Positions 1 through 64,000 of a stretch of 64,000 nt of DNA are shown here, one piece after another. The DNA comes from Methylophaga sp. (GTDB lineage: Bacteria > Pseudomonadota > Gammaproteobacteria > Nitrosococcales > Methylophagaceae): assembly GCA_011053005.1 (NCBI GenBank), contig DRHW01000034.1:62001-126000 (forward strand), in the 5' to 3' direction. Numbering within the stretch: the first letter of the stretch is position 1; the number at the start of each line of letters is the position of its first letter. The translations under genes and the position numbers were made by a program. Under the pieces are notes generated by a model, which was given only the letters and a program-made list of their open reading frames with translations, searched no databases and was not told where the DNA came from.

Positions 1-1
1 A

Positions 2-2062
2 TTAGAAAAAGAACAAGCCGCAGCAAAAGTTGTTGCAGAGCAATTAGCTAAAGAACAAAAAGCGGCACGTGCTAAAGCGAAAGCTGAAGAAAAACCAGCT
101 GAAGCAAAAGCGGCTCCAGAATCGAAAGATGCTGCCGGTCGTAAAGGTGGTCGTTTCACCAAAGGTGTAGCAACAGAACGCAAAGAATTACACGTTTCAG
201 ATGGCAAAGGTCGCCGCAAGAAGAAAAAAGGCGCAGCAGCTGTACAGCAAAAATCTACACTTATGGAAGGTTCTGATGAACATGGCTTCTCAATGCCAAC
301 AGCACCAACCGTACATGAAATCGATGTGCCAGAAACAATCAGCGTATCTGACTTAGCTTTACGTATGCATGTTAAGGCGGCCGAAGTAATTAAAGCATTG
401 ATGGGCTTAGGTACGATGGCCACTATCAATCAAGTTTTAGATCAAGATACCGCCGTTATTCTTGTCGAAGAAATGGGCCATATTGCAAAACCTGTCCAAG
501 ATAATGAAGTTGAATTAGCCTTATTAGGCGCTGATACTGATACTGGTGAGTCTGAAGTGCGCGCCCCTGTTGTGACCGTAATGGGACATGTTGATCATGG
601 TAAAACATCACTACTAGATTACATTCGTCGTACAAAAGTAACGACGGGCGAAGCGGGTGGAATAACACAACATATCGGTGCTTATAAAGTTGAAACTAGC
701 CGTGGTGAGATCACTTTCTTGGATACGCCTGGCCATGCTGCATTTACCGAAATGCGCTTACGTGGTGCACAAGTAACGGATGTCGTCGTTATCGTTGTCG
801 CTGCAGATGATGGTGTTATGCCACAAACCCTTGAAGCAGTAAAACATGCTAAATCAGCGAATTCTTTATTGATTGTTGCCGTTAATAAAATGGATAAGCA
901 AGACGCTAATCCAGACCGCGTTAAACAAGAATTAGCCAATCATGACGTATTACCTGAGGATTGGGGCGGTGATGTTCCGTTCATTCCTGTATCAGCATTG
1001 ACCGGTGACGGTATTGATAATTTATTAGATGCGATTTCACTACAAGCCGAAATGCTTGAACTGAAAGCACCAGTTACAGGTGCAGCTTCTGGTGTTGTTA
1101 TCGAGGCGCGTTTAGATAAAGGCCGCGGTACGATTGCGACGGTATTAGTACAAAAAGGTACGTTGAAAAAAGGTGATATCGTCATCGTTGGTCAAGAATA
1201 CGGTCGTGTTCGTGCGATGTTCAATGAGCAAGGTGAAGCAATGTCTTCTGCTGGTCCATCGACACCTGTTGAGTTATTAGGTTTATCTGGAACACCTGCT
1301 TCAGGTGATGAATTGCAAGTTGCACCTGATGAGCGTAAAGCGCGTGAAGTGGCGACATACCGTAAAACGAAAGCACGTGAATTGAAAATGGCTCAACAAC
1401 AATCTGCTAAGTTGGACAATATGTTCAATGAAATGGAATCGGGCGATGTGAAAACATTGAACGTTGTTGTTAAAGCGGACGTACATGGTAGTGCTGAAGC
1501 GGTTAGCCAAGGTTTGCTGAAATTATCGACAGATCTAGTTAGAGTAAATATTGTTTCTTCTGGTGTCGGTGGTATTAACGAAACAGATGCACAATTAGCT
1601 GCTGCATCTAACGCTATTTTGATTGGTTTTAATGTTCGTGCTGATAATACTGCTCGAAAAGTAATTGCTGAGAAAGGCTTAGATGTTCAATACTTCAGTA
1701 TCATTTACGACTTACTTGATCTTGTAACTCAAGCTATGACAGGCATGCTAGAACCCGTTTATAAAGATGAAATTATTGGTTTGGCACGTGTTGATGATGT
1801 CTTCAGCTCGCCTAAGTTTGGTGATATCGCGGGTTGTTTGGTAACTGAAGGCACAATCAGACTATCAAGCCCAATTCGTGTATTACGTAATAATGTTGTT
1901 ATTTACGAAGGTGAACTTGAGTCTTTACGTCGCTTCAAAGATGATGTTAAAGAGGTTCAATCTGGTGTCGAATGTGGTATCGGTGTTAAGAACTACAAAG
2001 ATGTTAAAGCGGGTGACCAAATCGAAGTATTCGAACGTACTTTAGTGAAAGCTAAACTATAA
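2..2062 (+). CDS. infB: Translation initiation factor IF-2 (5' truncated by window edge)
   Basis: Frame is open from base 2 through the listed ORF; G-domain [28 protein letters not shown]; upstream Lys/Ala-rich linker. Confidence 0.98.
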
Positions 2063-2469
2063 TGGCTAGAGAATTTAGTCGTACCAATCGAATTAGCGAA
2101 GTCATCATGCGCGAGCTGGCTCAAATGCTTCAACATGAAGTATCTGATCCACGGGTCGGCATGGTGACGGTTTCTCATGTTGATGTAACGGCTGATCTGA
2201 AATATGCAAAAGTCTATGTAACAAGATTGGGTTCGGTAGAATCTGAAGATGATATGGATGAATGTTTAAAAGGATTAGCAAGAGCATCGGGGTTTTTGCG
2301 CCGAGGTATTGCCAACCGTATTGATTTACGGATTGTGCCTGAATTACGTTTTTATTATGATAAGTCATTGCTTCATGGGTTCCACATGGATCAATTGATT
2401 GCGGAAGCCAATACTGATCTTTCTGACGATATCGACACAGACACTGACACAAATTCAGAAGATAAATAA
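2062..2469 (+). CDS. rbfA: Ribosome-binding factor A
   Basis: [33 protein letters not shown]; position between infB and truB. Confidence 0.97.
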   Translation: MAREFSRTNRISEVIMRELAQMLQHEVSDPRVGMVTVSHVDVTADLKYAKVYVTRLGSVESEDDMDECLKGLARASGFLRRGIANRIDLRIVPELRFYYDKSLLHGFHMDQLIAEANTDLSDDIDTDTDTNSEDK

Positions 2470-2477
2470 GCAGTTAG

Positions 2478-3404
2478 ATGGGACGTCGTAATAAAAAAGG
2501 CCGCGATATAACCGGCATTATCATTATTGATAAACCGACAGGCCGTAGTTCTAATCATGTGCTACAACAAGTTAAACGATTGTTTGATGCGAATAAAGCC
2601 GGTCACACGGGCAGTTTAGATCCATTAGCGACTGGTGTATTACCGGTATGTTTGGGTGAAGCCACTAAAGTCTCTTCTTATTTACTTGATGCCGATAAGC
2701 AATATCATGTGACCTGCCGATTAGGAACGGTCACTGATAGCGGTGATTCTGATGGCGAAGTGGTATCAACAAGCGATATTCCTGAATTTACCGAGCATGA
2801 TGTGCTCGCATTATTACCGTCTTTTATTGGCGAACTAGATCAAGTTCCACCTATGTTTTCAGCGTTGAAACATCAGGGACAGCCACTGTACAAATTAGCT
2901 CGCCAAGGTATCGAGGTTGAACGCAAATCTCGTCGAATTACTATTTACGATATCAAACTACTCGCTATTACCGCCGATAGTTTTACCTTAGATGTGCGTT
3001 GCAGCAAAGGTACTTATATTCGTACATTAGTTGAAGAAATTAGCGATGCTTTGGGTTCTGCGGGTCATGTGATTATGTTAAGACGGGTCGCGGCAGCAGG
3101 TTATATCGAGCAACAAGCAATTTCAATCGAGCAATTGCTTGCAAGTGCTGAAAACGGAATCTCTGCATTAGATGAATTATTATTGCCAGCAGAAGATGCT
3201 TTGTCAGATTGGCCATCAGTAGAATTATCAGATTATTTGGTTGCGTCGATAAGACAAGGCCGAGCGGTTAAGGTCGAACAAGCATTCGAACGCGCAAATG
3301 TGAGATTGTTTAATCCTTTGCACGAATTCATTGGTTTAGCCGAAATGACTGATGATGGGATGGTACAGCCAAAACGCGTATTTGTAGTACCAGACATACA
3401 GTAA
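2478..3404 (+). CDS. truB: tRNA pseudouridine(55) synthase
   Basis: GIIIIDKPTGRSSNHVLQ, AGHTGSLDPLATGVLPVCLGEATK. Confidence 0.98.
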   Translation: MGRRNKKGRDITGIIIIDKPTGRSSNHVLQQVKRLFDANKAGHTGSLDPLATGVLPVCLGEATKVSSYLLDADKQYHVTCRLGTVTDSGDSDGEVVSTSDIPEFTEHDVLALLPSFIGELDQVPPMFSALKHQGQPLYKLARQGIEVERKSRRITIYDIKLLAITADSFTLDVRCSKGTYIRTLVEEISDALGSAGHVIMLRRVAAAGYIEQQAISIEQLLASAENGISALDELLLPAEDALSDWPSVELSDYLVASIRQGRAVKVEQAFERANVRLFNPLHEFIGLAEMTDDGMVQPKRVFVVPDIQ

Positions 3405-3544
3405 AATATTGTTTGTATTGAAAAAGGTGAGTAGAATGTCATCCTTTTAAAAGGTTGGATATCTTGGTATTGAGTGCTGAGGTAATCCAGAATTTAACTC
3501 GTAGCAAAAAATAGAAATGCTACACTCAAAAGTTGGAGTTTTTA

Positions 3545-3814
3545 ATGTCATTAACACTAGAACAAACACAAGAAATTGTGGCTAAATACAAACGTTCAGA
3601 AACAGATACAGGTTCTGCTGAAGTACAAGTTGCTTTATTAACTGCACGTATCTTAGATCTTGCTGACCATTTCAAAACAAACATCCATGATCACCATTCG
3701 CGCCAAGGTTTATTAAAAATGGTAAGTGGTCGTCGTAAAATGTTGGATTATTTGAAAAAGAAAGATATCGTTCGTTACCGTGATCTAATTGCTAGCCTAG
3801 GTCTACGTCGCTAA
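3545..3814 (+). CDS. rpsO: 30S ribosomal protein S15
   Basis: [39 protein letters not shown] track start at 3533 is probably 12 nt too early. Confidence 0.98.
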
Positions 3815-3888
3815 GCATTGTTTTCAGTAATACAAAATATGAATGTGATAATGCTCTCGTTAAGTAACGATAGCAGGCTGATCGTTTA

Positions 3889-3928
3889 AAATATGCCCCT
3901 GAAGCCTCATGGTTTCAGGGGCATATTT
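3889..3928 (+). terminator. Hairpin in the rpsO-pnp intergenic region
   Basis: Perfect 15-bp inverted repeat aaatatgcccctgaa/ttcaggggcatattt with a 10-nt loop. Confidence 0.7.
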
Positions 3929-4007
3929 GTTTTTAGGTTTTAAAATTATCAGACGCTGCGGAATAAGCCGTTAGCATTAATAATAGTCAAGAGAAAGGAA
4001 CAGAATA

Positions 4008-6104
4008 GTGAATTCAGTAAAAAAGACAGTTCAATATGGTGACCATATTTTAAGTCTTGAAACCGGTAAAGTAGCACGTCAAGCAGGCGGTGCAATCATT
4101 GCTAGCCTTGGTGAAACCTCTGTATTAGTTACCGTTGTCGGCAAAAAAAATGTTCAGCCAGGCCAAGATTTCTTTCCTTTAACCGTTAACTATCAAGAAC
4201 GTACTTATTCAGCAGGTAAAATTCCTGGTGGTTTCTTTAAACGCGAAGGTCGTCCTTCTGAAAAAGAAACGTTAACATCACGTCTAATCGATCGCCCTTT
4301 ACGTCCTTTATTCCCTAAAGGCTTTTTGAATGAAGTTCAGGTTATTGCGACTGTTGTAGCATTAGATCCAGCGATTGATCCAGATATCCCTGCGATGATT
4401 GGTGCTTCTGCTGCTTTAGCAATTTCAGGCATTCCATTTAATGGTCCAATTGCAGGTGCGCGTGTTGGTTATGTTGATGGCGGATTTGTTTTAAATCCAA
4501 GCAAAGAACAATTAAAAACAAGTGATTTAGATTTAGTGGTTGCCGGTACTGACAGTGCAGTATTGATGGTTGAATCTGAAGCGGCTGAATTGCCTGAAGA
4601 AGTGATGTTAGGCGCAGTAATGTTTGGTCATGAACAATTACAAACTGCGATTAACCTTGTAAAAGAACTCCAAGCAGAAGCAGGTAAAGAACCATGGGAT
4701 TGGTCTGCACCCGTTAAAAATGGCAGTGTTTACGATGAAGTTAAAGCTAACGCTTATGCAGGTATCGAAGCAGCTTACACAATTAGCGATAAATTAGAAC
4801 GCCAAGATCAATTAGCGGTGGTACGCACTGCTGCTGTTGAAGCTTTAGCGGGCGAAGATTCAGATTTTTCAGCTGATGAAGTTAAAGGCACTTTTGCTAA
4901 ATTAGAAAAAGAATTAGTACGTGGCAGAATCATTGCTGGTCAGCCACGTATCGATGGTCGTGACACTAAAACAGTGCGTAAAGTGACTGTTGAAACAACA
5001 GTGTTACCACGCGTTCATGGGTCTGCGTTGTTTACACGTGGTGAAACACAAGCGATTGTTGTTGCAACATTAGGTGCTGAACGTGACTCGCAAATGATTG
5101 ATGCGGTTGAAGGTGAATACCGTGATCGTTTCATGTTACATTACAATTTCCCTCCATTCTGCGTGGGTGAAACTGGTTTTGTTGGTTCACCTAAACGTCG
5201 TGAAATCGGCCATGGTAAATTAGCAAAACGTGGTATCCAAGCTGTAATGCCTTCTGCTGAAGAATTCCCATATGTAGTTCGTGTGGTTTCTGAAATCACA
5301 GAATCAAACGGTTCAAGCTCAATGGCTTCTGTTTGTGGTACAAGTTTGGCATTGATGGATGCCGGTGTGCCTATTAAAGCACCAGTTGCTGGTATCGCGA
5401 TGGGCTTAATCAAAGAAGAAAATGGTTATGCTGTATTGACGGATATCTTGGGTGATGAAGATCACTTAGGCGATATGGACTTTAAAGTAGCGGGTACTGA
5501 AAAAGGTGTAACCGCGCTGCAAATGGATATCAAGATTGAAGGTATCAATGAAGAAATTATGCGTACAGCATTGGCTCAAGCGCGTGATGGTCGTTTAACG
5601 ATTCTTGAAACAATGAATGCAAATCTTTCAACACATCGTCAAGAAATGTCAGAATTTGCACCACGTATTATTACGATCAAAATCAATTCAGATAAAATTC
5701 GTGACGTAATTGGTAAAGGTGGTGCAACCATCCGTGCCTTGACTGAAGAAACGGGTGCTGTGATCGATATTCAAGATGACGGCACAGTGATGATTTTCTC
5801 TTCTGATTTTAACGCAGGTCAAGATGCGTTACGTCGCATCGAGCAAATTACTGCTGAGATTGAAGTGGGTCAAATCTATGAAGGTCGTGTTGCTAAATTA
5901 ATGGACTTCGGTGCGTTTGTAACAATCTTACCGGGTAAAGATGGCTTAGTGCATATTTCACAAATTTCTGATGAACGCGTAGAAAATGTGAGCGACAAAT
6001 TAACGGAAGGTGATTTGATTCAAGTTAAAGTACTTGAAGTTGATCGCCAAGGTCGTATTCGTTTAAGCATGAAAGCAGTTAATGAAGAAGCAACTGAAGC
6101 ATAA
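4008..6104 (+). CDS. pnp: Polyribonucleotide nucleotidyltransferase
   Basis: Two RNase PH domains, KH ([21 protein letters not shown]) and S1 ([19 protein letters not shown]). Confidence 0.98.
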
Positions 6105-6133
6105 ACTTTAGTTCGCTTCTGAAGTAACAAAAA

Positions 6134-6160
6134 AGCCCCGTTAATCGGGGCTTTTTTTTA
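6134..6160 (+). terminator. Intrinsic terminator after pnp
   Basis: agccccgttaatcggggcttttttttt hairpin plus T tract. Confidence 0.9.
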
Positions 6161-6389
6161 GCTATTGATTGAGCAGATGGTCTATCGTTTCAAGTGATTA
6201 ATAACCATGAACAAAAGACTGTATTAAACGATTTATAGCCTTCCGCCGAAAGAACAATCCAGCGCAGCTCATATTATATTCAATAATCCTTCCTCGCTAT
6301 CACCATTCATCTGATGCCTGAATAACATGCATCGTCCATTTTCTGCCGAGTAATGTAGAATAGTCGGTTTTTCATAATCAGATTATTCC

Positions 6390-7964
6390 ATGGCTGAGTT
6401 ATTAGCAGAAATCAATAAGCGCCGCACCTTTGCGATCATTTCGCATCCCGATGCCGGTAAGACCACATTGACAGAAAAACTACTGTTATTTAGTGGCATG
6501 ATTCAACAAGCAGGTAGCGTTAAATCACGCAAAACAGATCGCCATGCTACATCTGATTGGATGGAAATGGAGAAAGAAAGGGGGATCTCGGTCACGTCTT
6601 CAGTGATGCAGTTTGAGCATAATGATTGCATCGTTAACTTATTAGATACGCCGGGCCATGCTGATTTCTCGGAAGATACTTATCGCACATTAACCGCGGT
6701 TGACTCAGCATTGATGGTGATTGATATTGCTAAAGGTGTTGAAGAACGCACTATTAAATTAATGGAAGTTTGTCGACTACGTGACACGCCTATTTTGACC
6801 TTTATCAACAAGATGGATCGTGAAGGTCGTGAGCCGATTGATATCTTGGATGAAGTTGAATCTATCCTTAATATTCAATGCGCGCCTATTACGTGGCCTA
6901 TTGGGATGGGGAAAAATTTTAAAGGGATTTTCCATCTACAAAATAATAGCGTCCATATATTTGAGCCGCATAGTGATAAAGTCGGAGAAATAATCCAAGG
7001 TTTAGATAACCCGAGACTAGATGAATTATTTGGTGATTTAGCCGGAGAGTTACGTGAGGAGATTGATTTAGTCCGTGGTGCTAGTCATGAGTTTGATAAT
7101 GATGCCTTTTTAGCTGGTGAGTTGTCGCCAGTATTTTTTGGTTCTGCGATGAATAATTTCGGCATCACGGAATTAATGGATTCGTTTGTTGATATTGCGC
7201 CTGCACCACAAGGCCGTGAAACAAAAACACGTGTAGTTGCTGCCAGTGAAACACCATTTAGCGGTTTTGTTTTTAAAATTCAAGCCAATATGGATCCGAA
7301 ACATCGCGATCGGATCGCCTTTTTGCGAGTGTGTTCGGGTCAATATACAAAAGGTATGAAATTACGGCATGTGAGAACTGGCAAAGATGTCGTTATTGCA
7401 AATGCAGTTACGTTTATGGCGGCTGAACGTGAACAAGCTGAAGTGGCATGGCCCGGTGATATTTTGGGTTTACATAACCATGGGACGATTCAAATTGGCG
7501 ATACCTTCACCCAAGGTGAAGATATGCAATTTACCGGTATTCCTTATTTTGCACCTGAATTGTTTCGCCGAGTACGCTTAAGAGATCCACTCAAAATGAA
7601 AGCTTTATCAAAAGGCTTGCAGCAATTGAGCGAAGAAGGCGCCACGCAGTTATTTAGACCGTTATCTAATAACGATCTAATTTTAGGTGCCGTTGGTGTT
7701 TTACAATTTGACGTGGTTGCGCATCGTCTGAAAGGTGAATATAGTGTTGATTGCAGCTATGAGGCCGTGCAAGTTTATACAGCGCGCTGGGTGTATTGTT
7801 CAAATGCTAAGAAACTAGAAGAATTCAAACAAAAAGCGGCGCTTAATTTAGCCTTAGATGGTTCGGGTGGATTGACTTATATTGCACCAACTCGAGTTAA
7901 CTTAGATCTAACGATGGAACGCTGGCCCGATATAGAATTTAAATCAACACGCGAACATACCTAG
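6390..7964 (+). CDS. prfC: Peptide chain release factor 3
   Basis: [36 protein letters not shown]; GTPase RF3 family. Confidence 0.97.
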
Positions 7965-8046
7965 CGATAACAATTGATTTGCCTTTATTAGACTTACTCA
8001 AGCAGAATAGCAATTAAGCGGTTTATTCAACAAAGAGGGACGAGCG

Positions 8047-8508
8047 ATGAAAGTTAGAGCGATTACTAAGAATAAAGGTAAGCCTGTACTTGGTTTGGCT
8101 CCTAGTGACTCACTTGATATGGCGGTGAGTTTAATGATGGATAATCGTATCGGTTCTCTTGTCGTGACTGAGAATGGTAAGCTGATTGGGATATTGTCAG
8201 AAAGAGATATATTAAAAGTGTTGCATAAAAAACAGGCAATGTGGTCACCGATTACGGTTGCTGATGCGATGACTCCGGTTCCCTTTGTATGTGAGCCTGA
8301 CAATACCTTAGAAGAAGTGATGAACATAATGGTAGACAATAATGTTCGCCACTTACCTGTTGTTTATCAGGGAAAACTGGAAGGAATGTTGTCGATAACA
8401 GACATTGTCGAAGAATTGCTCAAAAAAGCTAAATTTGAAAATAAATTATTGAAAAATTATATTCAAAACTGGCCGGATGCTGAACAAGGCGAGACGCCAG
8501 CAGCTTAA
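8047..8508 (+). CDS. CBS-domain pair protein
   Basis: Two CBS motifs (IGSLVVTENGKLIGILSERDIL; VRHLPVVYQGKLEGMLSITDIVEELL). Confidence 0.9.
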   Translation: MKVRAITKNKGKPVLGLAPSDSLDMAVSLMMDNRIGSLVVTENGKLIGILSERDILKVLHKKQAMWSPITVADAMTPVPFVCEPDNTLEEVMNIMVDNNVRHLPVVYQGKLEGMLSITDIVEELLKKAKFENKLLKNYIQNWPDAEQGETPAA

Positions 8509-8549
8509 TCTCATCATTTGATTTAATATATGGGGACTCTCTCTCCGGT

Positions 8550-10565
8550 TCAGTCATTACTCAGCTTGAAGGCGATAGCGCGGATATGTTCCATTTCATC
8601 ACGTAGTTTTCCTGCCTCTTCAAACTCTAAATTCTGAGCATGACGATACATTGCTTGCTCCATTTGCTGTAGTCTTTTTGCGAGCTGTTTTGGCGTTAAC
8701 GCACCATATTTAGCATGTTCTTCTGCAACTCTAACTATGTGCTGCCTATCGTTACGTTTTTCTTCTTGTTTATCATCAATACTATTACGAATCGCTTTCT
8801 TGATGCCGGTAGGTGTAATGCCATGTTCCGTATTATAAGCGACTTGTTTTTCACGACGACGATCGGTTTCATCTATTGCACGTTGCATCGAACCTGTCAT
8901 GCGATCCGCATATAAAATTGCTTTACCATTTAGATTTCGCGCAGCACGACCAATGGTTTGAATGAGCGAGCGTTCCGAACGTAAAAAACCTTCTTTATCT
9001 GCATCTAAAATGGCGACCAATGACACTTCAGGAATATCTAAACCTTCACGTAATAAGTTAATACCAATCAATACATCAAATTCACCTAAACGAAGATCTC
9101 GCAATATTTCGACACGTTCAACAGTATCAATATCTGAGTGGAGATAGCGAACTTTAACGCCATGTTCGCGTAAATAATCGGTCAAATCTTCGGACATACG
9201 TTTAGTTAATGTCGTGACCAATACGCGTTCATTAATCGCGCTACGTTTATTAATTTCTGATAATAAATCGTCAACTTGTGTGGCGACGGGGCGAATTTCA
9301 ACTTCGGGATCAATTAAGCCCGTTGGCCGCACTACTTGTTCAACAATCGAGCTGGCGTGTTCTGCCTCATAGGTTGAAGGTGTCGCCGATACAAAAATAG
9401 TTTGTGGTGCTAAATTTTCCCATTCTTCAAAACGTAATGGGCGATTATCAAGTGCAGATGGCAGACGAAAGCCATAATTAACCAAGGTTTCTTTGCGTGA
9501 ACGGTCACCTTTATACATGGCGCCAATTTGCGGCACCATAACATGACTTTCATCTAAAACTAGTAATGCATCATCAGGTAGATAATCAAATAAAGTCGGT
9601 GGTGCTTCATCGGTACCACGTCCCGACAAATGACGCGAATAGTTTTCAATGCCGTTGCAATAACCTAGTTCCAACATCATTTCGATATCAAAACGTGTGC
9701 GTTGTTCTAAACGCTGAGCTTCAACGAGTTTATTGTCTTTATTTAATACCGCTAAGCGTTCTCTAAGTTCGTCTTTAATCGCATCAACCGCTGATAATAG
9801 TTGATCGCGCGGTGTGACATAGTGAGTTTTAGGATAAATCGTAATGCGACTAAGTCGTTGTAATACTTCGCCGGTTAAAGGGTCGAAATAACAGAGCTGT
9901 TCAATTTCATCATCAAATAATTCCACACGCACTGCGTCACGCTCTGATTCAGCCGGGAAAATATCAATCACGTCACCACGTACGCGATAAGTCCCACGAT
10001 GTAATTCGATGTCATTGCGTTTGTATTGTAATTCGGTGAGACGTTTTAAAATATCACGCTGATTAATCGTGTCACCTTGCACCAGATGTAACACCATTTC
10101 CAAATAAGAGTCTTTATCACCCAAACCATAAATGCATGACACGCTAGATACAATAATCGCATCACGTCGTTCTAACATGGCTTTGGTAGCCGATAAACGC
10201 ATTTGCTCTATTTGTTCGTTAACCGAGGAATCTTTATCAATAAACGTATCGGACGAAGGCACGTAAGCTTCGGGTTGATAATAATCATAATAAGACACGA
10301 AATATTCAACGGCGTTATTAGGAAAGAATTCTTTCATCTCACTATATAACTGTGCCGCTAAAGTTTTATTAGGAGCCAAAATCATCATAGGACGTTGGAC
10401 TGCTTGCGCAACATTGGCGATAGTGAAGGTCTTACCTGATCCGGTTACGCCCAATAAGGTTTGCCACATTTCACCATTGTTAAGACCTTCAACCAAGGAT
10501 TTTATCGCCGTCGGTTGGTCTCCTGCGGGTTCAAATTCGCTTACGAGTTCAAGTTGTTTAGCCAT
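8550..10565 (-). CDS. uvrB: Excinuclease ABC subunit B
   Basis: [40 protein letters not shown] motif at the C-terminus. Confidence 0.98.
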
Positions 10566-10769
10566 AGTTCTTCTGCATTATTCAGGTTTGGCGTATATTA
10601 TCTCGTATTTAATTAACTTAAGACCGTATGTACGAAAAGTATTTTTGTCAGAGCCGGACGAAAATAGTCGACAAATTTGTTCAAAACACCTGTCTGTCGA
10701 CTATTTTGTATCGCAATGATGAACATAATTAATCGTGCACAGGTTTCAACTTGTACTATAAATGAAGGA

Positions 10770-11960
10770 ATGATTGTGGATATCAAGCTCTCTCAGCGCG
10801 TGCAAAGCATTAAGCCGTCTCCCACGTTGGCGATTACTGCGCGAGCAGCTCAATTAAAAGCAGAAGGTAAAGACATTATTGGTCTTGGTGCTGGCGAACC
10901 CGATTTTGATACGCCTGACCATATCAAGCACGCGGCTATTACGGCTATTAATGCGGGTAAGACAAAATATACCGCTGTAGATGGTACCGTTGAATTAAAA
11001 CAAGCGGTTATCGACAAATTATCACGTGATAATGGCCTGCATTATGAAGCTAACCAAATCTTAGTGTCAGTGGGTGGTAAACAAAGTTTCTTTAACTTGT
11101 CTCAAGCCATGTTAGACCAAGGTGACGAGGTGATTATTCCTGCACCGTATTGGGTTTCATATCCTGACATGGTGTTATTGGCTGATGGTGTGCCGGTTAT
11201 TATTGAAGCAGGACAAGATCAGCATTTTAAAATAACGCCAGAACAACTTGAAGCTGCGATTACGCCCAAAACACGTATTTTTGTGATTAATAGCCCATCG
11301 AATCCGTCAGGTATCGCATACAGCAAAGCGGAGCTTGTTGCTTTGGGTGAAGTATTGCTTAAATACCCAAATGTATTAATTGCCACCGATGATATGTATG
11401 AACATATCTTATGGACGGAAGAAGGTTTTTATAACATTCTGATGGCGTGTCCTGCATTGTATGATCGTACGATTGTATTGAACGGGGTATCTAAAGCGTA
11501 TTCAATGACGGGATGGCGGATTGGTTATGCCGCAGGTCCAGCGAAATTGATTGCTGCGATGAAAAAAATTCAATCACAAAGTACATCAAATCCTGCATCA
11601 ATTTCACAAGCTGCAGCTGTCGAAGCACTCAATGGCGATCAACAATGTATTCAAACGATGTTGGTAGAGTTTAAAAAGCGTCATGACATGGTGGTGGATA
11701 AATTAAATGCAATGGATGGTATTGAATCACTACAAAGTGATGGTACGTTCTATGTTTTTCCAAACATCAGCAAGGTGTTAGAACGCATGCCACAATTCAC
11801 TGATGATCTCGATTTTGCCGAAGCATTATTGGTTGATAAAGGTGTTGCCGTTGTTCCTGGTACGGCATTTGGCCTTAAAAATCATATTCGTTTGTCAATC
11901 GCAACTAGTGAACAAAATCTTGAAAATGCCTTAAAACGCATTGCAGATTTTATTGCTTAA
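10770..11960 (+). CDS. Pyridoxal-phosphate aspartate aminotransferase (class I)
   Basis: LSQRVQSIKPSPTLAITARAAQLKAEGKDIIGLGAGEPDFDTP, NGVSKAYSMTGWRIGY; start placed at internal ATG 10770 by homology to the usual N-terminus. Confidence 0.93.
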   Translation: MIVDIKLSQRVQSIKPSPTLAITARAAQLKAEGKDIIGLGAGEPDFDTPDHIKHAAITAINAGKTKYTAVDGTVELKQAVIDKLSRDNGLHYEANQILVSVGGKQSFFNLSQAMLDQGDEVIIPAPYWVSYPDMVLLADGVPVIIEAGQDQHFKITPEQLEAAITPKTRIFVINSPSNPSGIAYSKAELVALGEVLLKYPNVLIATDDMYEHILWTEEGFYNILMACPALYDRTIVLNGVSKAYSMTGWRIGYAAGPAKLIAAMKKIQSQSTSNPASISQAAAVEALNGDQQCIQTMLVEFKKRHDMVVDKLNAMDGIESLQSDGTFYVFPNISKVLERMPQFTDDLDFAEALLVDKGVAVVPGTAFGLKNHIRLSIATSEQNLENALKRIADFIA

Positions 11961-11979
11961 AATAAAATCACGATAGTGC

Positions 11980-12007
11980 TTGACCCAAGAAAATAAAGCT
12001 CTATAAT
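11980..12007 (+). promoter_or_regulatory. Sigma70-type promoter for tRNA-Asn
   Basis: TTGACC-16 nt-TATAAT, 14 nt upstream of the tRNA 5' end. Confidence 0.8.
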
Positions 12008-12021
12008 GACCATCTTTCTGT

Positions 12022-12097
12022 TCCTCGATAGCTCAGTTGGTAGAGCATCGGACTGTTAATCCGCAGGTCCCTGGTTCGAGTCCAGGTCGAGGAGCCA
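12022..12097 (+). tRNA. tRNA-Asn (anticodon GTT)
   Basis: 76 nt; acceptor TCCTCGA/TCGAGGA, D-arm GCTCAGTTGGTAGAGC, anticodon loop CTGTTAATC, T-arm GGTTCGAGTCC, encoded CCA. Confidence 0.97.
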
Positions 12098-12107
12098 ACA
12101 GATTTAA

Positions 12108-12140
12108 AGCCCCAGCATTTTATTATGCTGGGGCTTTTTT
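12108..12140 (+). terminator. Intrinsic terminator of tRNA-Asn
   Basis: agccccagcat tttatt atgctggggct + T tract. Confidence 0.92.
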
Positions 12141-12803
12141 GTTGGTTTCAGGAATTTTGCGTGGCTTACTTCCCTAAGCAACTTTCTTTACTAATACCAA
12201 ACACACCTTTTCCGATGCGTTGATTAAACGCTGCAATTCTGCATGTAGAATAATCGGGGGTGATTCGGTTTGATTTATCAACTTATAAATCAAACCGATG
12301 TTTGAATGACACACATACGTCTCTCATAAGAGTAAGAGTTGGCCAGAAATACTTATAATCTCCGCAATCGTTGATTAGAGATATTGTTACTTAGTGTTGT
12401 TTCTGGGCCAAAAATCACTCTTAGCGCTCAGTTTGTATAAAGTAGCTTTCATCGCTGATGAGAGGTATTTAGGCTGCTACCTCCTGTAACTTAATACTCT
12501 TAAAACACTAACCATGAAAAAAACTTAATGAACTGCACAATTTACCTAATATTTTTAATAGAATCATGTTAGCTTTTGAAGAAATCAAGCTTATGTTTTG
12601 ACTATCAGCGCAAATATATAATTTTAAAAATACACTTTTAGAACGACAATAAATAAAGCTCATTATTTACGCCAAGCCGTCGATATATTGTTCATTAGAA
12701 GCTTCACTTCAATGCTTCTAATTTTCTGACGCGGATTAAATTTATTAACATACTTAGCGGTTAATGCACTTAATGATGCTGCTGAGCTTTTAGGAGATGT
12801 ACG

Positions 12804-14099
12804 GTGTTTAATAAACAACTAAAAACAGAGTTATTGGATACGCGTCTTCAGTATGATGATATTGTCAGTACTATTGATTCAATCAAAAAATCAGTTGCAA
12901 CAATTCAGTTTAATTCCGATGGGATTATTGAAGAGGTAAATGACATTTTTTTATCGACGATGGGGTATGAAAGATCTGATCTTATAGGTAAACACCATCA
13001 AATATTTTGTGATGAAGATTATATAAAATCAGCTGAATATAAAGGATTTTGGGAAGATATAAATAAAGGAAAAACCAAAGCAGGCACCTTTAAAAGGCTA
13101 AGTAAAAACAAAGATATTCTTTGGTTAGAAGCGACTTATTTTCCGATTACCAATAAGCAAAATAAAGTGACATCAATTTTTAAAATAGCCTCTGACGTTA
13201 CACGTTCCGTGAACAAAGAGCGCGATCTTGATGCTGCTTTTAATGCATTAAATCGTTCGATGGCAATTATTGAATTTTCTGCAGATGGCGAGATTTTAAA
13301 GGCAAATGAAAACTTTTTAGCAGTGGTAGGATATTCTTTAGAAGAGATTGTTGGCAAACCGCATCGTATACTTTGTTTTGATCGATTTTATGATGAAAAT
13401 CCTAATTTCTGGTCAGACATTGCTTCGGGTCATTTTTTTACGGGTCAATATGAGCGGAAAAATGCAGATGGTAAGGCTATTTGGTTAGAAGCGTCATATA
13501 ACCCTGTTTTTGATGATAAAGGTAAGGTTATAAAGGTCATTAAATTTGCCAGTGATATTACGCTGAAAATTGAATTAAACAATAAAATTATGAAAGCAGC
13601 AGAAATGTCGTTTTCTACGGCTGAGGAAACCTCACAAATCGCTAGAAATGGTAGTGAATTGCTCGCAACCTCAGTGCAAATGTCAAATACGATATTACAA
13701 CATGTTGCAGAGACCTCGGCTAATATCGAGCAATTAAATAGCGAATCACAGAGCATTGAAAAAATTGTTTCAACAATTAATGATATTGCTGAACAAACGA
13801 ACCTTTTAGCCCTGAATGCTGCGATTGAAGCAGCACGGGCAGGTGATCAGGGTCGAGGTTTTGCCGTTGTTGCTGATGAAGTGAGAACGCTTGCATTAAG
13901 AACCAGCACTTCTACTGAAGAAATTAAAGCAGTGGTAAAGAAAAATCGGAAGTTGACTCAAGATGTCACACAAAAAATGGATAGCGTAAAAGAACGGGCG
14001 ATGGTCAGTAATGAGCAGCTTACTGCGGTCACTGCGGTGATGAATGAAATATTACAGGGTGCTGAAGATGTGTCTCGAACCGTTTCATCACTGCTATGA
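12804..14099 (+). CDS. PAS-PAS-MCP cytosolic chemoreceptor, BdlA-like architecture
   Basis: Two PAS domains ([51 protein letters not shown]) then MCP hairpin core [36 protein letters not shown]; no predicted TM segment. Confidence 0.9.
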
Positions 14100-14315
14100 C
14101 GTGATGAATGCTTATAAATTAATGTTCACCTTATGTTTACGTGCAGATCGAATAGATGTAATTAATTTGAATTTACTTACCTAAATTTAAGTTCCTATTG
14201 ATGACTGCATATTTATATTCTAATGTGAAGCGTAAATAACCAAAGTGGAATTGGGATTTTTACTGGACTGAGTTATATTGCTTGTGTAGTCATTTAATAG
14301 GACTAAAATTTAATC

Positions 14316-16490
14316 ATGAAACAAAATACTTATCCTCTACCGGCCAATGAGGAACAACGCTTACTCACGTTGAATGAGTACAATCTTCTAGATACGCCAC
14401 CAGCGGAAGAATTTAACCGATTGGTTGAGTTAGCCGCTCGTATATTCAAGGTTCCTATTGTTCTGATTTCATTGGTGGCAAAAGATCGTCAGTTTTTCAA
14501 GGCAAAAGTTGGGTTAGAAGTCTGCGAAACGAGTCGTGAAGTTTCGTTTTGCGCACATGCACTTGTTCAGGACGAAGTACTTTATATACCTGACGCGTTA
14601 AATGATTCTCGCTTTAGTTCTAATGCGTTAGTACTCGGACCTCCCTTTATACGCTTCTATGCAGGGCAACAACTCGTTGCACCGAATGGAGATAAGCTTG
14701 GGACACTTTGCCTGATTGACAGTCAGCCTCGGGCTACATTTAGTGATGTTGATAGTAAAAATTTAAAAGATTTAACCGCATTAATTATGGATCAGATGGA
14801 AATGCGCCGTCTTGAATCTAGCCAGGCGATGAGTCAGGCTAGATTTGAAAATATTGCCGCAACGTCTCCAGATGCAATCATTTGTACAGACATGGAAGGA
14901 AATATTACATTTTGGAATAACTCGGCACAGCGTCTTTTTGGCTACACCGAGTTAGAAGTTAAAAATAAGTCCTGCGAGATACTTGTCCCAAAGGCACTGC
15001 GACAAATCTTCCATGCAGACATCGAGGCATTGAAGCAAGGTGGCAAGTTGCGGTTTGCAAATCAAACTATAGAGCTCTCTGGATTGCATAAAGACGGTAC
15101 TGAGTTTCCTGCTGAGTTTTCCTTTTCTACGTGGGATGAGGGTAACTCAGTCTGCATAGGGGCGATTGTGCGAGATATAACAGAGCGGCGTCTTAACGAA
15201 AAAAGATTGTTACGGATGGCCTCTGTTGATGAGTTGTCAGGATTACCTAATAGAAATGCTTGGCGTCAATGTATTAACGAAACACTCTCTGATGGAAAAC
15301 TGGCCACAATACTTCTCATTGATCTTGATGGCTTTAAAGAAATTAATGACACACTTGGCCATTCCGCTGGCGATGCCGTTTTGAAGGAGGTTGCTGTTAG
15401 GCTTCAGTCGGTTTGTCATAATTCAATCATTTCAGCCCGGTTAGGTGGAGATGAATTTGTAACCCTTCTCATGGGGAATGATCCTGATAAAGCCATCGAC
15501 ATCGCACAGCATTTACTTACAACATTTTCTGCTCCTTTTATGTTTGCTGATCAATCGATTGAAATTGGTGCGAGCATTGGCATTTCAATGTCGCCCATGC
15601 ATGGCAGAAATGCTGAAGAGCTTTTGGGTGCTGCAGATTTGGCGCTCTATAAAGCTAAAGCAGCCGGTAAAGGTCGCCAAGAGTTATTTATACCTGCGAT
15701 TCGAGAACTACAAGTCGCTCAACGTGCCTTCGAATTGGAATTACGTTTGGCATTTGAAGAAACACAATATGAGCTTTTTTATCAACCTCAATTCGATACT
15801 AAAACACAACAGTTGACGGGGGCGGAAGCCTTGATTCGTTGGAATCATCCAACTCGCGGATTGCTATCTCCAGCATCATTTATCGATATTCTAGGCGAGA
15901 AGCCTTTTGCAGCAGATGTTGGGCAATGGATTCTGCAAACGGCATGTGAACAAGCGGTTAAATGGCGAGCCGATATCCCAAATTTTCAGATAGGGGTTAA
16001 CTTGTTTGAGGCTCAAATGCGATCATTACAGCTACCCTCGGAGATACAAAATATCCTTAATGAAACGGGGCTTCCGGCTAAGGCTCTGGAGCTTGAGATC
16101 GTTGAAAATATATTATTACACCATGACGAATTAACCTTAAAACTTTTACATAAATTACGCAATTTAGGCGTGGGTCTTGCTTTCGATGATTATGGCACTG
16201 GCTTTGCGTCATTAAGTTTATTAAAACGGTATCCTGTCAGTCGCTTAAAAATCGACAGGAGTTTTGTACGCGATCTTGCTACAGATAAAGAAGACGTCGC
16301 CGTTGTAAAAGCGATTATCTATCTTGCCAATAGTTTTAACTTAGAAGTGGTTGCCGAAGGTGTTGAAACACAAAGCCAGCTCGACTTTCTTTTGGCCAAT
16401 GAATGCTCTCAAGTTCAAGGTTATCTGTTTGGAAAACCTGTTTCTGCGTCTGAATTTTACAAAAAGTTTATTAGTAAACATCCTGACTAA
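14316..16490 (+). CDS. GAF-PAS-GGDEF-EAL sensor diguanylate cyclase/phosphodiesterase
   Basis: N-terminal GAF (EEFNRLVELAARIFKVPIVLISLVAKDRQFFKAKVGL), PAS, intact GGDEF (ARLGGDEFVTLL) and EAL (GAEALIRWNHP). Confidence 0.95.
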   Translation: MKQNTYPLPANEEQRLLTLNEYNLLDTPPAEEFNRLVELAARIFKVPIVLISLVAKDRQFFKAKVGLEVCETSREVSFCAHALVQDEVLYIPDALNDSRFSSNALVLGPPFIRFYAGQQLVAPNGDKLGTLCLIDSQPRATFSDVDSKNLKDLTALIMDQMEMRRLESSQAMSQARFENIAATSPDAIICTDMEGNITFWNNSAQRLFGYTELEVKNKSCEILVPKALRQIFHADIEALKQGGKLRFANQTIELSGLHKDGTEFPAEFSFSTWDEGNSVCIGAIVRDITERRLNEKRLLRMASVDELSGLPNRNAWRQCINETLSDGKLATILLIDLDGFKEINDTLGHSAGDAVLKEVAVRLQSVCHNSIISARLGGDEFVTLLMGNDPDKAIDIAQHLLTTFSAPFMFADQSIEIGASIGISMSPMHGRNAEELLGAADLALYKAKAAGKGRQELFIPAIRELQVAQRAFELELRLAFEETQYELFYQPQFDTKTQQLTGAEALIRWNHPTRGLLSPASFIDILGEKPFAADVGQWILQTACEQAVKWRADIPNFQIGVNLFEAQMRSLQLPSEIQNILNETGLPAKALELEIVENILLHHDELTLKLLHKLRNLGVGLAFDDYGTGFASLSLLKRYPVSRLKIDRSFVRDLATDKEDVAVVKAIIYLANSFNLEVVAEGVETQSQLDFLLANECSQVQGYLFGKPVSASEFYKKFISKHPD

Positions 16491-16783
16491 AGTTAAGTTA
16501 TATAGGATAGAGGGGGCCTAGGTGACAGTGTCAGCGGGTGAGGTATTCGAATGCATACTGCGTTTGTGTGATATTTTTCGGTTTTTTCACTCTCAAGATT
16601 ACGACCTAAAAACATGACTGATATGGGATTTATCGTGAGAAAATCTGGCAATACTGCACGCAAAAAAGATCGATGTGTTTTATGCAAGATGAGTCTGACA
16701 TGTTTTTAAACTCTGACGCGGTTCAGATTTAAGTTTGATGAATTATCGAGGATATTAATTATTAACGACCATAGATAATAATT

Positions 16784-16867
16784 GGTTAGAGTACAGGTCT
16801 AGGAAGCAACAGATTCAAAGCCCCAGCATTTTATTATGCTGGGGCTTTTTGTTGCTTTCGGGAATGT
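16784..16867 (+). repeat. Degenerate copy of the tRNA-Asn 3' end plus terminator (direct repeat of 12073-12159)
   Basis: ggttagagtacaggtctaggaagcaacagattcaaagccccagcattttattatgctggggctttttgttg versus ggttcgagtccaggtcgaggagccaacagatttaaagccccagcattttattatgctggggcttttttgttg. Confidence 0.9.
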
Positions 16868-16957
16868 TTTGGGATTATGCAAACTTGAGTATCAGCAGCC
16901 TTATTTTTTAAATAAGGTTGTTTGAGCTGAACTCAAAGATGAAGTGATGCCCGTAAA

Positions 16958-17647
16958 TTATTTACCATTGTATGTCGGAGAAAATTCACCCCATTTTGGT
17001 GCTGGTGGCGGTGTTATGTCACGTTCGCGTTGAACGGGCAGCGTTGTCTTAGACTGAGGTTCTTGTGCGGCGGCCTTCTCTTTAATATATAAATTCGAGT
17101 ATTGATTTTGTTTAGTTTTAGGTTGTGTATCTATTGACGTTGTTTTCCCATCGTTTTCTTCATCAGCCAGCGTTTCATTGGTCATTTCAGATATTTCTGG
17201 CTTACTTGCTTCAATATTGGGGTTCTGTTCCTCTTCTAATTTATTTAGCCGCTCTTTCATTTTTAGATTTTCTTCTTTTAGGGCGACGGCTTCTTCACGT
17301 AATTTAAGCAACTGTAACTGTTCAGCTGAATATTCTTTATTGTTTGGTTGGTTTTCTAGGGTGCTATCTGATTCAACTGCATCTGAATCAGTCGTTGGTG
17401 AAGTCTGTTCTGGAGCAGTGGTAGCATCATCTAACGTATCCTTAGTCTCTTGTGAAGCAGCTTGATCTTCTGGCATAAAGAAAAAATAGGCAGCGCCAGC
17501 GATGAGCAGTAGCAATACTATGCCGATCGCTATTTTAATCAGCGTTGGCTTGGAAAATCTTTTTGAAGTTGCGTTTGCGTTGTCTTCATCTAAAGAAGCG
17601 TCTTCTGAAGCGTCATCTATCGTGTCATCTGCCATCAAAATATCCAT
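16958..17647 (-). CDS. Hypothetical membrane-anchored coiled-coil protein
   Basis: Single TM (LIKIAIGIVLLLLIAGAAYFFFM) followed by acidic linker and coiled coil (LQLLKLREEAVALKEENLKMKERLNKLEEEQ). Confidence 0.7.
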   Translation of the reverse strand: MDILMADDTIDDASEDASLDEDNANATSKRFSKPTLIKIAIGIVLLLLIAGAAYFFFMPEDQAASQETKDTLDDATTAPEQTSPTTDSDAVESDSTLENQPNNKEYSAEQLQLLKLREEAVALKEENLKMKERLNKLEEEQNPNIEASKPEISEMTNETLADEENDGKTTSIDTQPKTKQNQYSNLYIKEKAAAQEPQSKTTLPVQRERDITPPPAPKWGEFSPTYNGK

Positions 17648-17767
17648 TCAAATAATTAGTTAAATGAGACCTTAGCATCGCTTAAATACAGATTAAAGGT
17701 CGCTAAAGACGATTATTAAATCGGCGTGTCTATCAGTATTTTTAATCGAAGTTTCAACGAAAAATAT

Positions 17768-18235
17768 TTAAATATAAAGCGTAATATCAGCATCGCCAGC
17801 AAATTCTAAAAATGTTGCTGCGCCGCCACGGCTAATGCCCTCAATAAAATTTTCATTTTTAAAGTCAAAGAGATCGACGGTCATTTGGCAGGCAATAAGT
17901 TCGACGCCTGTTTCGATACAAATATCACGAAGTTCTTCTAAACTGGCGACGCCTTTTTTCTTGAGTTTACGTTTCATCATCCATGTCGCAAACCATTCTA
18001 AGCCGGGAATAATTTGTACGATACTGGGTATGGTCACGGGCATTGGCATCGCGGGGTTGCCAAGTGGTGATACTTTTAAATTGAGTTCTTTATTCAGCAA
18101 TTGTAGGCCGTAGAACGTGAAAAATATCTTTACCTCAAATCCAAGAGCGATAGCGGTTGAAGCAAGTAGAAATGGTGGATAGGCAGAATCTAATGTGCCT
18201 TTGCTAGCAATAATAGCGAGTTTTTTAGCCATCAC
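17768..18235 (-). CDS. DsrE/DsrF-like (DsrE2-type) sulfur-transfer family protein
   Basis: KLAIIASKGTLDSAYPPFLLASTAIALGFEVKIFFTFYGLQLLNK; conserved Cys region LIACQMTVDLFDF; overlaps the tusA-like gene by 4 nt. Confidence 0.85.
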   Translation of the reverse strand: MMAKKLAIIASKGTLDSAYPPFLLASTAIALGFEVKIFFTFYGLQLLNKELNLKVSPLGNPAMPMPVTIPSIVQIIPGLEWFATWMMKRKLKKKGVASLEELRDICIETGVELIACQMTVDLFDFKNENFIEGISRGGAATFLEFAGDADITLYI

Positions 18236-18471
18236 ACGGCACCTTTTTCAAGAATAAAATGTAATTTACCATCTTGTTCATTGGTTTCAATTAACGGATT
18301 TCCCGTCATTTTTGAAAACGCAGGAATATCCTTATTTGCGCCAGCATCTGTTACGATCAAATGCAATCGTTGACCGGCAGTCATTTCAGCTAAAGCTTTG
18401 CGTGCTTTGAGGACAGGAAGTGGACAGTTTAAGCCTGAAGTGTCGAGTTCTACATCAAAATGTGACATCAT
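18232..18471 (-). CDS. TusA/SirA-family sulfurtransferase
   Basis: LDTSGLNCPLPVLKARKALAEM (CPxP motif), 79 aa. Confidence 0.92.
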   Translation of the reverse strand: MMSHFDVELDTSGLNCPLPVLKARKALAEMTAGQRLHLIVTDAGANKDIPAFSKMTGNPLIETNEQDGKLHFILEKGAV

Positions 18472-18573
18472 TTTTCCCTAAGTGCTGTATCTATATAATA
18501 GTGTGATAATAAACTTAAATAGACGCCTTGTCTTGTAGGAACCCTTTCGGAACAGTGATGTCTACGGATCATT

Positions 18574-20031
18574 ATGAAAAAAATTAATGCATTAATATTA
18601 TTGGGTTGTATTGCTTGGCCGTTGTCATCGGTGCAGGCGCTTGATATTGCTTTGCCGGAAATGGGCGATAGTGCAGGCGCATTGATTTCACCACAGCAAG
18701 AGCATGAGATTGGTCAATCGTTCTTCTGGCGGTTACAACAGTCGGTCGAGTTAATTGACGATCCTGAAGTGAATAGCTATTTGCAAGCATTAGGTTACCG
18801 TTTGGTGTCAAATAGTGATGCGCCTTATTTGAACTTTACGTTTTTCATGGTGCCAGATCCTACCGTTAATGCCTTTGCAGCTCCCGGTGGTTTTATCGGT
18901 ATCAATAGTGGTTTGATTTTAACTAGTCAGCGAGAAGATGAAGTGGCTTCGGTCATGGCGCATGAAATTGCTCATATCACTCAACGACATTTATTACGTA
19001 GCTTTGAACAGTCTAAACAAATGAGTGTGCCGATGACGGTGGCGATGATTGCCGCGGCATTATTGGGCGCAACAACTAATTCACAAATGGGAATGGGAGC
19101 TATTATGGCCGTGCAAGCTGGCGGCATTCAAGCACAAATAAACTTTACCCGTGCTAACGAAAGTGAAGCGGATAACTTAGGCATGTTAACGCTGGTTCGA
19201 GCAGGTTTTGATCCACAAGCTATGCCTACATTTTTTGAACGCTTGCAACAAACAAGTCGGTTTTATACCAGTAGCTCTGTACCTGAATTCTTGCGTACTC
19301 ATCCTGTGACCACTTCCCGTATCGCTGATGCACGAGGACGAGCGGCGAGCTATCCATCAAAACCACAACAGAGTGATAATTTACAGTTCTATTTGATTCG
19401 TGAAAAACTACGAGTGATGGCATCGAAAGATTTGAATCAATTGACTCAGTTTTATGTCGATGAAATGCAATCAGGAAGTAGTTTGAATGAGACGGCAACG
19501 CAATATGGTTATAGTTTGGCTTTAGCGGCTAAAGGTGATTACACACTGTCTCGCACGGTTTTACAAAAACTTATCGATCAAGACAAAGACAGATTAAGTT
19601 ATCAGCTCGCACTTGCTGATTTAGAAGTCGCTGTCGGTAGAATTCCGGCAGCATTAACGATTTATGAAGATAATCAAAAATTATATCCGGATGATCAGGC
19701 GCTGACGTTGAAGCAGGTCGATGTGTTATTGAAGGCTAATCAGCCAGCAAAAGCGGTGGCCTTGTTACAAACCCAATTTGAAATTGGCTCACCATCTCGT
19801 CCGCTTTATAAATTAATGTCGCAAGCAAAAGCGGCAATGGGTGAGAAAAGTCAGTCTCACAGTTGGTTAGCAGAGTATTATTATAATTCGGGTCGTTTAG
19901 AACAAGCCGCGGATCAACTACGTGTAGCGGCGGGTTTTGCAAAACACGATGAATATCAGCTTTCTAAAATAACTGCTCGGTTACGTGAGGTTGAAATGGC
20001 ATTAAAGCAGATGGATGATGAGTTGTCATGA
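18574..20031 (+). CDS. M48-family metalloprotease with TPR repeats (BepA-like)
   Basis: Signal peptide, HEIAH zinc motif (VMAHEIAHITQRH), ESEADNLG, C-terminal TPRs. Confidence 0.92.
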   Translation: MKKINALILLGCIAWPLSSVQALDIALPEMGDSAGALISPQQEHEIGQSFFWRLQQSVELIDDPEVNSYLQALGYRLVSNSDAPYLNFTFFMVPDPTVNAFAAPGGFIGINSGLILTSQREDEVASVMAHEIAHITQRHLLRSFEQSKQMSVPMTVAMIAAALLGATTNSQMGMGAIMAVQAGGIQAQINFTRANESEADNLGMLTLVRAGFDPQAMPTFFERLQQTSRFYTSSSVPEFLRTHPVTTSRIADARGRAASYPSKPQQSDNLQFYLIREKLRVMASKDLNQLTQFYVDEMQSGSSLNETATQYGYSLALAAKGDYTLSRTVLQKLIDQDKDRLSYQLALADLEVAVGRIPAALTIYEDNQKLYPDDQALTLKQVDVLLKANQPAKAVALLQTQFEIGSPSRPLYKLMSQAKAAMGEKSQSHSWLAEYYYNSGRLEQAADQLRVAAGFAKHDEYQLSKITARLREVEMALKQMDDELS

Positions 20032-20516
20032 CAGATAAACGCTTTGAACAACGAAGGACTGTTTTAAAAGGTGTGATCTCGGCATCGACGCTGGCTTTGG
20101 TCGCGACAAGTGGTTTGTTATTACCACAACGAGTGCTGGCTCACTGGCCAACGGATGCATTTAATTCAAAAACGGTTGAAGATGCATTACTCGCCTTACT
20201 TGGCCAAGCTGAAATTGCCGATGATGAGATGGTGAAATTTAAAGTAGGTAGTCCACCTAGTTATGCGGTTAACGGGGCATCGGTGCCGATTGAGGTTCAA
20301 AGTAGCTTAAAAGATATTCAACGTATTGCAATTTTAGTTGAGAAAAATCCTAATCCGCTCGCAATGAGTTTGGAGTTGTCGCCTTCTGTAAAACTACCTT
20401 TTAAAAGCATGATTAAAATCGCTGAAGACTCCTTGGTTATTGCCGTCATTAACGCGGGCGGTAAGTTATATAAAACGTCTCGGATGGTGGAAGTCGATAT
20501 TGGAGGATGTGCTTAA
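20028..20516 (+). CDS. soxY: Thiosulfate oxidation carrier protein SoxY
   Basis: Tat-like RRTVLKG leader; VDIGGCA C-terminal swinging-arm cysteine; adjacent soxZ. Confidence 0.9.
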   Translation: MTDKRFEQRRTVLKGVISASTLALVATSGLLLPQRVLAHWPTDAFNSKTVEDALLALLGQAEIADDEMVKFKVGSPPSYAVNGASVPIEVQSSLKDIQRIAILVEKNPNPLAMSLELSPSVKLPFKSMIKIAEDSLVIAVINAGGKLYKTSRMVEVDIGGCA

Positions 20517-20833
20517 TGGCATTAAAGGCAAAAGATCGAATTCGAGCGAAATTAAAAGAGGATGAAACAACCGTACGCTTATTGTTAGCTCATCCTATGC
20601 ACACCGGACGAGGTAAGAATGAAGTGGGCGAGTTAATTCCTGCTGAGTTTATTCAAGATATTCGTTGCTGGCGTAATGAAGATGAAGTACTGACGATAAA
20701 ATGTGGTACAGCAACGGCTAAAAATCCCTATTTTTCTTTTCAATTAGCTGGCGGTAAGCTGGGCGATAAAATTACAATTCGCTGGGTTGATAATATCGGT
20801 GCCAAAGGCTCAGCGGAAACTATTGTTGGATGA
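20516..20833 (+). CDS. soxZ: Thiosulfate oxidation carrier complex protein SoxZ
   Basis: LAHPMHTGRGKNEVGELIPAEFIQDI; ATG at 20516 overlaps the soxY stop. Confidence 0.92.
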   Translation: MALKAKDRIRAKLKEDETTVRLLLAHPMHTGRGKNEVGELIPAEFIQDIRCWRNEDEVLTIKCGTATAKNPYFSFQLAGGKLGDKITIRWVDNIGAKGSAETIVG

Positions 20834-22548
20834 GTCTTAAGGTAAAAGTTCATCTATTTTTTGCTGTATTGCTGCTCAGTTCAGTATTAGCAAGCACAGG
20901 CGTATTAGTTAGTAATGCTCGTCAGTCAGTAAAGCTTGAAATGGAAGACACGATGGCGGCAGCGGCTCGCCTAATCACGGTTTCATTGTCTGGCATATCA
21001 CTCAATAGAGAGCAAGGTGTATACGAGCATCTGCAAGATTTAGTCAAAGCATTGGGCGAAATTCGTAGCTTACATATCCTGTTATTTGATTCTAAAGGTT
21101 TGTTATTTGAGGGTGAGCCGCAAGAGGACATGGGTGCAAAACCACCTGAATGGTTTGTTAAGATATTGTTTCCAAAAGTAATCCCCTTAACCAAACAGTT
21201 TGGTACGGGTCATATGGTTATCTACGCTGCACCTTTGCAAGAAATTGGTGACCGCTGGCGAGATTTACGCGGCATTTTAGAGTTAGGTATTGGGATCTTT
21301 ATTTTTGTAGGTTTGTTTTTGTATTGGGGCGTTGGATGGTTACTCAGGCCTCTTGATCGTTTACTCGCTGCTCTGTCTGGTTTCGAGCGTGGTGATTTAC
21401 ATCTACGCTTGCCAAGTTTCTCTTTGGCAGAAATGAATCAAATCAGTCAAACCTTTAATCGAATGGGGCAAACACTCGAACTGAGTATTGAGGAAAACCG
21501 CCGTTTAGCTACATTGGTTAAACAAACGGGTGATGCTATTTTATCATTAGATCATGCTGGTAATATTACATTTTGCAATCCGGCTGCTGAGCGATTATTT
21601 CATCATCAAACGACGTTATTAGTCGGTGAAGCGTTAGCTAATTTAGGTTTCACTGAGCACCGTAGTCGTATTGCCGAGATTTTAGAAAACTGTGAAACAG
21701 TCGAAAATCTAGAAACAAGCTTGCCATTGCCGGATGGTCGTATTGGATCTATTTTATTTTCCACCGTCCCGCTATTAGATACGGATGAGACAGTGCGTGG
21801 CGTTATCTGCACGTTAAGAAATATTACTGAACACAAACAAGCCGAAGCGGCTGAAAGTCAGCTGCGTGAAACACGTTTATTGACACATCATATGGCGGAA
21901 GCGCAAGAAGAAGAACGCCGACATTTAGCACGAGAATTACATGATGAATTGGGGCAATGTCTGACGGCAATTAAAACAGATGCAGTATTAATTCGGAATC
22001 GTAGCGAAACCACAGAACCTAAAGTATATAGAAGCGCTCAAGCCATTATTGACGTGGCGAGCCATATTTATGATGTTGTTCATAATATGATCACACGACT
22101 GCGTCCTAGTCCATTAGACGATTTAGGTTTAATAGCGACCTTACAAGAATGTATTTCTGCTTGGCGAAAGCGACAGCCGAATATTAGTTTCAGCCTGAAT
22201 GTTTCCGGACAATTAGATCATTTGAATGAAATGATGAATATGACTGTATTCAGGGTTGTGCAAGAAGCTATTACTAATGCTGTTCGCCATGCTGATGCAA
22301 GTGAAATGATTATTGCTGTGAATAATCAATTTGATGATAAACTACAACAAAATCAGTTAATTATTGATATCTCTGATAATGGTAAAGGAATGGAGATTCA
22401 AGACTTTCATTCTGATGTTGATTTTGGTTTGCTAGGCATGCGAGAACGCGCGCATAGTTTAGGCGGAACATTCAAATTGGTCAGCAGCTTGGGAGCGGGG
22501 TTAAAAATCCATGTCGCTATTCCACTAGGAGCGGATAAAATCGTATGA
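20830..22548 (+). CDS. Membrane sensor histidine kinase (HAMP-PAS-HisKA_3-HATPase, NarX/DegS type)
   Basis: Two TMs, HAMP, PAS, EEERRHLARELHDELGQCLTAIK, HATPase DNGKGM/GLLGMRERA; ATGA overlap with soxZ. Confidence 0.93.
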   Translation: MSLKVKVHLFFAVLLLSSVLASTGVLVSNARQSVKLEMEDTMAAAARLITVSLSGISLNREQGVYEHLQDLVKALGEIRSLHILLFDSKGLLFEGEPQEDMGAKPPEWFVKILFPKVIPLTKQFGTGHMVIYAAPLQEIGDRWRDLRGILELGIGIFIFVGLFLYWGVGWLLRPLDRLLAALSGFERGDLHLRLPSFSLAEMNQISQTFNRMGQTLELSIEENRRLATLVKQTGDAILSLDHAGNITFCNPAAERLFHHQTTLLVGEALANLGFTEHRSRIAEILENCETVENLETSLPLPDGRIGSILFSTVPLLDTDETVRGVICTLRNITEHKQAEAAESQLRETRLLTHHMAEAQEEERRHLARELHDELGQCLTAIKTDAVLIRNRSETTEPKVYRSAQAIIDVASHIYDVVHNMITRLRPSPLDDLGLIATLQECISAWRKRQPNISFSLNVSGQLDHLNEMMNMTVFRVVQEAITNAVRHADASEMIIAVNNQFDDKLQQNQLIIDISDNGKGMEIQDFHSDVDFGLLGMRERAHSLGGTFKLVSSLGAGLKIHVAIPLGADKIV

Positions 22549-23189
22549 GTAACAATAAAACAACCGTATTGCTAGTCGATGATCATGAATTAGTACGTGC
22601 AGGGTTTAGGCGTTTATTAGAAGATGGCGATAAGCTTGTTGTGATAGCTGAAGCGGGAAGTGGCGAGCAAGCCGTGCAAGATTACATTAAATATCATCCT
22701 GATGTGGTAGTGATGGATATTTCGATGCCGGGGATTGGTGGTATCGGCGCGATTGAACGTATTATTGCACGTAGCCCTGAAGCACGAATTTTGGTGTTGA
22801 GTGTGCATGAAGATAGCGTATTTACCTCGCGAGCTTTGCAAGCCGGCGCCAAAGGATTTATTCCAAAACGCAGTGCACCGGAAGAAATGATTAAAGCCGT
22901 GGAGCAAGTTGCACAAGGTAAAATCTTTATTAATCCTGATATTGCACAAACGATTGCTTTGCAAAAAGTATCGGGATCAGAAAGTATTATTGATACCTTG
23001 AGTCAACGTGAATTCGAAGTTTTTAGCTTATTAGCAGAAGGTAAAACGGTCAATGATATTGCTGATATTTTGAACTTAAGCCCAAAAACTGTCGGTACTC
23101 ATCACACAACGATTAAACAAAAGTTAAATGTATCTAATTCTGCTGAACTTGCACGATTAGCTATTAGAAGTGGATTATTGGAACCTTAA
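22545..23189 (+). CDS. LuxR/NarL-family response regulator
   Basis: REC (VLLVDDHELVRAGFRRLLED) plus LuxR HTH (LSQREFEVFSLLAEGKTVNDIADILNLSPKTVGTHHTTIKQKL). Confidence 0.95.
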   Translation: MSNNKTTVLLVDDHELVRAGFRRLLEDGDKLVVIAEAGSGEQAVQDYIKYHPDVVVMDISMPGIGGIGAIERIIARSPEARILVLSVHEDSVFTSRALQAGAKGFIPKRSAPEEMIKAVEQVAQGKIFINPDIAQTIALQKVSGSESIIDTLSQREFEVFSLLAEGKTVNDIADILNLSPKTVGTHHTTIKQKLNVSNSAELARLAIRSGLLEP

Positions 23190-23199
23190 ACACTCACTC

Positions 23200-23262
23200 A
23201 GGAAAATCCTCAGTAACATCAAGCCTTTTCCTCTAACCCCATAACATTCATCCGAGTATAGT
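23200..23262 (+). promoter_or_regulatory. Putative activator-dependent promoter of the first pqqA copy
   Basis: aggaaaatcctcagta-N12-ttcct-N24-TATAGT; same arrangement precedes the second copy. Confidence 0.55.
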
Positions 23263-23326
23263 TAGCTCCAAGGTCACGAAAAATAGTTTTCCTGACAATT
23301 TCTAACTAAATAACGAGGTGTTTATC

Positions 23327-23398
23327 ATGTGGACTAAACCAGAATATTCAGACATGCGTTTCGGATTTGAAGTAACAATGTATATTTGCAATCGTTAA
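23327..23398 (+). CDS. pqqA: PQQ precursor peptide PqqA, copy 1 (23 aa; absent from ORF track)
   Basis: [23 protein letters not shown]; invariant E and Y of PqqA (FEVTMY). Confidence 0.96.
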
Positions 23399-23419
23399 TT
23401 CGAATCGTAAAAAATATAA

Positions 23420-23455
23420 AGCCCCGATATCGGAAGATATCGGGGCTTTTTTTTT
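23420..23455 (+). terminator. Strong intrinsic terminator after pqqA copy 1
   Basis: gccccgatatc ggaa gatatcggggc + 9 T. Confidence 0.92.
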
Positions 23456-23481
23456 GCCTTTGAAACTTGCGATAGCAAATA

Positions 23482-23544
23482 AGGATAATCCTTAGTATTG
23501 CAACGGGTATTCCTGACGAAACAATGATAAGTGAAGTGTACTAT
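23482..23544 (+). promoter_or_regulatory. Putative activator-dependent promoter of the second pqqA copy
   Basis: aggataatccttagta-N12-ttcct-N24-TACTAT, same spacing as 23200-23262. Confidence 0.55.
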
Positions 23545-23609
23545 TACAGTTGCTGATGCGAGCTATTTCGCACAGTATTTTATAACTAACTAAAAAAGAG
23601 AGCTTTATT

Positions 23610-23681
23610 ATGTGGACTAAACCAGAATACTCAGACATGCGTTTCGGCTTTGAAGTAACAATGTACATCTGCAACCGTTAA
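23610..23681 (+). CDS. pqqA: PQQ precursor peptide PqqA, copy 2 (23 aa; absent from ORF track)
   Basis: [23 protein letters not shown], amino-acid identical to copy 1; directly upstream of pqqB. Confidence 0.97.
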
Positions 23682-23700
23682 TATCGGTTTTTGATGTATG

Positions 23701-23726
23701 CTTGGGGCCCTTCAGAGGGCCTCAAG
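23701..23726 (+). promoter_or_regulatory. Hairpin without T tract between pqqA copy 2 and pqqB (attenuator/processing candidate)
   Basis: cttggggccct tcag agggcctcaag, 11-bp stem with one G-U. Confidence 0.6.
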
Positions 23727-23803
23727 TATCTTAAATCACTAAATCAAATAGTTCTCTGTAACAGATTTATTCGATTTAGTTGTCAGTCAACGGAATAAAT
23801 ATA

Positions 23804-24718
23804 ATGCAAGTACATGTATTGGGTTCAGGCGCTGGTGGTGGTTTTCCTCAATGGAACTGCAACTGCGTAAATTGTAAAGGTGTTCGCGAAGGTACTATTA
23901 AGGCTACTAAACGTACCCAGTCTTCAATCGCCATTAGTGCCAATGGTACGGATTGGATCTTATTTAATGCTTCCCCTGATATTAAGAAACAGCTCGATGA
24001 TTTTCCTGCCTTACAACCCGGTCGTGCAGTAAGAGATACCGCGATTAGTGCGATTGTGATTACCGATGCTCAAATTGATCATGTAACAGGCATGTTGACC
24101 TTACGTGAACATATTGCACCATGGGAAGTGTATACAACAGAAGCGGTTCGCCAAGATCTAACGACGGGTTTTCCTGTCTTTAACATTCTGGGACATTTCC
24201 GTGGCATTAATCATCATGAAATTGCCACAGATCAAACGCCTTTTACTATTCCAAGTGCCGAAGGTTTAGAATTTACAGCAGTCCCTTTATTAAGTGAGGC
24301 GCCACCTTATTCACCACACCGAGGTAATACTGTGCCGGGTGATAATATTGGCATGCACATTAAAGATACTCGAACAGGTAAAAGCTTGTTTTATGCACCG
24401 GGTTTGGGCGTTGCCGAACCTCATGTATTGGAATATATGCGAAATTCAGATTGTATCTTAGTCGATGGTACGGTTTGGACCGATGATGAAATGGCGAATG
24501 AAGGGATCAGTAATAAGCGCGCCAGTGAAATGGGTCATCTCGATCAGTCAAGCGCTGGTGGGATTATGAGCATACTGAATGCGATGGAAAAACCACGTAA
24601 AATTCTTATTCACATTAATAATACTAATCCAATTTTGAATGAAGAATCACCACAACGCCAAACCTTGAATAATTCAAATATTGAACTTGCCTTTGATGGT
24701 ATGGATATTGAACTATAA
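23804..24718 (+). CDS. pqqB: Pyrroloquinoline quinone biosynthesis protein PqqB
   Basis: [28 protein letters not shown]. Confidence 0.98.
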
Positions 24719-24754
24719 GCGGCGTTAAAAAAATAGCAAAATAGAGGAATGACA

Positions 24755-25477
24755 ATGTCAGACAAAGCACCTTGGTCACGCGAAGAATTTGAACAAGTAT
24801 TACGCGCAAAAGAAGAGTTTTATCATATTCGCCACCCTTTGCATGTCAAAATGCATTCAGGTGAAATGGATAAACAACAAATTCAAGGTTGGGTGGCAAA
24901 CCGTTTTTATTATCAAACAACCATACCGATGAAAGATGCTGCGATCATGGCGAATTGCCCCATTCGTGAAGTGCGTCAGCATTGGGTTCAACGTATTCTT
25001 GATCATGATGGGTTTGAAAATGAAGAAGGCGGTATCGAGGCATGGCTACAACTAGGTGAGTCTGTGGGCTTAACACGTGAAGAATTATGGTCAGAAGAAC
25101 ATGTTTTACCGGGTGTTCGTTTCGCGGTCGATGCCTATAGTAACTTTGCACGTAGAGCGACATGGCAAGAGGGGGCGAGTTCTTCATTAACCGAAATGTT
25201 TGCACCTAAGATTCATCAAGCACGTTTAGATAACTGGCCAGAGTTATATCCATGGATTGATGAAAAAGGTTATCGTTATTTTCGTAAACGGTTAAGTGAA
25301 GCGCGACGTGATGTTGAGCACGGTGTTCAAATTACACTCGACCATTTTAAGACACGTGAACAACAAGAGCATGCAGTCAGTTTACTGCAGTTTAAATTGG
25401 ATGTACTTTGGTCAATGTGCGATGCCATGTGGATGGCGTATATTGAAAAACGGCCACCCTACACCTTTGAGGTTTAA
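24755..25477 (+). CDS. pqqC: Pyrroloquinoline-quinone synthase PqqC
   Basis: [44 protein letters not shown]. Confidence 0.98.
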
Positions 25478-25480
25478 CAA

Positions 25481-25765
25481 ATGAGTGATCCGGTTTTTAC
25501 CGCGAGCAGTATCCCCGTCTTAGCGCTTGGTTATCGCTTTCAATGGGAGCCTGCACAAAACTGTAATGTGCTGTTATACCCTGAAGGCATGGTTAAGCTA
25601 AATGGTGCCGCAGGCGAAATATTAAAACGAATTAGTGAGAATAAACAAACTGTAGCTGAACTTATCGCTGAACTAAAAGCAGCCTTTGATGGTGCTGATT
25701 TAGATGATGATGTTTACCGGTTTTTAGAAGAGGCACACGATAATGACTGGATCAGACCAGAATAA
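25481..25765 (+). CDS. pqqD: PQQ biosynthesis peptide chaperone PqqD
   Basis: [22 protein letters not shown]; position between pqqC and pqqE. Confidence 0.97.
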
Positions 25766-26933
25766 AGCAGCCGGAAGTACCGGCGGTACATTAGGACTCA
25801 GTTCCCATAATGACATTCGCCAACCCTTATGGTTGTTAGCGGAGTTAACTTATGCATGCCCATTACAATGTCCTTATTGCTCAAATCCAATGGATTACGC
25901 TAACTTTAAGAAAGAGCTAACCACAGAAGAATGGCTTGATGTTTTCCGTCAAGCGCGAGCGATGGGGGCGACACAATTAGGACTTTCTGGTGGTGAACCT
26001 TTAACACGTCCTGACTTAGTTGAGTTGATTACTGAAGCCAGAAAAATGGGCTTTTATACTAACTTGATCACCTCCGGTGTCGGTATGGATGCCGCTAAAG
26101 TGGCTGAATTTAAAGAAGCAGGTTTAGATCATATACAAGTTAGTTTTCAAGCGAGCTCCGAAGATTTAAATGATTTGATTGCAGGAACTGATGCGTTTAA
26201 ACATAAAATTGAAATGGCAAAAGCGGTCAAAGCGAATGGCTATCCGATGGTGTTATGTTTTGTAACCCATCGCCAAAATATCGACCAAATGGAAGATATT
26301 CTTGAATTAGCAATTTCACTTGAAGCCGATTATGTTGAATTAGCCACGACGCAGTATTACGGTTGGGCTATGCATAATCGTGATCAATTATTGCCAATGA
26401 AAGAACAATTAGTTAAAGCTGAAGCCATTGCTCATCGTTACCAAGAAGAACAAAAAGGTAAGATGAAAATTTACTACGTGGTACCAGATTATTATGAAGA
26501 ACGTCCTAAAGCCTGCATGAATGGTTGGGGAAATGTCTTTTTAACGATTACGCCAGATGGTGTTGCATTACCTTGTCATGCCGCGCGTGAACTACCAGGG
26601 ATGGATTTACCGAATATAAGAGATGTTTCGGTCAAAGAAATCTGGGAAGAATCGAACGATTTTAATCGTTTCCGTGGTTACGAATGGATGAAAGAACCTT
26701 GTCGTTCTTGTGATGAAAAAGAGAAAGACTTTGGCGGCTGTCGTTGTCAGGCTTATATGTTGACTGGCGATCCAGCCAGTGCCGATCCTGTTTGCAGCAA
26801 GTCTTTTGATCATCATTTAATCGAAGACGCATTAAAACGTGGTCGATTAGAAGCTGAAAAGACAGTAACGGAAGCGAAACCTTTAGTTTTCCGGAACCCG
26901 AAAAATTCCAAAAAACTGTCTGCGAGTGAATAG
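25743..26933 (+). CDS. pqqE: PqqA peptide cyclase, radical SAM PqqE
   Basis: [11 protein letters not shown] radical SAM CxxxCxxC, SPASM cysteines [19 protein letters not shown]. Confidence 0.98.
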
Positions 26934-27858
26934 CGATTCTGCGATATCGACACGTGGTCTGACTAAGCAATATGGTCAGACCACGGTGGTTAATAACCTC
27001 GATCTAGATATTCAAGCTGGCCAGTTTTATGGGCTACTTGGCCCTAATGGTGCTGGAAAAAGCACGACGATTCATATGTTAACAACGATGACTGCCGCCA
27101 CATCAGGTGAAGCGTGGATTGCAGGGCAGAAAATAGCGGCTGATCCAGTCGCCATTAGGCGTACTGTTGGTTTGGTGTTTCAAGATTCCGCGCTTGATCG
27201 TACGATGTCGATTGATGAAAATCTGCAATTTGCCGCGGCAATGTATAACTTATCCCCCCATGATGCGAATAAACGAATTGATGAATTATTGGCAGTGTTT
27301 GGCTTGCAAGACAAACGTAAACGCAAATTACTGACCTTATCGGGTGGCCAACGTCGAGCAGTCGATATTGCACGCGGCGTATTACATAAACCAAAAGTAT
27401 TATTTCTTGATGAACCCACTATTGGTTTAGATTTGCCTAATCGTCGTGCTATTTGGCGTTTTGTTGAACAATTACGCCGCGAAGAAGGCATGACTGTATT
27501 TCTAACAACGCACTATTTAGAAGAAGCCGCGGCCTGTGATCATGTCGATTTTATTCAGCAAGGTCAATTACAGCTGGGCGGTTCACCAACAGCATTAACA
27601 CAACAATTAGCGACCTATATTTTAGAAATCAGCACACCGAATCCAGAACAAATTTCCAGCCAATTAAGTCCGTTATTTGGTCAACCGATTCGCGAAGACG
27701 AAGATTTAAGTTTTAAAATAGCCGCGAATGATGTCGATTTTTATGCATTACAACAATCACTTGGCGATGCTGTGTCAGCGATGCAATGGCGAAAACCTAA
27801 TCTGAATGATGTTTATTTATGGACATTTTGCAGCCCACAACAAGGCAATGTAATATGA
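26926..27858 (+). CDS. ABC transporter ATP-binding protein (drug/PQQ-cluster associated)
   Basis: Walker [10 protein letters not shown], signature [14 protein letters not shown], Walker B VLFLDEPT; 8-nt overlap with pqqE. Confidence 0.93.
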
Positions 27859-28640
27859 GTTGGCGTCCTGTGAAAGCGGTGGTTGGCCGTGAAATGAGTA
27901 AATTATTTCGCCAACGCGCTCGTTTAATTAGTGCGATGGTTAGACCAATGATCTGGTTATTGGTTATTGGTTCGGGTGTTGGCAGCATGTTGCAAGGTCC
28001 TGAACAAGATGGTTATCTCAGCTTTTTAGTGCCCGGCATTTTAGCGATGACCTTATTGTTCGCCGCTTTATTATCTGCATTGACCTTAGTTTACGATAAA
28101 GAATTTGGTGTGATGCGAATGATGATGATCGCACCAATTGCTCATTATTGGATCGTATTATCGAAACTGATTGCTGCAACCTTAACGGCGATGGTGCAAG
28201 CCTGTTTATTGTTAGTTTTGTTATTAGTATTAGGTTTAGTCAGTTTTAAAATTGCGCTTAGTTTATTGCTGCCCGCTGTTTTAACGGCAATATGTTGTGC
28301 GGCAATTGGTGGATTGATTGCGGTTTATTCTAAAAGCATTGATAACTTCGCCGTCATTATGAATTTCTTCATTTTTCCGGTATTTTTTCTAAGCGGTGCT
28401 TTATATCCGGTGAGTCAATTACCGACTTATCTGCATTACATCGTATTGATAAACCCATTCAGTTATGGTGTTGATTTACTCAAACATGCCGTACCTAATG
28501 TGCCGACTGACTTTTCAGTGATGACAGATATTGCTATTTTACTTGGATTTTCAGCTGTTGCCATAGCTATTGCTTGCTGGCAATTTTCTCGTGAATCAGT
28601 ACATGAACCTTTGTTTCATCGTGCGACCAAAGGTAATTAG
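27855..28640 (+). CDS. ABC-2 type transporter permease
   Basis: Six hydrophobic segments; FFIFPVFFLSGALYPVSQLP; ATGA overlap with the ATPase. Confidence 0.92.
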   Translation: MSWRPVKAVVGREMSKLFRQRARLISAMVRPMIWLLVIGSGVGSMLQGPEQDGYLSFLVPGILAMTLLFAALLSALTLVYDKEFGVMRMMMIAPIAHYWIVLSKLIAATLTAMVQACLLLVLLLVLGLVSFKIALSLLLPAVLTAICCAAIGGLIAVYSKSIDNFAVIMNFFIFPVFFLSGALYPVSQLPTYLHYIVLINPFSYGVDLLKHAVPNVPTDFSVMTDIAILLGFSAVAIAIACWQFSRESVHEPLFHRATKGN

Positions 28641-28679
28641 TGTCCCAAAAAATTTAAAATAATTGAGAGCAATCTAAAA

Positions 28680-28709
28680 ACAAAACAGCTGAGATTTCAG
28701 CTGTTTTGT
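28680..28709 (+). terminator. Hairpin at the end of the pqq/ABC cluster
   Basis: Perfect 13-bp stem acaaaacagctga/tcagctgttttgt, GATT loop. Confidence 0.65.
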
Positions 28710-29015
28710 CATATCATCTTCTCAACAACACCAATCAATTTCCCTGTATCTTTTTAGCGCCTAATCATCGAAAGATTAATGGTTATTACCTGTGATTTAT
28801 CAGTTAATTTCTGTGTGTAAAAGCTTACAATAATCAGCTCAATATAACGTCATTGTCATTATTTAAGCTTATTGTTATGGGAAAAAGCTTAAGCGCTTGT
28901 ATACTATTACGATTTATATTTTTAACACCTTAATTCTTATCATCCTAAATATGCTGATATATCAAATCGCTGATATATCTAATTACGGATAAGAACACCT
29001 TGATTAGAGACTGAA

Positions 29016-30704
29016 ATGAGCGAAGTAGAAGTAGTAACATCAAAACCCAGTAATTTCATACGAAATATCATCAATGCTGATCTTGAGGCGGGTAAAAATG
29101 AAGGGCATATCCGCACGCGTTTCCCGCCAGAACCGAATGGTTATTTGCATATTGGTCACGCAAAATCTATTTGTCTAAATTTTGGTATTGCCAATGATTA
29201 TAACGGCGAATGTAACCTACGGTTTGATGATACAAATCCTCATAAAGAAAACGAAGAATTTGTTAATGCGATTAAGGAAGACGTGCTTTGGTTAGGTTTT
29301 GATTGGACTGATCATCAATATTTCGCCTCTGATTATTTTGGCAAATTATATGACTATGCCGTTCAGTTAATCGAACAAGGTGATGCTTATGTGTGTGATT
29401 TATCGGCTGATGAGATCCGTGAATATCGCGGTACATTAACTGAACCGGGTAAAAACAGTCCATACCGTGATCGTAGCATCGCTGAAAACTTAGCCTTATT
29501 TAAAGGCATGCGTGATGGTGAATTCGCTGACGGATCGAAATTATTACGCGCTAAAATCGATATGTCTTCGCCCAATATCAACATGCGTGATCCTGCTATT
29601 TACCGAATTCGTCATGGTGTTGTTCATCATCAAACCGGCAGTGAATGGTGTATTTACCCAATGTATGATTACACGCACTGCTTGTCTGATTCGATTGAAG
29701 GTGTGACGCATTCTATTTGTACTTTAGAATTTGCCGATCATAAAGCTTTATATGACTGGTTCTTAGATACGTTAAAAGTACCATGTCATCCACTACAAAT
29801 TGAATTTTCACGTCTTAATTTGCAATACGCAATCACCAGCAAACGTAAATTAACCCAATTAGTTGAAGATGGCTTAGTGGATGGCTGGAATGATCCACGC
29901 ATGTCGACTATTTCTGGCATGCGCCGTCGTGGTTATCCTGCTGCCGCTATTCGTGATTTTTGTGAACGTATTGGCGTGACAAAAGCTGATAACTCAGTAG
30001 AAATGGAAATGTTTGATAATTGCATTCGTGAAAATCTTAACGAACATGCACCACGTGCGATGGCGGTTTTAAATCCACTTAAAGTGGTCATCACTAATTA
30101 TCCTGAAGGCCAAACAGAGCAATTAGTAGCCGCTAATCATCCGCAAGATGACAGTATGGGGACGCGAATTGTGCCGTTTACTCGTGAACTTTATATTGAT
30201 AAAGAAGACTTTAAAGAAGAAGCGAATAATAAATTTAAACGCTTGGTGACTGATAAAGAAGTTCGCCTCAGAAATGCTTATGTTATCCGTTGTGATGAAG
30301 TGATTAAAGATGCAGAGGGCGAGATTATTGAATTACGTTGTAGCTATGATCCTGCCACTTTAGGCGCGAATCCTGAAGGACGTAAAGTGAAAGGCGTTAT
30401 TCACTGGGTTTCGGCTGAGCAAGGCATTAAAGCTGAAGTCAGATTATTTGATCGCTTATTTAATCACCCGCATCCAGATAATGATAAATCAGTGGATGAC
30501 TTCACCGTTCACATTAATCCAAATTCATTAGTGACCTTGACTGATTGTGTTTTAGAACCAAGCTTGCTTGATGCTGCTCCGGGCACGGTTTATCAATTTG
30601 AGCGAGAAGGTTATTTTTGTGCCGATAGCGAGTTGTGCCAAGATGGAAAATTAGTATTCAATCGAACAGTTACATTGCGTGATACATGGGATAAGCCGGA
30701 ATAG
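29016..30704 (+). CDS. glnS: Glutaminyl-tRNA synthetase
   Basis: [25 protein letters not shown] (HIGH), [13 protein letters not shown]. Confidence 0.98.
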
Positions 30705-30861
30705 TCGAGAATAATATTAAAGTCCGACGGCAAGTGTTCGGTTGTGTTTAAAGTATTAGATAAATGAACAACGCTCGGAAGGTTTGCTAGCTAGCGAGCC
30801 TATTGAGTTGCAGCTATATAATAAAACTCTTATGCTACTGCACACACGATAAGGATGAAAA

Positions 30862-31521
30862 ATGGCCACAACACTTGATATCGCTCATTTTAATATGCTG
30901 GAACAACAAGTCCGTCCTAGTGATGTATTAGATCCTCGCGTCTTAACGGTATTAAAAGATATCGTGCGTACACGATTTGTTGATGAAGAATTTTCAGGTC
31001 TTGCTTACGCTGATACCGAATTGCCAATAGGTTATGGTCAAACAATGCTTTCGCCAGTGTTGCAAGGTCGTTTATTGCAAGCTCTCAATATTCAGCCAGA
31101 TGAAAAAGTATTAGAAATCGGTACCGGCAATGGCTACTTCACGGCATTATTAGCAACGTTAGCAAAGACGGTAATCAGTGTTGAAATCGTGCCTGAGTTA
31201 TCCGTGATAGCAGGCCGTAATTTAGCAAAAACGGGCATTGATAATGTGATGCTTTATGTGGGAGATGCATCACGAGGATGGCCGTTAGTTGATCGTGTTG
31301 ATCTGATTGTAGCAACGGCTGCTTTTGTGAGTGTTCCCAATGATTACTTGCAGAGTCTACAGATCGGTGGGCGAATGCTCGCGATAGTCGGTAAAGGTCA
31401 GAATATGCAAGTGCAACTTATTCGACGAGTTGCCGAAAGAGAGTGGCAAACCAGAACCGTCTTTGAAACCGTTATTTCAGCGATGATAAACGCTGAACCT
31501 AAACCAGAATTTGAATTTTAA
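30862..31521 (+). CDS. Protein-L-isoaspartate O-methyltransferase family protein
   Basis: VLEIGTGNGYFTALLATLAKTVISVEIVPEL. Confidence 0.92.
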   Translation: MATTLDIAHFNMLEQQVRPSDVLDPRVLTVLKDIVRTRFVDEEFSGLAYADTELPIGYGQTMLSPVLQGRLLQALNIQPDEKVLEIGTGNGYFTALLATLAKTVISVEIVPELSVIAGRNLAKTGIDNVMLYVGDASRGWPLVDRVDLIVATAAFVSVPNDYLQSLQIGGRMLAIVGKGQNMQVQLIRRVAEREWQTRTVFETVISAMINAEPKPEFEF

Positions 31522-31535
31522 AAGAGAATAAAGAC

Positions 31536-31859
31536 ATGAGACAAATGACTGCCACTGAATTACGTGATTTCTTAGCCAGCGGTGTTTCGCCAGTAAAAAT
31601 CGATGTGCGTGAACAGATTGAATTACAAAATGGTGTAATGGACGGCGCGATACATATTCCGATGCAAAGCATTCCTGGTCAATTGAATACCTTGGAACAA
31701 CACAAAAACGATGTCGTTGTACTGATTTGTCGCTCAGGTAAACGTAGTCATCAAGTGGGTGATTTTATGGAACAAATGGGGTTCACTGATGTTATTAATT
31801 TAGTCGGCGGCATGAATGCATGGGCTAAGGATGTTGATACAAGTATGAGTGTATATTGA
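31536..31859 (+). CDS. Rhodanese-like domain protein
   Basis: VKIDVREQIELQNG, VVLICRSGKRSHQV active-site Cys loop. Confidence 0.93.
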   Translation: MRQMTATELRDFLASGVSPVKIDVREQIELQNGVMDGAIHIPMQSIPGQLNTLEQHKNDVVVLICRSGKRSHQVGDFMEQMGFTDVINLVGGMNAWAKDVDTSMSVY

Positions 31860-31885
31860 GCCCAAGTCTAAGTTAAGGTAAAAAA

Positions 31886-33232
31886 ATGAAACGTTTGAAG
31901 TTAACCACACTACTTATTGCCTCACTGTTTTCGTCGGCAAGTATGGCCGAAGATTTAATGCAGGTTTATGGCTTAGCACTCAGAGGCGATCCACAGTTAT
32001 TGGCTGAAGCCGCATCGCGTCAAGCTGTGGGTGAATTAGGTGACCAAGCACATGCACGATTTTTACCACAATTAGGCTTAGGTGCTGATGTTGGTTATAC
32101 GTGGCAAGATGTTTCATCTTCTGGTCAGACTGACGGGAAAAGCAACTTTGATAACCGTGGCTATACCCTAAGTATTACCCAACCTATTTATCATCAAGAA
32201 AATTTCGTTCAGCAAGCTCAGGCTAATATTGCTATCGAAGGTGCGACCGCCAGTTATCAAGTTGCTGAACAAGCCTTAATTGTTCGAGTTGCCGAACGTT
32301 ATTTTGATGTTTTAGGTCGTCAAGATGATGTCACCTTCGCTATTGCTGAACGTGAAGCCATTGCTCGACAATTAGATCAAACACAACAGCGTTTTGATGT
32401 TGGTATTTCGACGATTACTGATGTCGTCGAATCACAAGCAGCTTATGATTTAGCCAATGCTAGCGTGATTAGCGCTCAAAACGAATTAGCAAATAGTGGT
32501 GAGCGTCTTAGAGAAACAGCAGGTAAATATATCGACATGTTAGCTGCTTTAAAAGCAGAAACACCTTTAGTCACACCAGAACCAACTAATATTAATGATT
32601 GGAGTGATGTGGCATTGGCTCAAAACCCGAGTTTGTTAGTCTCTCGCAGTGAGGTTGAAAGCGCCGGCCAAACGATTGAATTACAAAAAAGTGAGCATTA
32701 TCCAAGCTTAGATCTGGTTGGGCAGAAAGGTTATAGTTATCAGGGTGATACCGGTGTTAACAGCAATGGTTTTGCTAATACCTCAAGCGGTAGTCGCTCA
32801 ACAGATCAAGAAACGCTAAGTCTGCAATTTAATCTACCGATTGATGTGTCTGGCGCAGTACGTTCAAGAACGCGAGAAGCGAGTTATCGACTCGATCAAT
32901 CAATGCAAAATGAAGAACAACAACGCCGTGCAGTAATGCGATTGACACGTGAAGCATACAACAGCGTGATGTCAGGTATTAGCCGTGTTAAAGCCCTTAA
33001 ACAAGCGGTTGTGTCGAATGAGAAAGCATTAGAGTCGACAACTGCGGGTTATGATGTTGGTACGCGTACTACGGTCGATGTACTTAATGTGCGTCGAGAT
33101 TTATTCAGCGCACGTCGCGATTATGCACAATCTCGTTATGACTACATTGTGAATACCTTACGTTTAAAACAAGCTGCCGGCACGGTTGGTATTGATGATT
33201 TAGCGATAATCAATGAATGGTTAGCTAGTTAA
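31886..33232 (+). CDS. tolC: TolC family outer-membrane channel
   Basis: Signal peptide, DLMQVYGLALRGDPQLLAEAASRQA, TTVDVLNVRRDLFSARRDYAQSRYDYI. Confidence 0.93.
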   Translation: MKRLKLTTLLIASLFSSASMAEDLMQVYGLALRGDPQLLAEAASRQAVGELGDQAHARFLPQLGLGADVGYTWQDVSSSGQTDGKSNFDNRGYTLSITQPIYHQENFVQQAQANIAIEGATASYQVAEQALIVRVAERYFDVLGRQDDVTFAIAEREAIARQLDQTQQRFDVGISTITDVVESQAAYDLANASVISAQNELANSGERLRETAGKYIDMLAALKAETPLVTPEPTNINDWSDVALAQNPSLLVSRSEVESAGQTIELQKSEHYPSLDLVGQKGYSYQGDTGVNSNGFANTSSGSRSTDQETLSLQFNLPIDVSGAVRSRTREASYRLDQSMQNEEQQRRAVMRLTREAYNSVMSGISRVKALKQAVVSNEKALESTTAGYDVGTRTTVDVLNVRRDLFSARRDYAQSRYDYIVNTLRLKQAAGTVGIDDLAIINEWLAS

Positions 33233-33235
33233 AAC

Positions 33236-33805
33236 ATGTCAGCACATTGTCCATTGATAGCAACGAAACAGGGCAGTGTGCTGGTATTGATCGATATTCA
33301 GCAACGATTAACGACAGTAATGCCTGACGGCATTGGTCAACGCTTGATAGCACAAGTTGCTATCTTGCTAAAAGCTTCGCAAGCATTATCAATACCGGTC
33401 ATTGTGACCGAACAATATCCCAAAGGTTTAGGGCCAACAGAATCAGTATTAAAATCGTTGCTGCCAGAAGTAACACCTATTATTGAAAAAACTAATTTTT
33501 CTGCGGCTAAAGTTGATGAGTTTGTAGCGACAATTGTGCAAGCTAAACGCCGCCAAATTATTTTGACGGGCATGGAAACACATATTTGTATTCTGCAAAC
33601 AGCATTAGATTTGCAACAGCAGGGCTATCAAGTGATTGTGGTTGAAGATGCAGTAAGTTCACGAACAATAACAAATCAACAGAATGCTTTACAGCGACTT
33701 CGCCAAGCGGGCGTTATTATCAGCAATGTAGAATCGATTATTTTTGAATGGTTAGGTGATGCCAAACATCCGGTATTTAAAAGCTTAAGTAAACTGATCG
33801 TTTAA
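33236..33805 (+). CDS. Isochorismatase-family hydrolase
   Basis: VLVLIDIQQRL, VTEQYPKGLGPT, GMETHICILQTALDL. Confidence 0.92.
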   Translation: MSAHCPLIATKQGSVLVLIDIQQRLTTVMPDGIGQRLIAQVAILLKASQALSIPVIVTEQYPKGLGPTESVLKSLLPEVTPIIEKTNFSAAKVDEFVATIVQAKRRQIILTGMETHICILQTALDLQQQGYQVIVVEDAVSSRTITNQQNALQRLRQAGVIISNVESIIFEWLGDAKHPVFKSLSKLIV

Positions 33806-33807
33806 CT

Positions 33808-35319
33808 TCATAAATGGGCTAATTGCCGTTTATTTGCCACACCGACACGCACTGTTTTTTCGACCGGTTTATCTCGTTCATAATCCGGAATGCCTTTCAA
33901 TTTTACTCGTGCATAGTCGATCGCTAATTGTTGTTTTACTACCTCAGGCGAAAGATTGAAATCTTCAGTAAAAATCACATAAACCAGTTCAAATAAGCGT
34001 TTTAAGGCGATTTTCCACGAACTCCCTGCGCGAATGTATAAGCTATCTGACAAGGTCATAAAGTGTTTGAATGGCTGATCAGTCAAAATCAACGGCAAAC
34101 TATGACTGAAACGACCTGAGTTACCTAACATATCCCAAAAACGAGCAAACCGATTGACTCGCTGCATTTCATTAAAGTTAATATCGAGCGTAGTTAAAAT
34201 ATTATAAGGTGGCTCAGGATTAAAACGGAGTCGATAAGGATCATTATGGCGATTAAGTGGCGCACCTCGTAAGCGTTTTAATATACCCATTTGAATTTCG
34301 TGAGGGTTCAATGCCAGCAGTTGATTAAAGCTGTCGCCAAAATTGTCTAGCGTGTCACTCGGCAAACCAAAAATAAGATCGGTATGCAGATGAGCACCAG
34401 TATTTTCACGTAACCAGGTTAGATTATCTTTGGTTTTTTGATTGTTTTGTTTACGACTAATGAGATCTTGGATTTCCGGATCAAAAGTTTGCACCCCGAT
34501 TTCAAACTGCAAACTATTAGCAGGAAAGCGCTGTAGCATTTCTTTTAATCTATCAGGCAAATTATCGGGCACTACTTCAAAGTGCAGATACAAATCATCA
34601 GTCATTCTTTCAAGGAAAAATTCTAAAATAGCGATGCTGGTGCTGATTTTGAGATTAAAGGTGCGATCGATAAATTTAAAATTACGCACGCCGCGCTGTA
34701 GTAATTTATCCATTTCTGCAAAAAATGCTTCTAATGGAAATGGCGAGACCGTTTTATCTAATGCTGACAAACAAAATTCACACTTAAATGGGCAACCACG
34801 CGAGGCTTCAACATAAATGAGCCGATTACGAATATCATCATCATCGTAATAATCGTAAGGTAAAACTAATTCCTCAAGTGGCGTTGCTTTACCTTCGATA
34901 AATTTTTGTTCGGGGCGTTTGCCATCGAGTAATTGTTGGCAAAGTTCACGTAAGCTCAGTTCGCCAGGCCCTGAAATGACATAGTCGGCTAACGCCGCCA
35001 CTTCGGGTACATCAGGATAATGGCTAACTTCTGGTCCACCAAGTACCACAATGAGTTCTGGCGAAATCTGTTTTAACATGGCGATGACTTTGTGGATTTC
35101 ACTGACATTCCAAATATAAACGCTCAAACCAATAATTTTTGGTTGCTGCGCCAGTATTTGTTCGACAATATTAATCGGCAGTTCTTGAATGGTGAATTCG
35201 AGAATTTTGGTTTGCTGTTGTAAGCCACCTAAATTGGCATAAAGATAACGCAAACCAAAAGCGGTGTGCATATATCGGGCATTAAGAGTACTGAGAATGA
35301 TGGGCGAAGTTGATTGCAT
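33808..35319 (-). CDS. B12-binding radical SAM protein
   Basis: VEASRGCPFKCEFCLSALD radical SAM motif; N-terminal cobalamin-binding-like domain. Confidence 0.92.
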   Translation of the reverse strand: MQSTSPIILSTLNARYMHTAFGLRYLYANLGGLQQQTKILEFTIQELPINIVEQILAQQPKIIGLSVYIWNVSEIHKVIAMLKQISPELIVVLGGPEVSHYPDVPEVAALADYVISGPGELSLRELCQQLLDGKRPEQKFIEGKATPLEELVLPYDYYDDDDIRNRLIYVEASRGCPFKCEFCLSALDKTVSPFPLEAFFAEMDKLLQRGVRNFKFIDRTFNLKISTSIAILEFFLERMTDDLYLHFEVVPDNLPDRLKEMLQRFPANSLQFEIGVQTFDPEIQDLISRKQNNQKTKDNLTWLRENTGAHLHTDLIFGLPSDTLDNFGDSFNQLLALNPHEIQMGILKRLRGAPLNRHNDPYRLRFNPEPPYNILTTLDINFNEMQRVNRFARFWDMLGNSGRFSHSLPLILTDQPFKHFMTLSDSLYIRAGSSWKIALKRLFELVYVIFTEDFNLSPEVVKQQLAIDYARVKLKGIPDYERDKPVEKTVRVGVANKRQLAHL

Positions 35320-35438
35320 TGAGGTATTTTAGCTTAATTTGAACAATAGCACGGTTAAAAAACGACATGGGTTGAAGTGCCATTGTTTATTGTTACGATG
35401 TGATGCATGCTTTTATGAAAATGACTAGGAAGAGATAT

Positions 35439-35924
35439 ATGACTGAAATTTACACGTATTCGATTAATAGCCTACAAGGTCAGAATATCGACTTGTCTGC
35501 ATATAAAGATAAGGTTATTTTGGTGGTTAATACGGCAAGCGAATGCGGTTTTACGCCACAATACGAAGGATTGCAGGCATTGCATAAACAATATCGTGAT
35601 AAAGGCTTAGTGATTATTGGCGTGCCTTGTAATCAATTTGGTCATCAAGAGCCGGGCGATGCTACCGTTATTTCTGAAGGTTGTTTAATTAATTATGGAG
35701 TAGATTTTTTGATAACCGAAAAGGTGGATGTCAACGGAACTCAAAGCCATCCACTTTTTAGTTATCTGCGTAAGGCTTTGCCTGGTGTATTTGGTAATAA
35801 AATTAAATGGAATTTTACTAAGTTTTTAATTGGTCGCGATGGTAAACCACTTTATCGCTTTGCTCCGATTACAAAACCGGAAAAATTAGAGAAATATATT
35901 AAGCAGGCATTGGTTAAAGCTTAA
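35439..35924 (+). CDS. Glutathione peroxidase
   Basis: VNTASECGFTPQYEGLQALH, GVPCNQFGHQEPG, KWNFTKFLIGRDG. Confidence 0.95.
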   Translation: MTEIYTYSINSLQGQNIDLSAYKDKVILVVNTASECGFTPQYEGLQALHKQYRDKGLVIIGVPCNQFGHQEPGDATVISEGCLINYGVDFLITEKVDVNGTQSHPLFSYLRKALPGVFGNKIKWNFTKFLIGRDGKPLYRFAPITKPEKLEKYIKQALVKA

Positions 35925-36110
35925 AAATATAACTAGCTGAAATTATTTGGATTTTTTTGGGTGGGTTTTAAGTTTTTATAGGGCTACAAAAAAAAATTAT
36001 ATAAATAATCAATTTTATTGAGAACTTAACGAAAACCCTTTTGTCTTCTTAGTTACAATAGAAATCATTAAACAGGTATTTTTGTTTAATTTAGTTTTTA
36101 GGACAGTGAC

Positions 36111-36407
36111 ATTAAAAGAATCATTTCTCAAATTGTTTTTGTTTTACTAATAGCGTCAGGCGAAGCGTACGCCCATGCTAATACCAGCACGCAACTATTA
36201 TTAACGCAAAGTAATGCGATAGGCGATAGTGTTATTATCGCCGAAGATCTTGATAACGACCTACCTTTCATCCTTGTTTCATCTCCACAACTAAAGCCAA
36301 ATGTTTTTGCGTTGGCTTTGCTTTTCCCACTCGCAAACATCAACCTCATTACTCGTGAGATTGTTAATGGTCATGGTATTAGAGCACCGCCCGTATTCTT
36401 CAGTTAA
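36111..36407 (+). CDS. Putative short secreted protein with non-canonical (ATT) start, or a pseudogene with damaged start
   Basis: 98-codon open frame IKRIISQIVFVLLIASGEAYAHANTSTQ...APPVFFS* reading like a signal peptide; in-frame TAG at 36099 and AGGA 7 nt before the ATT. Confidence 0.4.
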   Translation: MKRIISQIVFVLLIASGEAYAHANTSTQLLLTQSNAIGDSVIIAEDLDNDLPFILVSSPQLKPNVFALALLFPLANINLITREIVNGHGIRAPPVFFS

Positions 36408-36488
36408 TCATATTTAAATTTTGGTCACGTTATACCTGCTTTTGCAGTGCGTTGACCATCTAAAAATACATATTGAAGGATAAATATC

Positions 36489-37076
36489 ATGAAAAATATA
36501 CATTTAGTATCGCTAGATAGTAATGCTCACTTGGTACAGCCTGAAGAATTCAATGACATCTTATTAACGTCATCAGTGCGTACTATATTTACTGACTTTA
36601 AAAAACATCAACCTTTAGTGATAGAGGTAGATACCTTGGCATCTGATGCTTTATTTTTAATGCAGAAATCACATGTTCATTTGCAATTGGTGGTCGACCA
36701 TAATAATGAGTTTATTGGCACTATCAGCCAACATGAACTCAATGAACAACAATTTTTGATTCAACAGAAAAAAGGCTTTGATCGTTATCAATTAACCGTT
36801 GGCGATTTGATGGTCAATCGAGAAAATATCAAAGGTTTGCATTACCGTTTACTTGATCTTATTTCGATAGGGGATTTGATTGAATCACTGAAAAAAGAAG
36901 GCATGCAGCACTGTTTAGTGACTGATCCTGAAAACAAACAAATAAGAGGTGTTATTTCAGCAAGAGATATTTCTCGGCGTTTACATATTCCTGTGGATAT
37001 TCAATCACCACAAACCTTTGTAAATATTTTTGAAGCGGTCAATGACACGCATCATCATCAACAATACGCTTTTTAA
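36489..37076 (+). CDS. CBS-domain protein
   Basis: HLQLVVDHNNEFIGTISQHEL; HCLVTDPENKQIRGVISARDISRRL. Confidence 0.85.
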   Translation: MKNIHLVSLDSNAHLVQPEEFNDILLTSSVRTIFTDFKKHQPLVIEVDTLASDALFLMQKSHVHLQLVVDHNNEFIGTISQHELNEQQFLIQQKKGFDRYQLTVGDLMVNRENIKGLHYRLLDLISIGDLIESLKKEGMQHCLVTDPENKQIRGVISARDISRRLHIPVDIQSPQTFVNIFEAVNDTHHHQQYAF

Positions 37077-37090
37077 TTAGGACGAATAAA

Positions 37091-37130
37091 AAAGGCTTAT
37101 TACGGATTAGTGTAATAAGCCTTTTTTTGT
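37091..37130 (+). terminator. Intrinsic terminator
   Basis: aaaggcttattac ggattagt gtaataagccttt + T tract. Confidence 0.9.
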
Positions 37131-37190
37131 ATTTCATCATTTAAAAAAACATCGCCCCAAAGTAGGCTAACTGATTAAAAAGTGACAAAA

Positions 37191-37844
37191 TTACATGTTT
37201 TTAATCGCCAAATAACTATTTATCTGTGAAGTAGTATTTTTCCCCGGCGTTAATATACTGGCAACATCTAAAGCAGACACCAATTGATTAATTGACTGCT
37301 TATCCGTTGCAGATAATTTTTCCCCAGACGTATCTATATAGTTTTGTAGTTGACCGCTCACTTGAGAAATATTTATATTCTGACTACTTTGAGTTGGACT
37401 GTTAAAGTTATCTAATACCGTTTTTGCTTGTTGTAAAATATCAATTAGCGTGTCATTTGGATCTGTTTTTTTCAGCGACTCGCTAAAGCTATCAATAAAT
37501 GTTGATAACTCTCCTACCGTAGAAGCATCACCTGATTCACTCGTTTCAGCACTTGCCCCTAACTTCGTTGCCTCATCAGCCGTTATTAACCCATAGTCTG
37601 CTAATCGTTGAATAAAACCTTGGGTAACGGCGAATGAATCCATGCCTTTAGAAAAGAATTCTTCATTCAATTTTTGAATTTTTTGGGCTCGGGTGGAAAT
37701 CTCAACTTTATCTTGAGTTGAAGCGCTATCAGTAGATATCGCAGCGGTTGTTGAGTTAGAGACTGCATTAGCTTGTTGTGTGGCCGTTGTTTGATTATTG
37801 GTGATTAAGCTAGAGGCAATACCGATTGAGTTGATCGTGCTCAT
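37191..37844 (-). CDS. Hypothetical protein
   Basis: Intact 217-aa ORF, Ser/Thr/Ala/Gln-rich N-terminus, no recognised domain. Confidence 0.7.
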   Translation of the reverse strand: MSTINSIGIASSLITNNQTTATQQANAVSNSTTAAISTDSASTQDKVEISTRAQKIQKLNEEFFSKGMDSFAVTQGFIQRLADYGLITADEATKLGASAETSESGDASTVGELSTFIDSFSESLKKTDPNDTLIDILQQAKTVLDNFNSPTQSSQNINISQVSGQLQNYIDTSGEKLSATDKQSINQLVSALDVASILTPGKNTTSQINSYLAIKNM

Positions 37845-38101
37845 TGCGGGTAGTCCTTTTTTTGACGTTTATGGTTAATGTAGGACGTAAAAGCAATTTA
37901 GATGCCAGCATCTGGCGTTAATTTTATTAACGTGATTTGTTCGGTAGCTTTATGAATTGAACTTGTGGGGATTTACCTAAAACCTAATTTAGGTCTGTTG
38001 TAATCATAAGTTATATTTTTTATTTTAAGGTTGGTCGCTGCCGCTGGGCGTTCATTTCTTTTGCGTGGCCAAAAGAAACAGAACCAAAGAAAAGGCCACC
38101 C

Positions 38102-38215
38102 TTATCGCCTGATTTCCAAAAACAAAACTATTTAGTGGGCGTGGACGAAAACTCGCTACGCTCAAACACTCGTCCACTTCATCCCACTAAATAGCTTGGT
38201 TTTTGGCGGCGATAA
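38102..38215. repeat. Nested inverted-repeat element (MITE/REP-like)
   Basis: Three concentric perfect arms: ttatcgcc/ggcgataa, ctatttagtggg/cccactaaatag, gtggacga/tcgtccac. Confidence 0.75.
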
Positions 38216-38382
38216 TATGGGATAAAGAATTAGAATCTAAGTTTCATTTATCACTACTAAAAATCCCATTTATGTCCTTACTACGAAACCGAGTATCAGA
38301 AAAACTGAATCAACTCGCTGGCACAAACATGAGATTGACCTTTTTGGAACACAAAAAATGAATCTATATTCTAGTATTAAGG

Positions 38383-39006
38383 TTAAATAATCTCCGTTTT
38401 TTGACTACTTCGAATTATGTCCTGCATACTTTTACTTATATTTATTTTTTTAGTTTCGGTAGATGTACTTAAAGAAAGGTAAAGATTTTCAAATTTACCA
38501 TTTATTTCATTGTGTACATAGTTGGCTAGCTCAACTTCAAAATTAGGCGTAAATATCAGATTTAGCTGCTCACCATATGATAACGTCTTTGGCAATGTGT
38601 CGCTATGACGATGAAAATTTTTAACCCACATAGCGTGCTTTGCTCCTTCGCCAAACCATGAAATAGAACGAATATTTGCAGGTCTATTACCTTTTGAGAC
38701 TATCTGTAATCCTATACATGGGCTGTCTTGAATACCTGGAATTAAAACCATATTTAAGTGAGAATCCAATATTTCTTTATCTTGGCTTAATTGTTTAAAT
38801 GCTAACCATAGTGAAACAACCACTGCAGCGGACGTTGCAAATGCTCCCAACCAAGAGCCTAATAATGATAGAGCAGGAATAATACTCCTTTCATAATCAT
38901 CAATAGAGACGGACAGCCCTAATTCGGTTCCTAAGACGAAAGAAACTAAACATCCGACTAGGCAAGAGATAACTAAAAATATGTAAATAAATATGTGGTT
39001 ATTCAT
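38383..39006 (-). CDS. Hypothetical protein with two N-terminal TM helices
   Basis: HIFIYIFLVISCLVGCLVSFVLG and SLLGSWLGAFATSAAVVVSLWLAF; downstream soluble region. Confidence 0.75.
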   Translation of the reverse strand: MNNHIFIYIFLVISCLVGCLVSFVLGTELGLSVSIDDYERSIIPALSLLGSWLGAFATSAAVVVSLWLAFKQLSQDKEILDSHLNMVLIPGIQDSPCIGLQIVSKGNRPANIRSISWFGEGAKHAMWVKNFHRHSDTLPKTLSYGEQLNLIFTPNFEVELANYVHNEINGKFENLYLSLSTSTETKKINISKSMQDIIRSSQKTEII

Positions 39007-39119
39007 AAATTCTCTTTTAACAATAACTTGCTATCTTAAATATAAAAAATTCGCTTATATTTTGCTGATATTAACGGTAGATTTGCTGGATACGAACTTA
39101 AATCAAGGAGCATATTTAT

Positions 39120-40559
39120 TTAAGTTATCAACTGAGTTTTTATTTCCTGTACATAATTTTCCAACCGATCCAAAACTAAACTCTGTTCTTCAGAAATATC
39201 ACCTTCTCGACATTCCACAATAGCCTCAAAAAACTTAGAAAAAGTTAAAATCTTGCCATTAGTTTCATCGGTTAAACGCTGCTGACGATACTGTTGCCAT
39301 TGTTCTTGTTCGTCTGCGGTTAAGCTTTCAGGCCAATTCCTTGCACGATAACGAAATAACATTTCGGGTAAACGGGCATCTTCAAAGGGGATAGGCATAA
39401 CACGTAATGCATCGGCATTAGCGGTGCGAACGAGTTCCATTTTACGTTTATCGTTAGCGCTGAAAAATCCACCCGAATAAAGGCCTGCATCAGGATCATC
39501 ATTGGCTTCATAATCGGGCTTGGTGAAGATGGCGTTAATCTTCGCCGTCAAATCGCCTGCATCATTGAGTTGTTGCAGATGTTTGTAATGCAGTGCTTTA
39601 TCTATTTGCAAACGTTCAGCGGCGGCGGCATTCAGCGTACTTTCTGGCACGACGACGGGGCACTTATTAATATGTATGGTTTTCAATGCTGGTCTATTTA
39701 CGCCTTCAGGTAGATCTTTAAATGGGGTAAATAAACGTTCACGTAAGGTGTCGGCATCCAATTCGATAAGATCGCTTGGATCATGGCGAAGATCGTAGAC
39801 GATGATGCCGTTATTATTGGTAGGATCTTGTGCAATCGGAACAACCAAGGCAGTGCCACAATATTCGCTAGAATACATTCTTGATACATGAATAACGGGC
39901 GTACGTTGATGAATATTCAATAAAGGTGCCACTGCATTTTTTTGACGATGTTGATAAACAAAATCATACAATTTTGGTTGTGCGGTTTTAATCAGTTTGG
40001 CTAGCGCAATAGTTGCACGTACGTCGACCAAAGCATCATGGGCGCCTTCGTGTTCAATATTATTCGCCGAAGTGAGTGCTTCTAATCTAAAACTCGGTTT
40101 GCCATCTTCTCGATCAGGCCAGTTGATGCCTTCTGGTCGCAAGGCACGAGTAAGCCGCGCCATGTCGATAATATCCCAACGTGAGTTGCCATTTTGCCAT
40201 TCACGTCCATAAGCATCATAAAAATTACGGTATAAGGTGAAGCGGGTGAATTCATCATCAAATCGTAAGCTGTTATAACCGACGCTGCAGGTATTCGGTT
40301 CAGCAAATTCATCGTGAATGAGTTTAATAAACTCAGCTTCGGGCATGCCTTTTTCGTTGACTTCTTGCGGCGTGACGCCAGTAACGAGACAAGCTTGTGG
40401 ATGGGGCAAACTATCATCGGCTTGTTTGCAGTAGATCATTAAAGATTCGCCGATGATATTGAGATCTTCATCGGTACGAATACCGGCAAATTGGGAAGGG
40501 CGATCGTAACGTGGATCTATGCCAAAGGTTTCGTAATCGTGCCAGTAAAGTGTGTTCAT
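39120..40559 (-). CDS. sbcB: Exodeoxyribonuclease I
   Basis: LYWHDYETFGIDPRYDRPSQFAGIRTDEDLNIIG; EHEGAHDALVDVRATIALAKLIK. Confidence 0.97.
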   Translation of the reverse strand: MNTLYWHDYETFGIDPRYDRPSQFAGIRTDEDLNIIGESLMIYCKQADDSLPHPQACLVTGVTPQEVNEKGMPEAEFIKLIHDEFAEPNTCSVGYNSLRFDDEFTRFTLYRNFYDAYGREWQNGNSRWDIIDMARLTRALRPEGINWPDREDGKPSFRLEALTSANNIEHEGAHDALVDVRATIALAKLIKTAQPKLYDFVYQHRQKNAVAPLLNIHQRTPVIHVSRMYSSEYCGTALVVPIAQDPTNNNGIIVYDLRHDPSDLIELDADTLRERLFTPFKDLPEGVNRPALKTIHINKCPVVVPESTLNAAAAERLQIDKALHYKHLQQLNDAGDLTAKINAIFTKPDYEANDDPDAGLYSGGFFSANDKRKMELVRTANADALRVMPIPFEDARLPEMLFRYRARNWPESLTADEQEQWQQYRQQRLTDETNGKILTFSKFFEAIVECREGDISEEQSLVLDRLENYVQEIKTQLIT

Positions 40560-40585
40560 GATTGAGTTCCTAAGCCGTGGGCGTT

Positions 40586-41425
40586 TTATTCTGTGGGTCT
40601 CACACGCATAAATACGGGAAAGCGGGGGATATTATTTTTGGTGTAGCCGTAATATTTAAAGGTAATGACGCTGCCGATTTTAGGTGGGAATTCACGTTGT
40701 TGATCGGACAAGCCTGAGCCAATATAAATCGTTAAGCCTGATAATAACTGGCATTGCAAAGCACCGGTTTTGCCTTGGTATTTACCTTGACCCGCCTTAT
40801 AACCGATGACGGTACATTCGGCATCTTGATACTGCTTTACTTTTAAGTCATCAGCGGAACGGCCCGAGTGATACTGAGTTTCAGGTTTGCGTACAACGAG
40901 TCCTTCACCACCTAATGCAGTAATCCTTTCTAAATCAGTTTTTAATTGGTTAGAAGAGCTGATGGGGCTTTGTTTGATTATTTTTACAAATGTTTGTGGG
41001 TGCTTGGTTAGGTAATCTTCTAACACTGCCAATCTTGCTAATAAGCCACCTGATTGATTGGGTACTTCAAATATGTTGTAGCTGATTGAACGCCAGCGGT
41101 CATCGGGAGTTTGTTGGCGTACGATCGACAGAACATTTTCAAAATCACCTCGTTTAGTCCAAAGTTCGCCATCTATCGCAAAGGGCGGTAAACCATCTAT
41201 AAACCATTGCGGTGCGTTAATTGGATTACCTTGGCGACTTGTAAGCATATGTCCATTCCAAATAGCCCGCATACCATCGAGTTTTTCGCTCATTAACCAA
41301 CCCGTCACATCTTGTGATGAGTCATAGGTTTTGAGCAATAAAACATCGGGTTGTTGGGCATAACTTAAAAGACTAAAGCACAATAATAGTGCTGTTAGTC
41401 CTTTAAGCATGCCTTTAAGAATCAT
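40586..41425 (-). CDS. ATP-dependent DNA ligase with signal peptide (Lig E type)
   Basis: Signal peptide LTALLLCFSLLSYAQ; EKLDGMRA (KxDG) motif; GEGLVVRKP; no additional N-terminal domain. Confidence 0.92.
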   Translation of the reverse strand: MILKGMLKGLTALLLCFSLLSYAQQPDVLLLKTYDSSQDVTGWLMSEKLDGMRAIWNGHMLTSRQGNPINAPQWFIDGLPPFAIDGELWTKRGDFENVLSIVRQQTPDDRWRSISYNIFEVPNQSGGLLARLAVLEDYLTKHPQTFVKIIKQSPISSSNQLKTDLERITALGGEGLVVRKPETQYHSGRSADDLKVKQYQDAECTVIGYKAGQGKYQGKTGALQCQLLSGLTIYIGSGLSDQQREFPPKIGSVITFKYYGYTKNNIPRFPVFMRVRPTE

Positions 41426-41435
41426 GGCGATTTAT

Positions 41436-42716
41436 TTAAAGTGTGGCGAACACTTTTTCAGCAGCATCCAATGTTGCTTGAATTTCAGCATCACCATGGG
41501 CGGCAGAAATAAAACCAGTTTCAAATGCTGATGGGGCTAAATACACGCCGTGTTCTAACATGCCGTGGAAGAATTTTTTGAAGCGTTCTTGATCACATTG
41601 CACAACTTGTTCGTAGCTGGTGATTTCTTTTTGATCGGTGAAAAAGAAACCAAACATGCCACCAGCTTGGTTAGTAGTAAAGCCAATGCCTGCTTTATCA
41701 GCACGTTGTTGTAATCCTTCACACAGTTTTTTAGCTGCGGCATCAAGATTTTTATGGAAATCTGGCGTTTGAATCAACTTCAATGTGGTTAAACCCGCTG
41801 CCATCGCTATAGGATTGCCTGATAATGTGCCCGCCTGATAAACTGGACCTAATGGTGCGATGTGTTCCATCACTTCACGTTTGCCTCCAAAAGCACCGAC
41901 GGGTAAACCGCCGCCGACTACTTTACCTAACGTCGTTAAATCAGGCTTCACATCATAATATTGTTGAGCGCCACCTAATGCGACGCGAAAGCCTGTCATC
42001 ACTTCATCAAAAATGAGCACTGCGCCGTATTGATCACAGATTTCACGTAAACCCTGTAAAAATCCTTGTGTAGGCGGAATACAGTTCATATTACCGGCGA
42101 CCGGTTCAACAATAATGCAAGCAATTTGGTCGCCTAACTCAGCAAAACAGTCATGAACAGAATCAAGATCGTTGTAGATTAGGGTTAATGTATGTTCGGC
42201 TAAAGACGCGGGCACACCGGCAGAAGAAGGCACGCCTAGTGTTAATGCGCCCGATCCTGCTTTAACTAATAATGAATCAGCATGACCGTGATAACAGCCT
42301 TCAAATTTAACGATTTTGTCACGATTGGTATAACCACGTGCTAGACGAATCGCGCTCATGGTGGCTTCCGTTCCTGAACTGACCATGCGGACAAATTCCA
42401 TTGATGGCACCAATTGACATAAGGTATCGGCCATTTCGATTTCGATTGCAGTCGGTGCACCAAAACCTAAACCATGTGATGCTGCTTCTTGTACTGCACT
42501 TATCACTTCGGGATGAGCATGACCTAAAATCATTGGCCCCCAAGAGCCAACGTAATCAATATATCGTTTGCCTTCTGCATCGGTTAACCAAGCGCCTTTA
42601 CCCTCGCTGAAAAAAACAGGATCGCCACCCACACCTTTAAATGCACGGACAGGCGAATTAACACCACCTGGAATGTGTTGTTGGGCTTGGACAAAAAGGT
42701 CGTGATTGGTCTGCAT
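41436..42716 (-). CDS. hemL: Glutamate-1-semialdehyde 2,1-aminomutase
   Basis: [39 protein letters not shown]. Confidence 0.98.
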
Positions 42717-42791
42717 ATGATTATTCCTAATGGGCTAGATCTAAAGATGTGCGATAATTCTAGCTTATCTCAGCCAGAATACCGACCGATT

Positions 42792-44129
42792 ATGAGTTTA
42801 AAATTCCGCATCGTGGTCATCGTGACCATCATATTGTTGATTAACTTCGCTGCTGCGGGCTACTTCATGGTGCATAACGCTCGACAAGCATTGGTCGCTG
42901 AAATGGAGTCTAGTACCAATTTAGCGAAGGGTTTATTAATTAATGCTTTGCCGACCTTACGTTTTTCTAACGACTTGGGTGAACGATTGACGATGATTGT
43001 CGATAGTGTGCGAGATACACGCCACATTCGCGCTTGGTTTGAAGATATGAGCGGCGAACCATTGATTGGTCATGAAAAGAACTCTCGCTTTATCAATACT
43101 CCCGATGCCCCGAACTGGTTTATTAAAATGATGGAGCCAGAAGCGGTTGCGTTTCGCCGCCTGATTACCAAAGGCAGTAAATCTTACGGTTATTTAGTGG
43201 TTGAGGCTGATCCGAGTGATGAAGTTAATGAGGTTTGGGCTGACGTAAAAGTATTATTTTGGCTGGGAAGCTTCTTCCTAATGCTGATCGTTGGTCTTAT
43301 ATATATTGCACTTCGTCAGGGCTTAAGACCTTTAGAGTTGCTTGAAGATGCCTTGGGACAACTTGAAAAAGGCGATTTTTCTGCCCGTGTTGATACCTCA
43401 GTTGTTAAAGAATTGTCGTCTATTCAATTCCGTTTTAACCATATGGCGAGCGTTTTAGAGCACACAATGGCAGAAAATCATGCTTTAGCTGGAAGCATGT
43501 TATCGCTTCAAGAAGAAGAACGCCGAGACTTATCGCGTGAATTACATGATGAATTAGGTCCATGTTTATTTGGCATAAGAGTCGATTTAGGCAATATCGA
43601 ACGCGTAGCCGCTGAAAATAAACTGCCTGAAATAGAAGAGAAAGTGGAATCCGTTAAGGTTATTACTAACCACATACAATCCTTGGTAAGAAAGATGTTA
43701 AGCCGTTTGCGCCCGTTAACCTTGGATGATTTAGGTTTGGTCGATGCCATACGTGACATGCTACATAATTGGCGAGATAGACAGCCTGAGATTGACTGGG
43801 AATGGGATTTTGTCGGTGAATTTCATACCTTGCCTGATACCTTGCAAGTGACCCTTTACCGAATTGTACAAGAATGTACCACCAACTCGGTGCGGCATGC
43901 ACATGCGAGCCATGTAAAAGTAGAGGCGCGACGTGAGCATGAATCGGTCAAAGTTACGGTAACAGATGATGGTGTTGGTTTTCAGGCGGACTTAGTACGT
44001 GGTTTTGGTTTAATTGGTATGCGTGAACGAGTCAGTGCATTGGGTGGGCGAATCGCATTTGATACTGCAGAAGGGCGCGGCTTACAAGTTAGGGTCTTAA
44101 TCCCCTTAAAAGGAAATGATAAAACATGA
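42792..44129 (+). CDS. Membrane sensor histidine kinase (HAMP-HisKA_3-HATPase)
   Basis: TM MSLKFRIVVIVTIILLINFAAAGYFMV, QEEERRDLSRELHDELGPCLFGIR, GLIGMRERVSALGG; start may be 42747; ORF-track start at 42675 would run into hemL. Confidence 0.92.
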   Translation: MSLKFRIVVIVTIILLINFAAAGYFMVHNARQALVAEMESSTNLAKGLLINALPTLRFSNDLGERLTMIVDSVRDTRHIRAWFEDMSGEPLIGHEKNSRFINTPDAPNWFIKMMEPEAVAFRRLITKGSKSYGYLVVEADPSDEVNEVWADVKVLFWLGSFFLMLIVGLIYIALRQGLRPLELLEDALGQLEKGDFSARVDTSVVKELSSIQFRFNHMASVLEHTMAENHALAGSMLSLQEEERRDLSRELHDELGPCLFGIRVDLGNIERVAAENKLPEIEEKVESVKVITNHIQSLVRKMLSRLRPLTLDDLGLVDAIRDMLHNWRDRQPEIDWEWDFVGEFHTLPDTLQVTLYRIVQECTTNSVRHAHASHVKVEARREHESVKVTVTDDGVGFQADLVRGFGLIGMRERVSALGGRIAFDTAEGRGLQVRVLIPLKGNDKT

Positions 44130-44758
44130 ATGTGATCACAATTTTAGTGGTGGATGACCATCCCATAGTCAGAGCGGGCTGTCGTCAACTTATTCAGCAA
44201 ATTCCAAATACCAAAGTGATTGAAGCAGAGACGGGTGAAGAAGGTTATCGGCTTTTTCAAGAAAATTATCCTGATATGGTCTTATTAGATATTACCTTAC
44301 CGGGTATAGGTGGACTTGAAGTATTACGCAAAATGCGCGCTAATCGTGAAAATGCCAAGGTATTGATGTTCAGTATGCATGAAGATCCTGTCTTTGCCTC
44401 ACGTGCGATGCAAGCGGGTGCGAAGGGTTATATTACTAAAAATAACGCGGCGGATTATTTGGTTGAAGCCGTTGAAAAAGTATTAACGGGTAAAACATAT
44501 CTGAGTCCAGATACCGCTCAACAATTAGCGATGTTAAACATCGGTGCAGGCACCAGTGCTCTGAGTGATTTGTCGCGCCGAGAATTAGAAATTTTACGAT
44601 TATTGGGCGAAGGTAAAAGTATGACCGAAATATCCGACTTATTAGGCATTAGTTATAAAACGGTCGCAAATAATCTGACTCAAATTAAAAGTAAGCTCGA
44701 TATTAATAAAACAGCAGAGCTAATGCGGTTTGCCATTAGCCATGGATTATCCTCGTAA
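44126..44758 (+). CDS. LuxR/NarL-family response regulator
   Basis: ILVVDDHPIVRAGCRQLIQQ; LSRRELEILRLLGEGKSMTEISDLLGISYKTVANNLTQIKSKL. Confidence 0.95.
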   Translation: MNVITILVVDDHPIVRAGCRQLIQQIPNTKVIEAETGEEGYRLFQENYPDMVLLDITLPGIGGLEVLRKMRANRENAKVLMFSMHEDPVFASRAMQAGAKGYITKNNAADYLVEAVEKVLTGKTYLSPDTAQQLAMLNIGAGTSALSDLSRRELEILRLLGEGKSMTEISDLLGISYKTVANNLTQIKSKLDINKTAELMRFAISHGLSS

Positions 44759-44920
44759 ACCCGCTAAGATAACGCCTACAAGGAGAAAGGAATAAATTCC
44801 CGATATATTGGGATAAGTCGCTCATTCTAAAAGCACTTGCTGACAGTATTATGATTAACAAGTTTTAAGAATTCAGCTTCTTAACCACTTAATATTTCTC
44901 TCTCCTTCTTATGAAGGTTT

Positions 44921-44951
44921 AGGCCAGACTCAATGTCTGGCCTTTTTTTTA
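44921..44951 (+). terminator. Intrinsic terminator
   Basis: aggccagac tcaat gtctggcct + T8. Confidence 0.88.
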
Positions 44952-45079
44952 CTTGAAATTTACAGTTGTTGAATGATAAGCGTTTCGCTGTCGGCTTTCT
45001 CTTGTTACTATTACGTTTTAATTTTTTTGGTTTTGTATGCTTTAACAGATACGACTTTGATAAAACGGAAAGACAGCAT

Positions 45080-45850
45080 ATGCAAAAATACAAATGGATT
45101 GGACGGCATTGGTTAGTAGCCAGTTTGTTAACCGCTATCCCTCTCATATCGCAGTCAGGAAGTCTTGAAAATGCGATCGATTCGCAAGTTAAAACGGATG
45201 TCTCAGCCCAACAATCACAGAAAAAGATTGATGGTTTAGCTGATGAAACCACCCAGTTATTGGACGAATATCGCGAAACCTTGCGCCAAACGGAAAGTTT
45301 ACGTACTTACAACGACCAGCTAGATAAGATCGTCTCATCACAGCAAAAAGAGTTGGAGTCAATCACTGACCAACTTCGCAATATAGAATCTACCCAGCGT
45401 GATATCGTGCCATTGATGCTTAAAATGATCGATACCATGGTGCAATTTGTGGCTTTAGACTTGCCATTCTTACCGAAAGAACGCCAAGCGCGAATCGTTC
45501 AGCTACAGAGTTTAATGGAACGTGCCGATGTCTCCATCGCTGAAAAATATCGTCGAATTCTTGAAGCTTATCAAGTTGAAACAGAATATGGTCGTACCAT
45601 TGAAGCTTATCGTGATGATTTAACGGTGGGTGATGTTAGTCGCACAGTCGATTTTCTGCGTATTGGTCGTGTTGGTTTGTATTATTTGACCTTAGATGGC
45701 GCGGAAGCTGGAATGTGGAATAATAATGGCTGGCAAGTCTTATCAAGTGAATACCGTAAACCAATCAGCCAAGCGTTGAAGGTAGCAATGAAACAGTTGC
45801 CGCCAGATTTACTCGTGTTACCCCTTAAAACGCCGGAGGTAACGCCATGA
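45080..45850 (+). CDS. DUF3450 family periplasmic protein
   Basis: Signal peptide, coiled coil, RIGRVGLYYLTLDGAEAGMWN; first gene of TonB2-like operon. Confidence 0.88.
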   Translation: MQKYKWIGRHWLVASLLTAIPLISQSGSLENAIDSQVKTDVSAQQSQKKIDGLADETTQLLDEYRETLRQTESLRTYNDQLDKIVSSQQKELESITDQLRNIESTQRDIVPLMLKMIDTMVQFVALDLPFLPKERQARIVQLQSLMERADVSIAEKYRRILEAYQVETEYGRTIEAYRDDLTVGDVSRTVDFLRIGRVGLYYLTLDGAEAGMWNNNGWQVLSSEYRKPISQALKVAMKQLPPDLLVLPLKTPEVTP

Positions 45851-47202
45851 GATTTATTATTTCAACATTATTACTCGGTGCATTGTTATCTCCTTCAATA
45901 CAAGCAGCCGATAAACCCACTAATTTAGATGCCTTATTAGAACAGGTAAAACGCGAAGGTGTATTAGATCAACAGCAAAATAAATTACGCGAAGCAGATT
46001 TTATTTCTGCTCGTGATGATCAGGCCAAACTATTAGTTGAAGCAAAAGCACAATTAGCCTCTGAACAACAACGATCTGAGTCGCTCAATCTATCGTTTCA
46101 AGAGCATGAAAAAAGTCTGGCAGAAAAAGAAGATTTGCTGCAAGAAAAATCGGGTTCATTAGGCGAATTATTTGGCACAGTACGTCAAATAAGTAATGAC
46201 AGCCGTAGTATTATAGAAACCTCAATGGTGTCGGCAGAAAAGCCAGACCGTGTTAAGTTTTTAACCACAATGGCAGAGCGTAAACAACAACCTACCATTG
46301 ATGAGCTACGTACATTGTGGTTGATGCTGCAAGAAGAAATGACTGAATCAGGAAAAATGAGTCAATTTAAAACCTCGATCATTACTGCCGAAGGTAAAAT
46401 GGAAGAACGTAATGTCACTAGAGTTGGTGTATTTACCGCTTTTAGTGATGGTAAATTTTTACGTTATTTACCTGAAACAGCGAGTTTAGTTGAATTAGGC
46501 CGTCAGCCTGTTGATCGTTTACGGAGCTTAATTACTGATTTTGAATCAACAACCGATGGATCATTAATGCCTGTCGTTGTCGATCCAACTCGCGGTGCGA
46601 TAATGGCACTACTTGTTCAAGCCCCCGATTTAGAAGAACGTATTGAGCAAGGCGGATGGATAGGTTTTATTATTCTAGGCCTCGGTGCTATTGGTTTATT
46701 ACTTGCCATTCAACGATTCATTTTCTTAGGCATTGCTGGGCGTGGAATAGCAAAGCAGCAAAAACAAGCTACGCCAAATCTTAAAAATCCATTGGGTAGG
46801 ATTTTATCGGTTTACAGTGAAGGTATGCAGGATATCGAGACCTTAGCGCTGAAATTGGATGAAGCTATCTTGCGTGAAATTCCTAAAATTGAGCGAGGTT
46901 TAATAACCTTAGCAATGTTGGCGGCAATAGCACCTATGTTGGGATTATTAGGTACCGTATCGGGCATGATTGAAACATTCCAGTCGATTACATTATTTGG
47001 TACAGGCGATCCTAAATTAATGTCAGGCGGGATATCACAGGCCTTAGTGACCACTGAACTGGGTTTGGCAGTCGCTATTCCTCTTTTATTGATTCATAGC
47101 GCGATATCAAGCAAAAGTAATCGTTTAGTGCAAATCTTAGATGAAGAAAGCGCGGCTATCGTAGCGCGTAATGCAGAAAGAGTGAATGGAAGCGCTAGCT
47201 AA
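45847..47202 (+). CDS. MotA/TolQ/ExbB-family protein with long periplasmic domain (TtpC-like)
   Basis: Signal peptide and coiled coil, C-terminal LGLLGTVSGMIETFQSITLFGTGDPKLMSGGISQALVTTELGLAVAIPLLL. Confidence 0.9.
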   Translation: MRFIISTLLLGALLSPSIQAADKPTNLDALLEQVKREGVLDQQQNKLREADFISARDDQAKLLVEAKAQLASEQQRSESLNLSFQEHEKSLAEKEDLLQEKSGSLGELFGTVRQISNDSRSIIETSMVSAEKPDRVKFLTTMAERKQQPTIDELRTLWLMLQEEMTESGKMSQFKTSIITAEGKMEERNVTRVGVFTAFSDGKFLRYLPETASLVELGRQPVDRLRSLITDFESTTDGSLMPVVVDPTRGAIMALLVQAPDLEERIEQGGWIGFIILGLGAIGLLLAIQRFIFLGIAGRGIAKQQKQATPNLKNPLGRILSVYSEGMQDIETLALKLDEAILREIPKIERGLITLAMLAAIAPMLGLLGTVSGMIETFQSITLFGTGDPKLMSGGISQALVTTELGLAVAIPLLLIHSAISSKSNRLVQILDEESAAIVARNAERVNGSAS

Positions 47203-47710
47203 AGATTTATTCAATATTCAACTGCTGCTAGAGAGCGGCGGGGCAGTATTGTGGGTGATATTAATAGCATCGGTCATTATGTGGACGATGATTATTGAAC
47301 GCTATTTTTTTATGTATTTTGTTTATCCTTCACATATCAAAAAGTCATTAACGATCTGGCAAGCCAGATCCGATCGGCAAAGTTGGTATGCGCATCAAAT
47401 TCGTCAAGGACTTATTGCCGAAAGTTCGATATCGCTTAAGCAGAATTTGATGTCGATCCGAACACTTATCGCAGCTTTGCCGATGTTAGGATTATTAGGT
47501 ACGGTCGATGGCATGATCCAAACATTTGATGTGTTGACTGTATTTGGTACAGGTAATGCCCGCGGAATGGCGGGCGGGATTTCAGTTGCTTTGATTACCA
47601 CGATGGGCGGTTTATTAGCCGCCTTATCAGGCATGTATTTTAGTACGCAGCTGGAACAACAAGTACGACGAGCCGAAGATGCGCTAGCCGATATATTGCG
47701 AAGGGATTAA
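47186..47710 (+). CDS. ExbB-like proton channel (ExbB2 type)
   Basis: LPMLGLLGTVDGMIQTFDVLTVFGTGNARGMAGGISVALITTMGGLLAALSG. Confidence 0.92.
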   Translation: MEALAKDLFNIQLLLESGGAVLWVILIASVIMWTMIIERYFFMYFVYPSHIKKSLTIWQARSDRQSWYAHQIRQGLIAESSISLKQNLMSIRTLIAALPMLGLLGTVDGMIQTFDVLTVFGTGNARGMAGGISVALITTMGGLLAALSGMYFSTQLEQQVRRAEDALADILRRD

Positions 47711-47737
47711 TGGAGCTGAGGCTTCTAGGTATTAATT

Positions 47738-48145
47738 ATGAGAAATAGACATTCGCGTCGCCAAAGTGGTGCCATTGCTGAAGTTAATATGACGCCGCTG
47801 ATTGATATGGTATTTATCCTATTAATCTTTTTTATTGTGACCACTTCCTTTGTGAAAGAAACAGGCGTCGATGTGAGTCGGCCTTCTGCTAAAACAGCCG
47901 TTAAAAAAGAGCTGGCTAATATTATGATTTCAATTACACCTAATGACGAAGTTTGGATGGATAAACGGCAAATAGATCGACGTGCAGTTCGTGCAAATGT
48001 CGAACGTATGCATGCTGAAAACCCCGAAGGTTCGGTCATTATTTTGGCAGATAAAGAGGCAAAAACAGGTCTACTTATCGAAGTAATGGATCAAGCTCGA
48101 TTAGCGGGTGTTGCCAATGTATCCATTGCTGCTCAGCGCGAATAA
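47738..48145 (+). CDS. ExbD/TolR biopolymer transport protein
   Basis: AEVNMTPLIDMVFILLIFFIVTTSFV. Confidence 0.94.
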   Translation: MRNRHSRRQSGAIAEVNMTPLIDMVFILLIFFIVTTSFVKETGVDVSRPSAKTAVKKELANIMISITPNDEVWMDKRQIDRRAVRANVERMHAENPEGSVIILADKEAKTGLLIEVMDQARLAGVANVSIAAQRE

Positions 48146-48160
48146 CAGGCATTTATTTTA

Positions 48161-48820
48161 ATGCGTCTCGTTATCGGTTTATTACTTGCGATTTTGGTGA
48201 ATTTCGGTTTGTTTACCTTAATGCAAAAAATGACCGCAGAACAAAATACTGAGCGGAAAATAACAGAAAATATTCAGTTATTAGATTTTGTTCGACTTAA
48301 ACCTGAAGAAAAAGAAGCTGAAACTAAAAAGCGCGAATTACCTAAAAAGCCGCCTCCGCCAGAAAAAACGCCACCTCCGCCTAAAGAGCCAGCTCAACAA
48401 GTGGATAAACCTAAAGCGCCCACCCCTCAATTAGAAGCGCCACGTATTGATGTGCCATTAAATATTGCTGGTGGCCCATATTTAGGTGATTTTTCAAAAG
48501 CACCTCCAGCGCCAGTTGCACCAGCTGTCATTTCTGCACCCACTATGGATGAGGATGTAGTACCTCTGGTTCGTATTCCTCCACAATATCCTCGGGTAGC
48601 TTCTCGTCGAGGAATCGAAGGTATTGTGACCGTCTCTTTTACTATCACCAAAGATGGTCGAGTACGTGACCCAGTAGTTATCAGTGCGAAACCGGAAAAC
48701 ATTTTTAATAGTGCAGCTTTAAAAGCCATTTTAAAATGGAAGTTTAAACCTAAGGTGGTTGATGGTCAGCCAGTCGAGCGTCAAGCGACGCAAGCAATTG
48801 AATTTAAATTGGCGAAATAA
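48161..48820 (+). CDS. TonB family protein
   Basis: N-terminal TM, Pro/Lys linker KKPPPPEKTPPPPK, C-terminal YPRVASRRGIEGIVTVSFTITKDGRV. Confidence 0.93.
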   Translation: MRLVIGLLLAILVNFGLFTLMQKMTAEQNTERKITENIQLLDFVRLKPEEKEAETKKRELPKKPPPPEKTPPPPKEPAQQVDKPKAPTPQLEAPRIDVPLNIAGGPYLGDFSKAPPAPVAPAVISAPTMDEDVVPLVRIPPQYPRVASRRGIEGIVTVSFTITKDGRVRDPVVISAKPENIFNSAALKAILKWKFKPKVVDGQPVERQATQAIEFKLAK

Positions 48821-50053
48821 ATGAAGATATTGTCAGTTTTCAAACTCTTTTTATTAAGCATTTTAGTGTTGATGTCATCAGTGACATTAGCAAAAGAAGA
48901 TAGCCAATATTTATTGTCGGAACAAACTTATAAGGATTTAAGTGCGGCACAAACCTTGATGGAGGCTGATGAATATTCTGCTGCTGAAGCTCAACTTAAG
49001 ACTTTGCTCAATAAAGTAGAATCAGGCTCTTATGAAAAGGCTGTCGTGCAACAAACGTTGGGTTATTTATATTCATCATTACAAGAGTATAAAAAAGCGA
49101 GTCCATTATTTCAGCAAGCGTTAGATTCCAATGCGCTGCCAGAAAAGGTCAGTCATGAGCTACGCTATAATCTTGCTCAGTTATTATTAGCTGATGAGCA
49201 ATACAGTAAAGGTATTGCGATGCTAGAAACATGGTTGAAATCGGAAGCCTCGCCACCGAATAGTGCTCATGTTTTGTTAGCCAGCGCTTATTACAATGTT
49301 AAGAATTATAAAAAAACGATCGAGCATATTAGTATTGCGATTAAAAATGATAAGTCATCGACAGAGTCTTGGTATCAAATGTTGCTATCAGCTCACTTGG
49401 AGCTGAAGCAATATAAATCAGCGATTAGCGTTTTAGAAACATTGATTACTCGCTATCCTTACCAAGCTAATTATTGGGCACAGCTTTCATCGTTATATCT
49501 TCAACAAAATAAAGAGCTTACTGGTTTGGCGGTTAAGATGTTAGCGCAACGATTGGAGTTGGGAGATAGTAAGATCTTGATTAATTTGGCTGATATGTAT
49601 CGTTATGTGCATATCCCCTATAAATCAGCTCAATTATTAAGTAAGGGCATGGAAGATGGCGTTATTAAGTCAGATTTCGAAAATTTAGATCGTTTGGCAG
49701 ACAGTTGGTTAGCGGCAAAAGAACCTCTAAAAGCCACGTCTGTTTTACAAAAAATTGCTGCGTTAGATAGTTCTGGCGAGTCTGATTTAAGATATAGCCG
49801 CGTACTTTTTGATTTAGAGCAATGGCAAAATACAGAAGACAGCCTATCTAAAACGTTGATAAAACTGAAAGGTCAACAGGTTGGTAAGGCATTTTTATTA
49901 TTAGGTATGACACAATTTCATTTAAATAAATTGCCGCAAGCAAAAGAGTCGTTTACCAAAGCAATGAAATATCAAGAAGATCGTAATCAGGCCAGCCAAT
50001 GGTTACGACATATAGAAAGTCTGTTGCCTAAAGAGGAAGCTGGTGAAAGCTAA
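48821..50053 (+). CDS. TPR-repeat protein (TonB2-operon associated)
   Basis: Signal peptide and repeated TPRs (YSAAEAQLKTLLNK, QTLGYLYSSLQEYKKASPLFQQAL). Confidence 0.88.
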   Translation: MKILSVFKLFLLSILVLMSSVTLAKEDSQYLLSEQTYKDLSAAQTLMEADEYSAAEAQLKTLLNKVESGSYEKAVVQQTLGYLYSSLQEYKKASPLFQQALDSNALPEKVSHELRYNLAQLLLADEQYSKGIAMLETWLKSEASPPNSAHVLLASAYYNVKNYKKTIEHISIAIKNDKSSTESWYQMLLSAHLELKQYKSAISVLETLITRYPYQANYWAQLSSLYLQQNKELTGLAVKMLAQRLELGDSKILINLADMYRYVHIPYKSAQLLSKGMEDGVIKSDFENLDRLADSWLAAKEPLKATSVLQKIAALDSSGESDLRYSRVLFDLEQWQNTEDSLSKTLIKLKGQQVGKAFLLLGMTQFHLNKLPQAKESFTKAMKYQEDRNQASQWLRHIESLLPKEEAGES

Positions 50054-50615
50054 TCTAACGCAATTAAAAAACGATTTGGTTCAGCATTATCGTTGGTTAA
50101 GGCAATATGGCTGTAATGATTCCCATAGTGGTAATGCTTCTTTTCGTTGGCATGATGAAATATGGATAACACCGACAGGGTGTTGTGCTGATACTTTGCA
50201 ATCTGATGATTTAGTTAATTGTGATATCAATGGGGAAATGGGCAGCGGGGCATCGTTAGATGCGCGATTACACATTGAAGTCTATCGAAACAATGCAAAG
50301 GCACAGGCGGTATTTCATAGTCATGGTCCGCATGCCATAGCATTCACGCTCAATGGTAAAGATTTTGTGCCCGTGGATTTTGAAGGGCAATATTACTTCC
50401 CTGTCGTGCCGGTGATAAGTATTGATTATGACCGTTATATTGAATTATCGCCCAGCGCTGTCGCTGAAAGATTAGCTGAATATAAAGTGACAATTGTGCG
50501 TGGCCACGGTGTTTACACTTGTGGTGAGACGATTAATTTGGCTTACAAATGGAGTTGTTCGGTTGAATTATCAGCAAAGATCGCATTGTTAGATGCAAAC
50601 AATGCGTCTCGCTAA
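50043..50615 (+). CDS. Class II aldolase/adducin family protein
   Basis: DSHSGNASFRWHDEIWITPTGCC; AVFHSHGPHAIAF. Confidence 0.88.
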   Translation: MKANLTQLKNDLVQHYRWLRQYGCNDSHSGNASFRWHDEIWITPTGCCADTLQSDDLVNCDINGEMGSGASLDARLHIEVYRNNAKAQAVFHSHGPHAIAFTLNGKDFVPVDFEGQYYFPVVPVISIDYDRYIELSPSAVAERLAEYKVTIVRGHGVYTCGETINLAYKWSCSVELSAKIALLDANNASR

Positions 50616-50644
50616 TAATTAAATATCTGAAAAGGAATTAGGCT

Positions 50645-51499
50645 TTATTCGTTTTTATAAACGTTTTCATAATAATAGTTCGTTGCTTCAATAAAGCCAT
50701 CAACACTACCGCAGTCAAAACGACGACCTTTAAATTTCACCGCTAACACTTGGCGATCCATTGCTAATGCTTTGAGCGCATCAGTAATCTGAATTTCGCC
50801 ATTAGCACCAGGTTTTGTTTTCCGTAAATAAGTGAATATTTCTGGGGTAAGAATGTAACGTCCGATAATCGCTAAGTTACTTGGTGCATCTTCTGGGCTA
50901 GGCTTTTCAACCATGTCGTGTACTTGATAGATACCTGGTGCTATTTCTTCACCAGAAATAATACCGTAACTACCCGTATCGGAAGCAGGCACTTCTTCAA
51001 TAGCAATAATGCTGCACTGATAACGGTCATAAAGTGCTGCTAGTTGACCTAATGCACGCATTTGATCGCCTTCTGAAGGCGCTGCACATAAATCATCCGC
51101 TAAAACGACGGCAAATGGTTCGTTACCAATCATCGGCTCACCGGTCAAAATAGCATGACCAAGTCCTAGCATTTCACGTTGGCGCATAGAAACAAATTCA
51201 CAGCTATCCATTACTTTACGGATATCGACCAAATATTTTTCTTTAGATGTACCTTTGATTTGATGTTCTAACTCGTAATTATTATCAAAATGATCAGCGA
51301 TGGCGCGTTTACCCCGACCTACAATAAAACCGATTTGATTCATCCCTGCTTCTAACGCTTCTTCAACACCATATTGAATTAAGGGTTTACTAACGATAGG
51401 CAACATTTCTTTAGGCATAGCTTTGGTTGCTGGTAAAAAGCGAGTGCCATAACCAGCGGCAGGAAATAAACATTTACGAATTTTAGGGGTGTGGGCCAT
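50645..51499 (-). CDS. galU: UTP-glucose-1-phosphate uridylyltransferase
   Basis: KCLFPAAGYGTRFLPATKAMPKEMLPIVSKPLIQYGVEEA; start placed at MAHTPK rather than the upstream ORF-track start. Confidence 0.96.
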   Translation of the reverse strand: MAHTPKIRKCLFPAAGYGTRFLPATKAMPKEMLPIVSKPLIQYGVEEALEAGMNQIGFIVGRGKRAIADHFDNNYELEHQIKGTSKEKYLVDIRKVMDSCEFVSMRQREMLGLGHAILTGEPMIGNEPFAVVLADDLCAAPSEGDQMRALGQLAALYDRYQCSIIAIEEVPASDTGSYGIISGEEIAPGIYQVHDMVEKPSPEDAPSNLAIIGRYILTPEIFTYLRKTKPGANGEIQITDALKALAMDRQVLAVKFKGRRFDCGSVDGFIEATNYYYENVYKNE

Positions 51500-51759
51500 A
51501 TTGGGAATACCTTTTCGAATTAAGTTTTGGCTTGAAAGAAAGCGTTTTAAAAATCTCAAAATAGATTATACCGCAGACTATTTCAAGTATTATTTAGATT
51601 ATAGGTTTTGAGGCTTTCAATGACTAGCTCGCAGAGGTATAGTGGATTCAAATTAATTACAGCACGTAATTATTTGAGTGATTTAAGGTAATAAATAAGC
51701 CGATGATTGGATAGTTTTTCAACCATTATTTTTATAAATAACTGAAAAAGAACTTAAAT

Positions 51760-52116
51760 ATGTTGGAGAATTATCTCCCCATTTTGCTATTTGTGATCAT
51801 AGGAATTGGTTTTGGCATACTGCCATTACTTGCGGGTTTTATTTTAGGGCCTCGTCGTCCCGATGAAGCAAAGCGTTCACCCTATGAATGTGGGTTTGAA
51901 CCCTTCGAAGATGCACATATGAAATTTGACGTGCGTTATTACCTTGTTGCTATTCTGTTTATTATTTTCGATTTAGAAATTGCCTTTTTATTTCCATGGG
52001 CTATCGTGCTTGATGAAATTGGCATTTTTGGCTTACTGGCGATGTTTTTGTTTCTGGGTATTTTAGTCGTTGGTTTTATTTACGAGTGGAAAAAAGGGGC
52101 GCTTGAATGGGAATAG
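51760..52116 (+). CDS. nuoA: NADH-quinone oxidoreductase subunit A
   Basis: [12 protein letters not shown]-type motif [36 protein letters not shown]. Confidence 0.97.
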
Positions 52117-52604
52117 AAGGCATTCTTGAACAAGGCGTTGTTACGACTTCTGCTGATAAGTTAATCAATTGGGCGAGAACAGGATCATTATGGCCGATGA
52201 CTTTTGGGCTGGCTTGTTGCGCTGTTGAAATGATGCATGCTGGTGCTTCGCGTTATGATCTAGATCGGTTTGGTATAGTTTTTCGGCCAAGTCCACGGCA
52301 ATCAGATGTAATGATTGTAGCGGGAACTTTAGTTAATAAAATGGCACCTGCTTTGCGTAAGGTATATGACCAAATGTCAGAACCTCGCTGGGTTATTTCA
52401 ATGGGATCTTGTGCCAATGGCGGTGGTTATTATCATTATTCCTATGCCGTAGTTCGCGGCTGTGATCGCATTGTGCCTGTTGATATTTATGTGCCTGGTT
52501 GCCCACCGACAGCAGAAGCCTTGCTATATGGAATTATTCAATTACAAAATAAAATACGGCGCACCAATACGATCGCACGAACACAGGACGTTAAGCAGAT
52601 ATGA
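52107..52604 (+). CDS. nuoB: NADH-quinone oxidoreductase subunit B
   Basis: [50 protein letters not shown]. Confidence 0.98.
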
Positions 52605-53257
52605 TCGATGTGCAAAAGGCCTCTTTAGAGCACTATTTTTCAGCAGATTTACTTGATTGTGAATTGTTAAATGATGAAATTACACTCCATGTTGCAGCTG
52701 AAAGTATTTTGTCAGTTTGCCAGCAGTTACGAGATGATTTTGGCTTTGAGCAATTAGTCGATGTCTGCGGTGTTGATTATTCACAATATGGCGGTACAGC
52801 TTGGGAAACAAAAAGCGCATCTGAGAATGGCTTTAGTCGGGCAGTTGATGGCGCTGGCAATATGGCACCCGTTGAAGAGGGTTTTCGTTTTGCGGTGGTT
52901 TATCATTTACTCTCTATTCAACACAATCAACGATTACGCCTTAAAGTGAGGTTGGATGCCGACTTGCCGATAGTGGCTAGTGTGACCTCAATTTGGAATG
53001 GCGCTGATTGGTTTGAACGAGAAGCGTTTGATATGTTTGGCATTTTATTTAATGGCCATAATGATTTACGACGCATATTGACCGATTATGGCTTTATCGG
53101 TCATCCATTTCGTAAAGATTTTCCATTGATTGGCAATGTAGAAATGCGTTATGACCCTGAGAAAAAACGGGTGGTTTACGAACCTGTGAGTATCGAAGAA
53201 CGAATTTTGGTACCTCGAGTTATCCGAGATGATAATCGTTACAGCGGAAATAAATGA
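52601..53257 (+). CDS. nuoC: NADH-quinone oxidoreductase subunit C
   Basis: [44 protein letters not shown]. Confidence 0.97.
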
Positions 53258-54510
53258 TGGCTGAAATTAAGAATTACACCTTAAATTTTGGTCCACAACA
53301 TCCAGCAGCGCATGGTGTTTTACGGCTAATTTTAGAAATGGATGGCGAGGTGATTCAGCGTGCTGATCCTCATGTTGGTTTACTTCATCGCGGTACAGAA
53401 AAACTGGCTGAGAGTAAGCCTTATAATCAAAGTATCGGTTATATGGATCGGCTCGATTATGTATCGATGATGTGTAACGAACATGCTTATGTGATGGCGA
53501 TCGAGAAAATGTTAGGCGTGCAAGTGCCTGAGCGCGCGCAATATATTCGTGTCATGTTTGATGAAATTACTCGTATTTTGAATCACTTAATGTGGTTGGG
53601 CGCGCATGGGCTTGATATCGGCGCAATGACCGTATTTTTATATTGTTTTCGTGAACGTGAAGATTTGATGGATTGTTACGAAGCGGTATCTGGCGCGCGT
53701 TTACATGCGACCTATTATCGTCCGGGCGGTGTGTATCGTGATTTACCCGATACGATGGCTAAATACCAAAAATCAAAATGGCATAGCGAAAAAGAAGTTA
53801 AACAAAAAAATACCAATCGCGAAGGTAGTTTGCTCGATTTTATTGAAGACTTTACCGATCGCTTTCCAAACTGCGTCGATGAATATGAAACATTATTAAC
53901 GGATAACCGTATCTGGAAACAACGTACCGTAGGTATTGGCGTTGTGTCACCCGAACGAGCATTACAGTTAGGCTTTACTGGCCCCATGTTACGAGGCTCG
54001 GGTATCGCCTGGGATTTACGTAAAAAACAACCTTATGAAGTTTACGACCGAATGGATTTTGATATTCCCGTCGGTGTTGAAGGCGATTGTTACGACCGAT
54101 ATTTGGTGCGAGTTGAGGAGATGCGCCAATCAAATCACATTGTTAAACAATGTGTTGATTGGTTACGGACTAATCCCGGGCCTGTTATTACGACAGACAG
54201 CAAAGTAGCGCCGCCTAAACGTATGGACATGAAACATGACATGGAGTCGATGATTCATCATTTTAAATTATTTACCGAGGGTTATTGTGTGCCAGAAGGC
54301 GAAATATATTCTGCCATTGAACATCCTAAAGGTGAATTTGGTATTTATATGATTTCAGATGGTGCGAATAAACCATATCGAGTCAAAATCCGTGCCCCAG
54401 GTTTTGCCCATTTATCGGCGATGAATGAAATGATTAAAGGCCATATGCTTGCTGATGTGGTGGCAGTAATTGGTACGATGGACATCGTCTTTGGTGAGGT
54501 TGATCGATGA
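53257..54510 (+). CDS. nuoD: NADH-quinone oxidoreductase subunit D
   Basis: [34 protein letters not shown]. Confidence 0.98.
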
Positions 54511-55010
54511 ATCTTACTGGCGAAAAAGAACAGTTGTTTACTGCCGAGCTTCGTGAACAACTTGATGCATGGGTGGCTAAATATCCAAAAGATAAAAGTC
54601 AGTCGGCTGTTATTCCTTGTTTACATATACTGCAAGCGGCCAACGAGGGGTGGTTGCCTAAGCCTGTGATGGATGCATTGGCGGACTATTTAGCGATTCC
54701 TGCTATTAGTGTTTATGAAGTAGCTACTTTCTATACGATGTTCGATCTCAAACCCGTTGGTAAAAATAAGATTAATGTGTGTACTAATATTTCTTGTTTG
54801 CTCAATGGTTCAGAAGACATTGTTGCTCATTTAGAAACACGATTGAATATTAAATTAGGCGAAACGACGGCAGATGGTCTTTACACTTTGCGAGAGGTTG
54901 AATGTTTAGGCGCATGCTGTGGCGCGCCTATGCTGCAACTTAATCGTGATTATCATGAGTTTTTAACGAAAGATAAGATTGATGACATTCTGGCAGGGAT
55001 CACATCATGA
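54507..55010 (+). CDS. nuoE: NADH-quinone oxidoreductase subunit E
   Basis: [39 protein letters not shown]. Confidence 0.97.
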
Positions 55011-56308
55011 CATCGACATCTTTAAATGATTTAAAACTCGATCAAGTGTGTTTCCGTACTCGTCATCTTGATGAGCCATGGACGTTGGCATCTTATCGCA
55101 GTGTCGGTGGTTATGAGCAATTAGAAAAAATTCTAAAAGAAAAAACACGCGCTGAAGACATTATTGATCAGCTTAAAAACTCTGCATTACGTGGTCGTGG
55201 GGGCGCAGGTTTCCCTACTGGCTTGAAGTGGAGTTTTATGCCGCGTCGGATGCCGGGCACAAAATACATTGTCTGCAATTCAGATGAGGGTGAGCCGGGC
55301 ACGTGTAAAGATCGCGATATTTTACGCTTCAATCCACATCAAGTTATTGAAGGTATGATTATCGCGGGCTACACCATTGGTGCACAAGCTGGTTATAACT
55401 ATATTCGAGGCGAATTTGCTGAACCTTTTGATCGTTTTGAAGCGGCGATTCAAGAAGCAAAACAAGCGGGCTATTTAGGTAAAGACATTTTGGGTTCAGG
55501 CTTTCAATTTGAGCTTTACACTCATCCCGGAGGCGGTGCCTATATCTGCGGTGAAGAAACAGCTTTATTAGAATCGTTAGAAGGTAAAAAAGGTCAGCCA
55601 CGTTATAAGCCGCCGTTCCCAGCAGGATATGGACTATATGGTCGTCCAACGACTATTAATAATACTGAAACATTAGCGTCTGTTCCGGTCATTTTGCAGT
55701 ACGGCGGCGATTGGTTTCATGAATTAGGCACACCTAATAATGGTGGCAGTAAGATTTTCAGCGTTTCAGGTCATATCAATAAACCGGGAAATTATGAAGT
55801 GCCAATGGGCACACCGTTCTCGCAATTATTAGAATTAGCCGGTGGCATGCGAAATGGCAATAAGATAAAAGCGGTAATCCCCGGTGGTAGCTCAACGCCA
55901 GTTGTACCCGGTGACAAAATGATGGCATTGCCGATGAGTTACGATGGCATTAGCCGTGGTGGTTCGATGTTAGGTGCGGGTTCGGTGATTATCATGGATG
56001 AAACTACCTGTATGGTAAAAGCATTAGAACGTATCGCCGAGTTTTATTATGAAGAATCCTGTGGGCAATGTACGCCTTGTCGTGAGGGTACTGGCTGGTT
56101 ATATCGCGTGGTAAAACGAATCGAACACGGAGAAGGCACCCAGCAAGATTTAGATCGCTTAGTTGAAGTGGCAAAAAACATTAATGGTAATACGATTTGT
56201 GCTTTAGGGGATGCCGCCGCCGCACCCGTCATCAGTTTTATCCAGCATTTTCGGGATGAGTTTCAATACCATATTGATCACAAATGTTGTCAGGTAGAGA
56301 GTAAATAG
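55007..56308 (+). CDS. nuoF: NADH-quinone oxidoreductase subunit F
   Basis: [32 protein letters not shown]. Confidence 0.98.
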
Positions 56309-58687
56309 ATGGTTAATATCGAAATCGACGGTATTCCACTAAAAGTGGATTCATCAAAAATGATTATTCAAGCTGCTGATGAGGCTGGTATTGATATTCC
56401 TCGTTTTTGCTACCATAAAAAACTGTCGATAGCCGCCAATTGCCGTATGTGTCTAATTGAAGTCGATAAGTCACGTAAAGCTTTGCCGGCATGTGCAACA
56501 CCTGTGACTGAAGGCATGAAAGTGTTTACTCATTCCAAAACGGCGATCGATGCCCAACGTAGCGTGATGGAATTTCTGCTGATCAACCATCCGCTAGATT
56601 GTCCGATTTGCGATCAAGGTGGCGAATGTGAGTTACAAGATCTATCGATGGGTTATGGTGCAGGTATTGGGCGGTTTAGTGAAGGTAAGCGGGTTGTTAA
56701 AGATAAAAATATTGGACCTTTAGTTCAGACTGATATGACGCGTTGTATTTTGTGCACGCGCTGTGTTCGTTTTGGTGAAGAAATCGCGGGGATAAAAGAG
56801 TTGGGAGCCACAGGCCGTGGTGAACATATGGAGATCGGTACCTATATTGAAAGTAGCCTGGTTTCAGAATTGTCGGGCAATATCATTGATCTCTGTCCCG
56901 TCGGCGCTTTGACCTCAAAACCGTATCGATATCGCGCTCGAGCATGGGAATTGACGGCTCATTCATCTATTGCACCACATGATTCAGTCGGCTCTAATAT
57001 TGAATTTCATACACGTGGTAAAGATGTGATGCGCGTAGTGCCTCGTGATAATGAAAGTCTTAATGAAACATGGTTATCTGATCGGGATCGGTTTAGTTAT
57101 TTAGGTCTTAATCATCAGCAACGAGCTACCGAGCCGATGATTAAACAAAATGGCGAATGGCAAGTTACCGATTGGCAAACTGCACTTGCGATGGCAGCAG
57201 ATAGCCTTAAAGCATTAAAAAACAAACATGGTGCTGATCAACTTGCTGGTTTGATTTCGCCAACCGCGACTTTGGAAGAAGCGTATTTATTTCAGAAATT
57301 ACTGCGTGGTTTAGGCTCAAATAATATTGATCACCGTTTACGGCAACAAGACTTTACGGGTAATGATGCTGACTATCACCACCAAAATTGGTCATTAGCG
57401 GATATTGAACAAAGTGATGATATCGTTTTAGTTGGCTGTAATATTCGGGCAGAAGAACCGATTATCGCTCACCGCATACGACAAGCTGCGACGGTAAATG
57501 GCACAACAGTCACAGATATTAATTTCTTTAAATCTGACTTATTGATGCCTGTTGCTGCGCATATGACGGTGAATATCAAAGATATGTTGGCTTGTCTTTC
57601 TGGTGTAGCGAAAGCATTGCTGGCTTTGGGCAGTAAAGAAGATAAAGACTGGGTTGAGTTATTAGCTGATGTCACACCAAAAGCGGCTGCTCAAACAATA
57701 GCGATGCGTTTATCTAATGCACGACAAGCGACATTATTTGTCGGGGCTCTAGCTAATAATCATCCACAAGCATCGAAAATAAAAGCATTAACGGCACTGA
57801 TTGCTCGTTTGAGTAACAGTCAGCTTATTGTATTACCAACGGCAAATTCTACAGCAATGGCGATGGTAGACTCTTTATCCAGTGCTAAAGCTCAAACAAC
57901 CCATCAGACGACATCAATTGGATTTGATTGTGGGCAGATTTGGCAACAAAAATTACGTGCTTATTTATTATTAGGTGTTGAACCTGAATTAGATTGTGCT
58001 AATCCAACCGCCACATTAAATGCCTTACAAAATGCGAGCTTAGTCGTTTCAATCACCAGTTATTTCACGGATACTTTGTTGGCCTATGCCGATGTTATTT
58101 TGCCGATGGCGAGCTTTGCTGAAACATCAGGCACCTTTGTCGGTATCGATGGTCAGTGGCAAAGTTTTAACGGCGCAGTTACTGCAAAAGCGGATAGCCG
58201 ACCTGCTTGGAAAATATTACGTGTACTAGGCAATTTAGTTGATATTCCACATTTTGATTATGTGTCTTCACAAGATGTGCGTGATGAAGTGACTGATCTG
58301 TTTAATTTACAATCGCCACCGAGTAAGTCCTCTTATATTCCTGAGGAACTCAGTATTCAAAGTAAATTAATGGCTATTTCTGAAGTGCCAATGTATCAGA
58401 CTGATGCGGTGGTCAGACGCAGCGATGCTTTACAAAATACACCTGAAAACCAGCGAGCATCATCGGCGAGAATGAATAGTAAAGAAGCTGATAAACATGG
58501 GTTGAATGATGCGAAAATGATCAAGGTTAGTCAGGATGACAAGCACTTGAATATTGCATTGGAAGTTGATGAAACAATTGCTGATGGCTGCATTTATCTA
58601 GCGGCAGGGATTGCTCAAACTTCTATGCTTGGCGCGAGCTTTGCTGATGTGCAGGTATCTGCTGTTGAACAAGGGGCGACGTCATGA
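56309..58687 (+). CDS. nuoG: NADH-quinone oxidoreductase subunit G
   Basis: [42 protein letters not shown]. Confidence 0.98.
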
Positions 58688-59727
58688 TTGACTGGGTTGT
58701 TAATAACACCTTGTTATTCACCGTGCTTAAAATCGTCGCGATTATTGCGCCTTTGATGTTAGCGGTTGCTTATTTAACCTTGGCCGAACGTAAAGTGATT
58801 GGTTTTATTCAAGCGCGTGTTGGACCAAATCGTGTCGGTCCTTGGGGATTATTACAACCGATTGCTGATGGATTGAAATTAGCGTTAAAAGAGGTGATAT
58901 TTCCTTCAAAATCAAATCTGTACTTATTCTTAATTGCACCAGTATTAGCAATAGGCCCTGCATTAGCTGCTTGGGCAGTGATGCCGTTTGATGCCACGAT
59001 GACCTTGGCTAATATTGATGCAGGATTGTTATATGTATTAGCGATTACATCAATGGGGGTTTATGGCATTGTCATCGCAGGATGGGCATCGAATTCTCGT
59101 TATGCCTTTTTAGGTGCCTTACGCTCGGCAGCACAAGTTGTCTCTTACGAAATTGCGATGGGTTTTGCTTTAGTCGGTGTACTGGTGGCCGCAGGTAGTT
59201 TGAATTTAGGTGAAATTGTAGTGGCGCAACAGGGTGGTATTTTACATTGGTATTGGTTGCCATTATTTCCTCTGTTTGTTGTTTACTTTATCTCAGGCGT
59301 AGCAGAAACTAACCGCGCCCCATTTGACGTATCTGAAGGCGAATCAGAGATTGTTGCGGGTTTCCATGTCGAATATTCAGGTATGGCGTTTGCGGTATTT
59401 TTTCTTGCTGAATATGCCGATATGATTTTGATTTCAATGCTTGCTGCCGTATTGTTTATGGGCGGTTGGTTATCACCATTTCAAGGTATTCCGGGTCTTG
59501 AGGCATTGTTTTCATGGGTGCCAGGTATTGTTTGGTTATTGATGAAAACCTGTTTTTTCTTATTTCTCTATTTGTGGTTTAGAGCTACTTTTCCTCGTTA
59601 TCGCTACGATCAAATCATGCGTTTGGGCTGGAAAATATTTATTCCCGTTACCTTGTTTTGGCTGATTGTTGTGGCGACCGCACAGGTATTTGATATCGGT
59701 CCTTGGTTTACGGAGACGGTTTTATGA
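58684..59727 (+). CDS. nuoH: NADH-quinone oxidoreductase subunit H
   Basis: [32 protein letters not shown]. Confidence 0.98.
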
Positions 59728-60215
59728 TGTCTTCAATTCGTCATTTTTTTAAAAGCTTTTTGTTATGGGAATTATTATTAGGTTTGAAGCTAACAGGGAA
59801 ATATCTGTTTGCTAAAAAAATCACCGTGCAATATCCCGAAGAAAATACGCCTCAATCTCCTCGGTTTAGAGGTTTGCACGCATTGCGTCGTTATCCGAAT
59901 GGGGAAGAGCGTTGTATTGGATGCAAACTATGTGAAGCCGTGTGTCCTGCTTTGGCCATTACGATAGAAACAGAGCCACGAGATGATGGAACGCGTCGTA
60001 CAACCAAATATGAAATTGACTTGTTTAAGTGTATTTACTGTGGCTTTTGTGAGGAATCTTGCCCAGTAGATTCCATTGTAGAAACTCGGATCTTTGATTA
60101 TCACTTTGAGAATCGTGGCGAAAATATTATGAGCAAGGATATGTTGTTAGCCATTGGTGATAAAAATGAGCACCAAATTGCCGCTGACCGTGCTGCCGAT
60201 GCGAGGTACCGATAA
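59724..60215 (+). CDS. nuoI: NADH-quinone oxidoreductase subunit I
   Basis: [19 protein letters not shown] and [19 protein letters not shown] 4Fe-4S motifs. Confidence 0.97.
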
Positions 60216-60826
60216 TGGAACAATTCATTTTTTATGGCTTTGCCACTATTTTATTAGTAGCTGCATTGATGGTTATCACTGTTCGTAACCCAGTTCGGGC
60301 CGCCTTATTTTTGATATTAGCTTTTTTTACCAGCGCAGGAATTTGGTTGTTATTAGAAGCGGAGTTTTTAGCGTTAACACTTGTTCTTGTTTATGTCGGC
60401 GCGGTGATGGTGCTATTTCTGTTCGTGGTGATGATGTTAGATATTGATTTAGCACCCTTACAAGAAGGATTTACTAAATACTTACCGCTTGGCATCGTCG
60501 TCGCGGCTTTAATTACCATAGAAATGATTGCGGTTTTAGGGGCAAGTCATTTTGGTTTGGACATTGTGCCAGCACCAATCCCGCATCCCGAAGGTTATAG
60601 CAACACCAAAGAAATAGGCTTATTGCTCTACACCATTTATGTATATCCGTTTGAAATTGCGTCGGTGATTTTAACGGTAGCGATTGTGACGGCGATTACG
60701 CTGACTTTGCGTGAGAAGAAAAGTAAGTCACAAGATATCTCTAAGCAGGTCAAAGTACGTCGTGAAGATCGGGTCAGACTGGTCAAAATGACGGCAGTAA
60801 AAAAACCGCAGGAGCTTGAACCATGA
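60215..60826 (+). CDS. nuoJ: NADH-quinone oxidoreductase subunit J
   Basis: [52 protein letters not shown]. Confidence 0.97.
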
Positions 60827-61128
60827 TTGCGCTATCAGATTTTTTGATTGTGGGCGCGTTGCTGTTCAGCCTGTCGGTGGCGGGCATTTTCATTAACCGT
60901 AAAAATATCATCATCTTATTAATGTGTATTGAGTTGATGTTATTGGCGGTCAATCTCAATTTTATTGCCTTTGCACACTTTTCTGGTGATATTGCCGGGC
61001 AAATATTTGTATTTTTTATCCTGACAGTTGCGGCGGCAGAAGCGGCTATAGGCTTAGCGATATTAGTCGTGTTATTTCGAAATCTACATACCATTAACGT
61101 CGCTGATCTCAGTAAGCTGAAAGGATAG
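60823..61128 (+). CDS. nuoK: NADH-quinone oxidoreductase subunit K
   Basis: [37 protein letters not shown]. Confidence 0.97.
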
Positions 61129-61131
61129 ATA

Positions 61132-63078
61132 ATGAATCAAACTCTATTACTCAGCATCGTCCTTGCGCCATTATTAGGCAGTATTATTGCTGGTTTATTT
61201 GGCAAAAAAGTAGGTCGAGTTTGGTCGCATCGAGCAGCAGTTTATGGGGTTGCCATTGCATTTGCGTTATCGCTCTGGGTTTTAAAGTTAGTGGTTATTG
61301 ATGGGGAAACCTATAACCAGCAGGTCTATCAATGGTTACAGGCTGGATCTTTAAGCCTAGAAGTCGGGTTTATGGTCGATGCGTTGACGGCGATGATGAT
61401 GGTCGTAGTGACATTTGTTTCACTCATGGTTCATATTTATACCATCGGCTATATGCATGATGATGACGGTTATTCCCGTTTTTTCAGTTATATTTCTTTA
61501 TTTACCTTCTCCATGTTAATGCTGGTAATGGCCAATAACTTCATGCAGTTATTTTTTGGTTGGGAAGCGGTTGGCCTAGTGTCTTATTTATTAATAGGAT
61601 TTTGGTATAAAAAACCAACGGCAATATTTGCCAATTTAAAAGCCTTTTTAGTTAATCGTGTGGGTGATTTTGGATTTTTGCTAGGGATTGCTGGTGTATT
61701 AATGTATGCCGGTAGTTTGGATTATGTTGAGGTGTTTGCTCAAGCACCTGCGATATCAGAACAAAACATAGCTATTTTTTCGGGCTATGATTGGTCTGTC
61801 ATGTCGCTTATTTGTATTTTGTTATTTATCGGTGCGATGGGTAAGTCAGCTCAAGTTCCGCTTCATGTTTGGTTGCCTGATTCGATGGAAGGTCCAACGC
61901 CTATTTCAGCATTGATTCACGCAGCAACGATGGTCACCGCAGGTATATTCATGGTGACGCGGATGTCGCCATTATTCGAATTTTCAGAAACAGCTTTGTC
62001 TGTTGTCCTTGTCATTGGTGCTATTACGGCTTTATTCATGGGCTTTTTAGGGCTGATTCAAAATGATATTAAACGTGTTATTGCTTATTCGACCTTATCT
62101 CAATTGGGTTATATGACAGTGGCATTGGGCGCGTCAGCTTATGCAGCGGGCGTGTTTCACTTAATGACGCATGCCTTCTTTAAAGCCTTATTATTCTTGG
62201 GTGCAGGTTCGGTGATTATGGCGATGCACCATGAACAAGATATTCGTAAGATGGGTGGATTGAAAAAATATATGCCGATCACCTATTGGACGGGGTTAAT
62301 TGGTTCGTTGGCATTGATTGGTTTTCCAGGTTTTTCGGGCTTCTTTTCTAAAGACTCGATTATTGAAGCGGTACACGCATCGGATATTGCTGGTAGTAGT
62401 TTTGCTTATTTTGCTGTTGTGGTTGGCGTATTTGTCACCGCGTTATACAGTTTTCGATTATTTTTCTTAGTCTTCCATGGTAAAGAACGTTTTGAAGTTG
62501 ATGAGCATCATCGACCTCATGAATCGCCTGCTGTTGTCACCGTTCCACTGATTTTATTAGCAATTCCGTCAGTCATATCTGGTTATTTGATTGGTTCAAT
62601 GGCATTCGGTGATTTTTTTGGAAATGCAATTGTGGTGCATACAAATCATGATGTATTAGCCGAACATGCCGAAAATTTTCATGGCGTAGTGAATTTTATG
62701 GTGCATGGTATGACGGCGTTACCATTTTGGTTAGCGATGACGGGTGTTGCAACGGCTTATTATTTGTACATCATGCGACCTGATATTCCCGCTAAATTAC
62801 AGCAACGATTCAATTGGCTGTATCGGATACTCGATAATAAATACGGCTTTGATAGTTTTAATCAAACAGTCTTTTCTGGCGGAGCAAGAGCATTGGGCAA
62901 TTTGTTGTCACAAGTCGGGGATAGATTTTTAATTGATGGTTTAATCGTTAATGGGGCAGCTAAAACCGTTGGATTTACATCCAAAGTTGTCCGCCATGTT
63001 CAATCGGGTTATTTGTATCACTATGCTTTTGCAATGATTGTTGGTTTGTATTTATTGCTTGTCTTTTTTGTGGCCTAA
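61132..63078 (+). CDS. nuoL: NADH-quinone oxidoreductase subunit L
   Basis: FFGWEAVGLVSYLLIGFW; GKSAQVPLHVWLPDSMEGPTPISALIHAATMVTAG. Confidence 0.98.
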   Translation: MNQTLLLSIVLAPLLGSIIAGLFGKKVGRVWSHRAAVYGVAIAFALSLWVLKLVVIDGETYNQQVYQWLQAGSLSLEVGFMVDALTAMMMVVVTFVSLMVHIYTIGYMHDDDGYSRFFSYISLFTFSMLMLVMANNFMQLFFGWEAVGLVSYLLIGFWYKKPTAIFANLKAFLVNRVGDFGFLLGIAGVLMYAGSLDYVEVFAQAPAISEQNIAIFSGYDWSVMSLICILLFIGAMGKSAQVPLHVWLPDSMEGPTPISALIHAATMVTAGIFMVTRMSPLFEFSETALSVVLVIGAITALFMGFLGLIQNDIKRVIAYSTLSQLGYMTVALGASAYAAGVFHLMTHAFFKALLFLGAGSVIMAMHHEQDIRKMGGLKKYMPITYWTGLIGSLALIGFPGFSGFFSKDSIIEAVHASDIAGSSFAYFAVVVGVFVTALYSFRLFFLVFHGKERFEVDEHHRPHESPAVVTVPLILLAIPSVISGYLIGSMAFGDFFGNAIVVHTNHDVLAEHAENFHGVVNFMVHGMTALPFWLAMTGVATAYYLYIMRPDIPAKLQQRFNWLYRILDNKYGFDSFNQTVFSGGARALGNLLSQVGDRFLIDGLIVNGAAKTVGFTSKVVRHVQSGYLYHYAFAMIVGLYLLLVFFVA

Positions 63079-63088
63079 GAAATTGAAT

Positions 63089-64000
63089 ATGATTATTGAT
63101 TTTCCTTTATTAAGTCTCCTTATTTGGCTGCCAATTATAGGAGGCGTCGCTGTATTAGTGAATGGCGATAATAATCCTTGGGCGCGACCGTTATCATTAT
63201 TAGTTTCTTTGCTTACTTTGGTCTTATCACTTGGTTTATATATTGGATTTGATAACACAACGTATGAAATGCAATTTGTTGAGCAGGCGCCATGGATCGC
63301 TACATTTGATATCAATTATTTTTTAGGTATTGATGGCTTTTCAATGCCATTAATTATTTTAACGGCCTTTGCTACTGTGATTGTTGTGGTGGCGGGATGG
63401 CAAGTCATTCAAATGCGACCCAGCCAATATATGGCCGCATTTTTGATTATGGAAGGGCTGATGATCGCCGTTTTTTCATCATTAGACGCAATTCTGTTCT
63501 ATGTGTTTTTTGAAGCGATGCTGATCCCACTCTTTTTAGTTATCGGTATTTGGGGTGGACCAAATCGCGTTTATGCCACGATTAAGTTTTTCCTCTACAC
63601 CTTATTCGGTTCAGTATTTTTACTGTTGGCACTATTGTATTTACACCATGTTGCCGGTAGTTTTTCGATATTGGATTATCATGATGTCGCACTATCAATG
63701 GAAGAACAGTTTTGGTTGTTCTTAGCCTTTTTAATTGCTTTTGCCGTTAAAGTGCCTATGTGGCCAGTCCATACTTGGTTGCCAGATGCACACGTTGAAG
63801 CACCCACCGGCGGCTCAGTTATTTTAGCGGCTATCACCTTGAAAATTGGTGGTTATGGTTTGATACGTTTTGCCTTGCCAATTACACCTGATGCAAGTTT
63901 GGCGCTCGATTGGTTAGTGATTGGTTTATCGTTAACGGCAGTAGTTTATATTGGCTTTGTTGCCTTAGTGCAAAAGGATATGAAAAAGCTCATTGCCTAT
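63089..64000 (+). CDS. nuoM: NADH-quinone oxidoreductase subunit M (3' truncated by window edge)
   Basis: MIIDFPLLSLLIWLPIIGG...FFEAMLIPLFLVIGIWGG...KVPMWPVHTWLPDAHVEAPTGGSVILAA; open to the window end; absent from ORF track. Confidence 0.95.
   Translation, partial: MIIDFPLLSLLIWLPIIGGVAVLVNGDNNPWARPLSLLVSLLTLVLSLGLYIGFDNTTYEMQFVEQAPWIATFDINYFLGIDGFSMPLIILTAFATVIVVVAGWQVIQMRPSQYMAAFLIMEGLMIAVFSSLDAILFYVFFEAMLIPLFLVIGIWGGPNRVYATIKFFLYTLFGSVFLLLALLYLHHVAGSFSILDYHDVALSMEEQFWLFLAFLIAFAVKVPMWPVHTWLPDAHVEAPTGGSVILAAITLKIGGYGLIRFALPITPDASLALDWLVIGLSLTAVVYIGFVALVQKDMKKLIAY

Follow-up and report, generated by a model that had tools for sequence, protein, structure and literature searches.

The two tandem pqqA genes of this Methylophaga sp., which lie within a 64,000-nucleotide stretch of DNA (hereafter the window), are best explained, with a probability of roughly 70%, as members of a family of self-contained supply units that would be activated together by an adjacently encoded regulator and would raise the amount of PqqA precursor. 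The genome holds three such units, two in tandem before pqqBCDE and one after a glutathione reductase gene. In every unit a common two-site operator lies upstream of a -10-like box and a short leader, and the ORF, which specifies an identical PqqA, is followed by a terminator or hairpin of its own. Each PQQ formed uses up one PqqA, whereas PqqB to PqqE act as catalysts; extra units would therefore raise precursor and leave the enzymes unchanged. The suggestion in the preliminary description that extra copies raise dosage fits the multiplication of pqqA beside a single pqqC, and the benefit itself is what we infer, as are DNA binding, activation and expression levels. The copies, the conserved units, the operator specificity, the regulator linkage and the codon constraint are read from the sequence.

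By ORF translation, we identified pqqA copy 1 at 23327-23398 and copy 2 at 23610-23681, both on the + strand and encoding an identical 23-aa PqqA, which matches NCBIfam TIGR02107 (E 1e-13, 50.7 bits against a cut-off of 20) and Pfam PF08042 (44.3 against a cut-off of 21.1). Over their 72 nt the ORFs share 93% identity, and they differ at codons 7 (TAT/TAC), 13 (GGA/GGC), 19 (TAT/TAC), 20 (ATT/ATC) and 22 (AAT/AAC) alone, all at synonymous third positions. We thus confirmed the coordinates, translations and all five silent codon differences of the tandem pair as first described; both genes are real, but that account was incomplete, as it missed a third copy and the dispersed family of units with a common operator. 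The third pqqA, with an identical product, is found on a separate contig of this assembly (G000:C32:101243-101311), downstream of a gene that reads as a glutathione reductase, a name given from the sequence and not from a profile search. All pqqA copies listed retain the E-x3-Y spacing (E15-V-T-M-Y19) of the Glu/Tyr motif for the PqqE cross-link (PMC12423496), and with pqqB to pqqE adjoining, the window PqqA is a predicted substrate for cross-linking by PqqE with PqqD.

Downstream of the pair we identified, all on the + strand, a single pqqB (23804..24718, TIGR02108), pqqC (24749..25477, TIGR02111), pqqD (25481..25765, a 94-aa ORF between pqqC and pqqE assigned by position and size, no profile search) and pqqE (25743..26933, TIGR02109). 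With three pqqA and one pqqC, the window genome combines multi-copy pqqA with single enzyme genes. Directly after pqqE lie genes for an ABC transporter ATPase and permease (26926-28640, +), which resemble ABC families associated with PQQ and alcohol dehydrogenases, with scores below the cut-offs of those families.

Copies at unrelated loci, compared in pairs, are homologous between about -125 and about +135 relative to the start codon, a span running from operator to terminator. This defines a pqqA unit of ~260 bp, in which a two-site operator and a -10-like box are followed by a short leader, the ORF and a terminator or hairpin. The first operator site is a near-palindromic AGGAAAATCCT element; the second, a TCCT site, follows at 22 bp, with the -10-like box about 24 bp after that, and both spacings are nearly constant in an alignment of 49 sites. 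For copy 1, the predicted operator/promoter region spans 23198..23265 (+; E 8.7e-12 with the operator model R1, and the 49-site alignment), with TCCT half sites at 23207 and, 22 bp on, at 23229, and a -10-like TATAGT at 23257-23262, read from the DNA. For copy 2, the predicted region spans 23480..23548 (+; R1 match E 5.8e-11) and has a variant second site and a -10-like TACTAT at 23539-23544.

The two window units also differ at their 3' ends. Copy 1 is followed by an intrinsic terminator with a 14-bp stem and a T run (23418..23455, +; fold -24.6 kcal/mol, z -6.0), and a hairpin without a T run lies between copy 2 and pqqB (23698..23729, +; fold of 23682-23760, z -5.7), with comparable hairpins downstream of the pqqB-proximal copies of relatives. 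Lacking the T run, the latter probably lets part of transcription into pqqBCDE. No known RNA or riboswitch, the c-di-GMP riboswitch included, exceeded its Rfam gathering score at pqqA in the window and 40 genus loci; permissive Rfam matches near pqqA genes proved to be terminator look-alikes. The copy 1 operator, considered as a folded RNA, was no better than shuffled sequences (z -0.73). A plain sigma-70 scan at copy 1 found no promoter-like site, which fits an activator-dependent copy 1 promoter but proves nothing.

We investigated the distribution of the operator with a sequence-only model of 72 positions (R1), for which 49 sites of the genus served as training set. Scoring covered the best 150 candidates in each genome, which may leave weak sites elsewhere undetected, and matches with E <= 1e-3 were taken as significant. 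Overall, there were 120 significant matches in 50 genomes, 119 of them directly 5' of pqqA and one at a contig end. Within the genus (29 genomes), 60 of 61 matches immediately precede a pqqA or PqqA-like gene, and the remaining one runs into a contig edge; most of the 61 are the 49 training sites, so that the informative results are the lack of matches elsewhere, the untrained divergent PqqA' genes and the other genera. In 21 family genomes from three other genera, all 59 matches precede pqqA (54 at listed pqqA genes and five on reading the DNA). Conversely, 67 of 75 pqqA or PqqA-like genes in the genus have the operator, and the remaining eight are mostly at contig ends or decayed. The window genome has three matches in all, corresponding to its three pqqA copies, and we found no match there indicating a wider regulon with its five PQQ alcohol dehydrogenases. 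When pqq operons of other families were examined for the operator or linked regulator, the Methylophagaceae-type pqqA alone was clearly positive among 80 loci fetched by PqqB.

We additionally observed the same operator upstream of divergent PqqA' peptides (e.g. MKNWIDPEYCDVRLGFEVTAYVHTR), at loci L206/L222 (G009:C12), L204 (G006:C23), L205 (G008:C14), L207 (G012:C29) and L208 (G019:C76). In G009 it stands at the head of pqqD', pqqE' and additional genes, a layout that matches pqqADE-puuD-serC-pyrD (PMC12423496).

Immediately 5' of the pqqA pair lie genes for a sensor histidine kinase (20830..22548, +; HAMP, PAS, HisKA_3 and HATPase_c by Pfam) and a NarL/LuxR-type response regulator (22545..23189, +; Response_reg and GerE by Pfam), the candidate regulator of the pqqA units. 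A LapD/MoxY-type periplasmic domain of the kinase is weak (LapD_MoxY_N, 19.7 against a cut-off of 25 bits). Orthologues of the regulator (>=78% identity, the next paralogues in the genus reaching 52% at most) adjoin pqqA in each of the 18 genus genomes where they occur, even in assemblies with pqqBCDE on another contig, and none of nine genus genomes without pqqA has an orthologue. Two pqqA-bearing genus assemblies (82% and 69% completeness) show no orthologue at this level, and one of these has a contig that begins shortly before pqqA and still includes the end of the regulator gene. Beyond the genus, the regulator is present in 20 of 21 pqqA-bearing genomes searched and adjoins pqqA in 14 of the 20. 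One genome, G050 (99% complete), has operators and no orthologue, and another, G033, has the regulator and no operator match; the regulator-pqqA link is strong, not universal.

The adjacent two-component pair is therefore a likely, rather than certain, regulator of the pqqA operator. It is less probable, if still credible, that another regulator binds the operator and that the linkage reflects operon history only, as the operators retained in G050 and the several paralogous NarL-type regulators per genome might suggest; against this stand the adjacency in 18/18 genus genomes, including those with pqqBCDE on a separate contig, and the joint absence of orthologue and pqqA. Paralogous NarL-type regulators of the window genome (46-47% identical, on G000:C3, C37 and C4) lie near three of its five PQQ alcohol dehydrogenase genes, and a second NarL-type response regulator in the window (44129-44749, +) is 44% identical to the pqqA-adjacent one. 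Directly 5' of the sensor kinase are SoxY-like and SoxZ genes (20028-20833, +), SoxZ scoring above its cut-off and SoxY just below.

In the reading favoured here, the adjacent kinase and response regulator would most probably bind the operator, thereby activating the copies jointly; copy 1 would yield a short precursor-only transcript, and copy 2 would head the enzyme operon, with the intervening hairpin probably reducing read-through. The copies might instead be specialised by condition and have no dosage role, with the regulator-adjacent and dispersed copies answering one signal and the pqqB-proximal copy, through its variant operator, another. The pqqB-proximal copies do differ in their downstream hairpin and in the second site, where they have a variant in common (GGGTATTCCTGACG). 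Of the five pqqA copies in a strain used for PQQ production, two account for most of the expression, and hardly any comes from the pqqADE operon (PMC9851590). However, the first site, the spacing and the -10 position are common to both types, one model finds both, and the encoded peptide is identical, and we consider such specialisation unlikely.

We investigated pqqA copy number across 57 Methylophagaceae genomes, the closest named relatives in a PqqB search being mainly Methylophaga and other Methylophagaceae assemblies. Forty-seven of these genomes contain pqqA, in 2-9 copies and never fewer than two; the single-copy relatives that would have contradicted the preliminary description were thus looked for and are absent. 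In nearly all genomes pqqC is single, and those without pqqA mostly lack pqqC too. The exceptions are three assemblies of 55-83% completeness with pqqA and no pqqC, G007 (5% contamination) with two pqqC, and G021, which has a stop-interrupted pqqC and no pqqA. Since the family keeps 2-9 pqqA and nearly always one enzyme set, multi-copy pqqA is an old, maintained supply of raw material and no accident. At class level, pqqA occurs in 53 of 370 sampled genomes, and by our count 24 of the 53 have two or more copies; together with cases in the literature, this indicates that multi-copy pqqA is common.

Copies recur after the response regulator, before pqqB and after glutathione reductase, with extras elsewhere. 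Decayed copies were also identified, namely a diverged, apparently frameshifted remnant after glutathione reductase (L133, G002:C2:1671-1724) and a copy with an internal TAG (L210, G027:C86:5886-5948), indicating that pqqA copies are gained and lost. These remnants are in keeping with neutral paralogues, spread by duplication and kept alike by gene conversion and slow decay with no benefit of copy number, as is the slightly closer likeness of copy 1 and copy 2 ORFs within a genome (2.57 differences) than between genomes (3.68). Yet the pqqB-proximal copies resemble their orthologues (2.19) as closely as they do copies of the same genome, operator and terminator are retained with the ORF at unrelated loci, and copy number never drops to one, making a neutral origin very improbable.

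Finally, for the age of the pair, the tandem spacing of 260-292 bp recurs throughout the genus, and tandem pairs also occur beyond it, excluding a recent duplication or assembly error. The 93% identity of the ORFs is all that points to an artefact or a very recent event, which we dismiss given the five silent differences, the differing flanking DNA of the copies and the similar tandem pairs in independent assemblies of many species. At codons for conserved residues, the synonymous difference between genomes is 18% for pqqA, compared with 47% for pqqB and 49% for the regulator. Over 62 pqqA copies, codons 12, 19 and 22 are predominantly TTC, TAC and AAC, which neighbouring genes use about 20-22% of the time, a pattern that suggests codon selection for strong expression. 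Window copy 1 carries the rarer codon at sites 13, 19, 20 and 22, but its TAT at codon 7 is the more frequent one. Because silent sites in pqqA are constrained, the five silent differences cannot date the duplication and understate its age. Of the earlier reading of the silent changes, purifying selection on both copies and an old duplication hold (47/47 genomes multi-copy, recurring spacing), but the silent count is no fair clock (18% against 47-49%).

More broadly, and only tentatively, Methylophagaceae may have a substrate-supply regulon, in which one two-component system acts on a pqqA-only operator, and operator and gene were copied jointly into unrelated sites in units of ~260 bp; the number of units and one signal would then set precursor output apart from the maturation enzymes. 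PqqA supply matters for PQQ production, and pqqA is a plain example of gene dosage where the encoded peptide is itself consumed as substrate. With its operator, the system provides one candidate regulator, one motif and a natural variation in copy number from 2 to 9, and illustrates that genes short enough to escape gene callers easily can make up a regulon, which a common control element brings to light.

Several known systems resemble this arrangement in part. The c-di-GMP riboswitch flanking a pqqA in M. nitratireducenticrescens (PMC12530212) is likewise a regulatory element beside pqqA in the same family, but none was found in the window or the 40 genus loci scanned. In Pseudomonas, AgmR/PedR1 (ErbR) is a LuxR-type activator of PQQ-dependent alcohol oxidation and pqq genes (PMC12997753); by description it resembles the candidate here, as a LuxR-type response regulator with proposed control of PQQ-biosynthesis genes, whereas Pseudomonas pqq loci are without the Methylophagaceae operator and linked regulator. 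A second cluster, pqqADE-puuD-serC-pyrD, is reported in Hyphomicrobium denitrificans and Methylophaga nitratireducenticrescens (PMC12423496); this layout also occurs in relatives of the window genome, where the divergent PqqA' carries the operator of ordinary pqqA units. The methanol-fed PQQ production strain, whose five pqqA copies are very unequally expressed, similarly has an operon copy and separate copies, but it has a pqqADE operon (PMC9851590), and none was found in the window genome. Methylobacterium aquaticum 22A has pqqA1A2BCDE and so, like the window, a duplicated pqqA ahead of pqqBCDE; it differs in being an Alphaproteobacterium, and the portion of that report considered here does not describe dispersed pqqA copies (PMC4392154). 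Methylophilaceae have 3-12 pqqA copies and, in all but one case, a single set of other pqq genes, as in the window genome; they represent another class or order of methylotrophs, and the account, as far as it was available, mentions no common operator or linked regulator (PMC4109929). Thus, multi-copy pqqA was already known in other methylotrophs, and the common operator confined to pqqA, with its linked regulator, appears to be new.
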